Program-made: the position numbers and the translations under genes | Assembly: GCF_019599145.1 (NCBI RefSeq) | Contig: NZ_CP080647.1 | Location: 9,300,001-9,364,000 of the forward strand | DNA from: Streptomyces akebiae | Lineage (GTDB): Bacteria; Actinomycetota; Actinomycetes; Streptomycetales; Streptomycetaceae | Length of the DNA: 64,000 nt | Direction of reading: 5' to 3' | Shown here: in pieces, positions 1 through 64,000 of the stretch | Layout: each line of letters opens with the position of its first letter | How positions within the stretch are numbered: position 1 is the stretch's first letter | The notes under the pieces: generated by a model | Told to the model about the DNA's origin: nothing | The model's database searches: none | The model's input: the letters and a program-made list of their open reading frames with translations, nothing else

Positions 1-1
1 G

Positions 2-3000
2 CCACGCCCCTGCGGCCCCCTCACCACCGTGGTCCGCCGACCCGACCACACCGCCTTCGTCATCTTCACCTCGGGCTCCACCGGGCGACCCAAGGCGGTC
101 GTCGTCGAACACCGCTCCCTGGTCGCCTACCTGGCCTGGGCCACCCACGAGTACGAGAGCCTGCGCCGCCGCGTCCTGGTGCACTCGCCGGTCTCCTTCG
201 ACCTCACCGCTACCGGCATGTTCGGCCCGCTGATCTGCGGCGGCACCGTGGAACTGGTCCGCTGGACCGCGAGCGGCCCCGACCAGGACGCCCACGTCAC
301 CCGGCCCGACTTCGTCAAGGCCACCCCCACCCATCTGCATCTGCTGAGCGCGGTCCCCGAGGAGTACTCCCCGTGCGGACAACTCGTCCTCGGCGGCGAG
401 TCCCTCCTCGGTGACGTCCTGGACGCCTGGCGCTCCCGGCACCCCGGCGTGACCGTCCTCAACGAGTACGGCCCGACCGAGACCACCGTCGGCTGCAGCC
501 TGTTCCGCATCGAACCCGGCGACCCCGTGCCCCCCGGCGTCGTCACCATCGGCACGCCCGCCTGGAACACACGCATGTACGTGCTGGACGCGCTGCTGCG
601 CCCGGCACCCGTCGGCACCGCCGGCGAACTGTACGTCGCGGGCGACCTCGTCACCCGCGGCTACCACGGCCGCCCCGGCCTGACCGCCGGACGCTTCGTC
701 GCCGACCCCTTCGGCCCGCCCGGAACCCGGATGTACCGCACCGGCGACCTGGCCCGATGGACGGCGGCAGGGCGGCTGGAGTTCGTCAGCCGCGTCGACG
801 ACCAGGTGAAGATCCGGGGCTTCCGCATCGAACTCGGCGAGGTGGAGGCCGTCCTCACCGCCCAGCCGGGCATCGACGCCGCCGCCGTGGTCGTCCGCGA
901 GGACACCCCCGGCGACAAGCGCCTCGTCGCCTACGTCGTGCCGCGCGACGGACACCCGGCGGACCCGGCCGCCCTGCGCGGCGCGGCGGCCGGTGCCCTG
1001 CCCGACTACATGGTCCCCTCCGCCTTCGTCCCCCTGGACGCGCTGCCGCTGACCGCCAACGGCAAGATCGCCCGCAAGGCGCTGCCCGCGCCGGACCACA
1101 CCGCCGAGGGCACGGGCAGGACACCCGCCGAGGGCCTGCAACGACAGGTGGCGGACCTCTTCGCCGCCGTCCTCGGGGTGGCCGACGTCGGCGCCGACGA
1201 CGACTTCTTCCGCCTCGGCGGCCACTCCCTGCTCGTCGCCCGCCTGGTCAACCGGATCCGCGCCGACCTCGGAGCGGAGCTGTCCCTCAGGGAGGTCTTC
1301 GAGCACGCCACCGTCGCCGGACTCGCGGACCTGCTGTCGGACCGGCCTACGCGGACCTCCCGGCCCCCGCTGGTCCGCCGGGAACGGCCCGAGCGGGTGC
1401 CCCTGTCGGCGGCGCAGCGACGGATGTGGTTCCTCGACCGGCTCGACGGTCCCGCGCAGACGTACACCATCCCCGTCGTCCTGCGGATGACCGGCACCCT
1501 CGACCGGGACGCCCTGCGGGACGCCTTCGGCGACCTGGTCCGACGGCACGAAGTACTGCGCACGGTGATCGCCGACGGACCGGACGGGCCGCACCAGATC
1601 GTCGTCGACACCGAACCGCGCTTCGCGGTCCGGCCGTACGCCGCGGACGACTTCGCCGCGGGGCTGGCACAGGCCGCCCGGACGCCGTTCTCCCTCGACC
1701 ACCAACCGCCCGTCCGCGCCGAGCTGTTCACCGACGGGGAACGCGAGCACGCGCTGCTGCTGCTCCTGCACCACATCGCGGGCGACGGCGCCTCCATGCG
1801 GCCCCTCGCCGAGGACCTCTCCACGGCCTACGCTGCCCGCCTCGCCGGCCACGCCCCCGACTGGTCCCCGCTGCCCCTCCAGTACGCCGACTACGCCCTG
1901 TGGGAGCGCGAACTGCCCGCGGAGCGCATCGAGTTCTGGACGCGGGAGCTGGCCGGCGTGCCCGACCAGATCGACCTGCCGACCGACCGGCCACGGCCCG
2001 CCGTCGCCTCCCAGCGCGGTGGCACCGTGCCCTTCACCGTGCCGGCCGCACTGCGCGGCCGCGTCGACGCGCTCGGCCGTGACCGGGGCGCCAGCGCCTT
2101 CATGGTGCTGCACGCCACGCTCGTCACCCTGCTGACCCGGCTCGGCGCCGGCGAGGACATCGTGGTCGGCACACCCGTGGAGGGCCGTCCGGACACCGCG
2201 CTGGAAGGCCTCGTCGGGCTCTTCGCCAACACCCTGGTACTGCGCGCCGACACCTCCGGCGACCCCACGTTCGAGGAGTTGCTCGACCGGGTGCGCGCGG
2301 CGGACGTGGCGGCGTACGACCACACCGACGTGCCGTTCGAGCGACTGGTCGAGGTCCTCAACCCGGCGCGCTCCCGCTCCCGGCACCCCTTGTTCCAGGT
2401 CATGCTGACGGTCAACCAGGAGGCCGTCGCCCCCACCCTCCCCGGCCTCGCCGTGACCCTCGGGGACGTGCCCGGCGACCGCGCCAAGTTCGACCTGTCG
2501 CTGACGTTCGTCGAGACCCGCGAGGGCGGCTGGTCCGGATCGGTCGAGTACGCCTCGGACCTGTTCGACCGGGCCACCGCCGAGAGCGTCGCCGCCCGCT
2601 ATCTGCGCCTGCTGCGGGAGGTGACCGCCGACCCGGCGCGAGCCCTGCACACGCTGCCCCTGCTCACCCCCGCCGAACGCGAGGACACCCTCGTCCGGCG
2701 CAACGACACCGCCGGCCCGCTGCCCGAGGCGTCGCTGCCGGAGATGTTCGAGGCGCAGGTGGCACGCACCCCGCACGCGGTGGCCGTCGTCGCGGACGGC
2801 ACGGCGCTGACGTACGACGAACTGAACCGTCGCGCGAACCGGCTCGCCCGGCACCTGATCACGCTCGGGGCCGGACCGGAGAGCGTCGTCGCGGTCGTGC
2901 TGCCGCGCCGCCCCGAGGTGGTCGTCGCCCTGCTCGCGATCCTGAAGACCGGAGCGGCCTATCTGCCGGTCGACCCGGCCAACCCGCGGGCACGGATCGA

Positions 3001-5605
3001 CGCGCTGGTCGCCGACTCGGCGGCGCGGATCGTGCTCGACGAGGAGACCTTCCCGGCCGGCCTGGACCATCTCCCCGACAGCGACCCGGGCCTGCCCGTC
3101 CACCCCCACCAGGCCGCCTACCTGATCTACACCTCCGGATCTACCGGCCGCCCCAAGGGGGTCGTCGTCGCACACGGATCGCTCGCCGCCTACCTGAGCG
3201 AGGCGGTGGCGATGTACCCGGCCGCGACCGGCGAGTCCCTGGTGCACACCTCCCTCGCCTTCGACATGCCGGTGACCACGCTGTTCACTCCGCTGATCAC
3301 GGGCGGCCGGGTGCGGTTCGCGGACCTGGACCACGACACCGGGACCCCCGACCTGCTCAAGGTCACCCCGAGCCATCTGCGGCTGCTGGAGTCCCTGCCC
3401 GACCGCGTCGGCGACGCGCGGAACCTGGTCATCGGCGGCGAGGCCCTCGACGGCAGCGCCCTGCGGGCGTGGCGCGCGAGGCATCCCGAGACCGTGGTGG
3501 TCAACGAGTACGGCCCCACGGAGGCGACCGTCGGCTGCGTGGTCCACCGCCTCGAACCCGACGACGACCTCGGCACGGGACCGGTGCCCATCGGCCGCCC
3601 CATCGGCAACGCGCGCGTGTACGTCCTCGACGACCACCTCCAGCCCGTCCCCGACGGGGTGTGGGGCGAGCTGTACCTCGCAGGCGCCGGACTCGCCCGC
3701 GGCTACGCCGGACGGCCCGGCCAGAGCGCCGAACGCTTCGTCGCCGACCCGTACGGTCCGCCCGGCACCCGGATGTACCGGGTGGGCGACCGGGCCCGCT
3801 GGAACCGTGCCGGTGTCCTGGAGTACGCCGGCCGCGTCGACGACCAGGTCAAGATCCGGGGGTACCGGATCGAACCCGGCGAGATCGAGGCCGCCCTGAC
3901 CGCGCTCGACGGGGTCGCGCGAGCCGCCGTGATCGCCCGCGAGGACCGTCCTGGCGACCAGCGGCTCGTGGCGTACGTCGTCGCCGAAAAGCCGTCGGTG
4001 GTCGACGAGTTGAAGGACCGGCTCGCCACCGTCCTCCCCGCCCACCTCGTACCGTCCGCGTTCGTCGGGGTCGACGCGCTTCCGCTGAACGCCAACGGCA
4101 AGCTCGACCGCAGGGCACTGCCCGCCCCACCGGACACCGCCGCCGGTACCGGCCGGGCGCCGCGGACCGAACGGGAGGCCCTCCTGTGCGGGCTGTTCGC
4201 CGAGGTGCTGGGGGTGCCCGAGGTCTCCGCCGACGACGACTTCTTCGCACTGGGCGGTCACTCCCTGCTCGCCACCCGGCTGGCGGGCCGGATCGGTGAG
4301 GCTCTGGAGATCCGCTTCAGCCTGTCGGCACTTCTCGAAGCACCGACCCCGGCGGGACTGGCCCGCCACCTCGCGGAGGGCGCACCGCACGCCGCGTCGT
4401 GGGTGCCGGACTCGGAAGCCGAGCTGAGTCCCGCCCTGCGCTTCACATCCGCCGAGTCCCCCGCCGGTCCGCCCGACGCGCCGCATGCCGGTCCGGACGC
4501 CGCCGGCCCGCAAGAGATTCTGCTGACCGGGGCCACGGGGTTCGTCGGAGCCTTCCTCCTGGCAGAGCTGCTGCACCGGACTTCGGCGCGCGTGCACTGC
4601 CTCGTCCGTGGGCGGACCGACGCCGAGGCCGGCGAGCGGCTGACCGGGGCCCTGCGGCGCTACGGCATCGACCTCAGGCCCACGCCGGACCAAGCGCGGC
4701 TGCATGTCGTCCGGGGTGACCTGGCGGCAGGGGACCTCGGCCTCGACCCCTCGGAACGGGCGCGGCTGCGCGAGCGGGTCGACACGATCGTGCACAGCGG
4801 CGCGCACGTCCATCACCTCTCGCCGTACGACCGGCTGAAGCCGGCCAACGTGGAGGGCACCCGAACCCTGCTGCGCCTGGCCGCCGAAGGCAGGCCGAAG
4901 GCGTTCCACCACCTCTCCACCCTCGGCGTGTTCGGGCTCGGCCGGAACTCCCGGCTGGTCAGCGAGGATTCACCGATCGACGGTGAGAGGCACCCGTTCG
5001 GGAACGGCTACGCGGCGAGCAAATGGGTCGCGGACCGGCTGGTGGAGCGTGCCTTCGCGCGGGGGGCCGCCGGCGGCATCCACCGGCTCGGCCGCATCTG
5101 GGCCCACACCGCCACCGGTGCCGTCAGTCCGGACGACATGTTCTCCCGACTGCTCACCAGTTGCGCCGCGCTCGGCTGCTATCCGGCCGGACCGGATCTG
5201 GAGGAAGCGCTGCTCCCCGTCGACGTCCTGGCCCGCGCCGTCGTGGGGCTGATCCTGACGGGGACCGGAACCGCCCGTGTGCACCACCTCCACCACCCGC
5301 GCACGGTCGGAGCCGGTGTCTTCATGAGCGGGTACGACCGGATGCGCGGGACGGTCACCGAAGCGGTCCCGCTCACCGAGTGGCTGCGCCGTCTGCGGCG
5401 CGCGAGCGAACAGGGACAGGACCTGCCGATCCTGCCCTACCAGGCGTATCTCGAAGAGCACGCCAGGACGGCGCCGGACCCACGGCAGCCGACCCTGCAG
5501 TTCGAGAACGACAGGACACTGCAGCGACTGCGGGACCTGGCGGTCGCGATCCCGGACATCGACGCGGCCGCGATCTCCCGCTACTGGGCCTTCGTCGAAC
5601 GGTGA
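2..5605 (+). CDS. Non-ribosomal peptide synthetase, C-terminal part (A-T-C-A-T-reductase), 5' truncated by window edge
   Basis: The frame is open from base 2, so the true start lies upstream; 1867 residues are visible. Domain order: adenylation ([10 protein letters not shown] near nt 65-95, YGPTE near 470), carrier (GGHSLL near 1217-1234), condensation (HHIAGDG, His pair at 1769-1774), a second adenylation domain ([10 protein letters not shown] near 3127), a second carrier ([10 protein letters not shown] near 4252), and a terminal NAD(P)H thioester-reductase domain from about nt 4510 (TGATGFVG, later YAASK). There is no epimerase or thioesterase. Aligned by eye to GrsA, the substrate-pocket residues read DLTKVGEVGK and DMTKVGEVGK; the first is very close to the published Asn code (DLTKLGEVGK), and the second differs by Met for Leu. 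The reductase should release the peptide as an aldehyde or alcohol. Family and architecture are certain; substrates are inferred. Confidence 0.96.
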
Positions 5606-5703
5606 GGTGAGCCGTGCGGACCGGCCTGCCGCCCTCCACATCGACCTGATGACCAGCCACACCGCCCGGACCACCGGCCGGAACCGTGGCCCCACTCCCC
5701 TCC

Positions 5704-5728
5704 GCCGGGAGGCGAAGCGCCTCCCGGC
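5704..5728 (+). promoter_or_regulatory. Perfect 11-bp stem-loop just upstream of the MbtH gene
   Basis: GCCGGGAGGCG (5704-5714) pairs perfectly with CGCCTCCCGGC (5718-5728) across an AAG loop. It lies in the 147-base gap between the synthetase stop and the MbtH start, ending 4 bases before the purine-rich ribosome-binding site (GAAAGGAA, 5733-5740). There is no T-tract. It could be a partial terminator, an mRNA-stabilising end, or a structure that affects translation of the small protein; sequence alone does not decide. Confidence 0.6.
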
Positions 5729-5752
5729 TCCCGAAAGGAACACCGACCCGTC

Positions 5753-5962
5753 ATGACGAACCCCTTCGAGAACCCCGACGGCACCTACCTGGTCCTGGTC
5801 AACGACGAGGGCCAGCACTCGCTGTGGCCCGACTTCACCGCCGTGCCCGTCGGCTGGACCTCCGTCTTCGGCCCGGAGAGCCGCACCGCCTGCCTGGAGT
5901 ACGTCGAACGCGAGTGGACCGACCTGCGCCCCAAGAGCCTCGTCCGGGCCATGGGCGAGTGA
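5753..5962 (+). CDS. MbtH-like protein (NRPS adenylation-domain chaperone)
   Basis: A complete 69-residue MbtH family member. It carries the family signature: an N-E-G-Q-x-S-L-W-P stretch, VPVGW, and a C-terminal YVE-x-x-W-T-D-x-R-P-x-S-L block with the conserved tryptophans. MbtH proteins bind adenylation domains and support their folding and activity, so it most likely serves the synthetase ending 147 bases upstream. The start is set by the GAAAGGAA site 12 bases before the ATG. The next gene starts 33 bases after its stop, so it sits in the same transcription unit as the oxygenase and aminotransferase. Confidence 0.95.
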
Positions 5963-5994
5963 CGCGGACGCAGCGGACGAAAGGGAACACGCAC

Positions 5995-6996
5995 GTGAGC
6001 AGCGTCGACGTGACGCAGGCACCGTACGCCCCGGCGAGCGCCGACGGCACGGTGCGGTACGACGCCCGCACCCTGGCCCGGCTCGGCCTTGTGGCGGCGG
6101 AACTGCTGGACCAGGCGGGCGACCGGGTCGACGATCCGGCATGGGTGGCGCTCGCCCGGCACGCCTGGGAGGACGTCCCGGCCGACATACGGCGCACCGT
6201 GAGGGAGTTCCGCAGGCATGCGGGCCCCGACGGCGCCCTCGTCCTGAGAAGGCTTCCCATCGGTGCCGCGCGCCTGCCGCTGACCCCGATGGTGAAGGGC
6301 TCGGTCCAGCACGGTCCGTCCCTGCCCGCGGCGACCCTGCTGTTGTTCGCGGCCGGGCTCGGCGATCCGGCCGCCTTCGCGGCGGAGAAGTCCGGCGCCC
6401 TGGTCCAGGACGTCGTGCCGGTGCCCGGCCAGGAGACGGTCCAGGGCAACGTCGGCTCGGTGGAGCTCACCTTCCACACCGAGAACGCCTTCCACCCCCA
6501 CCGCCCCGACTACGTCATGCTGCTGTGCCTGCGCCCCGACCACGAGGGCACGGCCGAACTGCGCACCAGCTGCGCCCGGCGCGTCCTGCCGCTGCTGACG
6601 CCCGGCACCCGGGACGCGCTCGGCAGGCCCGAGTACGTCACCGAGGCGCCGCCGTCCTTCGGACCGGCCGGCGAGGGCACCGCGCACGCCGTGCTCACCG
6701 GCGATCCGGACGACCCCGACTGGTGCTTCGACGAGGCGGCCACCAAGGCGCTGACCCCCGAGGGCCGGGCCGCTCTCGCGGAACTCGCCGAGGTGGCGCA
6801 CCGCACGTACACCGGGGTGCTGCTGCGCCCCGGCGACCTCGCCGTCGTGGACAACCGGATCACCCTGCACGGCCGTTCGGCGTTCACTCCGCGCTACGAC
6901 GGCCACGACCGCTGGCTCCAGCGGACCTTCGCCTTCAGCGACCTGCGCCGCTCCCGCGACCACCGTCCCGGTGACGGAACCGTGCTGGTCAAGTGA
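5995..6996 (+). CDS. Fe(II)/2-oxoglutarate-dependent amino-acid oxygenase (asparagine/arginine beta-hydroxylase family)
   Basis: 333 residues from a GTG at 5995, with GAAAGGGA about 8 bases upstream. The frame is open further upstream, but that stretch runs across the MbtH gene and is not credible. The facial-triad iron ligands are visible as His161 and Glu163 (HTENAFHPHRP) with His292 in the C-terminal ITLHGRS motif; Arg306 or Arg310 is a candidate 2-oxoglutarate anchor. The motif pattern is that of the clavaminate-synthase-like group including AsnO and VioC, which hydroxylate free Asn or Arg at the beta carbon. Because both adjacent adenylation pockets look Asn-like, making 3-hydroxy-Asn as a precursor is the simplest reading. 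Arginine or another substrate cannot be excluded. Confidence 0.9.
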   Translation: MSSVDVTQAPYAPASADGTVRYDARTLARLGLVAAELLDQAGDRVDDPAWVALARHAWEDVPADIRRTVREFRRHAGPDGALVLRRLPIGAARLPLTPMVKGSVQHGPSLPAATLLLFAAGLGDPAAFAAEKSGALVQDVVPVPGQETVQGNVGSVELTFHTENAFHPHRPDYVMLLCLRPDHEGTAELRTSCARRVLPLLTPGTRDALGRPEYVTEAPPSFGPAGEGTAHAVLTGDPDDPDWCFDEAATKALTPEGRAALAELAEVAHRTYTGVLLRPGDLAVVDNRITLHGRSAFTPRYDGHDRWLQRTFAFSDLRRSRDHRPGDGTVLVK

Positions 6997-7061
6997 CCCG
7001 CCAGGCGTCATCGGCCCGCAACGCGTCACGAGAATCGTCGACATGAAAGGTACGTGCTGAC

Positions 7062-8330
7062 ATGACCGAGACCGACCGGACGCCCTTCGCGGTGTTCGAA
7101 CGTCACGAGTCGAACGTACGCAGCTACTGCCGCGACTTCCCGGTGGTCTTCGAACGAGCCGCCGGACACCATCTGTGGGACACCTCCGGACGCCGCTACG
7201 TCGACCTGCTGTGCGGGGCCGGCTCGCTGAACTACGGCCACAACCCGCCCCGGATCGTCGAGCGGGTGACGGCCTACCTCACGGCCGGCGGCCCGGTGCA
7301 GTCGCTGGACCTGCACACCACCGCCAAGGCCGACTTCCTGGAGCGGTTCACCGGCTTGATCCTCCAGCCCCGCGGCCTCGGCGACCACGTCGTCCAGTTC
7401 CCCGGACCGGCCGGAACGCTCGCCGTCGAGGCCGCGCTGAAGCTGGCCCGCAAGGTCACCGGGCGCACCGAGGTGATCGCCTTCACCGGCGGCTTCCACG
7501 GCACGTCCCTCGGCGCCCTCGCCGCCACCACCTCCCCGCTGCTGCGCGGCGCGGCGGGCGTACCGCTGACCGACGTCACGATCCTCCCGTACGGCGACGT
7601 GGCCGAGCCTGATCCGTTCGCCGCCCTGGAACACGCCCTCGGTCCGGGCGCGGCGACGCCCCCGCCCGCCGCGGTCCTGCTGGAGACGGTCCAGGGCGAG
7701 GGCGGACTGCACACCGCGCCCCGCGCGTGGCTGGCCCGGATCCGTGAACTCGCCGACGCCACCGGCACGTTGGTCATCGTGGACGACATCCAGGCGGGCT
7801 GCGGACGCACCGGTACCTTCTTCAGCTTCGAGGACGCCCCCGAACTCCGTCCCGACCTGGTCTGCCTGTCGAAGTCCCTCAGCGGAATGGGGCTGCCGAT
7901 GGCGGCGCTGTTGATCCGGCGCGAGATCGATCGTTGGGCCCCCGGCGAGCACAACGGCACGTTCCGCGGCCACAACCTCGCCTTCGTGGCGGGCTCCGCG
8001 GCACTGGACCACTGGACCGACCCGCACTTCACCGACCACGCCGCCGAACTGACCGCCGCGATCCGCACCAGCCTCGCCAGCATCGTCGACGCCCTCCCGG
8101 CGGGTGCCGCCGAAGTCGTCGGCAAGGGAGCGATGAGCGGACTGAGATTCCCCGCCCCCGGGACGGCCGACCGGATACGGGGGGCGTTGTTCCGCGCGGG
8201 CGTCGTCGCCGAGACCTCGGGGGCGGGGCATGTGCTGAAGCTCCTGCCACCCCTGACGATCTCCCTCACCGAGTGGAAGGAAGTGGCGGACACCGTGGGC
8301 GACACGGTCCAGGTACTCGCTACGACGTAG
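7062..8330 (+). CDS. Class III PLP-dependent aminotransferase (diaminobutyrate--2-oxoglutarate transaminase type)
   Basis: 422 residues with a full class III fold: FTGGFHG, an ETVQGEGG block, the cofactor aspartate in VDDIQAGCGRTG, and the Schiff-base lysine Lys271 in CLSKSLSG. VDDIQAGCGRTGTFFSFE closely resembles EctB-type diaminobutyrate transaminases, which make L-2,4-diaminobutyrate from aspartate semialdehyde. There is no ectoine synthase or acetyltransferase nearby, so an osmolyte role is unlikely. Within this cluster it either supplies diaminobutyrate to a module upstream of the window or, like MxcL in myxochelin biosynthesis, transaminates the aldehyde released by the reductase domain. 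A GAAAGG site precedes the ATG. Confidence 0.92.
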   Translation: MTETDRTPFAVFERHESNVRSYCRDFPVVFERAAGHHLWDTSGRRYVDLLCGAGSLNYGHNPPRIVERVTAYLTAGGPVQSLDLHTTAKADFLERFTGLILQPRGLGDHVVQFPGPAGTLAVEAALKLARKVTGRTEVIAFTGGFHGTSLGALAATTSPLLRGAAGVPLTDVTILPYGDVAEPDPFAALEHALGPGAATPPPAAVLLETVQGEGGLHTAPRAWLARIRELADATGTLVIVDDIQAGCGRTGTFFSFEDAPELRPDLVCLSKSLSGMGLPMAALLIRREIDRWAPGEHNGTFRGHNLAFVAGSAALDHWTDPHFTDHAAELTAAIRTSLASIVDALPAGAAEVVGKGAMSGLRFPAPGTADRIRGALFRAGVVAETSGAGHVLKLLPPLTISLTEWKEVADTVGDTVQVLATT

Positions 8331-8399
8331 TCGCCCGTGCCGGTCGCGATGGCGGCGGCACCGGGACGGCAGCCGTGACAGCGGCGCCCGCAGGCCGAA

Positions 8400-8429
8400 C
8401 GCCGCCACCGTCCGACGACGGTGGCGGCG
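8400..8429. terminator. Strong hairpin between convergent genes
   Basis: A perfect 13-bp stem (8400-8412 with 8417-8429) and a CGAC loop lie 70 bases after the aminotransferase stop and 31 bases beyond the stop of the convergent aldo/keto reductase. It has no U-tract, which is common for streptomycete terminators. It probably ends transcription from both sides and marks the right boundary of the peptide cluster. Confidence 0.7.
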
Positions 8430-8460
8430 ACTGCGACTGAGGCGACTGCGGCTGCGACCG

Positions 8461-9453
8461 CTACCAGGCGAAGGCCTCCGGGGACGGTCCAGGGCCGGGG
8501 AAGATCTCGTCCAGCCCGGCCAGCAGCTCCTCGCTCAGATCCAACTCGACGGCGCGCAGGGCGGATTCGAGCTGCTCCGCCGTGCGCGGGCCGACGATCG
8601 GGCCGGTCACACCGGGACGGGTGAGCAGCCAGGCCAGGGCGGCCTCGCCGGGCTCCACGCCGTGCTTGTCGAGCAGGTCCTCGTAGGCCTGGATCTTCGC
8701 GTGCACCTCAGGGCCGGACATGGCGCCCGCGGCTCGCCCCTCGCTGCGCCGGCCGCCCTCGACCTCCTTCTTCAGCACTCCGCCGAGCGCACCGCCGTGC
8801 AGCGGCGACCAGGGGATGATGCCGAGGCCGTACTCCTGCGCGGCCGGGATGACCTCCATCTCGGCGCGGCGCTCATAGAGGTTGTAGAGGCACTGCTCGC
8901 TCACGAGGCCGATGGTGCCGCCGCGGCGGGCGGCGATCTCGTTGGCCTGGGCGATCTTGTACCCGGGGAAGTTGGAGGACCCGGCGTAGAGGATCTTGCC
9001 CTGCTGGACCAGCACGTCGACGGCCTGCCAGATCTCCTCGAACGGGGTGTCCCGGTCGATGTGGTGGAACTGGTAGAGGTCGATGTGGTCGGTCCGCAGC
9101 CGCTTGAGCGACGCGTCCACGGCGCGCCGTATGTTCAACGCCGACAGCTTCTCGTGGTTGGGCCACGCTGTGCCGTCCGCGCCCATGTTGCCGTACACCT
9201 TGGTCGCGAGGACGACCTTGTCGCGGCGGTCGCCGCCCTTCGCGAACCAGGTGCCGATGATCTCCTCGGTACGGCCCTTGTTCTCGCCCCAGCCGTAGAC
9301 GTTGGCCGTGTCGACGAAGTTGATGCCCGCGTCCAGCGCCGCGTCCATGATCGCGTGGCTGTCGGCCTCGTCGGTGTGGGGACCGAAGTTCATGGTGCCG
9401 AGGACGAGCCGGCTGACCTTGAGGCCGGTGCGTCCGAGCTGCGTGTATTTCAT
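8461..9453 (-). CDS. Aldo/keto reductase
   Basis: 330 residues from the ATG at 9453 (MKYTQLGRTGLKVSRL, the usual family N-terminus); a GTG three codons earlier (9462) is an alternative. The tetrad pieces are visible: Asp in FVDTANVYG with Tyr in NVYGWG, Lys in VVLATKVYG, and His in LYQFHHIDRD. The C-terminal NADPH-binding block (TGPIVGPRTAEQLES) is intact. It belongs to the YajO/AKR11-13-like bacterial aldehyde reductases, and the physiological substrate is unknown. No ribosome-binding site is seen before either start, so the mRNA may be leaderless. It converges on the NRPS cluster and is probably not part of it, although it could act on an aldehyde product. Confidence 0.92.
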   Translation of the reverse strand: MKYTQLGRTGLKVSRLVLGTMNFGPHTDEADSHAIMDAALDAGINFVDTANVYGWGENKGRTEEIIGTWFAKGGDRRDKVVLATKVYGNMGADGTAWPNHEKLSALNIRRAVDASLKRLRTDHIDLYQFHHIDRDTPFEEIWQAVDVLVQQGKILYAGSSNFPGYKIAQANEIAARRGGTIGLVSEQCLYNLYERRAEMEVIPAAQEYGLGIIPWSPLHGGALGGVLKKEVEGGRRSEGRAAGAMSGPEVHAKIQAYEDLLDKHGVEPGEAALAWLLTRPGVTGPIVGPRTAEQLESALRAVELDLSEELLAGLDEIFPGPGPSPEAFAW

Positions 9454-9650
9454 GGACTGCACGCTAGTCGCGTGGAGTGCGCTCTAGGCAAGCCGCGACT
9501 CGCGTTCCACACCGCAGTGACACATCCCTGACGAGCAACCAGCACACTCCCGCTGACGCCGGCCCGGGAGACCGTCGTCGGCCCGGACGGCAAGGCCCCG
9601 GCAACCAGATGGAAGGCTGCTGTCTTCATACGCGTTCGTAGGATCTCGGC

Positions 9651-10187
9651 ATGTCCGATGCCTTCACGGTCCTGTGGACCCACGACACGTGCCGTGCCCT
9701 GCGCGGGGCGGGACGCGAGGGCGAGCGCCCGCCCGTCGCGTTCAGCGGTGTCCATTCCTCGCTCCCCGCCTGGTCGGGCGCCCACCCCGGGGACGAGGTG
9801 TACGCGCTGCACGTGAACCGGGGCGAGGTGCTGCTGGTGAGCCGGATGCGCGTGGTCGACAGGGAGCGGCGCGACTGCTGCGGCACCGCTCCGGCGACAT
9901 GGCGGGACCCGGGGTTCCCCGGACACCACGACTGGGCGGCGCTCGGCGCGGGCGGCTGCGGTGCCGAGGCCGTCCACGTGGACGCCACACCGGTGCGCTT
10001 CGACCTGCCGGTACCCGGCGACCTCCTCGGACGACTGACCTGGCGCAACCGCCGAGGAGGGACCAGGGGCCTGAAGTACGTGGTGGACGGACGCCTGCAG
10101 CGCGTGGTCAGCCTCCAGGGGTTCTACCGCCTCACGCCCGAGTCGGCGGACGACCTCGCGGAGGTTCTCGGCAGCGCCGCCCTCTGA
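9651..10187 (+). CDS. Conserved hypothetical protein, 178 aa
   Basis: Good streptomycete codon structure throughout and a plausible ATG at 9651. I do not recognise a family. A stretch near residues 44-70 (HPGDEVYALHVNRGEVLLVSR) resembles the beta-strand pattern of PUA/EVE-type small-ligand folds, but only weakly. There is no signal peptide or membrane segment. Four cysteines and several histidines are scattered without an obvious metal site. It is a single gene, converging on the monooxygenase-like gene across a short hairpin. Confidence 0.7.
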   Translation: MSDAFTVLWTHDTCRALRGAGREGERPPVAFSGVHSSLPAWSGAHPGDEVYALHVNRGEVLLVSRMRVVDRERRDCCGTAPATWRDPGFPGHHDWAALGAGGCGAEAVHVDATPVRFDLPVPGDLLGRLTWRNRRGGTRGLKYVVDGRLQRVVSLQGFYRLTPESADDLAEVLGSAAL

Positions 10188-10204
10188 CCCCGCCCGAGGG
10201 TCAG
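10184..10204. terminator. Short bidirectional hairpin spanning two stop codons
   Basis: CTGACCC (10184-10190) pairs with GGGTCAG (10198-10204) over a 7-base loop. The stem includes the stop codon of the plus-strand gene and the last codons of the convergent minus-strand gene, so it could end both transcripts. It is short, so confidence is moderate. Confidence 0.45.
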
Positions 10205-10581
10205 CCCGCCGTCGGGCCCTCGGAAACCTCCGCTCGTGTGAAGCCGCTGCTCCGCTCCACTTTCGCCACATGCAGTGTGTAGCTCCGGTACCACTCGGCT
10301 CGCCCACGCTTCTGCGCCGCGCGGTGTTCGAGGTCGGTGCGCCACTGCGTCAGCGCGTCGGCGTCACGGAAGTAACTGACCGTGATGCCCAGCCCGCCGG
10401 GGGTCTGCGCATGGTCCATCCCCAGGTAGCCGGGGATGTCCTTCACCAGGTCCTCCATGCGCGCGTTCGTCTCGGCGTAGCCGTCCTGCTCCTGGGTGCG
10501 CACCGTGGTGAACACAGCTACGTAGTAAGGGGGTTCATGGGCCTCGACGGGTGCGACGGCCGCTTCCGAGTGATCGCTCAT
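10201..10581 (-). CDS. Antibiotic-biosynthesis-monooxygenase (ABM) fold protein
   Basis: 126 residues with the pattern of a dimeric alpha+beta barrel of the ABM/YgiN type: a first strand (YYVAVFTTVR), a helix (YAETNARMEDLVKDIPGYLG), then ITVSYFRDADALTQWRTDLEH, which is the typical second half with the conserved Trp. Members include heme-degrading enzymes, quinol monooxygenases and stress proteins, and no specific substrate can be read here. Its ATG overlaps the stop of the upstream AraC-type fragment by four bases (ATGA), so the two are or were translationally coupled. Confidence 0.82.
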   Translation of the reverse strand: MSDHSEAAVAPVEAHEPPYYVAVFTTVRTQEQDGYAETNARMEDLVKDIPGYLGMDHAQTPGGLGITVSYFRDADALTQWRTDLEHRAAQKRGRAEWYRSYTLHVAKVERSSGFTRAEVSEGPTAG

Positions 10582-11012
10582 GTCGCTACCGTACGGCGGG
10601 ACGCACTCCCCGCGTGCCCCTCACGGAAGCTTGGGCTCCGTAGGTCCGTCCGGGCCGCCTCCCTGGCCACCTGGACGGTGCGGAAGCCTCTGCGGTAGGC
10701 CGACGGCGAGGTGTGCATGATCTTGGTGGAGTGGTGGCGGTAGGTCACCGGTGACGCGAAGCCGACGGCGGCCGAGACCTCCTCCACGGAGGCCTGTGAG
10801 GTCTCCAGCAGCGGCAGGCTCGCCCGGACCCGCTGCGAGATCAGCCAGCGGATCGGTGAGATGCCCTGGCTCCGCGCGAAGTGACGCAGATAGCCGCGCT
10901 CGGACATCCGTGCCTCGCGGGCCGGCGTGCTCACCGTGATCGGCCCGCCCAGGTTCTTCAGCGCCCAGGCCATGCTCCGCGAGAGCCCGTCGTCCTCGGG
11001 CGGCGCCGCCAC
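10578..11012 (-). pseudogene. AraC/GlxA-type transcription regulator, N-terminally truncated
   Basis: The 144 residues cover essentially only the AraC DNA-binding region: two helix-turn-helix motifs (MSERGYLRHFARSQG and VEEVSAAVGFASPVTYRHH), the second carrying Thr-Tyr-Arg-His where most family members have a Phe-x-Arg pattern. GlxA/FtrA-type regulators have about 180 further N-terminal residues forming a DJ-1/PfpI-like sensor domain, and nothing like it is readable in any frame upstream; instead the sequence runs into a fragment of a different gene (cysN). The start at 11012 has no clear ribosome-binding site. It may be a remnant or may still express a sensor-less DNA-binding protein. It overlaps the ABM gene by four bases. 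Confidence 0.65.
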
Positions 11013-11062
11013 CGACGGAGGTGGCCGGGGCCACCGGAAGAGGCCCCGGGGCCCGGAGCGTC

Positions 11063-11376
11063 GAGGCGACCGTCTGTCACGTCGCCGACCAGCCGCTCAC
11101 CGTCGGCCGGCGCGCCCTGCTCAAGCACACCACCCGACGGTCAGGGCGATCGTCGAGGAGATCCCGTCGCGGCTCACTCTCGACGCCCTCGCGCAGCACC
11201 CCGCCCCCGGCAGACCGGTCGCCGACGACATCGGCCGCGTCAGGATCCGCACCGCCGAACCGGTCGCTCTCGACTCCTGCGCCGACTCCCGCCGCACCGG
11301 CTCCTTACTCCTCATCGCCCGGTCCGACGGCTCGACGTTCGCGGCCGGCATGGCGGACCCGCGCTGGCCGGACCGC
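11063..11376 (+). pseudogene. Fragment of sulfate adenylyltransferase large subunit (cysN-like), frameshifted
   Basis: Two adjoining frames together read like the C-terminal beta-barrel domain of CysN, the GTPase subunit of ATP sulfurylase. The first (11063 to about 11135) gives EATVCHVADQPLTVGRR and LLKHTT; the frame then shifts and the second gives VRAIVEEIPSRLTLDALAQH, DIGRVRIRTAEPVALDS and ADSRRTGSLLLI, ending near GSTFAAGM, where CysN normally ends. The whole GTPase part is missing. The shift lies in CACCACCCGACGGTCAGG near 11135-11150. This is a decayed remnant on the strand opposite the AraC fragment it abuts. Confidence 0.72.
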
Positions 11377-11445
11377 CCGGCTCGGCAGGCGCGACGGGAC
11401 GTCTCGACGGGCGCCGGTACGACCCAGGCGAGTGCCGTGCACCCG

Positions 11446-11823
11446 TCAGACGTCGAAGCGACGGCAGGCTGCCTCGATGTGACCGAGGTACTGGTGGGTC
11501 CAGTCGCACATGCCATCGACCGTGGCTCGCAGAGCGCGGCCCGGCTCGGTGAGGGTGTACTCCACCCGCGGCGGCACGGTGGGGTGCACCCTCCGCTCGA
11601 CCAGTCCGTAGCGCTCCAGCATGCGCAGGTTCTGGGTGAGCATCTTGTGGCTGATGCCCTCGACCTCGTTGCGCAACTCACTGAAGCGCAGGGTGCGTTC
11701 TCCGAGCCCCTCGATGATCAGGAGCGCCCACTTGTTGGCGACGTCCGAGAAGATCTCTCGCGCCAGCGAGTCGGCGCGCCTCAGGTCCGCGTCTTCGGGC
11801 GAGCCCGTGTACTGCTTGGCCAC
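11446..11823 (-). CDS. HxlR/MarR-like winged-helix regulator
   Basis: 125 residues with the HxlR family layout: WALLIIEGLGERTLRFSELRNEVEGISHKMLTQ split across the recognition helices, then LERYGLVERRVHPTVPPRVEYTLTEPGRAL forming the wing. HxlR proteins are dimeric one-component regulators that often respond to aldehydes, quinones or disulfide stress and often control a divergent redox gene. Here the divergent neighbour is an exonuclease, so the target is unclear. No cysteine occupies the usual N-terminal sensing position; the only Cys residues are near the C-terminus. Confidence 0.9.
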   Translation of the reverse strand: MAKQYTGSPEDADLRRADSLAREIFSDVANKWALLIIEGLGERTLRFSELRNEVEGISHKMLTQNLRMLERYGLVERRVHPTVPPRVEYTLTEPGRALRATVDGMCDWTHQYLGHIEAACRRFDV

Positions 11824-11988
11824 TATCAGGTTCCCCAGTCACTGAGAAGTGCGTTCTTCCAGGTCAATGCCGCTCTCCTGCCGTTTCATAGTAACCATGG
11901 GAGAGCACGTGGGTCCTGGCTCCGCGGAAGCGAACCGACACCGACCTCGCGAGCGGAAAACGAGGTGCCGGTACCGGTGGCGCATCCA

Positions 11989-11994
11989 TACCCT
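11989..11994 (+). promoter_or_regulatory. Candidate -10 element of a leaderless promoter
   Basis: TACCCT fits the TANNNT pattern and ends 7 bases before the ATG at 12002, which has no ribosome-binding site. This spacing would place the transcription start on or next to the start codon, as in many streptomycete leaderless genes. No good -35 element is seen. Confidence 0.35.
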
Positions 11995-12001
11995 CGTCCC
12001 C

Positions 12002-12613
12002 ATGCGCCACGAATCCGCCCTGCTGAACGTCATCGATGTGGAAGCCACCTGCTGGGACGGACAACCGCCGCCCGGTTCCGTGAACGAGATCATCGAGATC
12101 GGTCTCACCGTCGTGGACGTGTCGAGGCGGTGCCGTGTGTCCCGGCACCGGGTCCTGGTCCGCCCCGCGAGGTCGGCGGTGAGCGACTTCTGCACGGAAC
12201 TGACCGGCCTGACCCAGGCTAAGGTGGAACGGGGCGTCACCTTCGCCGAGGCATGCCGCATCCTCGTCGAGGAGTACGGGGCGGGGGAGCGCCCCTGGGC
12301 GAGCTGGGGCGAGTACGACCGTCGGCAGTTCGCCCGGCAGAGCCAGGCCGACGGGGTGGCCTACCCGTTCGGCTATCCGACGGAGCGCACCCACACCAAT
12401 GCCAAGGCCGTGTTCGCCGCGGCGTACGGGCTGCGCAAGAAACCCGGCATGGGCCACGCCCTGCGCATCGCCGGACTGCCGCTCGAAGGACGCCATCACC
12501 GCGGCGAGGACGACGCGTGGAACATCGCGGCACTCGTCCTCGATCTGTCGGGCCGCGGGGCATGGCCCTCACCGCCACAGACGTCCAGACCGAGCGACCA
12601 CCGTGAGCCGTAG
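12002..12613 (+). CDS. DEDDh-type 3'-5' exonuclease
   Basis: 203 residues. Exo I is NVIDVEATCW (Asp/Glu metal ligands), Exo II is centred on WASWGEYDRRQF, and Exo III is HHRGEDDAWNIA with the DEDDh His and Asp. The spacing and the EATCW signature match the ERI-1/KapD-like exonuclease subgroup, which trims structured RNA or nucleic-acid ends. I chose the ATG at 12002 because the conserved core starts within ten residues; the frame is open upstream but shows nothing family-like. It is probably leaderless and forms a single-gene unit. Confidence 0.88.
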   Translation: MRHESALLNVIDVEATCWDGQPPPGSVNEIIEIGLTVVDVSRRCRVSRHRVLVRPARSAVSDFCTELTGLTQAKVERGVTFAEACRILVEEYGAGERPWASWGEYDRRQFARQSQADGVAYPFGYPTERTHTNAKAVFAAAYGLRKKPGMGHALRIAGLPLEGRHHRGEDDAWNIAALVLDLSGRGAWPSPPQTSRPSDHREP

Positions 12614-12784
12614 CGGGCCCACGCGACGCCCCCCGTCCCCCCACGCCCCCGTCCCGGAGGCCTGGCTGAAACGCACCCGTTCGCCATAAACCGCTTTCAA
12701 CACAGCCCGAGACGGCTGTACTTGTAGAGACGCCCGAGGCTCCACCAACGATCGGCGCCCGGAACGACAACCGGAACGGACACC

Positions 12785-13321
12785 ATGAACACGGCCCTCA
12801 CCGAAGGCCATTCACCCTCCTGCCGGGACCTGGTCGGTCTCCTCGCCCAGACCGACCGGCGCGCCGCCTACGCGGCCCTCGCCCTCGGCGCGACCTCCGT
12901 GGCGGAGGTCGCCGAACTGACCGAGCTCCGCCCACCGGCCGCTGCCGCGGCGCTGCAGAAGCTGACGGACGGCCGGATCGCCGCCTACGACAGCGAGAAG
13001 CGCACGTACACGCTGCTCGACGACACTTTCCGGCTCGCGGTCCAGGCCGAGGTCAGCGTCTCCGGTCGCGGCGGCGGAGACGGGGCGGGCTCCTATTTCC
13101 GCCGAGGTCGGCTCACCTCCATTCCGGGCAGGGCTGAGGTGCGCAGTCGGGTTCTGGCCGTGGTGAAGGACTCCTTCGAGCCCGGCGCGACCTACTCCGA
13201 GGCCAAGGTCAACGCGATCTGCGGCGAATGGTTCGACGACTGGGTGAGCCTGCGCCGTGCCCTGGTGGACGAGGGTCTGTTGCGCAGAAACGAGTCGGGT
13301 ACCGCCTATCGGCGAGTCTGA
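12785..13321 (+). CDS. DUF2087-containing helix-turn-helix regulator
   Basis: 178 residues. The N-terminal half holds a winged-helix pattern (TSVAEVAELTELRPPAAAAAL, then TDGRIAAYDSEKRTYTLL). The C-terminal block (FEPGATYSEAKVNAICGEWF, then DWVSLRRALVDEGLLRR and YRRV) is the DUF2087 signature, usually found fused to ArsR- or MarR-like DNA-binding domains. GGAACGG lies about 6 bases before the ATG. It is a stand-alone gene and its target is unknown. Confidence 0.85.
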   Translation: MNTALTEGHSPSCRDLVGLLAQTDRRAAYAALALGATSVAEVAELTELRPPAAAAALQKLTDGRIAAYDSEKRTYTLLDDTFRLAVQAEVSVSGRGGGDGAGSYFRRGRLTSIPGRAEVRSRVLAVVKDSFEPGATYSEAKVNAICGEWFDDWVSLRRALVDEGLLRRNESGTAYRRV

Positions 13322-13454
13322 CGGTCGAGGGCGGTCCGCGTCGTGGTCAGGTCCTCTGGCGCAGGCAGCGGGTACACACCGGCCCCCGGTGGGGAGGAGC
13401 GGTCGGTTGCCACGGAAGCCGGGACAGAACACCGTGGCGGTGACGGCGACCGTC

Positions 13455-13490
13455 GGCGGCTCCACCCGCACCGGCGGCTCCACCCGCACC
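13455..13490. repeat. Two perfect 18-bp tandem copies in an intergenic gap
   Basis: GGCGGCTCCACCCGCACC occurs at 13455-13472 and again at 13473-13490 in the 262-base gap before the drug exporter. The rest of the gap shows no gene. No function is apparent. Confidence 0.7.
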
Positions 13491-13583
13491 GGCGGCGTCT
13501 CTCCGACGGATGGTGGTCACCGGCCGCGCGGACGGACGCCTCGCCCGTGACGGGTGAGGCGCCCGCGAAGCTTCTGAGCTGGG

Positions 13584-15368
13584 ATGGGGGGTGGTGGCCG
13601 GTCGGTGACGGTCGCTGCTCGGACGGCGCCCGCCGGCGTCCCGGGCCGACTCGGCGAGGTGGATGCCGTGAAGCGGTGGCGGGCTCTGATCGTCCTCGGG
13701 ACGGCCCAGTTCCTGATGGTTCTGGACACGTCCGTCATGAACGTCTCGATCAGCCAACTGGTCGAGGATTTCGACACCGAGGTCACCGCCATCCAGGCCG
13801 TCATCACGCTGTACGCGCTGGTCATGGCCGCCTTCATGATCATCGGAGGCAGGTTCGGCGACATCCTCGGCCGCCGTCGGCTCTTCCTGCTCGGCCTGGT
13901 GGTCTACGGCACCGGCTCGGCCCTGACCGCCGTCGCGCCGACCCTGTGGGTCCTCGCCCTGGGCTGGTCGGTCATCGAGGGCCTCGGCGCCGCGATGGTG
14001 CTGCCGGCCATGGCCGCCCTCGTCGCCGAGTCCTACCGCGGCCGGGACCGGGCCGTCGCCTACGGCGTCATCGGCGGGCTGGCCGGGGCCGGGATCGCCG
14101 TCGGCCCGCTGCTGGGCGGCTGGGTGACGACGTACCTCACCTGGCGGCTCGTCTTCGCCGGCGAGGTCGTGGTCGTCGTGGCCGTGCTGTGCTTCCACCG
14201 CGTGATCACCGAAGCGCCCCGGACCGGGGCCCGCCCCCCGATGGACGGTGTCGGCGCCGTACTGTCCGCGACGGGTCTCGCCCTGGGCGTGCTCGGTGTG
14301 CTGCAGAGCAGTACCTGGGGCTGGGTACAGCCCCGCAACCCGCCGTTCACCGTCATGGGCTTCGCGCCGACCCTGTTCGTCATCGGCGCAGGCGTGATCG
14401 TCCTGTTCGTCTTCACGCGCTGGGAGCACCGGCGGGCGGCCCGAGGCACCGAACCCCTGGTCCACCTGCCCCTCCTGCACATCCCCGCGCTGCGGTCGGG
14501 CCTGCTGGCCCTGCTCAGCCAGAACCTCATCCTGCTCGGACTGTTCTTCACCATTCCGCTCTACCTCCAGGTCGTGCAGGGCTTCGACGCCTTCCAGACC
14601 GGACTGCGGCTGCTCCCCGTGTCCGTGACCATGCTCGCCGCCTCCCTGGTCGCCTCCCGGCTGGGCCGACGGGCCGGACCGCGCCGGGTGGTACGGCTGG
14701 CCCTGGTGACCCTGGCCGGGTCCATCGTGTGGCTGCTGTCCACCATCGACCCCGTCATCGACGACACCCAGTTCGCGCTGGCCATGGCCCTGCTCGGTGT
14801 CGGCCTGGGGCTGCTCGCCTCGCAGCTGGGCAACGTGGTGCAGTCCAGCGTGGGCGAGGAGGAACGCAGCGAGGTCGGCGGTCTGCAGTTCACGGCCCAG
14901 AACCTGGGATCAGCCCTCGGCACCGCGCTCATCGGATCGCTCCTCATCGGCTCCCTGGCCCAGGCTTTCACCACACAGGTCGAAGACAATCCGGCGCTGT
15001 CGCAGGAGGCCCAGCAGCAGACGAGTGTCGCGCTCGAGGCCGGGATCAGCTTCGTCCCCACGGATCAGGTGCGTACGGCGGCCGAGCGTGCCGGACTGCC
15101 GCCGTCCGAGGTCGACGCCCTCGCCGACTCCTACGCCTCGGCCCAGCTGGACGGCCTGAAGGCGGCGATCCTCGCCGCCGGCGGCATCACCGTCGCCGCG
15201 TTCCTGGTCACCCCGGGCCTGCCGGGCGGGGGGACGGACCGTCCGACGCAAGGCGGCACCGACCGTCCGACACCATCGGGGTCCGACCGTCCGACGCCAC
15301 CGGGCCCGGATCGATCCAGGCCACGCGGCTCCGGCGCACCGGCCGCCCCGCGCCGCTCGGAACACTGA
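13584..15368 (+). CDS. DHA2-family (EmrB/QacA-type) MFS drug exporter
   Basis: Up to 594 residues; a GTG in a GAGGTGGATGCCGTGAAG context near 13660 is an alternative start about 25 codons in. The 14-segment DHA2 layout is visible, with motif C-like VLDTSVMNVSISQL in helix 1 and the motif A loop GGRFGDILGRRRLFLLG. Such proteins export drugs or metabolites by proton antiport. The last 45 residues form a hydrophilic tail of near-repeats (TDRPTQGG, TDRPTPSG, SDRPTPPG, PDRSRPRG) encoded by degenerate 24-base units near 15236-15320; this tail is not part of the transporter fold. A four-helix membrane protein follows 48 bases later, probably co-transcribed. Confidence 0.93.
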   Translation: MGGGGRSVTVAARTAPAGVPGRLGEVDAVKRWRALIVLGTAQFLMVLDTSVMNVSISQLVEDFDTEVTAIQAVITLYALVMAAFMIIGGRFGDILGRRRLFLLGLVVYGTGSALTAVAPTLWVLALGWSVIEGLGAAMVLPAMAALVAESYRGRDRAVAYGVIGGLAGAGIAVGPLLGGWVTTYLTWRLVFAGEVVVVVAVLCFHRVITEAPRTGARPPMDGVGAVLSATGLALGVLGVLQSSTWGWVQPRNPPFTVMGFAPTLFVIGAGVIVLFVFTRWEHRRAARGTEPLVHLPLLHIPALRSGLLALLSQNLILLGLFFTIPLYLQVVQGFDAFQTGLRLLPVSVTMLAASLVASRLGRRAGPRRVVRLALVTLAGSIVWLLSTIDPVIDDTQFALAMALLGVGLGLLASQLGNVVQSSVGEEERSEVGGLQFTAQNLGSALGTALIGSLLIGSLAQAFTTQVEDNPALSQEAQQQTSVALEAGISFVPTDQVRTAAERAGLPPSEVDALADSYASAQLDGLKAAILAAGGITVAAFLVTPGLPGGGTDRPTQGGTDRPTPSGSDRPTPPGPDRSRPRGSGAPAAPRRSEH

Positions 15369-15416
15369 GGCAGCGGCGACGGAGACCACGATCTGAAGGC
15401 CAGGGAGGCGGAGACG

Positions 15417-15938
15417 ATGTCCACGAGCGAGCGAGCCGCGTCCCGGGACGGGCGCGGCGCGGAGCGTCGGGCCCGAGCCGACTACACCGGCGGCGTCTAC
15501 GGATCGATGCTCGCCTCCTCCGTGATCATCGGCGCCGGGAGCCTGGGGACCTACCCCCGTCTGGAACTGGTCCTTCTGCTGCTGCTCACCGGCCTGGTGT
15601 TCTGGATCGCGCATGTGCACGCCCAGCTCTTCGGGGCACGCCTGGCGCAGCGGTCCCCGGACCGCCGGATCGTGCTGGAGGTGTGCCGCGACGAGTGGCC
15701 CATCGTCAAGGCCGCCGTCCCACCGGCCGCCGCCGTCGCGATCAGCCCGCTCCTCGGCCTCGATCTGTCGGGAGCCCTCTGGCTGGCGCTCGCGGTCGCC
15801 GTGGCGGGACAGGTGGGCTGGTCGGTGGTCGCGGCCCGCCGAGCCGACGCCCCGTGGGGCCTGGTCGCCGTCACGGCCTCGGTGAACCTGCTGCTCGGCC
15901 TCCTGATCATCGCGTTCAAGCTCTACCTGACCCATTGA
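15417..15938 (+). CDS. Small integral membrane protein, 173 aa
   Basis: After a charged N-terminal 40 residues come about four hydrophobic segments (GSMLASSVIIGAG, LELVLLLLLTGLVFWIAHVH, AAVPPAAAVAISPLLGL and the C-terminal VTASVNLLLGLLIIAFKLYL). It is a conserved streptomycete type with no assigned function. GAGGCGGAG lies before the ATG. It sits 48 bases behind the MFS exporter, so the two may be co-expressed. Confidence 0.8.
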   Translation: MSTSERAASRDGRGAERRARADYTGGVYGSMLASSVIIGAGSLGTYPRLELVLLLLLTGLVFWIAHVHAQLFGARLAQRSPDRRIVLEVCRDEWPIVKAAVPPAAAVAISPLLGLDLSGALWLALAVAVAGQVGWSVVAARRADAPWGLVAVTASVNLLLGLLIIAFKLYLTH

Positions 15939-16094
15939 CCCATTGACCCATCGCCCCGCTGACCCACCGACGTCCTGCCGCACCTGCGCCATCGACTCAC
16001 CTCCCCGGGGTGAGGCCGGGCCGGGGCCCCAGGACGGACGATCGCAGAGAAGGAACGCAGCCCGCCCGTACCCGGCCATGGGGGCACACCGCTC

Positions 16095-16292
16095 ATGCGC
16101 TACGAGATCCGCGTCGACGGAAAGCTGTCGAAGGCGTTGACCGGCGCCTTCCCCGAACTGGACCATGTGGTGATGTCCGGCCACACTGTCCTGTTCGGGC
16201 ACGTCGTCGACGAGGCGCATCTGTACGGGCTGCTGGCCCGCTGCCAGTCCCTGGGGCTGCGCGTCCTGGAGATGCGTCAGCTGCCGGAGTGA
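16095..16292 (+). CDS. Conserved 65-aa hypothetical protein
   Basis: A short intact gene reading MRYEIRVDGKLSKALTGAF, a VLFGHVVDEAHLYGLL middle and a LGLRVLEMRQLP end. The alternating beta/alpha pattern suggests a compact single-domain protein. I recognise no enzyme motif. A run of G bases (GGGGG) sits about 10 bases before the ATG. Its stop is 115 bases from the convergent DUF2252 gene. Confidence 0.7.
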   Translation: MRYEIRVDGKLSKALTGAFPELDHVVMSGHTVLFGHVVDEAHLYGLLARCQSLGLRVLEMRQLPE

Positions 16293-16378
16293 GCCGGGAG
16301 CCGCCGGGGTCCTGGAGGGGCGCTTCGCCGGGGGGCCTGGAGGGGGCGCGCTTCGCCGGGGGAGCCCCGCAGCCCGGC

Positions 16379-16421
16379 GAGCGCTTCAGAGGCTCTCGGG
16401 GAGCGCTTCAGAGGCTCTCGG
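16379..16421. repeat. 21-bp tandem duplication over the 3' end of the DUF2252 gene
   Basis: GAGCGCTTCAGAGGCTCTCGG occurs at 16379-16399 and 16401-16421, one base apart (22-bp period). The second copy contains the stop codon and last codons of the DUF2252 gene; the first repeats the same codons and stop just beyond. It looks like a recent slippage duplication with no effect on the protein. Confidence 0.85.
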
Positions 16422-17823
16422 CGCGGACCCGACCCGTGCGCGCGGCCACGCCCAGCGCCTCGAAGTCCCGGTCGTTGCGGTCGGCGTAGGACTGTGCGAA
16501 CTCGGCGAGCGCACGGTCGAAGCGGTCGCTGCCGCCCAGGTACGCGGCGATGGCGACGGGGTCGCCGGAGCGGGCGTGCGCCCGAGCCAGACTGGCGCCG
16601 CACAACCGGGCGAAGAGCCGCAGCAGGCCGGGATCCATGGTCTCCGGGCGCGCGATGCCCTTCCAGTCGCGCAACTGCCGTACGTAGAAGTCTCGTTCGC
16701 GCCCGTCCAGACCGACGACATGGGTCCAGCCCAGGAAGATGTCGCTGGTCGTCTGCATCAGCCGTTGCCCCGAAACCACCCGGCGGCCCTGGTTGTCGTA
16801 GCTGTCGCCGCCGAGCTGCGCGGAGAGGACGGACTCCTGTGCCTCCTTGGCCTGGAGCAGCAGCGGGTCGGAGTCGTCCCGGCCGAGCAGCAGCACGATC
16901 CAGCAGCGCGTGCCGACGCTGCCGACGCCCACGACCTTCCGGGCCATGTCGACCACGTGGTAGCGGCGCAGCAGATGCCGGCGCTCGGACGACAGGGTCC
17001 GTACGTACTGGTCCAGCACGTTCCGCAGCTCCGCCTCCTGGCCCTTCGCGGAGGAGTCCGCCAGCAGGTCCCGGAGCGGGGTGATCAGCGGGGGGTCGGG
17101 TGTGATCATCCGGCCCTCGGCCGTGACCCGGGTCAGCTTCTCGAAGGCCTGGAGCTGGGTGCGCGTACGGGCCTTCCTGGCCGCCTCGGTCGTACGGCGT
17201 CTGGTCTCCTTGTCCATCGACGAGGCCATCAGCTCCCGCAGCCGGTCGGCGTCGTCCTGGGCGTACCAGATGTCCAGGGTGCGCATGCCGGCGAACTCGC
17301 GCATGCGGCGCCGGTACGCCTTCACGCACGTCCGTACCGCCCTGTCCTGCTCCTCGGTCGAGAAGCCGTTCGCCCGGCCCGCGATCACGAAGCTGGCCGC
17401 CAGCCGTTTCACGTCCCATTCGAACGGCCCTGCCAGGGTCTCGTCGAAGTCGTTGATGTCGAAGACGAGGTGGCGTTCGGGCGAGGCCAGCAGCCGGAAG
17501 TTGAGCAGATGGGCGTCACCGCAGAGCTGCACGGTCAGACCGGTGTTCGGAAGGGGGCCGAGATCCGACGCCATGATGGCCGCGGCGCCCCGGTAGAAGC
17601 GGAACGGGGATTCGAGCATGCGGCCGTAGCGGATGGGCACCAACTCCGGAATCCGGGTGGCCGACTGACGCTCGATCACCTCGATCGGGTCGGTCCGGTC
17701 GGCGTCCGCGTCCGACTCGAACCAGCCGTGGCAGGACCGCGAGGCGCGTTGACGCGCCTCCCGGCCGTGCGCCGCCCTCTCGGCCACGGTCGGTGATGCC
17801 GTGGATGCGCTCGCACTGGTCAT
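16408..17823 (-). CDS. DUF2252 family protein
   Basis: 471 residues from the ATG at 17823, which has GGAGG about 8 bases upstream; the longer upstream frame lacks support. Family blocks: RIPELVPIRYGRM, SPFRFYRGAAAIMASDL, QLCGDAHLLNFRLLASPER, VFDINDFDETLAGPFEWD and a C-terminal GASLARAHARSGD. The GDAH...N and FDINDFDE motifs resemble the catalytic loops of aminoglycoside-phosphotransferase/kinase-like folds, so a phosphotransfer role is plausible but unproven. It is transcribed away from a block of small membrane-protein genes, with a 27-bp inverted repeat between them. Confidence 0.9.
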   Translation of the reverse strand: MTSASASTASPTVAERAAHGREARQRASRSCHGWFESDADADRTDPIEVIERQSATRIPELVPIRYGRMLESPFRFYRGAAAIMASDLGPLPNTGLTVQLCGDAHLLNFRLLASPERHLVFDINDFDETLAGPFEWDVKRLAASFVIAGRANGFSTEEQDRAVRTCVKAYRRRMREFAGMRTLDIWYAQDDADRLRELMASSMDKETRRRTTEAARKARTRTQLQAFEKLTRVTAEGRMITPDPPLITPLRDLLADSSAKGQEAELRNVLDQYVRTLSSERRHLLRRYHVVDMARKVVGVGSVGTRCWIVLLLGRDDSDPLLLQAKEAQESVLSAQLGGDSYDNQGRRVVSGQRLMQTTSDIFLGWTHVVGLDGRERDFYVRQLRDWKGIARPETMDPGLLRLFARLCGASLARAHARSGDPVAIAAYLGGSDRFDRALAEFAQSYADRNDRDFEALGVAARTGRVRAESL

Positions 17824-17889
17824 GACACACACCTCCTGGGCCGCCGGCCCGGCGGCGTACCGTCCACCCTCCTCGACCGTGCGGTGCTC

Positions 17890-17916
17890 TCGGATCACCC
17901 GCCGGGGGTGATCCGA
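17890..17916. promoter_or_regulatory. Perfect inverted repeat between divergent genes
   Basis: TCGGATCACCC (17890-17900) is mirrored by GGGTGATCCGA (17906-17916) around GCCGG. It lies 67 bases before the DUF2252 start and 116 bases before the HdeD-like start, a good place for an operator serving both. As RNA it would also form an 11-bp hairpin. The core CACCC-N5-GGGTG recurs at 20.3 kb, and a looser version at 16.0 kb. Confidence 0.5.
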
Positions 17917-18031
17917 CAGTCGGGGCGGGGTGCGACGCTGGCCCGACGAGGTCACCGCGCACCTGTCGTGTGCCGAAGTCGCCGACGGTGCCGAAGCGGC
18001 CCGTTCGGCCGCGAGGACGCGAGGAGGAGCC

Positions 18032-18739
18032 ATGACCGAGTCCCCTGGCCCGGCACCGCGTACCGGGGCGGACGACTACAGGCCTGGTGAGGCCGGGGCG
18101 AAGCCCGGGGCTGACCTTGCGCCGGGAGGAGGGGCTTCCGGAGTGCCGGGTGACCCGGCGGAGGTGCTGGGGAGGGTCGGCCGCTCCTGGAAGTGGATCC
18201 TGGGTTCGGCGCTGGCCACGCTTGTGCCGGGCGTCATCGTCCTGGTCTGGCCGGACGGGACCCTGCACGTTCTCGCGGTCCTGCTCGGGCTGTACCTGCT
18301 CGCGATCGGGGCGTTCCGCTTCGTCGACGTCTTCGCCCGGGAAGAGGCGGGAGAGCGCCTGCCCGGGCTGCTCCTGGCGCTGCTGTACGTCCTGGCCGGC
18401 GTCCTCTGCCTGCGGAACCCGCTGCAGACCATCACCGCGCTCTCGCTGATCGTGGGGATCGTCTGGCTGGCCACCGGCATCCTCACGCTCTACACCGCCC
18501 TCGCCGCCAAGAACATGCCCCACCGGGGCTTCGTCCTCGGCGTGGCGGTGCTCGGCATCGCCGCGGGGATCGTGGTGCTGGCCCTGCCGACCGAGTCGGC
18601 CACGGCCCTGACCCGACTGCTCGGCCTGTGGCTCGTCCTGCTCGGCCTCGCCGAGGCGACGGTCGCCCTCGCCTGGCGCGCCGCCCTCCGCCGGGCGGGC
18701 GTCACGGGCTCCCGGGCATCGACCACGGACGCCCTCTGA
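18032..18739 (+). CDS. HdeD-like (DUF308) membrane protein
   Basis: 235 residues from the ATG at 18032 (GGAGGAG about 7 bases upstream). A hydrophilic 50-residue N-terminus is followed by six hydrophobic segments in pairs (WILGSALATLVPGVIVLVWP, LHVLAVLLGLYLLAIGAF, GLLLALLYVLAGVLCL, ITALSLIVGIVWLATGIL, FVLGVAVLGIAAGIVVLALP, LTRLLGLWLVLLGLAEATVA), the usual DUF308 repeat. E. coli HdeD is linked to acid-stress survival; here a general stress or envelope role is only inferred. It starts a run of membrane-protein genes to 21.4 kb. Confidence 0.88.
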   Translation: MTESPGPAPRTGADDYRPGEAGAKPGADLAPGGGASGVPGDPAEVLGRVGRSWKWILGSALATLVPGVIVLVWPDGTLHVLAVLLGLYLLAIGAFRFVDVFAREEAGERLPGLLLALLYVLAGVLCLRNPLQTITALSLIVGIVWLATGILTLYTALAAKNMPHRGFVLGVAVLGIAAGIVVLALPTESATALTRLLGLWLVLLGLAEATVALAWRAALRRAGVTGSRASTTDAL

Positions 18740-18766
18740 GTCTCCGCACAACCCCGAGGAGGACCC

Positions 18767-20323
18767 ATGTTCCCGGGCAACGACTCCGTACCACCGAACT
18801 CCGAACCGGCCGACGCCAACGGACCGGGAGACGAGGCCGACTCGGCCGGCGGGGATGCCGCCGGCGCGGAGAGCGGGTCGGGTCCTGGTGGGGGGGACCG
18901 GCCCAGGTGGGGGTGCCGAACCGGGCGGTGGGGTCGGGGCGGGTGGTCGTGGCCCGGGTGCCGGGGCGGGTGGGCATGGGGCTGACGGGCCGGGTGGGCA
19001 TGTGCTCAGCTCCGAGGAGCGTGCCGAGTACGAGCGGTTGCGGCGGGATGCCGGGGTGCGGCATCGGCGGTTGCGCAAGGCGGGGCCGCGGTTCTGCTCG
19101 TGGTGACCTTGCTGCTCGCGCCCCTCGCCGTCGTCGCGGCCTGGGTGCAGGACACCGTCGCCGACACCGACCGGTACGTCGAGACGGTCGCTCCGCTGGC
19201 GTCCGACCCGGCGGTACAGAACGTCGTGATCAACCGGCTGACCGACGAGGTCGTCAAGAACGTGGACGTCAAGGCGGTGACGGACGCCCTCACCAAGGTG
19301 CTCGCCGACAACGGCGCGCCGCCGCAGGTCGTGGCGGGTGCCGAGGCCCTCGACGGTCCGTTGCGCTCCGTCGTCCGGACCGTCGTGGACCGCAACGTCA
19401 CCCGCGTCATCATCAGCGAGTTCTTCAACAGGTCCGGGAGGGCTCGAACCGGCGGGCGCACGCGGCCGTGGTGCACATGCTCACCGGCGAGCGGGAGGGC
19501 GCGCTGCGCGCCACCGGCGACACGATCCAACTCGACGTCGGCGCCGTCGTCGACCAGGTCCGGGAGCGTCTCGTGGACGCGGGCTTCGACAAGGCCGCCG
19601 CCGTCCCCGACAGCGACCGCACGGTCACCCTTTTCCACACCGACGTACTGGGCAAGGCGCAGGACGCCATGCGGCTGCTGAACATCCTCGGCACCTGGCT
19701 GCCCGTCATCACGATCGCCCTCGCCGCCCTGGCGGTGTGGACCGCGCCCGGCCACCGGGTGATGACGCTGATCACGGCCCTCGGCATCAGCGTGATGATG
19801 GTCGTGCTGCTCGTCGCGCTGGCCGTCGTCCGCCGTGTCTACCTGGACGCCGTACCTCCCTCGGCCCTGCCGCCCGACGCCGCCGGGGCCATCTTCGACA
19901 CCTTCCTGCGCTTCCTGCGGGACAGTACGCGCACCCTGCTCGTCGTCTTCCTGGCCACGGCGCTCGCCGCCTATCTGTACGGCCCCGGGCGGGTGGCCCG
20001 CCGGGTGCGGGCCCTGGCCGGGTGCGGGCCCTGGCCGGGTGCGGGCCCTGGCCGGGCGCGGAACCACGGCGGCCGGGCGGTCGCTGCGGCAGGCCGGAAT
20101 GAGCACCGGCCGGACCGGACGCCGACTGGCGCCCCACCCCCGCTGGACCACCGGCGTCGTCCTCGGCGCGGGCGCGCTGGCCCTTCTGCTCTGGAACCAC
20201 CCCACGGTCGGCGCGGTCGTCCTCGTGGCCGTCCTGGTCATGGTCGTACTGGCGCTCGTGGCGGTGGCCGCCGCCGCGGCCGACCCCGCCCCGGACGAGG
20301 CCGGTCTCACCCGCCCGGGGTGA
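18767..20323 (+). pseudogene. Large membrane protein gene broken by four frameshifts
   Basis: One protein can be followed through three frames: an acidic, Gly-rich N-terminus; LSSEERAEYERLRRDAG; a membrane segment (VVTLLLAPLAVVAAW); a long extracytoplasmic part (DRYVETVAPLASDPAVQN, HAAVVHMLTGEREGALRATG); further hydrophobic segments (WLPVITIALAALAVW, ISVMMVVLLVALAVV, TLLVVFLATALAAYLYG, GAGALALLLW); and a C-terminus ending near 20323. Shifts occur in a G-run near 18890, in GGGG near 19085, near 19430 (one base missing), and in a 17-bp tandem repeat at 20001-20051. Three look like single-base indels, so sequencing error must be considered. The repeat-caused shift looks biological. A start at 18767 follows a good GAGGAGG site. 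Confidence 0.75.
20001..20051. repeat. Three perfect 17-bp tandem repeats inside the broken membrane-protein gene
   Basis: CCGGGTGCGGGCCCTGG is repeated at 20001-20017, 20018-20034 and 20035-20051, then CCGGG of a partial fourth. Seventeen is not a multiple of three, so copy number sets the downstream frame. With one copy (or four) the upstream reading RVRALAG joins RGTTAAGRSLRQAG in frame and the C-terminal half is restored; three copies put it out of frame. Confidence 0.9.
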
Positions 20324-20436
20324 GGCCGGCCGGCTCCGGTCGTGGGCACGCTGAGAACGGCGCCGACCCTGGCGCCGCGGGCGCGCCGAGGACGGCAGAA
20401 CACCTGCCGGGCGTACGCCCGGGACGGAGGAGAGAC

Positions 20437-20907
20437 ATGAGTGGTCCGACGTACCTCGCGTACGACTACCCGCTGCTGAGCGTCTTCTGGTCCATGCTCC
20501 TGCTGTTCCTGTGGATCATGTGGTTCGTGCTGCTCTTCCGGGTCGTCGTCGACATCTTCCGTGACGACGACATGAGCGGCTGGGCCAAGGCGGGATGGCT
20601 GGTCCTCACGATCCTGCTGCCGTTCCTGGGCGTCTTCGTCTACGTGATCGCCCGGGGCAAGAACATGGGCCGCCGCGAGGTGGCACAGGCGCGCGCACAG
20701 CAGGCCGCCTTCGACGACTACATCCGGCAGACGGCCACGGGCGGCGACGGACGATCCAGCAGCGTCGACGAGCTCGCCAGGCTGTCCGAGATCCGTTCAC
20801 GCGGCGACATCACGGACGACGAGTTCCGCCGCGCGAAGGAACTGGTCCTGAGCGGCCACGGAGCCTCGGCGGGCACGGGCGCAGGCCCCACCGCCGCCGG
20901 GCGCTGA
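20437..20907 (+). CDS. PLDc_N/SHOCT-domain membrane protein
   Basis: 156 residues from the ATG at 20437 (GGAGGAGAG upstream). Two membrane segments (LSVFWSMLLLFLWIMWFVLLF and WLVLTILLPFLGVFVYVIA) flank a short acidic loop, as in the phospholipase-D N-terminal (PLDc_N) membrane domain. The C-terminus carries a SHOCT motif (LARLSEIRSRGDITDDEF, then RAKELVL), an oligomerisation module. Function is unknown; such proteins often sit beside other stress-related membrane proteins, as here. Confidence 0.88.
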   Translation: MSGPTYLAYDYPLLSVFWSMLLLFLWIMWFVLLFRVVVDIFRDDDMSGWAKAGWLVLTILLPFLGVFVYVIARGKNMGRREVAQARAQQAAFDDYIRQTATGGDGRSSSVDELARLSEIRSRGDITDDEFRRAKELVLSGHGASAGTGAGPTAAGR

Positions 20908-20957
20908 CCCGGACCCGACACGACACCCACCGCACGACACCGAATCGAGGCAACGGT

Positions 20958-21392
20958 ATGACCGCCACACACACCGGACGCATGCACTCGACCAAGCGGT
21001 CACGGCCCTTCGCCGAGGGGCTGACGGCCTTCGCCGCCGTCATGCTCATGATCGCGGGCGTCCTCGACATCTGCCGGGGCGTCATGGCCATCGCCGAGGA
21101 CGACGTCTTCGTCGCCACCCAGGACTACGTCTTCCAGTTCGATCTCACCGGCTGGGGCTGGGTCCACCTCGCCCTGGGCGCCGTGGCCGTGCTCGTCAGC
21201 CTGGGCCTCTTCCAGGAGTCCCTGTGGGCCCGCGTCGGAGGCGTCGCGATCGCCGGCCTGATCATCATCGCCAACTTCCTGTCCCTGCCGTACTACCCCG
21301 TCTGGTCCATCGTGATGATCGCCTTCTCGGCCTTCATCATCTGGGCCCTGTGCGTGGTCAGGCGGGACGATTCCGGGGACGCGCTCCGCTGA
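20958..21392 (+). CDS. Four-helix membrane protein (DUF7144-like)
   Basis: 144 residues from the ATG at 20958. Hydrophobic segments are FAAVMLMIAGVLDICRGV, WGWVHLALGAVAVLVSLGLF, VGGVAIAGLIIIANFLSLPY and WSIVMIAFSAFIIWALCVV. The QDYVFQFDLTGWGWVHL motif between helices 1 and 2 is characteristic of a widespread actinobacterial family of unknown function. It is probably co-transcribed with the SHOCT protein 50 bases upstream. Confidence 0.85.
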   Translation: MTATHTGRMHSTKRSRPFAEGLTAFAAVMLMIAGVLDICRGVMAIAEDDVFVATQDYVFQFDLTGWGWVHLALGAVAVLVSLGLFQESLWARVGGVAIAGLIIIANFLSLPYYPVWSIVMIAFSAFIIWALCVVRRDDSGDALR

Positions 21393-21976
21393 GGGACCGG
21401 CTCCGCGGAGGGACGGGTCCTCGCGGCGGGGGCGTAGAGGATAGGTGGGGCGCTTCGGCGCCTCTCCTTCCACAATCCGTCCGCGCTGTGCGAGGGGGAC
21501 GGCCCCGGGAGCGCTCCGGCCGTTCCTTCGGGTGGACCCCGGCCTCCGACCGGGCGGGTCCGGCCGCGCACCGGATGCGCGGGGTCCTCGACGGGGAGCC
21601 GGACCGCGAGGCGGTGCCGGCCGGCTTCGTCACCTCCCTGGAACCGGGCGACGAGGGGCTGCCGCGAGAGCTGCTCGGCCGGGCGAAGGGCGAAGGGGAC
21701 CACTGAGGCCTGCGGAGGAGGCGCGGTTCGCGCTGCCGTGGGGCGCGGTCGTCCCGAGGGTGTTCTCGGGCGACTCGGACGTGACGACGGTCGTCCTTCT
21801 GTACGCTGCGACGCCTCTGTGACGTTCGTGCGTGCGGGGCGTGGTGAGTCGCCTGCGGCGCCGATCCGTATATCTACATGCATGTAGAGTCCTGCGCGTT
21901 CGGTGATCACGACCGCCGGACGTCCAGGGGGCAGGGCAGTCGACCGGCCGGGTGCGGCCGAGGCGGGGGAGGGCCG
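21393..21976. other. 584-base gap without a supportable gene
   Basis: No frame here shows a recognisable protein. A short open stretch ending at 21706 reads RGVLDGEPDREAVPAGFVTS and could be the tail of a lost gene, but has no partner. The right part contains the 21873-21888 palindrome and the promoter region of the LCP gene. Confidence 0.5.
21873..21888. promoter_or_regulatory. 16-bp perfect palindrome upstream of the LCP gene
   Basis: TCTACATG mirrored by CATGTAGA lies about 90 bases before the GTG start of the LCP gene, in a short AT-rich island (TATATCTACATG) that could hold a -10 element. Its size and symmetry suggest an operator for a dimeric repressor of the TetR or GntR kind. No such regulator is adjacent. 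Confidence 0.55.
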
Positions 21977-23362
21977 GTGAGTGGTACGGGCAGGCGGCGC
22001 GCGGGTGCCGGAGGCGGGGGCACGCGGCTGACACGACGGGGCCGGACGGTGAGCTGGCTCGCGGGCGGCGCGGCCCTGCTCGTCCTCGGTGTCGGCGGGG
22101 TCGGGGCCTGGGTCTACAAGGACCTGGACAACAACATCACGGGCGCCGACGTCGACGGCAAGCTCGGCGGGGACCGCCCGGTCAATCTGAGCCCGGGTTC
22201 GAAGAACATCATGGTGGTCGGCTCGGACAGCCGCGACGGGGCCAACGCGAAGTACGGCAAGGACCTGACCACGATGCAGTCCGACACCCTCATGGTGCTG
22301 CACCTCCCCGCGAACCGGGAGTGGGCCACCGTGGTGTCGTTCCCGCGTGACTCCTGGGTCGAGATAGCGGCGTGCGAGAAGGGCGACGGCAGTACGTCGG
22401 GCCCGCACCTGGCGAAGATCAACGAGGCGTTCGCGATCGGCGGCTCCAGCGGCGAGGTCGCCGGCGCGGCCGCCTGTTCGATCAGGACGGTCGAGGCCAA
22501 CACCGGTCTGCGCATCGACAACTTCATGTCCGTCGACTTCCAGGGCTTCAAGGGCATGGTCGACGCGCTGGACGGCATCGAGGTCTGCCCCGAGCAGGCC
22601 ATCAAGGACGACAACGCCCTCCTCGACATGGAGGCCGGCTGCCAGACCGTCGACGGAGAGACGGCACTCGGCTATGTACGGACCCGCTATGCCGTCGGCG
22701 ACGGCTCCGACATCGGGCGCATCGGCCGGCAGCAGGAGTTCATGGAGACCCTGGCGGCCAAGGCCAAGTCCCGTCTGACCAGCCCCACCTCGCTCTACGA
22801 CTTCCTGCAGTCCGCCACCAAGTCGCTGACCACGGACGAGGATCTCGACGGTATCGACCCGCTCTACGACCTCGCCTCCCAGCTCAAGGGCATCCCGAGC
22901 GACCGGCTGACCTTCCTGACCGTCCCCAACTACCCCCGTGAGGCCGACGTCCCCACCGACAGGGCCAACATCGTCTGGCAGTACCCGCAGGCCGCCGATC
23001 TGTTCACCTCCCTGGCCAACGACAAGGAGGTCGACAAGAAGAGGCTCCAGGCACAGGCCAAGAACGACCTGATCTACGCCTCCGACGTGCGGGTCCAGGT
23101 CCTCAACGGCACCGGCGTCTCCGGGCGGGCCGCTGCCGTCGCCGAGAAGCTGCGCGAGGCGGGGTTCACCGTCGTCGGCACGGGCAACGCGCCCGAGAAC
23201 ACGGACACCACCACGGTCGCCCATCCGGCCGACCTGGCCAAGCAGGCGAGGGTCCTCGCCTCACGACTGCCCGACGCCAAGGCCACACGGTCCGCGGACG
23301 CGGCGGCGGGAGTGGTGACCCTGGTGGTGGGGTCGGATCTCGATCTGGAGGAACTGCGGTGA
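21977..23362 (+). CDS. LytR-CpsA-Psr (LCP) family cell-wall glycopolymer ligase
   Basis: 461 residues from the GTG at 21977 (GGGGGAGGG just upstream). A basic N-terminus and one membrane anchor (WLAGGAALLVLGVGGVGAWVY) place the rest outside the cell. The LCP catalytic domain follows with NIMVVGSDSRDG, SDTLMVLHL, VVSFPRDSWV and the conserved arginines in YVRTRYAVGDGSDIGRIGRQ. The C-terminus is a LytR_C domain (VRVQVLNGTGVSGRAAAVAE). LCP proteins transfer undecaprenyl-linked polymers such as teichoic acids or arabinogalactan onto peptidoglycan. It is one of several paralogues expected in a streptomycete. Confidence 0.95.
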   Translation: MSGTGRRRAGAGGGGTRLTRRGRTVSWLAGGAALLVLGVGGVGAWVYKDLDNNITGADVDGKLGGDRPVNLSPGSKNIMVVGSDSRDGANAKYGKDLTTMQSDTLMVLHLPANREWATVVSFPRDSWVEIAACEKGDGSTSGPHLAKINEAFAIGGSSGEVAGAAACSIRTVEANTGLRIDNFMSVDFQGFKGMVDALDGIEVCPEQAIKDDNALLDMEAGCQTVDGETALGYVRTRYAVGDGSDIGRIGRQQEFMETLAAKAKSRLTSPTSLYDFLQSATKSLTTDEDLDGIDPLYDLASQLKGIPSDRLTFLTVPNYPREADVPTDRANIVWQYPQAADLFTSLANDKEVDKKRLQAQAKNDLIYASDVRVQVLNGTGVSGRAAAVAEKLREAGFTVVGTGNAPENTDTTTVAHPADLAKQARVLASRLPDAKATRSADAAAGVVTLVVGSDLDLEELR

Positions 23363-23538
23363 ACGGGGCTGTCGCGGCGGGGATGTGGCGGCGGGCCCGG
23401 GGTGACGAGGCTGTGCTGACGGGGCTGTGCTGACGGGGCCGCGACGGCGGGCTCGTCGTGACGGGCGGGTCGTCGCCCTCCTCGCGGCCTCGCCGCGGCC
23501 CGGTGGTGGCCGGCCGCGGCGAGGGTGCGGTCGGGGGA

Positions 23539-24429
23539 TCAGCTACCGGTCAGGGAGACGGCCACGTCCGTGATGTTCAGGGGGAACTTGGACTTCGCGG
23601 CGTCGTTCACGAGCGTGAGCTGCCCGGTGAAGACGTTGACGGTGTAGAGGGAGGGCGTGCTCGCGCCGTAGGCGGTGAGGGTGGCGAAGGCGGTGTTGTC
23701 CACCGTCTTGCCGCCGCTCAGGGTGCTGTAGATGTCCATGCCGGCGTTGATCTGGGCATCGATGCCGAGGTTGCCGGTCGGGGCGAGCGTGCCGTTGTTG
23801 GCCGGGGACTGGATGACGACCTGGTCGCTGGTCGTGTTGATGTCGAACAGCGTGGTCGCCGTGGACCCGTCGAGGTCGTTGTTGGTGTAGGCGGCGGCGG
23901 AGACGCCCTTGGTCGTGCCCTCGATCGGCGGGGTGGTGAGGTTCAGGTCCTGGATCGTCGTGTGGTCGTTGAGGTTGTGCCGCAGATTCTGGCCGTTGTC
24001 GCTGATCACGCGTAGCCGGTCGGCCGCCGGGTTGAAGTCGACGCCGAAGTTCGTGCCGTTCAGCGCGTACTGGAGCTGGGACACCTTGGTGACCACGACG
24101 TCCTGGCTGCCCGTCGGGATGGTGATCGTGTAGATGCCCCCCTTGTTGCCCACGCCGTACAGCACGCCGTTCTGCACCCGGAAGTCGATGCCGATCAGGG
24201 CCGTGTCGCCGCTGAGGCCGGTGACGGCCCTGACCCAGTTGAGCACGTCCGCCCGGTCGGTCCAGAACGCCACCATCAGGGTGCCGTCACCGGTGATCCC
24301 GTAGGCGCGGAGGCTGGGGGCGGCGGCGGGGGCGGCCGAACCGGTGCCCGGCGCGCCGAGCATGAGCGCGGTCGACGTGACCATGACCGCCATCGCCGCC
24401 ATGATTCTCTTTCGCTTGCCTGCCTTCAT
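23539..24429 (-). CDS. Secreted DUF4394 protein
   Basis: 296 residues from the ATG at 24429 (GGGAGGG about 9 bases upstream). A signal peptide is clear (KRKRIMAAMAVMVTSTALM, AxA-type site near SAAPAAA). The mature part is a repeating beta-rich fold with the DUF4394 elements GIDFRVQNGVLYGVGNKG, LNGTNFGVDFNPAADRLRV and SDNGQNLRHNLND, ending LYTVNVFTGQLTLV. The pattern suggests a beta-propeller. Role and ligand are unknown. It is a single gene, divergent from the PucR regulator. Confidence 0.9.
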   Translation of the reverse strand: MKAGKRKRIMAAMAVMVTSTALMLGAPGTGSAAPAAAPSLRAYGITGDGTLMVAFWTDRADVLNWVRAVTGLSGDTALIGIDFRVQNGVLYGVGNKGGIYTITIPTGSQDVVVTKVSQLQYALNGTNFGVDFNPAADRLRVISDNGQNLRHNLNDHTTIQDLNLTTPPIEGTTKGVSAAAYTNNDLDGSTATTLFDINTTSDQVVIQSPANNGTLAPTGNLGIDAQINAGMDIYSTLSGGKTVDNTAFATLTAYGASTPSLYTVNVFTGQLTLVNDAAKSKFPLNITDVAVSLTGS

Positions 24430-24618
24430 CGGAGTTTCCCTCCCGTTTGGGCGTGCGTCCTTGTCCGACGCTCGGTTGAGGAATTTCCGTACTCCTGCCC
24501 GTACTGATTGCCGGAACCGTTCCGAAGCAGAGCCGGAATGATTGCGACGCTCTTCCCCCACGGGTGGGTACGCGGCTCTCATTAAGGCCGCTTTACGACT
24601 CCTACACAAGCGGAAGCC

Positions 24619-26007
24619 GTGACGGAAACGACCCGATCCGGGAATTTTGCGCACGGTGACAAAAACCCGGTCGGCCCACTTGCCGCCGATTTATGCGGAG
24701 TGATGAACGCCGTCCGGATCCCGACTGTCGGCCCGTTCGACCGGAATGACATGCTCGTGTCCATGGGGAGCCTCTTCGCCGAACTGGCCCGCCAGGCGTC
24801 GACCAACGCCCGCCGGGAGGTAGAGACATACGCACGCGAGATCGCGGAGTTCGGGTTCCTGCGCAAGGACCCCCGGGCGCGGGCCGAGACGTTGGACCAC
24901 GCGGTCTGGCTCCGGCACCGCACTGTCGAACTGTCGCCAAACAACAGCGAGTTGAGTGACGACGATCTCGAGTACATCGCGTCCATGGGGGAACTGCGGG
25001 CCGGCGCGGGCATGTCGCTCGACGCGCGGCAGCAGGTGCTGCGGGTGCACACCGCGCTCATGCTGCGCGAGATCAACGAGGCGACCGAGGCCCAACGCCG
25101 CGCCGGTGTGGACGAACTCATGCGGATGATGACCTGGTTCGCCCCGCAGGGCGAGCGCGGCATCGGCGCCTACCGTCAGGGATTCGTCCGTGTGCTGCGC
25201 CGTCGAATGCCGTACGCCGAACAGGTCGCCCTGCTGGCCCGGTCATTGCTGAACGGGGACCCGATAGCGGCGGAACTCGCCGAGGCCGTCGACATGGAAC
25301 TGCCGGACCGGTACGCGGTGACGGTGTTCCGGCTGCCGGACCCTCCACCTGTCGACCGCATCCTGGAAAACGAGATCGACACACTCGTGAAGAGTCACCG
25401 ATCCCCCGTCGTATGGGGTTCGCGGGGCGGTGACGGGAGCGGTGAGCTGATCGCTCTCGTCCCCGTGAATTCCGGTTCCGGGCGGGCCGAGAATGTGCCG
25501 GAGCACACCGCTTTCGACCTCCTGCCCGACCTCGCCCCGGAACATGTGGCGGACGTCGTCCGGGACGTGGCCCGGGCCCTCGGCCGGCCCTGCGCCGTCG
25601 GCACCGCCACCGCGCCGCTGCCCGAGCTGTCCGACGCGCTCGACAGAGCCCGGCGGATCAGTGACACCGCCCCGCTGCGACGGGCCTCCGCCCGGCTGCG
25701 GCCGCACACCCTGGCGGACCTCTTCGTCGAACTCGCCGTCGCCGACGTGCCGTTCGTCGACGCCTGGTTGCGCGCACTGTCCGACCGGCTGGCCGCCGGC
25801 CCGGACCTGCTGATCACGCTCGACACGTACTACCGCCACGACATGCACCGCGGTGCCACGGCGACCGCCCTGAACGTCCACACCCGCACCCTCGATTACC
25901 GGCTGCGCCGGGCGCGGGAGCTCACCGGCATCGACCCCGGCTCGACCCGGGGGGTGCGGACACTCAGCGCGGCCGTCGCCCGGCGCCTGTCGGGAGCGTG
26001 GCGCTGA
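24619..26007 (+). CDS. PucR-family transcription regulator
   Basis: 462 residues from a GTG. The C-terminal HTH_30 domain (LLITLDTYYRHDMHRGATA, LNVHTRTLDYRLRRARELTG) is diagnostic of PucR-type regulators. Upstream lie a GGDEF-like degenerate segment and an N-terminal RsbRD-like helical domain (FAELARQASTNARREVETYA). These activators commonly control purine, amino-acid or secondary-metabolite genes. The DUF4394 gene is divergent and trpF is downstream on the same strand; neither is an obvious target. Confidence 0.9.
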   Translation: MTETTRSGNFAHGDKNPVGPLAADLCGVMNAVRIPTVGPFDRNDMLVSMGSLFAELARQASTNARREVETYAREIAEFGFLRKDPRARAETLDHAVWLRHRTVELSPNNSELSDDDLEYIASMGELRAGAGMSLDARQQVLRVHTALMLREINEATEAQRRAGVDELMRMMTWFAPQGERGIGAYRQGFVRVLRRRMPYAEQVALLARSLLNGDPIAAELAEAVDMELPDRYAVTVFRLPDPPPVDRILENEIDTLVKSHRSPVVWGSRGGDGSGELIALVPVNSGSGRAENVPEHTAFDLLPDLAPEHVADVVRDVARALGRPCAVGTATAPLPELSDALDRARRISDTAPLRRASARLRPHTLADLFVELAVADVPFVDAWLRALSDRLAAGPDLLITLDTYYRHDMHRGATATALNVHTRTLDYRLRRARELTGIDPGSTRGVRTLSAAVARRLSGAWR

Positions 26008-26108
26008 CCCTGCGGCGCGCCGGTCCTCGCGGCCGCCGTACCCGCGTCGGCTTCCCGGACCGGACGGCCGCCGTTCCCGCGTCGTCGCCGATGCGGCAGG
26101 CTGGGCCC

Positions 26109-26726
26109 GTGAGCAACAGTGACTCCCTCTTCATCAAGATCTGCGGTCTGAAGACCGAGCAGGACGTCGACACCGCCGTCGAGGCGGGCGCCGACGCCAT
26201 CGGCTTCGTCTTCTCGGCCAGCCCGCGCCGTATCGACGCCGCGACCGCCGCACGGCTGGGCCGCCGTGTGCCGGAGCACGTCCTGACGGTGGGCGTCTTC
26301 CGCCAGGAGCCCCTGGAGGACGTGCGCTCCCTGGCCGCCGCGTCGGGGATCCGGGCGATCCAGCTGCACGGCCCCGACGACCGTGCCTACTACGACGAGC
26401 TGGCGACCGACGACCGGACGCTGATCCGTGCCGCCGCGTTCGGTGACTCCGTACCGCGCTGCGGCGAGTTCGGAGAGGACATGCTCCTCCTCGACGCGCC
26501 CGTCCCCGGCTCGGGCATCGCCTGGGACTGGGCGAGCAAGCCGCTGGCGGGCTCCGGGGAGAAATGGCTCCTCGCCGGCGGCCTCACCCCGGAGAACGTG
26601 CGCGACGCCGTCGCCGCCACCGAGCCCTGGGGCGTCGACGTCTCCAGCGGTGTGGAGCAGCACCGAGGCGTCAAGGACCCAGCTCTGATCAGGGAGTTCA
26701 TCAGGGCGGCCCGCACCGGGAGGTGA
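26109..26726 (+). CDS. trpF: Phosphoribosylanthranilate isomerase
   Basis: 205 residues from the GTG at 26109, the expected TrpF length; an ATG at 26091 is the alternative. Motifs: FIKICGLKTEQDVDTAVEAG (catalytic Cys in KICG), ADAIGFVFSASPRRI, IQLHG, LLLDAP (general-acid Asp) and LAGGLTPENV with WGVDVSSGVE for phosphate binding. It catalyses the Amadori rearrangement in tryptophan biosynthesis. Streptomycetes usually make do with the dual HisA/TrpF enzyme PriA, so a stand-alone TrpF away from other trp genes is notable. Few upstream signals are seen, and the mRNA may be leaderless. Confidence 0.93.
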   Translation: MSNSDSLFIKICGLKTEQDVDTAVEAGADAIGFVFSASPRRIDAATAARLGRRVPEHVLTVGVFRQEPLEDVRSLAAASGIRAIQLHGPDDRAYYDELATDDRTLIRAAAFGDSVPRCGEFGEDMLLLDAPVPGSGIAWDWASKPLAGSGEKWLLAGGLTPENVRDAVAATEPWGVDVSSGVEQHRGVKDPALIREFIRAARTGR

Positions 26727-26767
26727 CGCACGGCGGCAGCGGTGCCCCGCGCACGGCTGTGCGTCAC
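26723..26767 (+). terminator. Inverted repeat at the trpF 3' end
   Basis: GTGACGCAC (26723-26731, containing the stop codon) pairs with GTGCGTCAC (26759-26767). The 27-base interior is GC-rich and can fold further. It is placed as a terminator before the P450 gene. Confidence 0.5.
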
Positions 26768-26812
26768 GGGGCCGGAGCTGTGAGTGGTGCCGCCCGGCGT
26801 TCCCCCGGAAGT

Positions 26813-26829
26813 GACCCTGGGGTAGGGTC
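26813..26829. promoter_or_regulatory. Small inverted repeat upstream of the P450 gene
   Basis: GACCCT (26813-26818) and AGGGTC (26824-26829) surround GGGGT about 60 bases before the P450 start. It may be an operator in the promoter region; no regulator is adjacent. Confidence 0.3.
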
Positions 26830-26887
26830 CCAGCGTTCCGGCTACCGAATGAAGGTGGGCCGGTACGGGGAGTGTCGGAGGGGCGGC

Positions 26888-28318
26888 ATGGTGAGGGAAA
26901 CCCAGTCGGGTGAGGGCGTGTCCGTGGAGCTGGACGGTGCGGGGTTGGAGGCGATGTCTCCGGAACCGTTGCTGACCCGGGACTACGAGACGCGTCCGTC
27001 GCTGGTGTACGAGCGGCTGAGGCAGCGGCACGGCGCGGTGGCGCCGGTCGATCTGCTCGGCGTCCCCGCCTGGCTGGTGCTGGGCTACCGCGAGGCGCTC
27101 CAGGTGCTCCAGGACGACGCCGGCTGGCCCAAGGGCCTGGAGAACTGGCGGGCCAGGACCGAGGGCCGGGTCCCCGCCGACTGGCCGCTCGGCCCCTCCC
27201 TGGAGGTCAACCACGTACTCATCCAGGGCGGTCCGGGCTACCGGAGCCTGCGGACCGCGTGGGACCAGGCACTCAAGCCCTTCCAGGACCCGCGCAACCC
27301 CCAGGCCAAGCGGCTGAAGGCCGCCGTCACCGCCTACGCCGACGAGCTGATCACGCTCATGGGCCAGGCGGGCGGCACGGGGCTGGCGGACCTGTCCGCC
27401 CAGTTCTCCCGGCCCCTGCCGCTCATGGTGGCCAGCCATCTGCTCGGCTTCCCCGGCTCCCAGGGCGACGACGCCCTGATGGACATGTGGCGGGTACTGG
27501 ACGCGGGTCCCGACGCGGGGCCCGCCCTGGACCGGCTGCTGGGCGCGCTGGCCGAGCTCGCCGAGCTGAAGCTGAAGACGCCGGGCGAGGACTTCCCCTC
27601 CTATCTGCTGGCCGCCCACCCGGACCTCTCGCTCGACGAGTTGGCCCGCGAACTCTTCATGCTGCTCGGCATGACCTCCGACCACGTCGGCATCCTCGTC
27701 TCCAACACGGTCGTCGAGGTCCTCTCCGGCGAGGACAGCGTGCGGGCCAGCCTCTCGGCCGGGATGGTCCGGGAGGCCATGAACCGGGTCGTCATGCGCA
27801 AGCCGCCGCTGGTCAACTTCGTGCCGAGGTTCGCCGCCGCCGACACGAGACTCGGCAACTACACGATCCGCGCGGGTGACCCGGTCTGGGTCTCCTCCGC
27901 CGCGGCGCACGCGGATCCGCTCTTCGCCGACCACGTGGCCCCCAGCACCACGGTCAGCACCCGGGCGCACCTGTCCTGGGGGGCCGGCCCGCGTCAGTGC
28001 CCGGCCCGCGAGCTGGCCTCGACGGTCGCGGCCGTCGGTGTGGGCCGGTTGTTCGAGCGGTTCGCCAACCTGGACCTCGCCCTCCCCGTCGACCAACTGC
28101 CCTGGCGTTCCTCGCCCTTCATGCGGGGCCTGCGCTCGCTGCCCGTACGGTACGAACTCGCGCCGACCGCCGAACGGCCGGTGGCGGAGCCGACGGAGTC
28201 GGGGGACACGGGCGCGGGGGACACGGGCGCGACGGAGACGGTGACGCCGGACGTGGCCGCCCGGCAGCGCTCCTCACTGTGGCGCTATCTCACGGGGCTG
28301 ATCCGTCCCGGCCGCTGA
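26888..28318 (+). CDS. Cytochrome P450, CYP157-like, with atypical K-helix
   Basis: 476 residues from the ATG at 26888 (GGAGGGG about 6 bases upstream). The haem-ligand loop is LSWGAGPRQCPARELA with Cys371; Trp replaces the usual Phe and Ala the final Gly of the signature. The K-helix region reads VREAMNRVVMRKPP, and aligned on the following prolines the normally invariant ExxR falls on NRVV. This loss, plus PPLVNFVPRFAAADTRLGNY, resembles CYP157 enzymes of streptomycete conservons. No conservon kinase, Roadblock, DUF742 or GTPase genes are adjacent, and no ferredoxin gene is nearby. Substrate unknown. A Thr/Asp/Gly-rich C-terminal tail of about 45 residues is extra. Confidence 0.9.
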   Translation: MVRETQSGEGVSVELDGAGLEAMSPEPLLTRDYETRPSLVYERLRQRHGAVAPVDLLGVPAWLVLGYREALQVLQDDAGWPKGLENWRARTEGRVPADWPLGPSLEVNHVLIQGGPGYRSLRTAWDQALKPFQDPRNPQAKRLKAAVTAYADELITLMGQAGGTGLADLSAQFSRPLPLMVASHLLGFPGSQGDDALMDMWRVLDAGPDAGPALDRLLGALAELAELKLKTPGEDFPSYLLAAHPDLSLDELARELFMLLGMTSDHVGILVSNTVVEVLSGEDSVRASLSAGMVREAMNRVVMRKPPLVNFVPRFAAADTRLGNYTIRAGDPVWVSSAAAHADPLFADHVAPSTTVSTRAHLSWGAGPRQCPARELASTVAAVGVGRLFERFANLDLALPVDQLPWRSSPFMRGLRSLPVRYELAPTAERPVAEPTESGDTGAGDTGATETVTPDVAARQRSSLWRYLTGLIRPGR

Positions 28319-28332
28319 CCGACGACCGCGCG

Positions 28333-28364
28333 TACCGTCGCGCGCCGACCGGCGCGCGACGGTA
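28333..28364 (+). terminator. Strong terminator hairpin after the P450 gene
   Basis: A perfect 14-bp stem (28333-28346 with 28351-28364) and a GACC loop start 15 bases after the stop codon. It is very GC-rich with no T-tract. It is the clearest intrinsic-type terminator in the window. Confidence 0.8.
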
Positions 28365-28385
28365 GGGCGCGGGGTGGGGTAGGAC

Positions 28386-28456
28386 GCGGGCTCCCGGTCT
28401 TCGACTCGCCGGTCTCGGCCGCGGGCTCCCGGGTCTTCGACTCGCCGGTCTCGGCC
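28386..28456. repeat. 35/36-bp tandem repeat
   Basis: A unit beginning GCGGGCTCCCGG and ending GGTCTCGGCC occurs at 28386-28420 (35 bp) and 28421-28456 (36 bp), differing by one inserted G. It lies in decayed sequence beside the amidohydrolase gene. Confidence 0.85.
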
Positions 28457-28474
28457 CTGCGCGTCGGTGCGCGG

Positions 28475-28655
28475 CCCGAAGCCGGGCTGCTGCGGCGGCT
28501 CGGCGTAGGGGCGGTCGGGGAGCCTCGCGCGACGGCGTCCCACGCCCAGGGCGCGCACACCGGTTCGACGGCCGTCGGCCCCGTCGGACGGCGTCTCCAC
28601 GAAGGGGCGAGCCCGGGGCAGCAGGGGAAGCAGACCCGTCACCGGGGGTGGCGGG
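28475..28655 (-). pseudogene. Decayed partial copy of the neighbouring amidohydrolase gene
   Basis: Bases 28475-28516 are identical to 28776-28817 inside the amidohydrolase gene (42 bp), and similarity continues with gaps and substitutions: CACGCCCAGGGCGCGCAC, GACGGCCGTCGG, GTCTCCACGAAG, GCAGACCCG and GGGGGTGGCGGGGG all recur in the same order. The copy corresponds to the 3' part of the gene (the SDRPYAEPPQQPGFG region and upstream), lacks the metal-binding N-terminal part and is out of frame. It is a tandem duplication in decay. Confidence 0.75.
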
Positions 28656-28703
28656 GGACGACCTCGCCGGCCTCGGCCCTCCGTGCCGGTCGGCCCGCCG
28701 GTT

Positions 28704-29609
28704 TCAGCCGTCCGTGCCTGTGAGCAGGCGTCGCGGATTGGTGATCCGGAAGGCGTACGCGGCCGCTCCGCCCAGCCCGAAGCCGGGCTGCTGCGGCGGC
28801 TCGGCGTAGGGGCGGTCCGAGCCCTGGACGACGGCTTCCACGCCCAGGGCGCGCACCACGGCTTCGACGGCCGTCGGACCGTAGGACGACGTCTCCACGA
28901 AGACGCCCGGGTCCACCCCGGCGTCGCGGCCGTCGCCGCGGGCGGCGAAGCGCTCCCCGTGCAGCGGGGCGAGCCCGGCCAGCAGGGCGAAGCAGACCCG
29001 CAACCGGGGGTGGCGGGGGCGGCCGAAGGCGCGGAAGGCGAACCACGCGGCGTGCATCTGCTGGACGTAGGGGACCATCGCGGGCCACCAGCCGGGCCCC
29101 TCGGCACCGCCCGGCGCTGGACCCGGGTGGACGAACAGGGGGAGGTCGCGCTCTTCGAGGAGGTCGAGGAGCGGGGCACAGCGGGCGTAACCTGCCGCGT
29201 CGGCAAGGGCGTTCGCCGGGAGCTGGAGACCGGCGAAGCCCCGGTCGAGGTCCGCGGCGGTCGCCTTCGCGTCGACGTCCCGTACGCACGCCGCGGCCCA
29301 GGCGCCGAACGGTTCGGGGAGCGCCGCGGAGCCCTCGTGGTAGGCGTCGAGCAGGGGGCGCGCCTCGGCCGCGGGCAGCCACTCCACACCGATCGGGGAG
29401 GAGAGTGAGACGAGGGCCCGGCCCAGGCCGTCGCTGTCGGCGAGCTCGGTACGGCGGGCGATGTCATGATCGGCGGGCGGGAGCTCGTAGGGCGGCTCGC
29501 CGTCGAGGAACAGGGTCCAGCCGTCCAGGAACGGCGGCTCGCGGCGTGACCTGAGGGCCGCCACCAGCGAGGGGGTCCACAGATGCTGGTGCACGTCGCA
29601 GTTGGTCAT
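28704..29609 (-). CDS. Amidohydrolase (TIM-barrel metal-dependent hydrolase)
   Basis: 301 residues from the ATG at 29609, with GGAGGAGCG immediately upstream; the longer upstream frame runs through an operator-like palindrome and is rejected. Metal ligands start with the N-terminal HQHLW (His-x-His), continue with His in PLFVHPGPAP, and end with Asp in QGSDRPYAEP, the amidohydrolase-2 pattern of decarboxylases and lactonases. The natural substrate is unknown. It is divergent from the osmoprotectant importer operon, with a perfect palindrome between them. Confidence 0.9.
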   Translation of the reverse strand: MTNCDVHQHLWTPSLVAALRSRREPPFLDGWTLFLDGEPPYELPPADHDIARRTELADSDGLGRALVSLSSPIGVEWLPAAEARPLLDAYHEGSAALPEPFGAWAAACVRDVDAKATAADLDRGFAGLQLPANALADAAGYARCAPLLDLLEERDLPLFVHPGPAPGGAEGPGWWPAMVPYVQQMHAAWFAFRAFGRPRHPRLRVCFALLAGLAPLHGERFAARGDGRDAGVDPGVFVETSSYGPTAVEAVVRALGVEAVVQGSDRPYAEPPQQPGFGLGGAAAYAFRITNPRRLLTGTDG

Positions 29610-29714
29610 GACGCTCCTCCCACCAAGGCCGGCGCTTCCCCGGTCAGGGCGCGCGGGGAACGACCACCCGGTAGCGGGCCCGCGCCGAACGGTACATCCC
29701 CGGTGCCGTCGCCG

Positions 29715-29736
29715 TACTCCCTCGTACGAGGGAGTA
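29715..29736. promoter_or_regulatory. 22-bp perfect palindrome in a divergent intergenic region
   Basis: TACTCCCTCGT (29715-29725) is exactly mirrored by ACGAGGGAGTA (29726-29736). It lies 105 bases upstream of the amidohydrolase start and 139 bases before the ABC operon. The length and perfection indicate a dimeric repressor operator (TetR- or GntR-like spacing). No TetR or GntR gene is adjacent; the RpiR gene at the end of the operon is one candidate. Confidence 0.7.
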
Positions 29737-29875
29737 AATCCACAGAAGGAGGGGATATCGGGCACCCCCGGTGCGGCTTGGTGTGAACGTAACGTGCCGT
29801 TCACGGAATTCCATTGACTGTCATTCACTCACCGACAACTCTGAATGGCCATATGTAGTCGGGTAAGGGGCAGTC

Positions 29876-31099
29876 TTGATCAGATTCGACGCGGTGAGCA
29901 AAAAGTATCCCAACGGCACGACAGCGGTGGACGACCTGTCCCTGGAGCTGGCCGAGGGCGGCATCACGGTCCTGGTCGGTCCTTCCGGCTGCGGCAAGAC
30001 CACCACCCTGCGCATGATCAACCGCATGGTGGAGCCGACCACCGGCACGGTGAGCCTGCGCGGCCGGGACATCCGGGAGGTCAACGCGCCCGAACTGCGC
30101 CGGGGCATCGGATATGTGATCCAGCACGCGGGACTGTTCCCGCATCGCACGATCCTGGACAACATAGCCACGGTTCCGCTGCTGCTGGGCTGGGGCCGCA
30201 AGAAGGCACGGGCCCGGGCCGCGGAACTGCTCGAACTCGTGGGTCTGCCCGCCGAGATGGCCAAGCGCTACCCCAACCAGCTCTCCGGCGGGCAGCAGCA
30301 GCGCGTCGGAGTGGCCAGGGCGCTGGGCGCCGACCCGCCGGTGCTGCTGATGGACGAGCCGTTCAGCGCCGTCGACCCGATCGTGCGTGCGGAGTTGCAG
30401 GCCGAGTTCGTCCGGCTGCAGAAGGAGCTCCACAAGACGATCGTGTTCGTCACCCATGACATCGACGAGGCGATCAGGCTCGGCGACAACATCGCGGTGT
30501 TCCGCACCGGCGGCAGACTCGCCCAGTTCGACACCCCCGAGCGGCTGCTCGGCAGCCCCGCCGACGACTTCGTGGCCGACTTCGTGGGCCAGGACCGGGG
30601 CATCCGCAGGCTCTCCTTCGTCGACGCGGCCCGACTGCCGCTGCGCGACGGCCCGGTGCTGCCGTCCGGGGCTCCCGTCGCCGAGGCGCGGGCGGCGGAC
30701 GCGCCCTGGGTGCTCGTCGTCGACGAAGCACGCCGGCCGCTCGGCTGGGCCGCCACCGCCGGCCTCCCGTCGACCGGCACTCTCGCCGACGCCCCCCTGA
30801 CCCCCCTCGGCCACACGTTCAGCCTGGCCGGTGACTCCGCACGAGCCGCCCTCGACTCGGCTCTCCTCTCGCCCGCCCGTCTCGCCGTCGCCGTCGACGC
30901 GGAGGGCGCGGTCGCCGGAGTCGTGGACGCGCACGAACTCTCGACCGCGGCGACCGCGGCCGGTTCGAACGGATCGGTCGGCGCGGCCGGTTCGGAGGAT
31001 TCGGCCGGGGCGCCGACGCCGAAGACCCTGGCCGTCGACAAGCCCGCAGCCGAAGACAAGCCCGCAGCCGCCGAAACCCAGGGCGGTGTCGACCGATGA
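29876..31099 (+). CDS. Osmoprotectant/glycine-betaine ABC importer, ATP-binding protein
   Basis: 407 residues from a TTG at 29876 (TAAGGGG about 6 bases upstream); no ATG or GTG fits better. It is a complete OpuCA/ProV-type ATPase: Walker A GPSGCGKTTT, Q-loop IQHAGLFPHRT, signature LSGGQQQRVGVARAL, Walker B VLLMDEPFSAVD and H-loop VTHDIDEA. From about residue 240 a divergent CBS-like part remains (WVLVVDEARRPLGWA), which in homologues senses ionic strength. The last 60 residues are an Ala/Pro/Ser-rich tail with a KPAAEDKPAA repeat. Its ATGA end overlaps the first permease gene. Confidence 0.94.
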   Translation: MIRFDAVSKKYPNGTTAVDDLSLELAEGGITVLVGPSGCGKTTTLRMINRMVEPTTGTVSLRGRDIREVNAPELRRGIGYVIQHAGLFPHRTILDNIATVPLLLGWGRKKARARAAELLELVGLPAEMAKRYPNQLSGGQQQRVGVARALGADPPVLLMDEPFSAVDPIVRAELQAEFVRLQKELHKTIVFVTHDIDEAIRLGDNIAVFRTGGRLAQFDTPERLLGSPADDFVADFVGQDRGIRRLSFVDAARLPLRDGPVLPSGAPVAEARAADAPWVLVVDEARRPLGWAATAGLPSTGTLADAPLTPLGHTFSLAGDSARAALDSALLSPARLAVAVDAEGAVAGVVDAHELSTAATAAGSNGSVGAAGSEDSAGAPTPKTLAVDKPAAEDKPAAAETQGGVDR

Positions 31100-31761
31100 C
31101 CGGGGACGAACCGCTCGTCCGGTGGCAGTGGATCGCCGATCACACCGGAGAACTCGCCGAGTACACCGGCATCCATCTCCGACTCGGCCTGCTGCCCGTG
31201 CTGTTCGGACTGATCGTGTCCGTGCCGCTCGGCATCCTGTGCCACCGCTGGCGCTGGCTCTACCCGCCGGTGCTGACCGTGTCCAACATCCTGTACTCGA
31301 TCCCGTCGCTCGCCCTGTTCATGATCTTCGTCCGGTACACGGGATTGACCGAACAGACCGTGATGATCCCGCTGACGCTCTACACCCTGTCCGTGCTGGT
31401 CCCCAACGTCGTCGACGGACTCGCCTCGGTCCCCGAACCCGTCCGGCTCGCGGCGACCGCGATGGGCTTCGGCGCCGTACGCAGAGTCGTCCAGGTGGAG
31501 CTGCCGATCGCCGTCCCCGTCGTCATCGCCGGCGTACGCGTCGCCGCGGTCTCCTCCATCAGCCTCGTCGCCGTGGGACAGCTGATCGGGCAGGGCGGCC
31601 TCGGCTACTACATCACCCGCGGCCTCCAACTCGACTTCCCCACCCCGATCGTCACCGCGATCGTCCTGATCATGCTGCTGGCGCTCGCCACCGACGCGCT
31701 GCTGGTCCTGGCGCAACGACTGCTCACCCCGTGGTCCCGGAACAAGGTGACGTCCGCATGA
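31096..31761 (+). CDS. Osmoprotectant ABC importer, permease 1
   Basis: 221 residues, OpuCB/ProW type, with about five or six membrane segments and the EAA-like loop AATAMGFGAVRRVVQVELP near residue 120. It starts within the last four bases of the ATPase gene and ends overlapping the second permease by four (ATGA both times), so all three are translationally coupled. It would pair with permease 2 to form the channel. Confidence 0.94.
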   Translation: MTGDEPLVRWQWIADHTGELAEYTGIHLRLGLLPVLFGLIVSVPLGILCHRWRWLYPPVLTVSNILYSIPSLALFMIFVRYTGLTEQTVMIPLTLYTLSVLVPNVVDGLASVPEPVRLAATAMGFGAVRRVVQVELPIAVPVVIAGVRVAAVSSISLVAVGQLIGQGGLGYYITRGLQLDFPTPIVTAIVLIMLLALATDALLVLAQRLLTPWSRNKVTSA

Positions 31762-32447
31762 ACGACTTCCTGAACCAGATGGAGCTCGTGGGGGACTGGC
31801 TGACCTCCTCGGCGCAGTGGCACGGCGACGAGGGCATCCCCCAGCGGCTCCTGGAGCATCTCACCTACAGCGGACTGTCGTTGCTGTTCGCCGCCCTCAT
31901 CGGGCTGACGTCCGGACTGCTCGTCGGGCACACCGGCCGGGGCGCCTTCGCCGTGGCCAGCGTGGCGAACCTCGCCCGCGCGATCCCCACCTTCGGCCTG
32001 GTCGTCCTCGTCGTCACGCTCGCCGGACTCAGCACCGCGCCCGTCCTGGTCGCTCTCGTCGCCCTCGCGGTACCGCCGATCCTGATCAACACCTTCGAGG
32101 GCGTACGGGGCGTGGACCCCGCCACGCGGGACGCCGCGCGCGGCGTCGGCATGACCGCGTGGGAGGTCCTGACCCGGGTCGAGGTGCCGATGGCGCTGCC
32201 CCTGATCCTCCTGGGCCTGCGGGTCGCCGCGATCCAGGTCGTGGCCACCGCGACGGTCGCCGCGTATCCCGGCCTGGGCGGCCTGGGCCGCTACATCGTC
32301 GACGGACTCTCCCGCAACGACTACGAGTTGGTGATCGGCGGTTCCACGGTCGTCGTCGTCCTCGCGCTCGTCGTCCAGATCGTGTTCACCGCGTTGCGAC
32401 GCGTCGTCGTCTCGCCGGGCCTCAGGGTCTCGGCGTCGAAGTCCTGA
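31758..32447 (+). CDS. Osmoprotectant ABC importer, permease 2
   Basis: 229 residues, OpuCD/ProW type. Membrane segments include LSLLFAALIGLTSGLLVG and PTFGLVVLVVTLAGL; the coupling loop is RDAARGVGMTAWEVLTRVEV. The C-terminal helix (VVVVLALVVQIVFTALRRVV) is normal. It is coupled upstream by ATGA and lies 18 bases before the binding-protein gene. Confidence 0.94.
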   Translation: MNDFLNQMELVGDWLTSSAQWHGDEGIPQRLLEHLTYSGLSLLFAALIGLTSGLLVGHTGRGAFAVASVANLARAIPTFGLVVLVVTLAGLSTAPVLVALVALAVPPILINTFEGVRGVDPATRDAARGVGMTAWEVLTRVEVPMALPLILLGLRVAAIQVVATATVAAYPGLGGLGRYIVDGLSRNDYELVIGGSTVVVVLALVVQIVFTALRRVVVSPGLRVSASKS

Positions 32448-32465
32448 ACCAGAGAGGAACATTCC

Positions 32466-33395
32466 ATGCGAGGCATGTACCGAGGCGCGGTGTTCGGCCT
32501 CATCACCGCGCTGACCCTGACCGCCTGCGGCGGAGGCGGCGACAGCGACGACAACCCGCTGACCGACGGCGGCGACGGCAGCGGCAAGTCGATCGTCGTC
32601 GGCTCGGCGAACTTCCCCGAGAACCAGCTGCTCGCCGAGATCTACGCGCAGGCCCTGGAGGACAAGGGCCTGAAGGTGACCCGCAAGTTCGACATCGGGG
32701 CCCGCGAGGTCTACTACGACCAGGTCGTCAAGGGCGGCATCAGCGTCTTCCCCGAGTACAACGGCGCACTGCTGTCGGTGGCTGTCGACAAGAACAGCAC
32801 CGCCACCAGCACCGAGGACATCAACGCCGAACTGAAGGAGAAGCTCCCCTCGTCGGTGGAGATCCTCGACTCCGCCGCGGCCGAGGACAAGGACTCGGTG
32901 ACCGTCACCGCCGAGACCGCAGCCAAGTACGACCTCAAGACCCTCGCCGACCTCAAGCCCGTCGCGGGCGACCTGACGCTCGGCGCCGGGTCGGAGTTCA
33001 AGACCCGCGTGCAGGGCGGCGTGGGCCTGGAGAAGGTCTACGGCGTCAAGTTCGGCAAGTTCCAGCCGCTCGACGCGGGTGCCCAGAGCACCCTGGTGAA
33101 GCTGCTCAAGGACGACAAGGTGCAGGCCGCCAACCTGTACACCACAGACCCCGCCATCGTCGCGGACAAGCTGGTGGTCCTGGAGGACCCGAAGAACCTC
33201 TTCTCCTCGCAGAACGTCACCCCGCTCGTCTACAAGGCCGCGGTGGACGACAAGGCGAAGGAGGCGCTCAACGCCGTCTCCGCCAAGCTCACCACCGAGG
33301 ACCTGCTGGAGATGATGAAGAAGCTGGTCAACGACAAGGAGGACGCCGACACCGTCGCCGAGGACTGGCTGACCTCCGCCGGTCTCGTGAGCTGA
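32466..33395 (+). CDS. Osmoprotectant-binding lipoprotein
   Basis: 309 residues with a lipoprotein signal (lipobox LTAC, mature Cys followed by a Gly/Ser/Asp linker). The OpuAC-type domain opens with VVGSANFPENQLLAEIYAQA and contains GGISVFPEYNGALL and LTLGAGSEFKTR, matching quaternary-amine binding proteins of the OpuCC/ProX kind. AGAGAGGAA precedes the ATG. The betaine, choline or ectoine specificity cannot be read from the sequence. Confidence 0.93.
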   Translation: MRGMYRGAVFGLITALTLTACGGGGDSDDNPLTDGGDGSGKSIVVGSANFPENQLLAEIYAQALEDKGLKVTRKFDIGAREVYYDQVVKGGISVFPEYNGALLSVAVDKNSTATSTEDINAELKEKLPSSVEILDSAAAEDKDSVTVTAETAAKYDLKTLADLKPVAGDLTLGAGSEFKTRVQGGVGLEKVYGVKFGKFQPLDAGAQSTLVKLLKDDKVQAANLYTTDPAIVADKLVVLEDPKNLFSSQNVTPLVYKAAVDDKAKEALNAVSAKLTTEDLLEMMKKLVNDKEDADTVAEDWLTSAGLVS

Positions 33396-33521
33396 ACCGG
33401 GCGGAGCCGACCGGCTCGGCCCCACCATGACCGTCCGCCCCGACCCTGCCCGGCACCACGCAGCGAGCACCCTGCCGGGCAGAGGGAGGGGACCGGGCAC
33501 GACGACCGGCTGGAGGACCGT

Positions 33522-34367
33522 ATGACGGACGCCGCCGTCGGCGCTGCCGCGCGGCTCGAACGGCTCTTCGAGGGCCGTCGGCTCACCCCGACACAGCGCC
33601 GCATCGCGCACTGCCTGGTCCGGCAGGCCGCGGACGTGCCCTACCTGTCCAGCGTGGAGCTGGCCCGCGTGGCCGGGGTCAGCCAGCCGTCGGTGACCCG
33701 CTTCGCGGCCGCCCTCGGCTTCGACGGCTATCCGGCCCTGCGCGACCACCTGCGGGCCGTCGCACCCACCGGGCACGGCTTCGACGAGCGTCCCACCAAC
33801 CCCTACCAACGTGCCGTACAGGCCGAGATCGACAATCTCCGACACCTGGCGTCGCTGCTCACGGACCCCGAACCCGTCGAACGCGCCGGCCGTCTGCTCG
33901 CCGCCTCCCGGCCCCTCCCGGTGCTCGGCCTGCGCGCCTCGGCGGCCCAGGCACGCGGCTTCGCCTACTTCGCGGCGAAGGTCCACCCCGACGTACGACT
34001 CCTCGACGAGGGCGGCTCCCTGCTCGCCGACCGCGTCGACGCCGCCCGCCGCGCCGGCGCGAGCGCGCTGCTGTGCTTCGCGCTGCCCCGGCACCCGCGG
34101 GAACTCCTCGACACACTCGCCCACGCCCGGGGCGTCGGCCTGACGGTGGTGACCGTCGCCGACGGCACCTTCGCCCCGGTGGCCGCCCACAGCGACCTGC
34201 TGCTCCCCGCCGCCGTGGGCACGGATCTGGTCTTCGACACCGCCGGCGCTCCCCAGCTGCTGGGCCAGGTCCTCCTGGAGACGATGTGCGACGCCCTCCC
34301 GGACGCTCAGGCCCGGCTGGAGGACTTCGACCTGCGGGCCGCCGCGCGCGGCCTGTTCGTCGAGTGA
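33522..34367 (+). CDS. RpiR/MurR-family regulator (HTH + SIS domain)
   Basis: 281 residues. The N-terminal HTH_6 domain (LTPTQRRIAHCLVRQAADV, SVELARVAGVSQPSVTRFAA) is followed by a SIS sugar-phosphate-binding fold (VLGLRASAAQARGFAYFAAK, LLCFALPRHPRELLDTLAHA). Members respond to phosphosugars or, in some actinobacteria, other ligands. It begins 126 bases after the binding-protein gene on the same strand and may regulate that operon, or the palindrome region upstream of it, though this is not shown. Confidence 0.92.
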   Translation: MTDAAVGAAARLERLFEGRRLTPTQRRIAHCLVRQAADVPYLSSVELARVAGVSQPSVTRFAAALGFDGYPALRDHLRAVAPTGHGFDERPTNPYQRAVQAEIDNLRHLASLLTDPEPVERAGRLLAASRPLPVLGLRASAAQARGFAYFAAKVHPDVRLLDEGGSLLADRVDAARRAGASALLCFALPRHPRELLDTLAHARGVGLTVVTVADGTFAPVAAHSDLLLPAAVGTDLVFDTAGAPQLLGQVLLETMCDALPDAQARLEDFDLRAAARGLFVE

Positions 34368-34425
34368 CGGGTCACGTCCGCGCCGACGGACGGACCCGGC
34401 ACCCCGAGCGACCCGGCGGCGCGGC

Positions 34426-36297
34426 TCACTCGGTGGAGCGCAACGCCTTCCAGACGGGCGGCCGTACGACACCGTCGAGCGCGAGCCCCTTGTCCTGCTG
34501 GAAGCTCTGCACCGCGGCCTCCGTGTCGGCGTCGAACTCGCCGTCCACGTCGAGGCTGTAGCCCCGCTTGCTCAGCATGCACTGCGCCTGGAGGACGCGG
34601 TCGCCGCTGTCCCCGAGGCGGGTGCGTCCGTTGCCGTAGTAGTACGTGCAGTCCGTGAGCCAGGCCGGGGTCGAGGGCTCGGTGGACGGGTCGGTCGGCT
34701 CCTGGGACGGCTCGGTGGGGGCGCTGCTCCCGGGGGTGGGCGCGGACGAACCGGTGTCCGGGTCGTCGTCCGTGCCCGTGCCCGTGCCCGTGCCCGTACC
34801 CGGGCCGGAGCCGGTGGCGGTCCCGTCTGGGCGCCGGGAATCGCCGTCGGCAGAGGTCCGGTCGTCCGCGCCGGACACCTCCGAGTCGCTCGATCCGCCG
34901 TCCGGGGCGGCGCCCGCACCCTCCTGGCCCGAGGCCGCCGACACCGAGGCGTCGTCGTCGGGGAGGAGGGCGTCCGCGGACCGCGTCGTACCCCGCTGCG
35001 GCGAGGCGGTGGTGGTGGAGGGGCTCAGCAGGGTGAGGACGACGACACCGGCGGTCGCCGTGCAGACGGCGACACCGGCGGCCCCGACCAGCACGCGCCT
35101 GCGGCGGAACCGGAAGCGGGGCGGTGCCGGTGGTAAGGGCCGGGCCGAGGCCTCGGCGGGGGGACTCGGCGGCGGGTCGGTCGCCGGAGCCTGTCCGGCC
35201 CGTCCGGGGCCGGGCTGTTCGAGGGGGAGGCGACGCAGGGTCTCGTAGGCCCGCTGCCGGGCGAGGATCCTCCCGCCCAGCGGTTCGGGCCAGTCGAAGG
35301 CAGCGGGCGGTCGGGCCCCCTCGGAGGCCGGTGAGTCGGACGAGGCGGCCTCGGGCCAGACGGACTCGGGCTCGCCGGGGCGGGGCGCGGCGGCTTCGGG
35401 CTCGACGGGGACGGACGCGGCGGATTCGATCAGCTGTTCAGGCGTCGGCCGCTGTCCTGGCTCCTTGGCCAGACAGGCGCCGAGCAGGGCGGCGAGCGTG
35501 GCGTCGGCCGCCGCGATCTCGGCGAGCACCTTCGGGTTGGGCTCCTCGAAGGCGACCCGGTGCATGACGTCGACGCCGGTGCCGTCACCGAACGGGGCGC
35601 TGCCGGTCGCCGCGAAGACCAGCGAGCAGGCCAGCGAGAACACGTCCGAGGCCGTGTCGCAGGCGCCCGTGCGCAGATACTCCGGCGACATGTAGGCCGG
35701 GGTGCCGACCCGGTTGCCCGTGCCGGTGATGGCGCTCGCGTCGGCGGCCTTGGCGATACCGAAGTCGATGACGTGCGCGCCCCGCGCGGACAGCAGGACG
35801 TTGGACGGCTTCAGGTCCCGGTGCACGATTCCGGCGGCGGACAGGTCGGCGAGGGCCTGTCCCAGTTCCGCCACCAGCCGCCGGACGGCGTCGACGGGCA
35901 GCGGACCGTCCTCGTGCACGGCCGCCGCCAGATCGAGCCCCGGCAGGAACTCGGTCGCCATCCACAGCAGTTCGTCCCGGAAACCCGTCCCGGCCAGGCG
36001 CGGCATGCGCGGCGTCCGCACCCGGCTGTGCACCGACGCCTCCTGCTCGAACCGGCGGCGGAACCGCACGTCCTCCGCGTACTCGGGCCGGATCACCTTC
36101 ACCGCGACGAGGTCGGGGCCGCCGTCGGCGGGGCGCGCCAGATAGACGCGCCCCATACCGCCGCTGCCGAGCAGCCCCTGCGGCACATACGGACCAATCC
36201 GTTCCGGGTCGCCGGGACGCAGCGGCAGTGCCCCCGCCTCCCGCAGCGCCGGAGCCCTGTCCGCTGAACCCGGTGGGACCGGCCGCTGGTCTGACAC
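34426..36297 (-). CDS. Membrane Ser/Thr protein kinase with C-terminal peptidoglycan-binding domain
   Basis: 623 residues from a GTG (GGGGGT upstream). PknB-type kinase: glycine loop LLGSGGMGRVYLA, VAVKVIRPEY (ATP Lys), HRDLKPSNVL, DFGIAKAADAS, GTPAYMSPEY. After a proline-rich linker comes one membrane segment (LVGAAGVAVCTATAGVVVLTLL). A long acidic Ser/Thr/Gly region includes GTGTGTGT, encoded by repeats of GTGCCC (plus strand) near 34765-34800. The C-terminus is a peptidoglycan-binding domain (RLGDSGDRVLQAQCMLSKRG, DGEFDADTEAAVQSFQQDKG) where many actinobacterial kinases carry PASTA repeats. It probably senses the cell wall. Confidence 0.94.
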   Translation of the reverse strand: MSDQRPVPPGSADRAPALREAGALPLRPGDPERIGPYVPQGLLGSGGMGRVYLARPADGGPDLVAVKVIRPEYAEDVRFRRRFEQEASVHSRVRTPRMPRLAGTGFRDELLWMATEFLPGLDLAAAVHEDGPLPVDAVRRLVAELGQALADLSAAGIVHRDLKPSNVLLSARGAHVIDFGIAKAADASAITGTGNRVGTPAYMSPEYLRTGACDTASDVFSLACSLVFAATGSAPFGDGTGVDVMHRVAFEEPNPKVLAEIAAADATLAALLGACLAKEPGQRPTPEQLIESAASVPVEPEAAAPRPGEPESVWPEAASSDSPASEGARPPAAFDWPEPLGGRILARQRAYETLRRLPLEQPGPGRAGQAPATDPPPSPPAEASARPLPPAPPRFRFRRRRVLVGAAGVAVCTATAGVVVLTLLSPSTTTASPQRGTTRSADALLPDDDASVSAASGQEGAGAAPDGGSSDSEVSGADDRTSADGDSRRPDGTATGSGPGTGTGTGTGTDDDPDTGSSAPTPGSSAPTEPSQEPTDPSTEPSTPAWLTDCTYYYGNGRTRLGDSGDRVLQAQCMLSKRGYSLDVDGEFDADTEAAVQSFQQDKGLALDGVVRPPVWKALRSTE

Positions 36298-36408
36298 AAC
36301 ACCCCCGAAAGAACTTTTGGCGTACGTCAGTTCGCCCCCAGAAGGCTGAGGCTAGCTCAGCGAGGGCTCGCGGTCATGGGTTCGGTCACTTCCGGCTCCC
36401 TGGATGAC

Positions 36409-39400
36409 TCACGCGTCGGTGCGTCGCACCTCCGTCGTGCCCGAGCCGACCGGACCGATCCGCAGCACCGTGCCCGTGAGATCGGTGAAGGACTCGACCC
36501 GTACGCGGCCCTCTCCGCCCGGCGTGGTGCCCTTCACCCGGTACGCCGTCGGGTCGGCGTCCCCGATCTCGACCTCCACGAGGGCACGGGAGTTCGGCGG
36601 CACGGTCACCCGGGTGGTGTGCGCGTCCTCGGACCGCCGCACCAGGACCGACACCGGCCCGCGCACGGAGGGCACCGTCCCCTCGACCTCCGTCAACGAC
36701 CCGGTCCTCGGCCGGATGCGGAACGCGGCCGCACCGGGCTCGCTGACCTGGACGCCGAGAACGTGCCGGGCCACCGCGTTGGCGGGAGCGGACGCCCAGG
36801 CGTGCGAGAGCGTCATGTTGGACTTCAGCGCCGGGTCCCACGCCTCCGTGACGATCGTCGCCCTCAGCGCGTCCAGCATGTGCAGCCACGAGTTGGTCGC
36901 CGTGGAGGTGAGCAGGGCGAGCGCGGCGTCGGAGCGGCCCAGTCGGAACAGCGCGTCGAGCAGGAACTGCGACCCGTACACGCTCACCTTCATGCCGCCC
37001 GCCGCGAGGGTGTCGCCCAGTCTGGCCCGCACCTCCTCGTCCAGCGCGTCCGCGACACCGAGTGCCACCGGGAAGGCGGTCGCGTGCTGGGCGCTGTGCG
37101 CGGTGCCGACACCGTCGAGGAAGCGCCCGCCCGCGCTGTCGAGGAGGGTGGCGCGCATGGCGGTGGCGAGGGTGTCGGCCCGGCCGCGCAGGGCGGTCGC
37201 GTCGGCGTCCTTGCCGAGGGCCGCGGCGCACTCGGCGAGCGCCTCGAAGGCCGCGTACTGGAAGGCGTTGACGACCGTGTTGACGTTGGTGAACACGTAA
37301 CCGTCACGGCTGGCGGTCGGCCAGTCGACCAGATCGCCGAGGTTCTGGCTGGTGCTGCCGGGCGCCTTGCGGACCAGCCCGTCGGAGTCCAGGTACGAGG
37401 TGAGGTTCTTGGCGGTCAGCAGGTCGTAGTCCTTGGCGAGCTGCCGGTCGTCGCCGGTGGCGAGGTAGTCCTCCCACGCGGAGATCGCGCACATTAGCCG
37501 GTACTCGGTGGGCCAGGTGCCCTTGCGGACCAGATAGTCGTTCGAGAAGCGGGCGAGGGCGTAGGAGCGCTGGACGCCGTACTCCGAGAGCTGGTTGATC
37601 AGCGCGTCGCCCTCGTACGGGCCTCGCTCGCGGGTGGGCGTGTCCGTATAGAGGTCGCCCCGGGTGGCCTCGATGGAGTAGCGGCACAGCTCCCAGACCC
37701 GGTCCAGGTCGGCGTCGGAGCTGCGGAACGAGGCGTGCGAGTCGTCCCAGTCGAGCTTCCAGGCGCGGCCGGTGACCACCGCCTCCGACAGGTCGAGCGT
37801 GGTGCGCAGTTCGGCCCAGCGGAAGCCGCGGTAGCCCCAGTGCTCGAAGCGCTGCTCGCCGTCGCGCAGGGTCCACACCTCGCGGTAGGTGTTGGTGGCG
37901 CGCAACTGGTACCGGACGGTGCCGTCCGCGTTCAGCTCCTCGCCGAGCCGCACCTCGACCGTGTCGCCCGCCTCGCCGGTGACCTCCAGGGCCAGGCCGC
38001 CGACGATCTCCCGGCCCAGGTCGACCAGCCAGCGCCCCTCGGCGACCTCGGTGACGGAGGCGGGGGTGACGTCGTGCGGCCGCACCGCCTCGATCAGCGC
38101 GGGGACGAGACCGTCGATCGCCGTGCGGACGACCGGCTCCAGCCAGTCGCCGTCGTCGAAGCCGGGCTTCGTCCAGCCCACCGGCTCGCGGCGCAGGTCC
38201 CAGTACTCCTGAGGAACGGTGAAGTAGCTGCTGCCCGCGCTGCCCTTCGCGGGCAGCAGCCCGGCCTGGCGGCGCGCCTTCCAGTGGTCCCCGGAGGCGA
38301 CGGTCGAGCGGCTGCCGTCGGTGTACGTGATCTCCAGCTGGGCCAGGAACTTCTGCTGCGAGGTGGTCCAGCACAGCGCGGCCAGCGCGTTGGGCTGCCC
38401 GTCGGACCGCAGGGTGGAGGTCACGTCGAAGGCCTGGTAGGCCGTTCCGGTGCCGGAGCGGACGGACGCGTAGCCGACGGCGCGGCCGTTGCTCCACACC
38501 TTCGCGACGTACTGCCGGGCGGGATCGGGCGAGGTGGCCGCCACATAGAGGACGGCCGCGGCTATCTCCCGGCCGGGCTTCGTGTCGTACTCGTGGCGCA
38601 GCAGCGCCCAGGTGTCGTCAGCCCCGTAGGAGGAGAGCGAGGAGGCGCCGGCCGGGAAGGTGAGGACGCCGCCGGAGACCGTGCCGACGGTGAAGGTGCC
38701 CTTGTCGGAGGCGAAGTCGTCGTCGAGGAGGACCGTGCCGTCGGTGGCCGTGAAGGTCACCCGGTCGTAGGTCTGGGACTCGGTGAGGCCGTTGCGCAGA
38801 CCGATGTTGCCGGAGGCGTAGCGGCTGTCGGTGGTGGTGTCGACCACGGTGCCGTTCACGGTGGTGGTGAAGGTCGAACCGGTCATGGTGACGCTCACGT
38901 CCACCCATTCCCCGGCGGTGACCGCGAACGGCAGCCGCACCTCGCCGAGCACGGTGTACGTGCCGCCCACGCAGACGTGCTTGCGCAGCACACCGGTGGT
39001 GCCCGCGCGCAGCTGCCACAGGTAGTTGTTGGCGGTGTTCGTGGCCCGGAACCACAGTCCGGCGGCCACCGCGCTGATCCTGACGCGGACGGTGAGGGTG
39101 CCGTCGGTCATCACCGGCCCGGCCGGCGCCCAGATCGGCTTCGCCTCCCACTCGTCCTCGACCGAGGTGGCCAGCAGGGCCGGCTCCGACCAGGCCGACC
39201 GCTTCTCGCCCCAGCTGCTGACCCGCCACCAGTAGGCCGTACGGGGCTTCAGCGGCGGGCCGTCGTAGGGGACGGCCGTGCAGTCGGCCGACTTCCGCCT
39301 GCCGGAGTCCCACACCAGCTCGTCGTCCTCGAAACCGTCGGGGGTGGCCGCCAGTTGCAGCTGGTAGGCCCGCTGCACGGTGCCGGCGCAGAAGTCCGGC

Positions 39401-39618
39401 ACCTGCCAGCTGAAGCGGGGGCCGGTCCCGGCGCTCGTGCCGAGGGCCCGCGGCAGCAGATCGGTGAGCGTTCCGGTGGGCGCGGGCGGCTGCCCGGCGG
39501 CCGTGACCACGGCTCCCGGCCCGGGGGCGGCGAAGGCCCGGGGCCCGGACAGGACGACGGAGGCGGTCACGGTGCCGCCGAGTTGGAGAAGTCTTCGCCG
39601 TGAGAAGTCGCGTGCCAT
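36409..39618 (-). CDS. Secreted alpha-L-rhamnosidase, glycoside hydrolase family 78
   Basis: 1069 residues. The N-terminus is a Tat signal (RDFSRRRLLQLGGTVTAS, AxA site near AFAAP), so it is exported folded. An N-terminal Ig-like domain (AYWWRVSSWGEKRSAWSEP) is followed by an inserted beta-sandwich (residues ~160-310, LamG-like) and the GH78 block: RGFRWAEL, then TPTRERGPYEGDALINQL with the acidic residues used as general acid, GTWPTEYRLMCAISAWEDY, and a C-terminal barrel ending VTVPPNSRALVEVEIGD. It should release L-rhamnose from plant glycosides or pectin side chains. A LacI-type operator lies upstream. Transcribed alone. Confidence 0.93.
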   Translation of the reverse strand: MARDFSRRRLLQLGGTVTASVVLSGPRAFAAPGPGAVVTAAGQPPAPTGTLTDLLPRALGTSAGTGPRFSWQVPDFCAGTVQRAYQLQLAATPDGFEDDELVWDSGRRKSADCTAVPYDGPPLKPRTAYWWRVSSWGEKRSAWSEPALLATSVEDEWEAKPIWAPAGPVMTDGTLTVRVRISAVAAGLWFRATNTANNYLWQLRAGTTGVLRKHVCVGGTYTVLGEVRLPFAVTAGEWVDVSVTMTGSTFTTTVNGTVVDTTTDSRYASGNIGLRNGLTESQTYDRVTFTATDGTVLLDDDFASDKGTFTVGTVSGGVLTFPAGASSLSSYGADDTWALLRHEYDTKPGREIAAAVLYVAATSPDPARQYVAKVWSNGRAVGYASVRSGTGTAYQAFDVTSTLRSDGQPNALAALCWTTSQQKFLAQLEITYTDGSRSTVASGDHWKARRQAGLLPAKGSAGSSYFTVPQEYWDLRREPVGWTKPGFDDGDWLEPVVRTAIDGLVPALIEAVRPHDVTPASVTEVAEGRWLVDLGREIVGGLALEVTGEAGDTVEVRLGEELNADGTVRYQLRATNTYREVWTLRDGEQRFEHWGYRGFRWAELRTTLDLSEAVVTGRAWKLDWDDSHASFRSSDADLDRVWELCRYSIEATRGDLYTDTPTRERGPYEGDALINQLSEYGVQRSYALARFSNDYLVRKGTWPTEYRLMCAISAWEDYLATGDDRQLAKDYDLLTAKNLTSYLDSDGLVRKAPGSTSQNLGDLVDWPTASRDGYVFTNVNTVVNAFQYAAFEALAECAAALGKDADATALRGRADTLATAMRATLLDSAGGRFLDGVGTAHSAQHATAFPVALGVADALDEEVRARLGDTLAAGGMKVSVYGSQFLLDALFRLGRSDAALALLTSTATNSWLHMLDALRATIVTEAWDPALKSNMTLSHAWASAPANAVARHVLGVQVSEPGAAAFRIRPRTGSLTEVEGTVPSVRGPVSVLVRRSEDAHTTRVTVPPNSRALVEVEIGDADPTAYRVKGTTPGGEGRVRVESFTDLTGTVLRIGPVGSGTTEVRRTDA

Positions 39619-39929
39619 GGTGCACCTTCGGATCGGGGGGTTCGGCGGGTGGGAGGGGGTGGGAGGGTGGAAGCCCGTGAAGCCCTGAAAGGTTTCAGCG
39701 TGATTGCCCGGAGGTTATGGTTCCGCGCGGAATCCGGTCAATGGTTGGGGCGCCAGTGAATCCTTGGGATTGAAACGATTTAACCGGTGTGAGGGCCGAC
39801 TGCCGCCTGACAGGGCGATGAGAGGCAGCCGGACGCCCCCGGCCTTCCATCGCCACCGGGCTCGGCTAGAGTCCGCCTCACCTCGGCCGGATGTCCTGGC
39901 CGGGGCTGTGCGCAGGGGGTACGGCAACC
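39619..39929. other. 311-base divergent intergenic region
   Basis: It separates the rhamnosidase and a kinase gene. It contains the 39685-39698 operator, a second imperfect copy (TTGAAACGATTTAA, 39770-39783) and an AT-richer stretch likely holding both promoters. No gene is seen. Confidence 0.6.
39685..39698. promoter_or_regulatory. LacI-type operator upstream of the rhamnosidase gene
   Basis: CTGAAA-GG-TTTCAG is a 14-bp near-palindrome 67 bases before the rhamnosidase ATG. The TGAAA...TTTCA arms are typical of LacI-family repressor sites in actinobacterial sugar-catabolic genes. A related sequence (TTGAAACGATTTAA) lies at 39770-39783. No LacI gene is in the window. Confidence 0.55.
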
Positions 39930-41645
39930 ATGGGGCCCGAGAGAACGGACCTGCCCGGTTACGAGATCCAGGAAGTCCTGGGCCAGGGCGGGTTCGCCAC
40001 GGTGTACCGGGCCCGGCAACTGGCCGTGGGCCGGGAGGTCGCGCTCAAGGTGGACAGCAGGGTGCTCTCCACACCCCGCGACCGGCAACGCTTCCTGCGG
40101 GAGGTCACGGCCGCCGGGCAGCTGTCGGGACACCCCCATGTGGTCCCGGTGTACGACGCCGGGGTCCTCGCCGACAACCGCCCCTACATGGTGCTGGAGC
40201 TGTGCCCCGGCGGCTCCCTGGGCGACCGGCTGCACCGCCAGGGCGCGCTCCCGGCCAAGGAGGCGCGCGACATCGGCGTGGGCCTCGCCGACGCGGTGGC
40301 CGCCGCGCACGCCTCCGGGGTGCTGCACCGCGACATCAAGCCCGGCAACGTCATGGTCAACCGGTACGGGGGCGTCGCCCTCACCGACTTCGGCCTCGCC
40401 GCCATGCCCCGGCCCGGACGCGAACTGTCCGTGACCCGGGAGGCGTTGACCCCCGCGTACGCGCCGCCCGAGGCCTTCCGCATGACGGACCCCAGCCCGG
40501 CGGGCGACGTGTACTCCCTGGCCGCGACCGTCTACGCCCTGCTGTGCGGACGCCCGCCGCACTACCCGGAGGACGGCACGCAACTCAGCCTCGCCGAGCT
40601 GATCGTCCGCCACACCTGGCCCTACGCCGACATCCCGGGACTGCCGCCCGCCTTCAACACGGCGCTCCGCCACGCCCTCGCCGCCGACCCCGCCCACCGC
40701 CTGTCCGACGCCGGCGCGTTCCGTGACGCGCTCGTCGCGGTCGACCTCGACACCGTCGACCTGGGCGGCGGCGGTGGCTTCGGCCCGGCGCCCGCCATGC
40801 CGACGGTTCCGGCGTACCGGGGCGGGCCGCCCACGACGATGCCGCCGTACGCGGTCGCGCCGCCCACGACGATGCCGCCGCCGTACGGGGACGCGCCGCC
40901 GTACGGGGACGCGCCGACGAGCGGGGGAGGGGCGACCGTGGTCCCCGGGCCGGGCGGATCGGGTGGGGCGGGCGGTACGACCGTCGTTCCCGGGCCCGGT
41001 GGCGACGGTGGCGATCGTGGACGCAAGGGTGCGGCGCGGCGCCGGCCGGTGCTGATCGCCGCGTTCGCGGCCGTGGCCGTCTCCGTGAGCGTGTCGGTCA
41101 CCGTGGTGACCTACCAGGGCGACGACCGGCGGGAGGGCGGCACGGACGGCTCCCTCTCGTCCGCCGCCGCGTCACCGTCCGCCGGGGCCGCCGACGACAA
41201 GGGCACCTCGGGGTTCGGGGCGGCGACCACCACCGAGAACTGTCCCGCGACGGAGGTCGACGGCGTGGGCGGCCGATGCGTCGAGACCCCCGAGTGCTGG
41301 AGCGGGATCGTCGACATCTCCGGCATCGTCACGGTCAGCCGCGCCGACTGCCAGGCCAAGCACGTGTGGGAGACCTTCGCCATCGCCCCCCTGCCGAAGG
41401 ACGGCCAGACCAACAACGCCCGCGACCTGATCAAGCACCCCGATGTGAAGACGCTCTGCTCCCAGAAGGTCATGTCCGCGTCGATGGCCCCCGAGGGTCG
41501 CCGGGTCGCCGGGGAGTGGAGCGTCGACCTCATTCCGCCGAGCGCGGCCGAGTGGGCCGACGGGCTCCGGGTCTTCCGTTGTGTCGCGGCGGCACGGACC
41601 GACGACGGCGAGAAGACGGGCAGCCAGTTCGCGGTGGGGAGCTGA
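39930..41645 (+). CDS. Membrane Ser/Thr protein kinase with extracytoplasmic C-terminal domain
   Basis: 571 residues from the ATG at 39930 (AGGGGGT upstream). Kinase motifs: VLGQGGFATVYRA, VALKVDSRV, HRDIKPGNVMV, DFGLAAM, YAPPEAF. A linker of Pro/Thr/Tyr repeats (PTTMPPYAVAP, PTTMPPPYGDAPPYGDAP) leads to one membrane segment (VLIAAFAAVAVSVSVSVTVV). The outside part holds paired cysteines (ENCPATEVDGVGGRCVETPE, CSQKVMS, FRCVAAA) and resembles the septum-formation-like sensor tail of some streptomycete kinases. Ligand unknown. It is divergent from the rhamnosidase; no phosphatase is nearby. Confidence 0.92.
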   Translation: MGPERTDLPGYEIQEVLGQGGFATVYRARQLAVGREVALKVDSRVLSTPRDRQRFLREVTAAGQLSGHPHVVPVYDAGVLADNRPYMVLELCPGGSLGDRLHRQGALPAKEARDIGVGLADAVAAAHASGVLHRDIKPGNVMVNRYGGVALTDFGLAAMPRPGRELSVTREALTPAYAPPEAFRMTDPSPAGDVYSLAATVYALLCGRPPHYPEDGTQLSLAELIVRHTWPYADIPGLPPAFNTALRHALAADPAHRLSDAGAFRDALVAVDLDTVDLGGGGGFGPAPAMPTVPAYRGGPPTTMPPYAVAPPTTMPPPYGDAPPYGDAPTSGGGATVVPGPGGSGGAGGTTVVPGPGGDGGDRGRKGAARRRPVLIAAFAAVAVSVSVSVTVVTYQGDDRREGGTDGSLSSAAASPSAGAADDKGTSGFGAATTTENCPATEVDGVGGRCVETPECWSGIVDISGIVTVSRADCQAKHVWETFAIAPLPKDGQTNNARDLIKHPDVKTLCSQKVMSASMAPEGRRVAGEWSVDLIPPSAAEWADGLRVFRCVAAARTDDGEKTGSQFAVGS

Positions 41646-41881
41646 CGGGGATTCGGTGCGATCCGGCGGCTCGCGTGGCACTGAGGGTCACACGGAAACC
41701 GGCAGGCCGCGCGGACACGACTGTCCTCGGGCGCACCGACCGGGTGGAATGTCCGATGATCGTACAGTCTGGACTCAGGAAGTGACTGGGCTCACATGGC
41801 ACTGAGTGACACGTTTCTTGTGGTGTAACGGCATCATTGCCGAAACCATGGTGTCCTCATGGCAGCTCGAAGGGATCAGGG

Positions 41882-44800
41882 ATGCTCCGCAAGGTACTGG
41901 TCGCCAACCGTGGCGAGATCGCGATCCGCGCGTTCCGCGCCGGCTACGAAGTGGGTGCGCGGACGGTCGCCGTCTTCCCCCACGAGGACCGCAACTCGCT
42001 GCACCGGCTCAAGGCCGACGAGGCCTACGAGATCGGCGAACCGGGGCACCCCGTGCGGGCGTACCTCTCCGTCGAGGAGATCATGCGCGCCGCCCGGCTG
42101 GCGGGCGCCGACGCCGTCTACCCGGGCTACGGGTTCCTGTCCGAGAACCCCGAGCTGGCCCGCGCGTGCGAGGAGGCCGGCATCACCTTCGTCGGTCCCA
42201 GCGCCCACATCCTGGAGCTGACGGGCAACAAGGCGCGCGCGGTCGCCGCCGCCCGTGCCGCCGGCGTACCGGTCCTCGGCTCCTCCGAGCCCTCCACCGA
42301 CGTGGACGAACTGGTCCGCGCCGCGGACGAGATCGGCTTCCCGGTCTTCGTGAAGGCCGTCGCGGGCGGCGGCGGTCGCGGAATGCGCCGCGTCGAGGAT
42401 CCGGCGGCGCTGCGCGAGTCCATCGAGGCCGCGTCGCGCGAGGCGGCCTCCGCCTTCGGCGACCCGACCGTCTTCTTGGAGAAGGCCGTCGTCGAGCCCC
42501 GCCACATCGAGGTGCAGATCCTCGCCGACGGCCACGGCGACGTCATCCACCTCTTCGAACGCGACTGTTCGGTGCAGCGCCGCCACCAGAAGGTCATCGA
42601 GCTGGCGCCCGCCCCGAACCTCGACCCGGCCCTGCGCGACCGCATCTGCGCCGACGCCGTCCGCTTCGCCCGCGAGATCGGCTACCGCAACGCGGGCACC
42701 GTCGAGTTCCTCCTCGACCGCGACGGCAACCACGTCTTCATCGAGATGAACCCCCGTATCCAGGTCGAGCACACGGTCACCGAGGAGGTCACCGACGTCG
42801 ACCTCGTGCAGTCCCAGCTCCGGATCGCCGCCGGGGCCACCCTCGCCGACCTCGGACTCTCCCAGGAGACCGTCACCCTGCGCGGCGCGGCCCTCCAGTG
42901 CCGTATCACCACCGAGGACCCCGCCAACGGCTTCCGCCCGGACACCGGCCGCATCAGCGCCTACCGTTCGCCCGGCGGCTCCGGCATCCGCCTCGACGGC
43001 GGCACCACCCACGCCGGTACGGAGATCAGCGCCCACTTCGACTCCATGCTGGTCAAACTGACCTGCCGGGGCCGGGACTTCACCACCGCCGTCAACCGGG
43101 CCCGCCGCGCGGTCGCCGAGTTCCGGATCCGGGGCGTGGCCACGAACATCCCGTTCCTCCAGGCGGTCCTCGACGACCCGGACTTCCAGGCGGGCCAGGT
43201 CACCACCTCGTTCATCGAGCAGCGCCCGCACCTGCTCACCTCCCGGCACTCCGCCGACCGCGGGACCAAGCTGCTCACCTATCTGGCCGACGTGACGGTC
43301 AACAAGCCCCACGGCCCGCGCCCCGACCTGATCGACCCGTCCACCAAGCTGCCGCGGCCCACCACGAGCGAACCCCCGGCCGGCTCCAAGCAGAAGCTCG
43401 TCGAGCTCGGTCCCGAGGGCTTCGCCCGCTGGCTGCGCGAGTCACCCACCATCGGCGTCACCGACACCACCTTCCGCGACGCCCACCAGTCGCTGCTCGC
43501 CACCCGGGTCCGCACCAAGGACATGCTCGCCGTGGCCCCCGTGGTGGCCAGGACGCTCCCGCAGCTGCTCTCCCTGGAGTGCTGGGGCGGCGCCACCTAC
43601 GACGTCGCCCTCCGCTTCCTCGCCGAGGACCCCTGGGAGCGGCTGGCCGCCTTCCGTGCCGCCGCGCCCAACATCTGCCTCCAGATGCTGCTGCGCGGCC
43701 GCAACACCGTCGGGTACACGCCGTACCCGACCGAGGTGACCGACGCCTTCGTCCAGGAGGCCACCGAGACCGGCATCGACATCTTCCGGATCTTCGACGC
43801 GCTCAACGACGTGGGCCAGATGCGGCCCGCCATCGACGCCGTACGCGCCACCGGCACGGCCGTCGCCGAGGTCGCCCTCTGCTACACCTCCGACCTCTCC
43901 GACCCCGCCGAGCAGCTCTACACGCTCGACTACTACCTGCGGCTCGCCGAACAGATCGTCGAGGCGGGCGCCCACGTCCTCGCTGTCAAGGACATGGCGG
44001 GACTGCTGCGCGCCCCCGCCGCCACGAAGCTGGTCTCCGCCCTGCGCCGCGAGTTCGACCTGCCGGTGCACATCCACACCCACGACACGGCGGGCGGCCA
44101 GCTCGCCACCTACCTCGCCGCGATCCAGGCCGGCGCCGACGCCGTCGACGGGGCCGTGGCCTCCATGGCGGGCACCACCTCGCAGCCGTCGCTGTCGGCG
44201 ATCGTCGCCGCGACCGACTACTCCGACCGGCCCACCGGCCTCGACCTGCGTGCCGTCGGCGACCTGGAGCCCTACTGGGAGAGCGTCCGCCGCATCTACG
44301 CCCCCTTCGAGGCGGGCCTCGCCTCCCCGACCGGCCGTGTCTACGACCACGAGATCCCTGGCGGCCAGCTCTCCAACCTGCGCACCCAGGCCGTCGCGCT
44401 CGGCCTCGGCGACCGCTTCGAGGACATCGAGGCGATGTACACCGCCGCCGACCGCATCCTCGGCCACCTGGTGAAGGTCACGCCCTCCTCCAAGGTGGTC
44501 GGCGACCTCGCGCTGCACCTCGTCGGCGCCGGAGTGGCACCCGCCGACTTCGAGGCCACGCCGGACCGGTTCGACATCCCGGACTCCGTCATCGGCTTCC
44601 TGCGCGGCGAGCTGGGCACCCCGCCCGGCGGCTGGCCCGAGCCGTTCCGCAGCAAGGCCCTCCAGGGCCGCGCCGACGCCAAGCCCGTCCAGGACCTGAA
44701 CGCCGAGGACCGCGCCGGACTGGAGAAGGACCGCCGCGCCACCCTCAACCGGCTGCTCTTCCCCGGCCCGACCCGCGAGTTCGAGACCCACCGTCAGACG

Positions 44801-45256
44801 TACGGCGACACCAGCGTCCTCGACAGCAAGGACTTCTTCTACGGCCTCGGCCCCGGCAAGGAGTACGCCGTCGACCTGGAGCCCGGTGTGCGGCTCCTCA
44901 TCGGGCTGGAGGCCGTCGGCGAGGCGGACGAACGCGGTATGCGCACGGTGATGTCGACGCTGAACGGCCAGTTGCGGCCGATCCAGATCCGCGACAAGGC
45001 CGCCTCCACCGACATCCCCGTCACCGAGAAGGCCGACCGCTCCAACCCCGGGCACGTCGCCGCCCCGTTCGCCGGTGTGGTCACACTCGCGGTCGCCGAG
45101 GGCGACGAGGTCGCGGCCGGTGCCACGGTCGCCACCATCGAGGCCATGAAGATGGAGGCCACCATCACCGTCCCGAAGGCCGGCCGGGTCTCCCGTCTCG
45201 CCATCAACAAGATCCAGCAGGTGGAGGGCGGCGACCTGCTCGTCGAGATCGTCTGA
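41882..45256 (+). CDS. pyc: Pyruvate carboxylase
   Basis: 1124 residues, full single-chain length. Domains: biotin carboxylase (MLRKVLVANRGEIAIRAFRA, ATP loop AGGGGRGMR, RDCSVQRRHQK, EMNPRIQVEHTVTEE); carboxyltransferase from about residue 520 (TDTTFRDAHQSLLATR, metal ligands in HIHTHDTAGG); allosteric/PYC_OADA region; and biotinyl carrier with Lys1090 in EAMKMEA. It makes oxaloacetate from pyruvate, replenishing the TCA cycle. I chose the ATG at 41882 (GAAGGG, AGGG upstream) because homology begins there. Imperfect direct repeats (GTGGCACTGAGGGTCACAC near 41675, ATGGCACTGAGTGACACG near 41796) precede it. Confidence 0.97.
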   Translation: MLRKVLVANRGEIAIRAFRAGYEVGARTVAVFPHEDRNSLHRLKADEAYEIGEPGHPVRAYLSVEEIMRAARLAGADAVYPGYGFLSENPELARACEEAGITFVGPSAHILELTGNKARAVAAARAAGVPVLGSSEPSTDVDELVRAADEIGFPVFVKAVAGGGGRGMRRVEDPAALRESIEAASREAASAFGDPTVFLEKAVVEPRHIEVQILADGHGDVIHLFERDCSVQRRHQKVIELAPAPNLDPALRDRICADAVRFAREIGYRNAGTVEFLLDRDGNHVFIEMNPRIQVEHTVTEEVTDVDLVQSQLRIAAGATLADLGLSQETVTLRGAALQCRITTEDPANGFRPDTGRISAYRSPGGSGIRLDGGTTHAGTEISAHFDSMLVKLTCRGRDFTTAVNRARRAVAEFRIRGVATNIPFLQAVLDDPDFQAGQVTTSFIEQRPHLLTSRHSADRGTKLLTYLADVTVNKPHGPRPDLIDPSTKLPRPTTSEPPAGSKQKLVELGPEGFARWLRESPTIGVTDTTFRDAHQSLLATRVRTKDMLAVAPVVARTLPQLLSLECWGGATYDVALRFLAEDPWERLAAFRAAAPNICLQMLLRGRNTVGYTPYPTEVTDAFVQEATETGIDIFRIFDALNDVGQMRPAIDAVRATGTAVAEVALCYTSDLSDPAEQLYTLDYYLRLAEQIVEAGAHVLAVKDMAGLLRAPAATKLVSALRREFDLPVHIHTHDTAGGQLATYLAAIQAGADAVDGAVASMAGTTSQPSLSAIVAATDYSDRPTGLDLRAVGDLEPYWESVRRIYAPFEAGLASPTGRVYDHEIPGGQLSNLRTQAVALGLGDRFEDIEAMYTAADRILGHLVKVTPSSKVVGDLALHLVGAGVAPADFEATPDRFDIPDSVIGFLRGELGTPPGGWPEPFRSKALQGRADAKPVQDLNAEDRAGLEKDRRATLNRLLFPGPTREFETHRQTYGDTSVLDSKDFFYGLGPGKEYAVDLEPGVRLLIGLEAVGEADERGMRTVMSTLNGQLRPIQIRDKAASTDIPVTEKADRSNPGHVAAPFAGVVTLAVAEGDEVAAGATVATIEAMKMEATITVPKAGRVSRLAINKIQQVEGGDLLVEIV

Positions 45257-45310
45257 CACCCGCACGAGGATCGACCGGCACCGGACGAGGATCCTCCGGC
45301 ACCGGACGAG

Positions 45311-45351
45311 GCCGAGGCGCCCACGCCATGGATGCGGCGGGACGCCTCGGC
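45311..45351 (+). terminator. Probable terminator after pyruvate carboxylase
   Basis: GCCGAGGCG (45311-45319) pairs with CGCCTCGGC (45343-45351), starting 55 bases after the stop, with a GC-rich loop of 23 bases. Two copies of CCGGCACCGGACGAGGA-like sequence lie between the stop and the stem. Confidence 0.55.
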
Positions 45352-45411
45352 TGTTCGTCGGTGCCCGATGTCGGCGCCGGCCGGCCATGGCTCTCCGCGT
45401 GCTCGGCCGGA

Positions 45412-45987
45412 TCAGGCGCGGGGGAAGAACTCCAGCACCGCCGTGCCGCCTTCGAGGGACTTCACACGGAAGCCGAGGCCGTTGAGGCCGCCGGTGCCGC
45501 CCTCGCCGACCGATGAGCTGAGGCGGGTGCCCGCCCCCGAGGACCGGAGCACGACGGTGTCCTCGGTGACCTTCGTGACGCGGAGATCGCCGACGCCGAA
45601 CCGGCTGTCGACCTCGACGGACAGCGGCTCGGACACGGTGAGTTCGCACCGGCCGTCGAAGCATGCCTCGGTGCCGGTGCCGGTGCCGGTGCCGGTGCCG
45701 TCGGCAGCGCCTCGTCCACCGTCGCGGTCGCGGTCGCCCTTGGGGTCGGGGGCGTCGCCCCTGTCTCCGTCTCCGCTTCCGGTCCTGCCGTCGTCGTCGG
45801 CTTCCGCCTCGGCCTCGGCGGCTGTCGCGGAGGCCGGTGTCGTCGTCGGCTGCTGTTTCGCCTCCGACGGTGACCTGTCCCTGCCGTCGGAGCGGTCGTC
45901 CCGAACGCCGTCCCCGCCGCAGCCGGTGAGCGCCCATGCCAGGGACGCCACCGCCGCGACGCCGAACCGGCCCCTGCCCGTGCCCAT
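45412..45987 (-). CDS. Putative lipoprotein, 191 aa
   Basis: The N-terminus is a lipoprotein signal (AAVASLAWALTGC, lipobox LTGC). A long acidic, low-complexity spacer follows, including GTGTGTGTGT encoded by GGTGCC repeats (plus strand) near 45671-45700. The C-terminal 80 residues form a small beta-rich domain (ELTVSEPLSVEVDSRFGVGD, DLRVTKVTEDTVVLRSS) ending FRVKSLEGGTAVLEFFPRA. The pattern is widespread in streptomycetes; function unknown. GAAAGG precedes the ATG. It converges on pyc. Confidence 0.8.
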   Translation of the reverse strand: MGTGRGRFGVAAVASLAWALTGCGGDGVRDDRSDGRDRSPSEAKQQPTTTPASATAAEAEAEADDDGRTGSGDGDRGDAPDPKGDRDRDGGRGAADGTGTGTGTGTEACFDGRCELTVSEPLSVEVDSRFGVGDLRVTKVTEDTVVLRSSGAGTRLSSSVGEGGTGGLNGLGFRVKSLEGGTAVLEFFPRA

Positions 45988-46130
45988 ACGTCAGCCTTTC
46001 AACTCGTGCGCCCGCACGCCCTGTTGCTCCGCATTCGCGGGACACGTCCCTTTATACGGGGTGCGCGGGTCCGGGCGGTGCCGTGACGGCCCGAGGGGTG
46101 AGCCGTCGGGACGATCCGTTGACGCCAACC

Positions 46131-47885
46131 TCACCCTTGGGGGACGGGCGGCCGGGCCACCGTGGCGAGGAGCGAGGCCGTGAAGGCGTGCCGCGGGGCG
46201 GTGAGGAGCCGCCGGGCGGGGCCCTGCTCGACGATCTCCCCCGCGTCCATGACGGCGATGCGATGGGCGACCGAGGCGGTCTCCAGGTCGTGGGTGATCA
46301 GGACCAGCGCCGGTGCGGCGGGGGCTGTTCCGGCGTCCTCGCCGGCGCCGAGCAGGCCCGTGAGGACGTCGAGGATGCCGCGCCGGCTGACGGTGTCCAG
46401 GCCCGAGGTGATCTCGTCGCAGATCAGGACGCGGGGGTGGGCGAGGAGCGCGCGTGCCAGGGCCGCGCGCTGGAGTTCGCCGCCCGACAGCTGGGCGGGG
46501 AGCCGGTGTGCCAGTTCCGGCAGGAGGCCCAGGCGGGTCAGGGTCGCCAGCGCCTCGGTCTCGGCGGTCCCGGCGTCGACTCCGCGCAGCCGGACCGCCG
46601 TGCGGGCGACCTGCCGCAGGACCGGGCGGTGCTCGTCGAACGCGGCGCGTGCGTCCTGGAAGACGTACTGCACGGCCGCCAACTCCCCCCGGGTGCGGTC
46701 GCGCAGGCTGCGGGGCAGCGGCGTGCCGTCGAGAAGGACCTCGCCGTCGTGGTCGCGGTGAAGTCCCGCGAGGCAGCGGGCCAGAGTGGTCTTGCCGCTG
46801 CCCGAGCGGCCGACGACAGCCAGCAACTGCCCCGCGCTCAGGTCGAGTTCGTGGGCGCGCACGGTCACCGTGGCATCGCGTGAGCCGTCGCGGTGGCGGG
46901 CGACGAGGTCACGTACGCGCAGCACCGGTCGGTCACGGCGCGTGGTCGCGGTTCGCTCGCGCTCGCCGCGCGTGGTCGCCGTTCGCTCGCCCGAGCCCGT
47001 CGTCGTCCCCGAGGCCGCTCTCGCGCCTGTCCGCGTTCCCCTCTCACGTCCTGCCCCCTCGTCCGTGGCGCCAGGGTCGGTGAGCGAATGTTCGGTGAGC
47101 GAAACCTGGGCGGCCAGAAGCCGACGGGTCCATTCGTGCCGGGGCGCCGACCAGACGTGCTGTGTCGGTCCCGACTCCACGACACGCCCCGCCCGCATGA
47201 CATGGACCTCGTCGGCGAGCGAGCGGACGACGTCGAGGTCGTGGCTGAGCAGGACGATCGCGATGCCGCGCGCCGCGATCGTCGCGAGCTGTGCGACGAC
47301 GAGGCTCTTGGTCAGCGCGTCCTGGCCGGTGGTGGGCTCGTCGGCGACGACGACCCGGGCGCCGAGCAGGAGGGCCTGGGCGAGGACCACGCGTTGCTGC
47401 TGACCGCCGGAGAGCTGGTGCGGATGGCGGCGCAACAGGGTCTCGGCGTCCGGGAGTCGGGCGTCGGCCAGCGCTCGGAGCACCTGGGCCCGAGCGGCTG
47501 CCCTGCGCAGGCCGCGCGGCAGATGACGTACCCGTGGGCGGGCGATGTCGGTCAGCAGGGCGCCGATCCGGCGGGCGGGGTTGAGGACGGAGGCCGGATG
47601 CTGGGGCACGTACCCGACGAGGCCCGCGGGCCCGCCGAGCCCCTCGGCCGCCAACCGGACCTCGCCGGTGACGCGTGCGCCCACCGGGAACTCGCCGAGC
47701 AGCGCCAGCCCGGTGGTCGTCTTCCCGCTGCCCGACGCACCCACCAGCGCGGTGACCCTGCCGGGCAGCACCCGCAGACTCACCCCGTCGACGATCGCCC
47801 GCCCGCCCACCTCGACCCGAAGGTCCGTGAGTTCGGCGAGGGGTTCCGGGGCGGCCGTGCCGCTCTCGTCGTCGTACCGCGTCAC
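46131..47885 (-). CDS. Fused double-ATPase of an oligopeptide/nickel-type ABC importer
   Basis: 584 residues from the GTG at 47885, which overlaps the upstream permease stop by four bases (GTGA). Two complete ABC domains (DppD-DppF type) are joined: the first with GASGSGKTTT, VPQHPASVLNPAR, LSGGQQQRVVLAQAL and VVADEPTTGQD; the second with GRSGSGKTT, LSGGELQRAALARAL and LICDEITSGLD. A low-complexity linker rich in Arg, Thr and Gly joins them. It powers uptake through the two permeases upstream and is the last gene of the ten-gene, apparently Zur-controlled unit. The likely cargo is the metal complex of the metabolite made by the upstream genes. Confidence 0.93.
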   Translation of the reverse strand: MTRYDDESGTAAPEPLAELTDLRVEVGGRAIVDGVSLRVLPGRVTALVGASGSGKTTTGLALLGEFPVGARVTGEVRLAAEGLGGPAGLVGYVPQHPASVLNPARRIGALLTDIARPRVRHLPRGLRRAAARAQVLRALADARLPDAETLLRRHPHQLSGGQQQRVVLAQALLLGARVVVADEPTTGQDALTKSLVVAQLATIAARGIAIVLLSHDLDVVRSLADEVHVMRAGRVVESGPTQHVWSAPRHEWTRRLLAAQVSLTEHSLTDPGATDEGAGRERGTRTGARAASGTTTGSGERTATTRGERERTATTRRDRPVLRVRDLVARHRDGSRDATVTVRAHELDLSAGQLLAVVGRSGSGKTTLARCLAGLHRDHDGEVLLDGTPLPRSLRDRTRGELAAVQYVFQDARAAFDEHRPVLRQVARTAVRLRGVDAGTAETEALATLTRLGLLPELAHRLPAQLSGGELQRAALARALLAHPRVLICDEITSGLDTVSRRGILDVLTGLLGAGEDAGTAPAAPALVLITHDLETASVAHRIAVMDAGEIVEQGPARRLLTAPRHAFTASLLATVARPPVPQG

Positions 47886-48808
47886 GAACGTCGTTCCTTC
47901 CGTGCCTGTCGGCCACCGGTCCGGCTGATCCTGGTGATCCGGCTGGGCCCACCGTGCCCACCGCGCCCGCCGGGCTTCTCCAGCGCCGCGTCGAAGAGGA
48001 GGTTCGTGCCCGTGGTGAGCGCGACGATCAGCAGGGCGGGGACGACCACGGCCCAGGGCTGCACGAACAGGCCCGTGCGGTTGCGGTCGACCATCACCGC
48101 CCAGTCGGCGGCGTCCGGGGTCACGCCGACGCCGAGGAAGGCCGCAGTGGCGACCAGGTACAGCACCCCGGTCAGCCGGGTGCCGGCATCGGCGCCGAGG
48201 GTGCGCAGGATCGTCCGGCCGACATAGCCGACGGCCGTGCGCCACCAGCTCTCGCCCTGGAGACGGAGCGCCTCGACGACCGGACGGGCGGCGGCCTCCG
48301 TGGCGGCGGCGCGCACGAGGCGCGCCGCGTCGGGCACGTTGACCAGCGCGACGAGCAGGGCGAGACCGACGGCTCCGGTGGTGAGGACCGACGCGACCAG
48401 CAGGATCAGCAGCAGCGACGGGACGGCGATCAGGATGTCCAGCGGACGCATCAGCAGTTCCTCCAGCCAACGCCGGTGCGTCAGCGCGGCGACGAGACCG
48501 ACCGGCAGGGCGACGAGATAGGCCAGCGCTCCGGCGCCGAGCGCGGTCAGCACGACCGGCCGCCCGCCGTGGAGCACCTGCTGCCATACGTCCCGGCCCA
48601 CGAAGTCCGTGCCGAGCCAGTGCCCGTCGCCGAGCGTGAAGGAGGGCGCCCGTGTGCTCGGTTCCCCTGCGAACACCGGTCCCAGCAGGGCGAGGACGAG
48701 GGGGACGGCGATGACCGCGAGGCCGAGCGCGAAACGGCCCGTGGGCCGACGCCGGGTGCGCGGGACGGCAGCAGTGCCGGGCGGGTCGACGTCCGTGGCC
48801 GCAGTCAC
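47882..48808 (-). CDS. ABC importer permease, DppC/NikC type
   Basis: 308 residues from a GTG overlapping the previous permease stop (GTGA). About six membrane segments (ALGLAVIAVPLVLALLGPVF, ALAYLVALPVGLVAALT, LLLILLVASVLTTGAVG) and the permease loop EALRLQGESWWRTAVGYVGR are present. DGHWLGTDFVGRDVWQQVLHG near the N-terminus is the classic DppC opening. It pairs with the DppB-type permease. Confidence 0.93.
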   Translation of the reverse strand: MTAATDVDPPGTAAVPRTRRRPTGRFALGLAVIAVPLVLALLGPVFAGEPSTRAPSFTLGDGHWLGTDFVGRDVWQQVLHGGRPVVLTALGAGALAYLVALPVGLVAALTHRRWLEELLMRPLDILIAVPSLLLILLVASVLTTGAVGLALLVALVNVPDAARLVRAAATEAAARPVVEALRLQGESWWRTAVGYVGRTILRTLGADAGTRLTGVLYLVATAAFLGVGVTPDAADWAVMVDRNRTGLFVQPWAVVVPALLIVALTTGTNLLFDAALEKPGGRGGHGGPSRITRISRTGGRQARKERRS

Positions 48809-49851
48809 GCCGCCACCCCCGCCCGGGGCGCCAGCCGTCGGGCGACCACGTCCGCGCCCAGGTTGAGCACGACAGTCAGGACGCCGAAGACCACGGCGAG
48901 CCCCTGGACGACGGGGACATCGCGTTCGGCGACGGCGTTGAGGAGGACGGTGCCGAGTCCGGGGATCACGAAGAGGGCCTCCACGACGATGACACCGCAC
49001 AGCAACCAGTCGATGGTGCGGGCGAGTTGCTGGGCGGCGGGGGCGAGGGCGTTCGGGAGGGCGTGGGCGTAGCGGACGCGGGCGCCGGAAACGCCGTACC
49101 GCCGGGCGTGGGCGACGTACGGGGAGGCGAGGGCGTCGATCATGCCGGCCCGGACCAGCCGGACGAGGGAGCACACGGGACGGGAGAGCAGGACGAGGAC
49201 GGGCAGGACGAGGGCGGCCGGGTGGGCGAGGAGGTCGGTGCCGTAGCCGACGGCGGTCGGCGGCAGCCAGCCCAGTTTCAGCGCGAACACGGTCACCAGC
49301 AGGACCCCGAGGGCGAACTCGGGGACCGCGTACACGGCGAGCGTCAGCGAGCTGACGAGGCGGTCGACCGGGCCGCCCTCGTGGCGGGCGGCCAGCACGC
49401 CGAGTCCGAAGCCGAGCGGGACGAGCAGTGCCACGGTGAGTGCGGCGAGCAGCAGGGTCGGCCCGAAGCCGTCGGCGATGTACCGGGCGACCGGGCGGCC
49501 GGAGGTCAGCGAGGTGCCGAAGTCGCCGTGCAGCAGACCCGTCGCCCAGTCGGCCAGCCGTTCGTGCACCGGCCGGTCGAGGTGCATCGCCTCACGGATG
49601 GCGGCGATGCGCGCCGGGTCGGGCTGGTCGCCGGCCAGCGCGACCGCGGCGTCGCCCGGCAGCGCCTCGGTGAGCGCGAAGACCAGCAGCACGACGGCCA
49701 CGGTCTGCGCGACACCGAGGAGCAGCCGCCGCACGACGAAGGCGGACGCTCCCCGGGAGGCGCTGCGGCGGATCGTCGTGCGGATCCGGCCCCGCCGAGG
49801 CCGTTCGTCCGGTTCCCCACGCCCCGCCGGGACGCTCTGAGCGGGTGTCAC
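48805..49851 (-). CDS. ABC importer permease, DppB/NikB type
   Basis: 348 residues from a GTG overlapping the binding-protein stop (GTGA). N-terminal RRLLLGVAQTVAVVLLVFAL, then PGDAAVALAGDQPDPARIAA and the loop YVAHARRYGVSGARVRYAHALPN split across the EAA motif; the C-terminus has VEALFVIPGLGTVLLNAV. It is a standard DppB-family member. A basic N-terminal stretch of about 40 residues is slightly longer than usual. Confidence 0.93.
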   Translation of the reverse strand: MTPAQSVPAGRGEPDERPRRGRIRTTIRRSASRGASAFVVRRLLLGVAQTVAVVLLVFALTEALPGDAAVALAGDQPDPARIAAIREAMHLDRPVHERLADWATGLLHGDFGTSLTSGRPVARYIADGFGPTLLLAALTVALLVPLGFGLGVLAARHEGGPVDRLVSSLTLAVYAVPEFALGVLLVTVFALKLGWLPPTAVGYGTDLLAHPAALVLPVLVLLSRPVCSLVRLVRAGMIDALASPYVAHARRYGVSGARVRYAHALPNALAPAAQQLARTIDWLLCGVIVVEALFVIPGLGTVLLNAVAERDVPVVQGLAVVFGVLTVVLNLGADVVARRLAPRAGVAA

Positions 49852-51434
49852 GTGAGCCACACCTTGTCGAAGCGTGCCCAGTCGAGCGTGTTGGCGGGGG
49901 CCTTGGTCTCCACTCCCTTCACCGTCTTGGCCGTTCCGAGGATCCAGTCGGCGAACCCCCAGATCAGGAAGCCGCCTTCGGTGTACAGCCGGCGCTGCAT
50001 CCGCTCGTAGACGGCGGCTCGCTGTGCCTTGTCCCGCGTCGACTGGGCCTGCTGGTAGAGGGCGTCGAAGTCCTTGTGCTGCCACTTGGTGGCGTTGGTG
50101 GTGGAGTCGGTGAGCAGCCGCTGCGAGATGTGGGCCTCGATGGGCATGGCACCTGACCGGTAGCAGGCGAGGGTGCCGGAGTCGAGGATGTCGCTCCAGT
50201 ACGAGTCCTTGCTGCCCATCCGCACCTCGACGGTGACGCCCGCCTTCGCGGCCTGGTCCTTGAAGATGCTGGCGGCCTCGGTGAACCCGGCGGCCACGGC
50301 GGAGGTGTCCAGGGTGACCTTCAGCTTCTCCGCGCCGGCCTGCTTCAGCAGGGCCCGGGCCCGGTCGAGGTCCTGCTCGCGCTGCGGGAGGTCGGCGGCG
50401 TAGTACTCGTAGCCCTTGCCGAACAGGTCGTTGCCGACGACGCCCGCGCCGGACAGGGCGCCGTCGACGAGCTCCTGCCGGTCGGCGATCAGGAAGAACG
50501 CCTCCCGGACCCGCTTGTCGTCGAAGGGCGGCCGGTCGGTCTTCATGCAGAACGCCTGCATGGCGCTGCCCCGCAGCCGGACGATCTCGATCTGCCCCTT
50601 GCCCTCGTGGGCGCGGGCGGTGGTGGGGTTGAGCTCGTGGGCGTACTCGACCTGACCGCCGAGGAGCGCGTTGACCCGGGCCGACTCCTCGTTGGCGACG
50701 ACGAACTCGACTTCGTCGAGGTGCGGCGCGCCCTCCCAGTAGGCGTCGTAGCGGCGGAACACGGCCGAGCGGCCGGGGGAGAAGGAGACGAAGCGGAAGG
50801 GTCCGGAGCCGATCGGCTTCCTGTCGAAGTCGGCGGCGTTCCTCCCGGCGTTCTCCGGCACGATGTACGCGCCGAACGCGGCCAGCACGTTGGGGAATTC
50901 CGCGGTCGGCCGCTTCAGCACGAACTCGATGCCCCGTTCACCGGTGGCCCGGCTCGCGTCGAGGTCGATGGGCTCCAGGGACGCCTTCGCGCGGAACGCC
51001 TTCTCGGGGTCGGCGATCCGGCGGTAGCTGTAGAGGACGTCCTTGGCGGTGACGGGCGAGCCGTCGTGGAAGGTGGCCTCGCGCAGGGTGACCTGCCAGC
51101 GGTCCAGGGTCTTGTTCGGCTCCCACTTGGCGGCCAGGCGGGGGCGCGCCGACAGATCGGCGCCGTAGTCGGCGAGCTTGTCGTAGAGGGCCTTGGCGCG
51201 GGCGACGTCGGCGAACAGGTTGGCCAGGTGCGGGTCGAGGGTCTCGCTCGCGCCGCCGCCCGCGAACGCGGCGCGCAGCCGTCCGCCCCGCTTGGGGGTC
51301 CCGTCGTCGCCGCTCGCCCCGGGGTCGGTGCCGTCCGCGCCGCACGCGGTCAGGGCGAGCGCGCCGAGGGTGGCGGCGCCCGTGGCGGCGAGGAAGCCGC
51401 GTCGGCGCAGACCGGGGAAACGTTCGTCGTGCAT
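49848..51434 (-). CDS. Extracellular solute-binding lipoprotein, family 5 (DppA/NikA/CntA-like)
   Basis: 528 residues. The signal combines a twin-arginine motif (LRRRGFLAATGAATLG) with a lipobox (LTAC). SBP_bac_5 blocks are complete: ETLDPHLANLFADVARAKAL, WEPNKTLDRWQVTLREATFH, DGSPVTAKDVLYSYRRIADP, RPPFDDKRVREAFFLI. Members bind peptides, nickel-His complexes or metallophores. AAGGA lies before the ATG, 62 bases after the methyltransferase stop, the only real gap in the unit. Placement behind biosynthesis and export genes suggests it captures the metal-loaded product. Confidence 0.93.
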   Translation of the reverse strand: MHDERFPGLRRRGFLAATGAATLGALALTACGADGTDPGASGDDGTPKRGGRLRAAFAGGGASETLDPHLANLFADVARAKALYDKLADYGADLSARPRLAAKWEPNKTLDRWQVTLREATFHDGSPVTAKDVLYSYRRIADPEKAFRAKASLEPIDLDASRATGERGIEFVLKRPTAEFPNVLAAFGAYIVPENAGRNAADFDRKPIGSGPFRFVSFSPGRSAVFRRYDAYWEGAPHLDEVEFVVANEESARVNALLGGQVEYAHELNPTTARAHEGKGQIEIVRLRGSAMQAFCMKTDRPPFDDKRVREAFFLIADRQELVDGALSGAGVVGNDLFGKGYEYYAADLPQREQDLDRARALLKQAGAEKLKVTLDTSAVAAGFTEAASIFKDQAAKAGVTVEVRMGSKDSYWSDILDSGTLACYRSGAMPIEAHISQRLLTDSTTNATKWQHKDFDALYQQAQSTRDKAQRAAVYERMQRRLYTEGGFLIWGFADWILGTAKTVKGVETKAPANTLDWARFDKVWLT

Positions 51435-51496
51435 GAGGGTTCCTTGGGTTCGGTGGGAAGCGGGATCGTGGGGGTGGAGGGATCAGGGGGGAGGGA

Positions 51497-52288
51497 TCAG
51501 GGGGTGGAGGCGAGGCGCGCGACGACGTGCAGACGGTCCGCGTCCGCCGTTCGGCCGGGCAACCGGCCCTCCCGCCACGGCGGTTCGGTGCGCGGGCCCG
51601 GCCCGTCGTGCAGTTCGAGCACCTCGAAGCCGCGTGCGGTCAGGAGGTGGCGCAGCTCCTGCGGGAACAACAACCGCCAGGCGGACCGCTGTTCGACGGG
51701 GGGAGCGCCGTCGTCCGAGGTCCAGACCCGGGTGCGGCGCAGCAGTTGGGCCGTGCGGTCCACGGTGAGGGTGGTGGTGGACCGGTAGGCGGTGCCCTGC
51801 CAGGTGAAGGCGTTGACGGCCGGGGTGCCGAGCAGGTCGGTACGGCCCAGGAAGTAGGCGCCGTTGCGCATCTCGGCGACCAGCAGTCCGCCGGGTGCCA
51901 TTGCCCGGCGGCAGGAGGAGAGGAAGCCGTCGAGCTGGTCGTTGGTGTGGCAGTACAGCGGGGAGCTGTCCAGGCAGACGACCGCGTCGAAGGCCGCCCG
52001 GCCCAGGTCGAAGCCGTGCAGATCGGCCCGTACGTACGCCGGACCGGGATACCGGGCGCGGGCGTGGGCGAGCATTGCCTCGGAGAGGTCGGCGCCGGTC
52101 ACCGTACGGCCGACGTGGTGCAGGTGGGCGGCGTCGCGTCCGGTGCCGCAACCCATGTCCAGGACCCGCGGTCCGGCCCCGTGGCGCCGCAGACAGTCCT
52201 CGGCCCAGCGTCCGGCCAGTCGTCCGGGATCGGGGAAGCGGGCCTCGTACAGCTCAGGATTGTCGGTGAGGAGGTTGGCGTTCGTCAT
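51497..52288 (-). CDS. SAM-dependent methyltransferase
   Basis: 263 residues, class I fold: RVLDMGCGTGRDAAHLHHVG (SAM motif I), TGADLSEAMLAHAR, FDAVVCLDSSPLYCHTNDQL (motif IV) and RRAMAPGGLLVAEMRNG. It resembles small-molecule N- or O-methyltransferases rather than rRNA or DNA enzymes. Its ATG overlaps the MFS stop (ATGA), tying it to the exporter and biosynthetic genes, so a tailoring role on the product is likely. The acceptor is unknown. Confidence 0.9.
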   Translation of the reverse strand: MTNANLLTDNPELYEARFPDPGRLAGRWAEDCLRRHGAGPRVLDMGCGTGRDAAHLHHVGRTVTGADLSEAMLAHARARYPGPAYVRADLHGFDLGRAAFDAVVCLDSSPLYCHTNDQLDGFLSSCRRAMAPGGLLVAEMRNGAYFLGRTDLLGTPAVNAFTWQGTAYRSTTTLTVDRTAQLLRRTRVWTSDDGAPPVEQRSAWRLLFPQELRHLLTARGFEVLELHDGPGPRTEPPWREGRLPGRTADADRLHVVARLASTP

Positions 52289-53547
52289 GCGCTGCTCCTC
52301 TCACCCGCCGTGGCGGGAACCACGGCTTCGGGGTTCGGGGGCAGCGCCCCCGACCGGTGCAGCCGACGGACACCGGCCGCCGACACCAGACCGAACAGGG
52401 CACAGCACACCCACGGCAGCCACGCGTGACCGCCGCGCTCCCCGGTGTCCATGGCCCACCCGACGACGGTGTTGCCGACGGCGGCCGCGACGCCGGAGAC
52501 GACGTAGAAGATCCCGAAGTACGTGCCGGTCAGTTCCGGTCGGCCGAAGCGTGGGATCAGCTCCATGACGAACGGCGAGGCCACCATGAGACCGAGGTAG
52601 AGGAGCAGCGCGCCGAGGAGGACGGGGACGGCGGCGCTCCAGCCGGAGGCGCCGAGCGCGGTTCCCATGGCGGGCGGCAGGAAGGCCAGACCGGTCAGGG
52701 CGAGTCCCACACTGATCCAACGGGCCCTGTCGCCACGTGACTTGAGCGTTTTGGTGATGCGCAGCTGAAGCGCGAGGTTGGCGAGCGTACCGACGAGGAA
52801 GACGAGACCGGCGGACCCGTCCCAGCCGGTCGCCTCCCGGGCCCCGGCCGGCAGCAGCAGATACAGCTGGTTCTCCAGGGTGAACATGCCGACCATGGCG
52901 AGCGCGAAGGCCAGGAAGGCCCGGTTGCCGAGCACCTCCCGCCAGTCCCCGAGGACACCGCCGCCGCTCGGCTCGACCTTCCGCGCCGGCAGGACGAGGG
53001 CCTGGGCGACGGTGAGGGCGGCGAAGACACCGGCGGCCGTGAGCGCCGACGTACGGAAGTCCACCAGCAGCAGGACACTGCCCAGCAGCGGCCCGATCAG
53101 CGCGCCCGTCGTGGCGAAGACGTTGAACAGTGCGAACGCCTCCGCCTTGCGTTCCCCGGCCTCCTGCGCCAGATACGCCCGCACCGCCGGGTTGAACAGC
53201 GCCCCGGCGAGTCCGCTGAGCACCGACGCGGCGAGCAGTACCGCCAGCCCGTCGCCGAGCGCGAACAGTCCGAACCCGACGGTCCGCAGGGCGCACCCGG
53301 CGATGATGACGCCCCGCGCGCCGAGCCGGTCCGAGGCGGAGCCGCCGATGATGAACAGACCCTGCTGACTGAGGTTGCGGACGCCCAGGACGATGCCGAC
53401 GACGGCCGCCGACATGCCCAGGTTCTCGGTGAGGTGCGTGGCGAGGTAGGGGATCAGCAGGTAGAACCCGATGTTGACGCCGAGTTGGTTGACCAGCAGC
53501 AGGCGGACCGCGAACGGGAAGCGGCGTATCTCATGCCACGTCTGCAC
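52285..53547 (-). CDS. MFS exporter, probable product efflux
   Basis: 420 residues from a GTG, twelve membrane segments. Opening FAVRLLLVNQLGVNIGFYLL and motif A-like GGSASDRLGARGVIIAG place it with DHA1-type efflux pumps; the FNPAVRAYLAQEAGERKAEA loop is typical of the MdtH-like group. Its start lies 17 bases inside the epimerase gene. In staphylopine-type systems the equivalent position is held by the MFS exporter CntE, so export of the finished metallophore is the likely job. Confidence 0.9.
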   Translation of the reverse strand: MQTWHEIRRFPFAVRLLLVNQLGVNIGFYLLIPYLATHLTENLGMSAAVVGIVLGVRNLSQQGLFIIGGSASDRLGARGVIIAGCALRTVGFGLFALGDGLAVLLAASVLSGLAGALFNPAVRAYLAQEAGERKAEAFALFNVFATTGALIGPLLGSVLLLVDFRTSALTAAGVFAALTVAQALVLPARKVEPSGGGVLGDWREVLGNRAFLAFALAMVGMFTLENQLYLLLPAGAREATGWDGSAGLVFLVGTLANLALQLRITKTLKSRGDRARWISVGLALTGLAFLPPAMGTALGASGWSAAVPVLLGALLLYLGLMVASPFVMELIPRFGRPELTGTYFGIFYVVSGVAAAVGNTVVGWAMDTGERGGHAWLPWVCCALFGLVSAAGVRRLHRSGALPPNPEAVVPATAGERSSA

Positions 53548-54616
53548 GGCTTGTCTCCCCCGTCTCGTGGGTCGCGCGGAGCCGAACTCCCAGCCCGGGC
53601 AGGTCGGTCGTCCGTACGACGCCGTCGGTGCCGCCGATGCCGGTCCACGGGTCGTCGGCGAGCAGGAGGTGTCCGTCGAGGTCCACCCAGCGGGCGCGGT
53701 CGGCGAGGTGGACGGCCGGGGCGAGGCCGAGGCTGCTCGCGGTGAGGCAGCCGAGCATCAACTCGGTCCCGGTGCCCTCGATCAGCGCCGCGATCCGCAG
53801 CGCCGCGTGGACACCGCCGCACTTGGCGAGCTTGACGTTGACCCCGTGCACCCGTCCCGCCAGCCGCCGGACGTCCTCCAGCCCCACGGCGTCCTCGTCG
53901 GCGACGACCGGCAGCGGAGAGCGCTCGGCCAGGGCGGCCAGCGCCTCCGGGTCTCCCGGGGCGACGGGCTGTTCGACCGCCTCCACGCCCAGCTCCGCGA
54001 AGCGCGGCAGCAGTGCGTCCGCCTGCGCGGGTGTCCAGGCGCCGTTGGGGTCGAGCAGGAGCCGGACCCCGGGTGCGGCGTCGCGGACGGCCCGTACGCG
54101 TGCGACGTCGCTCTCGGGGTCGGGCGCTCCGGCCTTGACCTTGACGACCTCGAAGCCGCTCGCGGCGAGGCGGCGCGCCGCGGCCGCGGCCCGGGCCGGC
54201 GAGGTGATGCCGATGGTCCGGGCGGTCGCGGCCGCCGGCGCGCTCGGCGCACCCAGCAGACGGTGCACCGGGGTCCTGGCCCGCTTGCCGACGAGATCGA
54301 GGAGTGCGGAGTCGACGGCGGCGGTCACGGCCGGGGGAACCTCGGTGGAACCGGACGGTTCGCTGCTCCGCAGGGCCTCCAGGGCGCTCTCCGGATCGGG
54401 GAACGGCCGCAGTCTTGAGGCGGCGTCCATGAGGAGGCGGCCCAGGGTGGCGGCGTCGAGGCCGTAGTAGACGCTGGTGACGGCCTCACCGTGGCCCTGG
54501 AGCCCGTCGTCGTCCTGCACGGTGAGCCACACCGCGTCACGCGCGGACATGATGGAGCGGGAGATGCGCAGCGGCTCGGTGAGTTCGAGGCGTACGGTGC
54601 GCTGGGTTGCCTTCAC
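53531..54616 (-). CDS. Enolase-superfamily enzyme, dipeptide-epimerase-like
   Basis: 361 residues from a GTG overlapping the upstream PLP-enzyme stop (GTGA). The muconate-lactonizing/dipeptide-epimerase core is intact: catalytic lysines in VVKVKAG, metal ligands Asp in LLDPNGAWT, Glu in VEQPVAP and Asp in VVADEDAV, and the opposite lysine in VNVKLAKCGG. The two lysines on opposite faces of the site allow 1,1-proton transfer, that is, epimerisation. Known relatives invert L-Ala-L-Glu and other dipeptides. Together with an ATP-grasp ligase this suggests inversion of an alpha-centre in a ligated product. Confidence 0.9.
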   Translation of the reverse strand: MKATQRTVRLELTEPLRISRSIMSARDAVWLTVQDDDGLQGHGEAVTSVYYGLDAATLGRLLMDAASRLRPFPDPESALEALRSSEPSGSTEVPPAVTAAVDSALLDLVGKRARTPVHRLLGAPSAPAAATARTIGITSPARAAAAARRLAASGFEVVKVKAGAPDPESDVARVRAVRDAAPGVRLLLDPNGAWTPAQADALLPRFAELGVEAVEQPVAPGDPEALAALAERSPLPVVADEDAVGLEDVRRLAGRVHGVNVKLAKCGGVHAALRIAALIEGTGTELMLGCLTASSLGLAPAVHLADRARWVDLDGHLLLADDPWTGIGGTDGVVRTTDLPGLGVRLRATHETGETSRADVA

Positions 54617-55701
54617 AGTCTCTCTTCCGAATGGGGGACCCCGAGTGGGTCGACGACCCTGCCGCACCGCACCCAGCCGACGGCCTCGGCCGCGCGGGGA
54701 TGGGGGATCTCGACGGGCCGCGCGGCGGCGGAGGCCGGGTCGAGGCCGTGGGTGGTGGCGAAGTCGTCGTCGAAGACGCTGCCGAGGTAGCGGTGCGGGC
54801 CGTCCGGGAAGACGGTGGCGACGACGGCGCCCGGGTGGACGCGGGCCGCCCAGGCGGCGACGAGCGCGACCGCGCCGGTGCTCCAGCCGCCGCTGACGAA
54901 GCTGCCGCGGGCGAGCCGGCGACAGCTGTCGACGGCCTCCGCCGGGCCGACCCAGTGCACCTCGTCGAAGGCGTCGTAGGCGACGTTGCGCGGATGGATG
55001 CTGCTGCCGAGGCCGCGCATCAGCCTCGGCCGGGCCGGCTGGCCGAAGATCGTCGACCCGGTGGAGTCGACGCCGATGAGGCGCAGCGCGGGCCAGTGCC
55101 GGCGCAGCGGGCCGATGATGCCCGCGCTGTGGCCGCCGGTGCCGACGCTGCACACCAGGACGTCCAAGTGATCCAGCTGCACGGCGAGTTCGGCGGCGAG
55201 CGAGGCGTAGCCGGCGGTGTTGTCGGGGTTGTTGTACTGATCGGGCCAGTACGCCCCCGGCAGCTCGCCGAGCAGCTCCCGCAGCCGCGCGAGGCGCGCC
55301 GCCTGCCAGCCGCCCCGAGCTGCCGGGCGGTCCACCAGCTCCAGCCGTACGCCGTGCGAGCGCAGCAACTGCCGCATGGACGGCTCCAGTTCGCTGTCAC
55401 CGACCAGCACGACCGGATGGCCGAGGGCCTGCCCGGCGAAGGCGAGCCCGATGCCCAGCGTGCCGGACGTCGACTCCACCACCGGTGCGCCGGGCCGCAG
55501 CTCTCCGCGCTCCCGGGCCCCCAGCACCATGGACACGGCGGCCCGCGCCTTCATCCCGCCCGCCGCGAGCCCTTCCAGCTTGGCCCAGAACCCCGGCTGC
55601 GGACCGGGCAGATCCGCGGTGATGCGCGCCAGCGGTGTCCGTCCGACGAGGGACAGCAGCTCGGGTCGGGCGACGGTACGCAGAACGGTCGACGACGTCA
55701 C
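54613..55701 (-). CDS. PLP-dependent cysteine-synthase-like enzyme
   Basis: 362 residues from a GTG overlapping the DUF4213/DUF364 gene stop (GTGA). Fold type II: opening LLSLVGRTPLARI, PLP lysine in LAAGGMKARAA, phosphate loop ESTSGTLGIGLA, and SVGTGGHSAGIIG. The Lys context departs from the NPxxSxKDR of true cysteine synthases, as in specialised beta-replacement enzymes such as SbnA (which joins O-phosphoserine and glutamate) and DcsD. No SbnB-like dehydrogenase is in the unit, so free diaminopropionate is not the obvious product; formation of a carbon-nitrogen bond on a serine-derived unit is the inference. The C-terminal 60 residues (HRYLGSVFDDDFATTHGLD) resemble actinobacterial homologues. 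Confidence 0.9.
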   Translation of the reverse strand: MTSSTVLRTVARPELLSLVGRTPLARITADLPGPQPGFWAKLEGLAAGGMKARAAVSMVLGARERGELRPGAPVVESTSGTLGIGLAFAGQALGHPVVLVGDSELEPSMRQLLRSHGVRLELVDRPAARGGWQAARLARLRELLGELPGAYWPDQYNNPDNTAGYASLAAELAVQLDHLDVLVCSVGTGGHSAGIIGPLRRHWPALRLIGVDSTGSTIFGQPARPRLMRGLGSSIHPRNVAYDAFDEVHWVGPAEAVDSCRRLARGSFVSGGWSTGAVALVAAWAARVHPGAVVATVFPDGPHRYLGSVFDDDFATTHGLDPASAAARPVEIPHPRAAEAVGWVRCGRVVDPLGVPHSEERL

Positions 55702-56750
55702 CGGCCCACTCCTGGCGCGAGAGCGGCCGTCGTCACGACTGGCGAACCGACCGGCGAACCGGCTGCCGGATCGACTGGTGAACCGGCTGTCGGGCCGGCC
55801 ACCGGATCGGCTGTCCGGCCGCCCGCCGGATCGGCTGTCGGACGGACCGTCGGATCAACTGCCGGGCGGGCCGCCGGATCGACTGCCGGTGCGGAGTGCG
55901 CGTCGTCCCGGCGGTAGCGGTGCAGCGTGCCCGCGCCCGCGTCCAGCCAGAAGAAGGGATACGGCTCCGCGCACACCGCGCTCACGCCGTGCCCGAGGAA
56001 CCGGGGCAGCACCGCACTGCCGGTCTGCGCGAACATCACCAGCTGCTTGCCGTACGACAGAGCGTGTCGCCGCAACGGCTCGAAGGAGCCGTTGCTCAAG
56101 GTCATCCCGGAGACCAGCAGCGCGTCACAGCGCTCGGCAGCGTCGGGCGCATCGGTGACGACCTCCTCGCCCCACTCCGTGATTCCGCCCTTCAGATCGC
56201 ACGGCACATAGCGGAGCCCCTGTGAACGCAGCGCTTCCAGAAGGGAGTTGACGACCCCGACCACCAGCACGATCGCGCCCGGCGGCAGGTCGAGCAGTTC
56301 GACGACGGCCCGCGCCCGGGCCCGCGACTTCTCCAGCGACGTACCGGCCGGGAGGGCGAACGGTCGTGCCCCGTTCTCGGGGGTGTGCGGGCGGACATGC
56401 ATCAGATAGGCGTCCAGCGCGGCCACCCGCACCGGCAGTAGCGGATGGTCCAGGAGCCGGGCGACATCGGCGCCGACACAGTCGTCGATCGCCGCGTCCG
56501 GCAGGGTGCCGGGCTCGACCGCGCAGGACCCCACGGCCCCGGCGAGACGCAGACTGAGCACCTCGTTGCGGTAGCCGGTGCCCCGCCCGTCGTGCCGCAC
56601 GGCCTGCCGGGTCACGAACGCCACCGCGATGCGCAGCGTCGCGGGATCCGGGCCCAGCCGACCGGCCCGGGCCCGCTCCAGCAGCTCTTCGTACGTGACC
56701 GTCGGCTCTTCGTACGTGACCGTCCCGGCCACCGGCGCGACGGCGCTCAC
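55698..56750 (-). CDS. DUF4213/DUF364 protein (Rossmann-like, putative heavy-metal-related domain)
   Basis: 350 residues from a GTG overlapping the ATP-grasp stop (GTGA). Residues ~15-110 match the DUF4213 part (LRIAVAFVTRQAV, GTGYRNEVLSLRLAG); residues ~150-285 the DUF364 Rossmann part (IVLVVGVVNSLLEALRSQG, CDALLVSGMTLSNGSFEPL, KQLVMFAQTGSAVLPRFL). DUF364 was suggested to handle heavy metals from structural and genomic context, but its reaction is unknown. The last ~50 residues form an 8-residue repeat tail (DPAARPAV, DPTVRPTA). Location between the ligase and the PLP enzyme of an apparently Zur-controlled unit makes a biosynthetic or metal-loading role likely. Confidence 0.8.
   Translation of the reverse strand: MSAVAPVAGTVTYEEPTVTYEELLERARAGRLGPDPATLRIAVAFVTRQAVRHDGRGTGYRNEVLSLRLAGAVGSCAVEPGTLPDAAIDDCVGADVARLLDHPLLPVRVAALDAYLMHVRPHTPENGARPFALPAGTSLEKSRARARAVVELLDLPPGAIVLVVGVVNSLLEALRSQGLRYVPCDLKGGITEWGEEVVTDAPDAAERCDALLVSGMTLSNGSFEPLRRHALSYGKQLVMFAQTGSAVLPRFLGHGVSAVCAEPYPFFWLDAGAGTLHRYRRDDAHSAPAVDPAARPAVDPTVRPTADPAGGRTADPVAGPTAGSPVDPAAGSPVGSPVVTTAALAPGVGR
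55785..55880. repeat. Four degenerate 24-bp repeats encoding an 8-residue tail motif
   Basis: Units at 55785-55808, 55809-55832, 55833-55856 and 55857-55880 each end in (A/G/T)CCGGATC or close variants. They encode D-P-x-x-R-P-x-x repeats at the C-terminus of the DUF364 protein. The 24-base period keeps the frame. Confidence 0.85.
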
Positions 56751-58003
56751 CGGATCACCAGCCCGGCGCTCAACTCGCCCAACAGCGCCTCGACATGTCC
56801 GCGCGCGCCCAGCCCGGCCGGGTCGCCCACCATGACATGGCCGAGGTACTCGTTGTTGCTGCCGGCCGACTTGACCTGCCGACCCGGCTCGGCGAGCTGA
56901 ACCTCCAGCACGTTCTCCGCGTCGGCGAGCTCCCCGCCGTCCAGGGCTGCGAGGGTGCCCGAGGTATCCGGGACGAGGAAGCCGACGGCCGCGCTGCGCA
57001 GGCCGGTCTCCCGCCGCCGCAGGTCGGGTTCGCGGCCGAGGGCGACCTCCACGGCGGCCGCGGCGAGGTCGACGCCGGTGACGTGGCGCACCAGTTCGGT
57101 GATGCGGTTCCCGGCGGGCCGTGGGTTCACCTCGACCACACGCGGACCGTCCGGGGTCAGCTTGATCTCGGTGTGGGCGACGACGCCGTCGGTCAGCCCG
57201 AGCGCCTTGAGCGCGCCCAGCGCGGTCTGTTCGGCCGCCTCGGTGTCGGCGCCCGACAGCGCGGCGGGGAACATGTGCCCGGTCTCGATGAAGGCGGGTG
57301 CCCCGCCGATGCTCTTGTCGGTCACGCCCACGACGTGCACCGCTCCCGCGTGGGACACGGTCTCGACGCTCACCTCGAATCCGGTCAGCAGCTCTTCGAG
57401 GAGGACGGCGGGCGCCCGGCGCTGCCCGCGCGCGTTCAGCGGGAAGTCGGCCAACGACCTCACTGCCGAGGCGAGTTCGGTCTCGTCGTCCACTCTCCGC
57501 ACATACATGCCCGCGCACAGGTCGACGGGTTTGACGACCAGCGGATAGCCGATCTCCCGTGCCGCGCGGGCGAGGTCGGCCCACTCCTCGTGGAGGGCGA
57601 AGCGGGGTCCGGGCACTCCGGCGTCGGCGAGGACCCGGCGGGTGGCGTCCTTGCGGCAGGCGTCCGCGACGGCCTGCGGGCCGGGGCCGGGGAGTCCGAG
57701 GTGCCCGGCGATACGGGCCACCGTCGGCAGGTAGTAGTCGCAGGACGAGATCACCCCGTCGAAGCCGAACACCGTGTGCAGGCGTTCCGTCTCCGGCAGG
57801 AGGGTGCCGAGGTCGTTGGTCTCGGCCGTGATCACGTTGCGTGCGCCCAGCAGCGGGTGGGCCGTGCCCTCGGGGGCCGAGCGCAGGTAGTGGTGCAGGT
57901 CGCGGGTGAGGAAGGTGAACTCGTGCCCGCCCTCCCGGATGGCCCGTGGGAGCAGCCTGCTCATCGATCCGACCCAGCTCTCGACCACCAACAGATGAGC
58001 CAC
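56747..58003 (-). CDS. ATP-grasp ligase
   Basis: 418 residues from a GTG (AAGGGGAG about 4 bases upstream). An N-terminal Rossmann-like part (HLLVVESWVGSMSRLLPRAI) precedes the ATP-grasp core: YPLVVKPVDLCAGMYVRRVD (ATP lysine and loop), FEVSVETVSHAGAVHVVGVT, VAHTEIKLT and the metal ligands in VEVNPRPAGNRITEL. The layout is that of amino-acid/dipeptide ligases (carnosine-synthase/BacD-like) that form amides through acyl phosphates. It is the first gene of the unit, directly behind the Zur-box promoter. Confidence 0.92.
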   Translation of the reverse strand: MAHLLVVESWVGSMSRLLPRAIREGGHEFTFLTRDLHHYLRSAPEGTAHPLLGARNVITAETNDLGTLLPETERLHTVFGFDGVISSCDYYLPTVARIAGHLGLPGPGPQAVADACRKDATRRVLADAGVPGPRFALHEEWADLARAAREIGYPLVVKPVDLCAGMYVRRVDDETELASAVRSLADFPLNARGQRRAPAVLLEELLTGFEVSVETVSHAGAVHVVGVTDKSIGGAPAFIETGHMFPAALSGADTEAAEQTALGALKALGLTDGVVAHTEIKLTPDGPRVVEVNPRPAGNRITELVRHVTGVDLAAAAVEVALGREPDLRRRETGLRSAAVGFLVPDTSGTLAALDGGELADAENVLEVQLAEPGRQVKSAGSNNEYLGHVMVGDPAGLGARGHVEALLGELSAGLVIR

Positions 58004-58089
58004 AGCTCCCCTTTTCGTGCGGTGCGTTCAGGCGTCAGGGCAGCCCGACGGCACCTCGACAAGGAGGCGCCCGGCCGCTTGACATGTGC

Positions 58090-58118
58090 ACCTTATCGAT
58101 AATCGTTTTCATTGTCAT
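58090..58118 (-). promoter_or_regulatory. Promoter with a Zur-like box in the spacer
   Basis: On the minus strand, ATGACA (58113-58118) and TAAGGT (58090-58095) form -35 and -10 elements exactly 17 bases apart. Within the spacer, plus-strand bases 58097-58111 read CGATAATCGTTTTCA, 13 of 15 matching the streptomycete Zur consensus TGAAAATCGTTTTCA as I recall it. The AT-rich island is striking in this GC context. It lies about 87 bases before the ATP-grasp start. It does not resemble the actinobacterial DmdR1/IdeR iron box. Zinc-loaded Zur bound here would block RNA polymerase. Confidence 0.75.
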
Positions 58119-58166
58119 GAGGGGGTCGTGGAGGAGGCGGAGACGGGACGGAGGCCGGTCCGCGGC

Positions 58167-59408
58167 CTAACCGATCTGGACCACGCGGGCCCAGTCGGGC
58201 GGTGAGTCCGGTACGTAGTCGGGGTCGTCCTCGTCCCATGTGGTGCGTGGGTGGTGCCGGGGAAACAGGCCGACCACCGTCCGGCACGGTGGCCGGGAGC
58301 CGGGCCAGGGTGTCTGGCCGTCGGTGAGGACCACGACTACATCGGGCTTGGGGTGGCTGCGGAGCGCCTTGGCGAACCCCGCGCGCAGGTTCGTCCCGCC
58401 GCCGCCCAGCAGCGGGATGCCCTCCGCCCGGCACAGCGGGTGGGCGATCCGGGCCGCCGCGTCGCACGGGACGACGGTGACGAGGTCGCGGCGGCCTCCC
58501 ACGGCCCGGGAGATCGCCGCGACCTCCAGCAGCGCGCTGCCCAGTTCCGCGTCACTGACCGACCCCGAGGTGTCGATGATCACGGAGACATGGGGCGGGC
58601 GGCGTCGCAGGCTCGGCAGCACCGTGCCCGGCACACCGGCGGAGCGCCGCGACGGCCGGCCGTAGCTGTAGTCCTCACCGGCGCCGGGCGCGGAGGCGGC
58701 TGACCGGACCGCCGCACCGAGCAACGCCCGCCACGGCTGCGGTGGATGGAACGCCTCCTCCGCCCAGCGCCGCCAGCCCTCGGGCGCGGAACCCGGACGG
58801 CCCGTGATGCCCTGGGCCACCCGGAACCGGACCGCGTCCCGTTCCTGCTCGCTCAGGCCGTGCGCCCCGTCCGGGCCCAGCTCCCACTCCCGCTCCAGAC
58901 CGTCGGCGCCGCTGCCGCAGTCCAGCCACGCCAACTCCATGGTGCGGGGGCCCAGTTGGAACTGCCGCAGATAGTCCTCCATCAACTGCCCCGTGGGCAG
59001 CTTGAGGGACGCCGGCTCCACGGCCCCCTCGGGTTTGACCAGTCCGTCGCCGAACACGTCGTCGTTGATCTCGCAGTCGGCTGCGATGTTCATCCTCAGT
59101 CGCTCCCCGGGGCCGGTCAACTCCCGCTCCCTGGCGACCCGGTCGCTGCGCCCGTGATGGTCCCGCAGCAGATGTGACACCTCATGGACCCACACCCCGG
59201 CCAGCTCCTCGACCGGCGTACGGTCCACGAAGCTCGGGGAGACATAGCACCGCCAGTGCCGGTCCACGGCCATCGTGGGCACCCGCCGGGACTCGACGGT
59301 GTGCAGCGCGAACAACGCCGTCGCCAGATACGGCCGGGCCCGCGCCGCCTGGAGCCGGGCCGTGAAGAGCTTGTCGAGGTCGAGGGCGCTGTCGGTGTCC
59401 GTGCTCAT
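58167..59408 (-). CDS. VWA-like metallopeptidase (DUF2201 type)
   Basis: 413 residues from an ATG overlapping the MoxR gene stop (ATGA). The N-terminal half is a zinc-peptidase-like domain (YLATALFALHTVE, HExxH in WVHEVSHLLRDHH, AADCEINDD); the C-terminal half is a von Willebrand A-like domain with the MIDAS motif DTSGSVSD and VVVLTDGQTP. The family (VWA-like with putative metallopeptidase, DUF2201) regularly partners a MoxR ATPase. It may act as a chaperone or maturation complex that inserts metals or remodels a target; the target is unknown. Confidence 0.9.
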   Translation of the reverse strand: MSTDTDSALDLDKLFTARLQAARARPYLATALFALHTVESRRVPTMAVDRHWRCYVSPSFVDRTPVEELAGVWVHEVSHLLRDHHGRSDRVARERELTGPGERLRMNIAADCEINDDVFGDGLVKPEGAVEPASLKLPTGQLMEDYLRQFQLGPRTMELAWLDCGSGADGLEREWELGPDGAHGLSEQERDAVRFRVAQGITGRPGSAPEGWRRWAEEAFHPPQPWRALLGAAVRSAASAPGAGEDYSYGRPSRRSAGVPGTVLPSLRRRPPHVSVIIDTSGSVSDAELGSALLEVAAISRAVGGRRDLVTVVPCDAAARIAHPLCRAEGIPLLGGGGTNLRAGFAKALRSHPKPDVVVVLTDGQTPWPGSRPPCRTVVGLFPRHHPRTTWDEDDPDYVPDSPPDWARVVQIG

Positions 59409-60658
59409 CGGCGGACCTTCGTCGCCGTCTTCGCGCGGGCCGCCGCCTCGTCCGCGCGCCGGGAGAGCGTGACGACTCCGGCGAGGTTCTCGATCGCCGT
59501 CGGAACGTCCCAGTCGTCGCGGCGCAGCGAGGCCAGGGTGGTGGCGGGGACGACCACCAGATCCGGCGCCCCCGTCTCCAACGCCCGGACCAGCAGCGCC
59601 CACGCCGCGTCCCAGCGGGCCCTGTCCGGCCGCGACCGGACCGCCGCCACCACCCCGTCGAGCACCGCCTGCCGCAGATCCCCCCGTTGGGGCAGCTCCT
59701 CCGCCGTGGGGTCGGCGAGCAGCACCTCCGGATCGGGCAGGTCCAGCCGGTCCAGGCCGGCCAGCAGCTCCAGCCCCGGGCCGTCGCCCACGGTTCCCCT
59801 GACCAGGAGGGACAGCACGTCGCGCGAGACACCGGAGGCGGTCGCGAAGGCGATCAGACGCAGCGTCATCTCCCAGCTGCGCGGCGACGGCCAGGGGCCG
59901 CCGCGTCGGCTCTCGCTGTTGGGCAGTTGATGCACGAGCTTGGGGCGCGCGGCCAGCAGCGTGCACACCGCGCGCCGGGCGAAGTCCACCGCCTCCGCCA
60001 GCCGCTCGGGCGCCAGCCGCGGCAGGGTGGCCCGGGGCCAGGTGCCCCCGAGCCCTCGTACGACGACCTCGTGGTCGTGCGTCCACTGCAGGTGCACGAA
60101 CCGGTTGGCCAGCGGCGGGCTCAGCTCCCAGCCGTCGGCCGCCGAGGACCTGGGGTTGGCGGCGGCCACGATCCGCACGTCGGGCGGCAGCTGGAGTGCG
60201 CCGATCCTGCGCTCCAGCACCAGCCGCAGCAGCGCGGCCTGGACGGCGGGCGGCGCCGTCGACAGCTCGTCCAGGAACAGCAGCCCCCGGCCGGCCCGTA
60301 CCAGCCGCACCGCCCAGTCCGGCGGAGCCATCGGGACACCCTGTTCGGCCGGGTCGTCTCCCACGATCGGCAGGCCCGAGAAGTCGGACGGCTCGTGCAC
60401 GCTGGCGATCACGGTCGTCAGCGGAAGATCCAGGGAGGCCGCGAGCTGTGTCAGCGCCGCGGTCTTGCCGATGCCCGGCTCGCCCCACAGCAGTACGGGA
60501 AGATCCGCGGCGACGGCCAGGGTCAGCGCCTCCAGCTGGATGTCGGGGCGCGGTTCGGTGGTCGTGGTCCGCAGCATGGTCAACAGGTCTGCGGCCACGT
60601 CGAGTGGGGAGAGCGGGTCGGCGTCGGAGGGCATGGCGAACGGGGTGCGTGTGGGCAT
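59405..60658 (-). CDS. MoxR-type AAA+ ATPase
   Basis: 417 residues. Walker A GEPGIGKTAAL, Walker B GLLFLDELSTAPPAVQ, sensor 1 RIVAAANPRSSAADG and a C-terminal lid are all present. AAGGTGATC precedes the ATG. MoxR ATPases work with VWA proteins as chaperones that activate enzyme complexes, often with metal cofactors. The VWA-metallopeptidase gene is coupled by a four-base overlap. Confidence 0.92.
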   Translation of the reverse strand: MPTRTPFAMPSDADPLSPLDVAADLLTMLRTTTTEPRPDIQLEALTLAVAADLPVLLWGEPGIGKTAALTQLAASLDLPLTTVIASVHEPSDFSGLPIVGDDPAEQGVPMAPPDWAVRLVRAGRGLLFLDELSTAPPAVQAALLRLVLERRIGALQLPPDVRIVAAANPRSSAADGWELSPPLANRFVHLQWTHDHEVVVRGLGGTWPRATLPRLAPERLAEAVDFARRAVCTLLAARPKLVHQLPNSESRRGGPWPSPRSWEMTLRLIAFATASGVSRDVLSLLVRGTVGDGPGLELLAGLDRLDLPDPEVLLADPTAEELPQRGDLRQAVLDGVVAAVRSRPDRARWDAAWALLVRALETGAPDLVVVPATTLASLRRDDWDVPTAIENLAGVVTLSRRADEAAARAKTATKVRR

Positions 60659-60713
60659 GTGTGATCACCTTGGGGTGTAGTGGGGTGGGGTCGAACGCGC
60701 GCGAGGCGCGCGG

Positions 60714-62210
60714 TCAGAAGAAGGTCGCCGTGCGGGGGCGCCGCTGACGGGACGGGCGACGGCCGAGGTTGCGGCGGACCCGGCCGGGGAGGGGTTCGGC
60801 GAGACCGGCCCGGTAGAGGCCGTAGGCGATGCGTCGGCGCGCGGCGGACTCCAACTCGTCCCGCAGCGGGCCGTCGCGCAGGACCGCGTCGGGGCCCAGG
60901 AGCCCTTCGACGACCGCCAGCGCACCGGCGACGTCCCCGTGGTCCAGGCGCTCGCGCACGCCGGACAGACAGTCCGGGCGACGATGCGCCTCGTCGATGG
61001 CCCGCAGACAGGGGAGCGGGGTACCGGTCAGCGCGACCAGCAGTTCCTCGCGCCGGAGTTCGGCCTGGTCATGGTCGAGGGCCACCAGCACGCCGTCGAC
61101 CAGACCGATCCGGTGGCGCTCTCCCCGGCACTCCACGATCCGCGGCTGCCCCGCCCGGTCCGGCGCCTCGGCGTGCGCCGACGGCAGGTGATCCGGCACC
61201 AGTGCCGACGCGACCAGCGGATGCAACCGCTCGACGTCGATCGCACCGGCACGGATCAGCTCCAGGTCGGGCAGTCTCCAGGTCGCGGCGTCGGGCAGCA
61301 CCGGCAGCGCGCCGAGGGCACCGTCGTCGCCGGACACGGCCGTGAACCGCGGCGCGGGTGGCCGGGAGCCGTCGTCCGCGTCCGGGTGGGCGTCCTCGGC
61401 CGGGCCCCGGCCCATGAGGGCGTCCGGGCCCAGCTCCAGCAGGAGCCGCCGTCGGACACCGCACCGTACGAGAACGGAGCCGGTGGACCGCCCCTCGGCG
61501 CGCAGCACGATCGCCGCCTCCTCCGCCCACCGCTCGACGGCACAACCGTGCTCCGCCGCCCATGCCCTCAACTCGTCGGACGCCGCCGTCGCCGGCGGCA
61601 GCGCAGGGTGCGAGTGCGGATACAGGTGCGGGTGCGGGTCCGGCGGTGGTGGCCCGTCGACGGCCGGCCGATCCGCTCCCGAACGGCTCCGCAGCTCGGC
61701 GGCCCTGCGCGCGTCCCAGAGATGCCGGTGCAGATCGAACCGGTGGCGACGGCTGGGCCGTGGATGCGGATGGCCACGGGCGTCGGACCCGGAGCCCTCC
61801 CACAACGCGAGACCGATCCGCTGGCCGGCGTCCGCCCAGGCCGGCGGAGTGCGGGCCACGAGATGCAGGGGTCCGGCACCCCCCGCCGCCCGGTACCGGG
61901 CCAGGGTGAGGGTCAGGCCCGGGCGCAGCAGACCGTCGGGGGCGATCCTCGGCATGTGCCAACGCAGCAGGTCGGGTGCCAAGTGCCGCAGATCCGCACG
62001 GACTCGGGACGCCAGTTCCGATCCGTGGCGGCCGGCCAGGGAACGCAGGTCGAAGTCGATGTCGACGGCTGCGGCGGCACATGCCCCGGCCCAGTCGCCG
62101 ACGGCACGACGGGCGGTCGCAGTCTCGATCATGGAGGGTGGCACGGCGAACTCGCGCACGCGCGACCAGAAGGAAAGCCGGGGATCCCCGTTCGCGACAT
62201 CGGTGAGCAT
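60714..62210 (-). CDS. Conserved actinobacterial protein upstream of MoxR/VWA genes
   Basis: 498 residues from the ATG at 62210, chosen over the GTG at 62216 because AAGGTGA is well spaced only for the ATG. I recognise no named family. Features include a Trp-rich opening (RLSFWSRVREFAVPPSM), a His/Pro-rich segment (PDPHPHLYPHSHPALPP, a possible metal-binding loop), and a C-terminal helical part. It lies 55 bases before the MoxR gene and is likely co-transcribed; it may be the target or an adaptor of the ATPase/VWA pair. Confidence 0.8.
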   Translation of the reverse strand: MLTDVANGDPRLSFWSRVREFAVPPSMIETATARRAVGDWAGACAAAAVDIDFDLRSLAGRHGSELASRVRADLRHLAPDLLRWHMPRIAPDGLLRPGLTLTLARYRAAGGAGPLHLVARTPPAWADAGQRIGLALWEGSGSDARGHPHPRPSRRHRFDLHRHLWDARRAAELRSRSGADRPAVDGPPPPDPHPHLYPHSHPALPPATAASDELRAWAAEHGCAVERWAEEAAIVLRAEGRSTGSVLVRCGVRRRLLLELGPDALMGRGPAEDAHPDADDGSRPPAPRFTAVSGDDGALGALPVLPDAATWRLPDLELIRAGAIDVERLHPLVASALVPDHLPSAHAEAPDRAGQPRIVECRGERHRIGLVDGVLVALDHDQAELRREELLVALTGTPLPCLRAIDEAHRRPDCLSGVRERLDHGDVAGALAVVEGLLGPDAVLRDGPLRDELESAARRRIAYGLYRAGLAEPLPGRVRRNLGRRPSRQRRPRTATFF

Positions 62211-62216
62211 CAGCAC

Positions 62217-62484
62217 TCACCTTGCGCGGACGGGACCCCCATTCTGCTGAGGGAATGAGTAGTCATCGCGGGGATCGTAACGCCGCCCGTCTCGCTCCCG
62301 CACCTGTTTTTCGACCTGGTGCACGCGCTCACCCCCGACGCTCTGGACGGGCCACCGCACGCGCCCCGCCGCGTGGACGCCTCGAACCGCCCCAGTGGTG
62401 CGGGCCAGGGCACCGGCGTACGGTCGAACAGTGAACGCGGTGGTGGACGCGACCGTTCACCTCACCCTGCCTTTGCGACACGTC
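62217..62484. other. Divergent promoter region with an inverted repeat
   Basis: It separates the MoxR module and a drug-exporter gene. GTGAACG (62431-62437) is mirrored by CGTTCAC (62454-62460) with 16 bases between, 24 bases before the exporter start. That is a likely operator for a TetR- or MarR-type repressor. Short open frames here show no recognisable protein. Confidence 0.5.
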
Positions 62485-64000
62485 ATGAGCGATCCGCAGC
62501 CGATCTCCCCCGCGCGGACCACCACCTCGGAAGCAGGTGGTGGTGGGAGTGCGATGGCGTTGTTCGTCATCGCGTCGTGTCAGTTGATGGTGGTGCTGGA
62601 CATCACCATCGTGAACATCGCGCTGCCGGACATCCAGCGGTCGCTGGGCTTCTCGACGACGAGCCTGGCGTGGGTGGTCAACGCCTACACGCTGACGTTC
62701 GGTGGGCTGTTGCTGCTGGGCGGACGAGTCGGCGACATCCTCGGCCGGCGGCGGGTGTTCGTCTTCGGCGTGCTGCTGTTCGTGCTGGCCTCACTGCTCG
62801 GCGGTCTCGCCCAGAACGAGGCTCAACTCCTCGCCGCCCGCGCCCTCCAGGGCGTCGGCGGTGCCATCGCGTCCCCGACGGCCCTGGCGCTGATCAGTAC
62901 GACGTTCCGCGAAGGCCCCGAACGCAACCGCGCGTTCGGGGTGTTCGCTGCGGTCTCGGCGGGCGGCGGCGCGATCGGTCTGCTCGCGGGCGGCATCCTC
63001 GTGGAGTGGCTGAACTGGCGGTGGGTGTTGTTCGTCAACGTGCCGATCGGACTGCTGATCGCGCTGGCGACGCCCCGCTGGATCAAGGAGTCCGAACGGC
63101 ACCCGGGCCACTTCGACATCACCGGCGCGCTCACCTCGACGCTGGGCATGGTGCTCCTGGTGTACGGCTTCATCCGGGCCGCGCAGGAGGGCTGGCGGGA
63201 CGGACTGACGCTGGCGTCGTTCGTCGGCGCCGCCGTGCTGCTCGCGGTGTTCGTCCTGGTGGAGCGGCGGTCCCGGCAGCCGATCACCCCCCTGCACATG
63301 TTCGCCGACCGCAACCGCGCCGGCACGTACGGGATCATGCTGTGCCTGGCCGCCGCGATCTTCGGCATGTTCTTCTTCCTGACGCTCTTCACCCAGAACG
63401 TCCTGAACTTCAGCCCCCTGGCCACGGGCTTCGCGTTCCTGCCGGTCAGCGCGGTCATCGCGATCGGCGCGGGACTGACCTCACGGTTCCTGCCCGTGTT
63501 CGGGCCCAAGCCGTTCATGGTGGTGGGCGCGGTCCTGGCGGCGGCGGGCCTGGGATGGCTCACCCTGACCGACGTCCACTCCACCTACGCCGGCAGCGTG
63601 CTCGGCCCGATGCTCGTCTTCAGCCTGGGCATGGGCATGGAGTTCGTCGCACTGACCCTGATGGCGCTCTCCGACGTCACCCCCGCGGAGACCGGCGCGG
63701 CCTCCGGGCTCCTCAACGCCACCCAGCAGGTCGGCGGTTCGCTCGGCCTCTCCATCCTCGTCACGATGTACGGCACGGCCAGCACCGACGAGGCGGAGAA
63801 GCAGGTCCCGGACTTCCTCTCCCAGGCGACCCCGGCCGAGCGCCTGGAGTTCCGGCGGACCGGGGAGCTTCCGCCGCCCTGGGCCGACGAGGTGCTCACC
63901 GCGGGTGTCTCGGCCGCCTTCGTGATGGCTGCCGTCTTCACCGTGATCGCGGCCCTGATCGCCGTACTGGCCATCCAGGTCAGGCCCTCCGACCTGGAGC
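62485..64000 (+). CDS. DHA2-family MFS drug exporter, 3' truncated by window edge
   Basis: 505 residues are visible from the ATG at 62485 and the frame is open at the window end. Motif C-like VLDITIVNIALPDIQ in helix 1, WVVNAYTLTFGGLLLLGGRV, motif A GDILGRRRVFVFG and FREGPERNRAFGVFAAVSAGG assign it to the EmrB/QacA group with 14 segments; near the edge the sequence reaches helix 14 (AAFVMAAVFTVIAALIAVLA). No ribosome-binding site precedes the ATG, so the message may be leaderless. It is closer to mainstream 14-TM exporters than the one at 13.6 kb. Confidence 0.93.
   Translation, partial: MSDPQPISPARTTTSEAGGGGSAMALFVIASCQLMVVLDITIVNIALPDIQRSLGFSTTSLAWVVNAYTLTFGGLLLLGGRVGDILGRRRVFVFGVLLFVLASLLGGLAQNEAQLLAARALQGVGGAIASPTALALISTTFREGPERNRAFGVFAAVSAGGGAIGLLAGGILVEWLNWRWVLFVNVPIGLLIALATPRWIKESERHPGHFDITGALTSTLGMVLLVYGFIRAAQEGWRDGLTLASFVGAAVLLAVFVLVERRSRQPITPLHMFADRNRAGTYGIMLCLAAAIFGMFFFLTLFTQNVLNFSPLATGFAFLPVSAVIAIGAGLTSRFLPVFGPKPFMVVGAVLAAAGLGWLTLTDVHSTYAGSVLGPMLVFSLGMGMEFVALTLMALSDVTPAETGAASGLLNATQQVGGSLGLSILVTMYGTASTDEAEKQVPDFLSQATPAERLEFRRTGELPPPWADEVLTAGVSAAFVMAAVFTVIAALIAVLAIQVRPSDLE

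Follow-up and report, generated by a model that had tools for sequence, protein, structure and literature searches.

Ten genes that lie in order on the minus strand of a 64,000-nucleotide stretch of Streptomyces akebiae DNA (hereafter the window), from 58003 to 46131, quite probably constitute a Zur-repressed zincophore operon with a DUF364 protein as a core enzyme, a conclusion in which the product, the metal and the zinc response are read from gene content and promoter sequence. The first-pass annotation had interpreted the region as a zincophore system, and the comparisons described here support that interpretation at the sequence level. Domain and family searches confirmed the one-strand unit, with all ten genes at the places claimed (Table 1); the importer ATPases are encoded by one fused double-ATPase gene, and the unit therefore counts ten genes. 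Overlaps of 4 bases (GTGA or ATGA) were found at seven of the nine gene junctions; the enolase and MFS genes overlap by 17 bases, and a 62-base gap separates the methyltransferase and SBP genes.

Table 1. Features of the ten-gene unit and its promoter, in positions of the window
Feature	Position	Strand	Basis and remarks
-35-like hexamer ATGACA	58113..58118	-	Footprint columns -5 to 0; suggested by conservation and 17-base spacing
Zur-type operator TGAAAACGATTATCG	58097..58111	-	Conservation; fills spacer between putative -35 and -10
-10-like hexamer TAAGGT (TANNNT)	58090..58095	-	Footprint columns 18-23; putative
ATP-grasp ligase, L-amino-acid-ligase type	56747..58003	-	ATP-grasp_4 and LAL_C2 domains
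DUF364 (PF04016) protein, 350 aa	55698..56750	-	Start placed at 56750, overlapping the preceding stop
SbnA-like PLP enzyme, cysteine synthase fold	54613..55701	-	Domain and solved-structure matches
Dipeptide-epimerase-like enolase	53531..54616	-	Domain matches, residue alignment
MFS protein, putative exporter	52285..53547	-	Domain matches; transport direction predicted
Class I SAM-dependent methyltransferase	51497..52288	-	Domains; N-methyltransferases among solved relatives
SBP_bac_5 binding protein, opine/nickel/peptide type	49848..51434	-	Domain; best solved relative AgaA
ABC permease B, Dpp/Nik type	48805..49851	-	Domain matches
ABC permease C, Dpp/Nik type	47882..48808	-	Domain matches
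Fused double ABC ATPase, NikD/NikE and CntD/CntF like	46131..47885	-	Domain matches

The best solved relative of the ATP-grasp ligase is the L-amino acid ligase BL00235 (E 1.6e-30). Of the DUF4213/DUF364 assignment of the next protein, DUF364 is confirmed: the protein passes the PF04016 (DUF364) gathering cut-off (28.2 versus 23 bits) and gave no match to DUF4213. A profile built from 51 relatives matched the solved DUF364 protein 3npg at 8.5e-6, the match being confined to profile positions 138 to 251. According to PMC2954201, a metal-chelation role was proposed for this family (3npg; Dhaf4260) on the basis of genome context. The PLP enzyme was correctly described as cysteine-synthase-like, its closest relative being SbnA; solved SbnA structures rank first among its structural relatives, and it scores 237 bits against the SbnA equivalog TIGR03945, under the curated cut-off of 350. 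Alignment of the enolase to 3jva showed the pattern of dipeptide epimerases (KxK, D/E/D, a second Lys and DxD), and K159, K161, D189, E215, D240, K262 and D312/D314 are invariant in six of six aligned sequences; we take these residues to have their customary roles, the D/E/D set being the metal ligands. The complete DppA/NikA-type importer noted earlier was recovered as a binding protein related to AgaA (6hlx, E 1e-35), two permeases and the fused double ATPase. The MFS protein is presumably an exporter. A dedicated putative exporter and a dipeptide-type ABC importer are both present in the unit, with the exception of locus L053, described below.

The Zur-like box that had been placed in the promoter was borne out as a putative operator. 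It agrees with the S. coelicolor Zur motif at nine of eleven specified positions and with the actinobacterial znuA 21-bp motif at 13 of 15, both as quoted in PMC5472717, and an operator of this family stands upstream of the unit in all 79 assessable named loci, at -63 to -176. With up to two mismatches allowed, the family operator has a single match in the window, at 58097-58111, and none of 100 shuffles contained a match. The loose 11-position motif is unspecific on its own (13 matches in the window with two or fewer mismatches, versus 1.64 expected), and the case for the operator rests on the cross-genome footprint. Across the 79 loci, the operator columns hold 1.18-2.00 bits versus 0.02-0.43 in columns -40 to -8; values in the full 20-base site are 0.93-2.00 bits per column, columns downstream of it reach up to 1.15, and columns -3 and 0 of the -35-like hexamer are nearly invariant. 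Mere relatedness of the genomes as the source of the box was rejected, given the difference between the 20-base site and columns -40 to -8 and given that the Rhodococcus site has another spelling and distance. No further operator copy matching at least 16/20 was found in the 1,505,016 bases of the named loci, on both strands. Elsewhere in S. akebiae, an operator of the same type precedes znuABC-zur and also two SBP_bac_5 binding-protein genes.

Homologous units consistently without Zur boxes and transporters, which the first-pass annotation had named as grounds against its proposal, were not seen: besides the boxes in 79 of 79 loci, all ten genes occur in order in 73 of the 74 named Streptomyces loci with full span. 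A second set of 30 genus loci (L012-L041), which includes the S. akebiae window and may share species with the named set, showed the operator in 29 cases; the sole miss, L027, offers just 67 upstream bases. The gene order is kept in four of five further genus loci (20 kb read) and in the five best plasmid records, and the unit is carried by Embleya and Rhodococcus plasmids. Two loci are shorter: the named locus L138 has just the first four genes, and L053 has the first five but not the last five (20 kb read), behind a weaker box (15/20). A DUF364 protein of either clade is encoded in 83 of 199 sampled Streptomyces genomes, S. akebiae included (about 40%), and one of clade 1, that of the ten-gene unit, in 52 of the 199. 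Clade 2 comprises PLP, DUF364 and MFS genes with FecBCD- or Dpp-type importers; Zur boxes were present in 11 of the 14 loci read, and in 11 of the 14 the importer type differs from that of the ten-gene unit. Only one genome of the 199, that of L053, holds both clades, versus 8.4 expected (Fisher p 7e-4, kinship ignored), a rarity that is suggestive of redundancy as far as a statistic blind to phylogeny can be. Locus L057 gave a weak DUF364 match (30%) in a neighbourhood that looks NRPS-like by eye.

In two Rhodococcus the Zur box, different in spelling and distance from that of Streptomyces, scores 14/15 on the actinobacterial motif, and in one Rhodococcus the unit sits between a CobW gene and znuA, each with a Zur box of its own. 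When the upstream regions of 160 genes in six loci were scored, ten reached 12/15: six unit promoters, CobW, znuA and two divergent genes whose upstream windows extend into the intergenic region of the unit promoters. CobW also adjoins the unit in L136, and L101 has a partial CobW match at the locus edge. Because of the Zur-type site and the znuA and CobW neighbours in one Rhodococcus, the deficiency answered by the unit would be that of zinc. Iron control was rejected: with what we take to be the DmdR motif, no site within five mismatches was found in the window, and among the related loci scanned (L006-L011 and L042-L061) only L061 had one, with five mismatches and about 800 bases upstream of the ligase.

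We propose the following course of events. In the presence of zinc, Zn-Zur would occupy the operator between -35 and -10 and block transcription; in its absence, the ten genes would be transcribed as one unit. The PLP enzyme, by analogy with SbnA, would couple an amino-acid amine with the C3 unit of an activated serine, yielding an aminopolycarboxylate, and the DUF364 protein, its constant partner by association, may act on or supply that intermediate. In an order that is our suggestion, the ATP-grasp ligase would then attach an amino acid by amide formation, after which the dipeptide-like product would receive a D-centre from the epimerase and an N-methyl group from the methyltransferase. The MFS pump would move the ligand out, and the binding protein, the two permeases and the fused ATPase, being of the opine/NikA type, would re-import the zinc complex. 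According to PMC7438024, the opine-like zincophore clusters that have been described likewise have importers of the dipeptide or FecCD type.

Several observations speak against the zincophore proposal. Two of eleven positions of the S. coelicolor motif are not matched by the window box, L053 lacks the last five genes, L138 has four, and the PLP enzyme does not reach the SbnA cut-off. The computed features would also suit ligand-borne metals other than zinc. Moreover, S. scabiei and strain MA5143a possess a PLP and MFS unit whose PLP enzyme is 57-58% identical and which has no convincing Zur site (16 kb read), so that such PLP enzymes are not invariably linked to zinc. One could also envision a broad metallophore that is Zur-repressed but carries mainly nickel, cobalt or copper, as has been argued for staphylopine. 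The NikA/opine-like binding protein fits this, and related importers transport Ni or Co complexes, but the regulator site is of the Zur type and znuA and CobW flank the unit in one Rhodococcus; we consider this unlikely.

A slim chance is left that the product is an EDDS/EDHA-type aminopolycarboxylate metallophore, in essence already described. A cysteine-synthase-type PLP step is common to both, and EDDS is Zur-controlled according to PMC6103462, but the ten proteins have no OCD, lyase or decarboxylase domains. S. scabiei carries an EDHA-like locus apart from the unit, 8.5 Mb away, with DmdR-like rather than Zur sites and a PLP enzyme 32-35% identical, and the 14-kb stretch of that locus gave no tblastn match to the DUF364, ATP-grasp or epimerase proteins of the window. 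Slimmer still is the chance of an exported peptide-like natural product (an enzyme inhibitor or a signal) that merely responds to zinc and is recycled by a peptide importer. An ATP-grasp ligase with an epimerase suits a modified dipeptide, and L053, with no importer genes nearby, is better explained in this way. Streptomyces sp. MA5143a, presumably the source of the ACE-inhibiting aminopolycarboxyl peptide L-681,176, carries the ten-gene unit (L095), a coincidence that is weak because clade 1 occurs in 52 of the 199 sampled Streptomyces. Against such a product, 73 of 74 full-span named loci keep the importer and the Zur box together with the enzymes, and in the other DUF364 clade 11 of the 14 loci read have a Zur box and 11 of the 14 another type of importer.

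Returning to the zincophore proposal, we would give an even chance to its wider form, a zincophore family built on a PLP and DUF364 core in which DUF364 is a metallophore enzyme. The product of clade 1, to which the ten-gene unit belongs, would be a dipeptide of the aminopolycarboxyl type, epimerised and N-methylated. From clade 2, whose importers are of the FecBCD or Dpp type, related compounds would arise by a branch with a GHMP kinase or a SAM-binding protein. The two clades together would serve about 40% of Streptomyces for scavenging zinc, and they would also occur on Rhodococcus plasmids. If this is true, a sizeable fraction of Streptomyces (the DUF364 protein is encoded in 83 of the 199 genomes sampled) would possess a zinc-scavenging pathway of this kind, DUF364 would gain its first biochemical setting, and new biodegradable zinc chelators and a simple mining rule (PLP, DUF364 and Zur box) would follow.

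None of the matches listed from the open-access literature describes a pathway with this enzyme set, and we know of no described zincophore pathway like it. The statement that nicotianamine synthase, opine dehydrogenase, NRPS and OCD/SbnB-type domains are absent holds for the ten proteins by domain search. Staphylopine is made with a racemase-type enzyme and its genes are under zinc-responsive control, two features that the unit would share. The staphylopine and pseudopaline (cnt) systems resemble the unit in having an exporter and an opine/nickel-type ABC importer (of the dipeptide or FecCD type), and pseudopaline is described as being under Zur control, as predicted here. The ten-gene unit differs from cnt in its ATP-grasp ligase, SbnA-like PLP enzyme, DUF364 protein and methyltransferase and in having no nicotianamine-synthase-like (PF03059, CntL) or opine dehydrogenase (PF10100, CntM) domain; the S. 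akebiae genome matched neither, PF03059 matched one of 14 control genomes, and PF10100 matched none of the controls. Like the unit, [S,S]-EDDS of Amycolatopsis japonicum is under Zur control, as PMC6103462 states. A single OCD gene was found in the S. akebiae genome, at C1:2.34 Mb, where it adjoins another PLP gene. EDDS genes provide a cysteine-synthase-type PLP step with OCD and lyase partners; the unit has a ligase, an epimerase, a DUF364 protein and a dedicated importer, and no OCD or lyase.

EDHA is assigned to scab_5231-5311 in PMC8914351, and MA5143a is named as reference strain in PMC10702961; by position and content, the EDHA-like siderophore loci of S. scabiei and MA5143a would be EDHA. 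They share with the unit a PLP enzyme and a nearby SBP_bac_5 protein, but differ in TauD-like dioxygenase, OCD, decarboxylase-type and MATE genes, in DmdR-type sites (two each in the EDHA-like loci L181 and L184, with 4-5 mismatches to the presumed motif) and in a PLP enzyme of the 32-35% identity given above. Both genomes also hold the DUF364 and PLP genes of the ten-gene unit elsewhere, and identity of the unit with EDHA was rejected because the EDHA-like locus is separate in the same genomes. Judged by domain content, the unit would be distinct from the staphylopine-type, EDDS and EDHA sets, with the gene contents of the last two in part second-hand. Coelibactin of S. coelicolor is likewise a Zur-controlled presumed zincophore of Streptomyces, but is described as a putative NRPS product, and no NRPS module was found by domain search among the ten proteins. 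In staphyloferrin B biosynthesis, SbnA is the closest solved structure to the PLP enzyme of the unit, which differs in scoring below the SbnA cut-off; neither a siderophore synthetase nor an SbnB/OCD partner is encoded in the unit. With the described DUF364 family (3npg; Dhaf4260) the unit has PF04016 in common, to which it adds, in the loci read, a constant PLP partner and predicted Zur control.

The window occupies C1:9300001-9364000 of a 10.5 Mb assembly, and the ten genes of the unit follow one another there as listed in the table. Neighboring genes overlap by 4 bases at seven of the nine junctions; the enolase and MFS genes overlap by 17 bases, and the binding protein gene is preceded by 62 bases. 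The first-pass annotation had also called DUF4213 in the second protein, a domain that had no match in the profile search.

Genes of the ten-gene unit, in order, and the core of the site upstream of it
Feature	Position	Strand	Basis
ATP-grasp ligase, DUF364 protein, SbnA-like PLP enzyme, dipeptide-epimerase-like enolase (first four genes)	within 58003-46131	-	profile searches
MFS transporter, class I methyltransferase, SBP_bac_5 binding protein, two permeases, fused double ATPase (remaining six genes)	within 58003-46131	-	
Core of the Zur-type 20-base operator upstream of the ligase gene	58097-58111		

A genome-contig scan gave 581 confirmed stretches, and the operator was examined in the best 80 of these, the named loci. 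A site matching AATGAAAATGATTATCGATA at 15 or more of 20 positions stands upstream of the ligase gene in all 79 of these best 80 that have upstream sequence; L118 was left out of the count because its stretch holds none. The site lies between −63 and −176, mostly near −109, and no further site of at least 16/20 was found on either strand of the 1,505,016 bases of the named loci. The operator is also present in 29 of the 30 loci from sampled Streptomyces genomes (L012-L041, the window's own locus included), the one without it, L027, having only 67 upstream bases in its stretch. Five such loci read at 20 kb scored 20, 19, 18, 16 and, in L053, the clade 1 locus of genome G012, 15. Column information is 0.93-2.00 bits within the 20-base site, as compared with 0.02-0.43 at columns −40 to −8, and reaches at most 1.15 bits further downstream, toward the ligase start. 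Within the conserved block, 17 bases separate aTGACA from TAacGT. We interpret the two hexamers as putative −35 and −10 elements with the operator as their spacer, which would be the position of a repressor.

As for which regulator might bind there, the window box matches the S. coelicolor Zur target (tGaNNatSatNNtCa; PMC5472717) at 9 of 11 positions and an earlier actinobacterial znuA motif (taaTGaNAANNNTTNtCANta; PMC5472717) at 13 of 15; two Rhodococcus loci reach 14/15 on the latter. With up to two mismatches, TGAAAATSATTWTCR has 25 strand matches in the window's own genome, compared with 1 for the reversed control, and one of them stands before znuA of a znuA-znuC-znuB-zur run. Another, at C1:2936774, sits between convergent genes. 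On either side of the unit in Rhodococcus JS3073 stand a CobW/COG0523-type gene, whose box scores 15/15, and a ZnuA gene, whose box scores 12/15. Streptomyces sp. JJ38 (L136) likewise has a CobW gene beside the unit, and it has the operator, though no site of at least 12/15 on the znuA motif was found there; in S. nigrescens (L101) a partial CobW match lies at the edge of the locus, and L125 has a 28% match. Our best reading, drawn from sequence, is that the unit is quite probably a zincophore system repressed by Zur.

Among the matches in the window's own genome, those at C1:571366 and C1:3086313 precede genes for SBP_bac_5 binding proteins with adjoining permease genes. Two more, within C1:2646000-2665900, accompany a FecB/FecCD-type importer and a set of YcaO, nitroreductase and S15-peptidase genes that comes with ABC exporters; a Fur-family gene is close by. 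This could possibly be a second, YcaO-based zinc system. The JS3073 plasmid zinc island (12502-28726 of L011) comprises CobW, the ten-gene unit, ZnuA and an ABC ATPase, with a further Zur-like site at 27256.

SbnA condenses O-phosphoserine with glutamate. The window's PLP enzyme is nearest to SbnA, yet falls under the SbnA family cut-off. The ligase is of the L-amino-acid-ligase type, by profile and by solved-structure relatives. The epimerase retains its catalytic residues and the DxD pair, which in dipeptide epimerases reads the free amine of the dipeptide. The combination of these three enzymes points to an aminopolycarboxyl dipeptide carrying a D-centre, which would be the product of the unit. 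N-methyltransferases are among the best solved relatives of the methyltransferase, and the DUF364 protein has a solved relative in 3npg; a role in chelation was proposed for DUF364 from genome context (PMC2954201).

Relatives of the PLP enzyme occur in other settings. In S. scabiei and MA5143a, a homologue 57-58% identical to it forms a two-gene unit with an MFS exporter (L182, 7588-10040; L185, 5478-7906), and no convincing Zur or DmdR site was found in the stretch read. The window's own genome has a homologue of 57% identity at C1:9944741, and at C1:2342636-2344559 an OCD gene directly adjoins an SbnA-like PLP gene, resembling a separate sbnA/sbnB pair.

A protein search detected DUF364 in 83 of 199 sampled Streptomyces genomes, the window's own counted. 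The identity table of this search separates two clades: clade 1, at least 63% identical to the window's protein (52 genomes), and clade 2, at 36-42% (32 genomes); only G012 has both. In a phylum-wide sample, 4 of 296 genomes and 1 of 198 genera had a match, and the protein database holds relatives from Rhodococcus, Saccharopolyspora, Kitasatospora and Actinokineospora. All of the best 80 of 581 stretches come from Streptomyces. Among them, 73 of the 74 long enough for the unit keep all ten genes in order, the sole exception, L138, having the first four. A ligase match was present in 283 plasmid records, six of which were read. The ten genes stand in order in the best five of the six, from S. 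angustmyceticus, Streptomyces NBC_01591, Embleya and two Rhodococcus, and the Azospirillum record has only PLP and ligase relatives. Of the clade 1 loci read at 20 kb, four of five hold all ten genes; L053 has the first five, the methyltransferase and importer not being found within its 20-kb stretch.

In L053 (5896-11525), the MFS gene is the last of the unit and the box is weaker; this unit may depend on the clade 2 system present in the same genome. The Azospirillum plasmid (L009, 7982-13780) carries a gene cluster for a kinase, a cysteine synthase, an ATP-grasp protein, a DMT transporter and an argininosuccinate lyase, possibly a relative pathway.

Clade 2 was read in 14 of its 32 genomes. 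Each of the 14 loci (from L042-L056) encodes DUF364 and a PLP enzyme, together with an MFS protein of one of two types. A GHMP kinase (10/14) and a 255-residue protein (4/14), labeled SAM-binding-like by eye and without a match in a Pfam search, replace each other and never occur together (0/14). The importers, whose families were checked on L045 and L049, are FecBCD-type in 11 loci and Dpp-type in two (L045, L046); L043 shows only a FecCD fragment, at the stretch edge about 7 kb away. A Zur motif with 0-1 mismatch over 11 positions precedes the cluster in 11 of the 14 loci and was not found there at that stringency in L047, L052 and L054, the last having a weaker one. The common core of the loci read is, therefore, PLP enzyme, DUF364 and Zur box.

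Among known metallophores, EDHA was considered as the identity of the unit and rejected. EDHA-like loci lie elsewhere in the S. scabiei 87.22 and MA5143a genomes; they have DmdR-like sites with 4-5 mismatches, and their genes, checked in S. scabiei, are TauD-like, OCD, decarboxylase-type, PLP and MATE. Aminopolycarboxylic and opine-like metallophores are among the classes named in the account of antiSMASH 7 (PMC10320115); according to the S. scabiei study, antiSMASH missed EDHA in the analysis made there (PMC8914351). The first-pass annotation had seen neither a nicotianamine-synthase-like enzyme nor an opine dehydrogenase, and this was borne out: a profile search found neither domain among the ten proteins. 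Across the window's own genome, a search for nicotianamine synthase (PF03059) gave no match, against a match in 1 of 14 control genomes, and a search for opine dehydrogenase gave none in this genome or in any control genome. Because its proteins lack these two domains, the unit falls outside the opine-like zincophore class, with which it would share its working logic and whose importer types, as described in PMC7438024, resemble its own.
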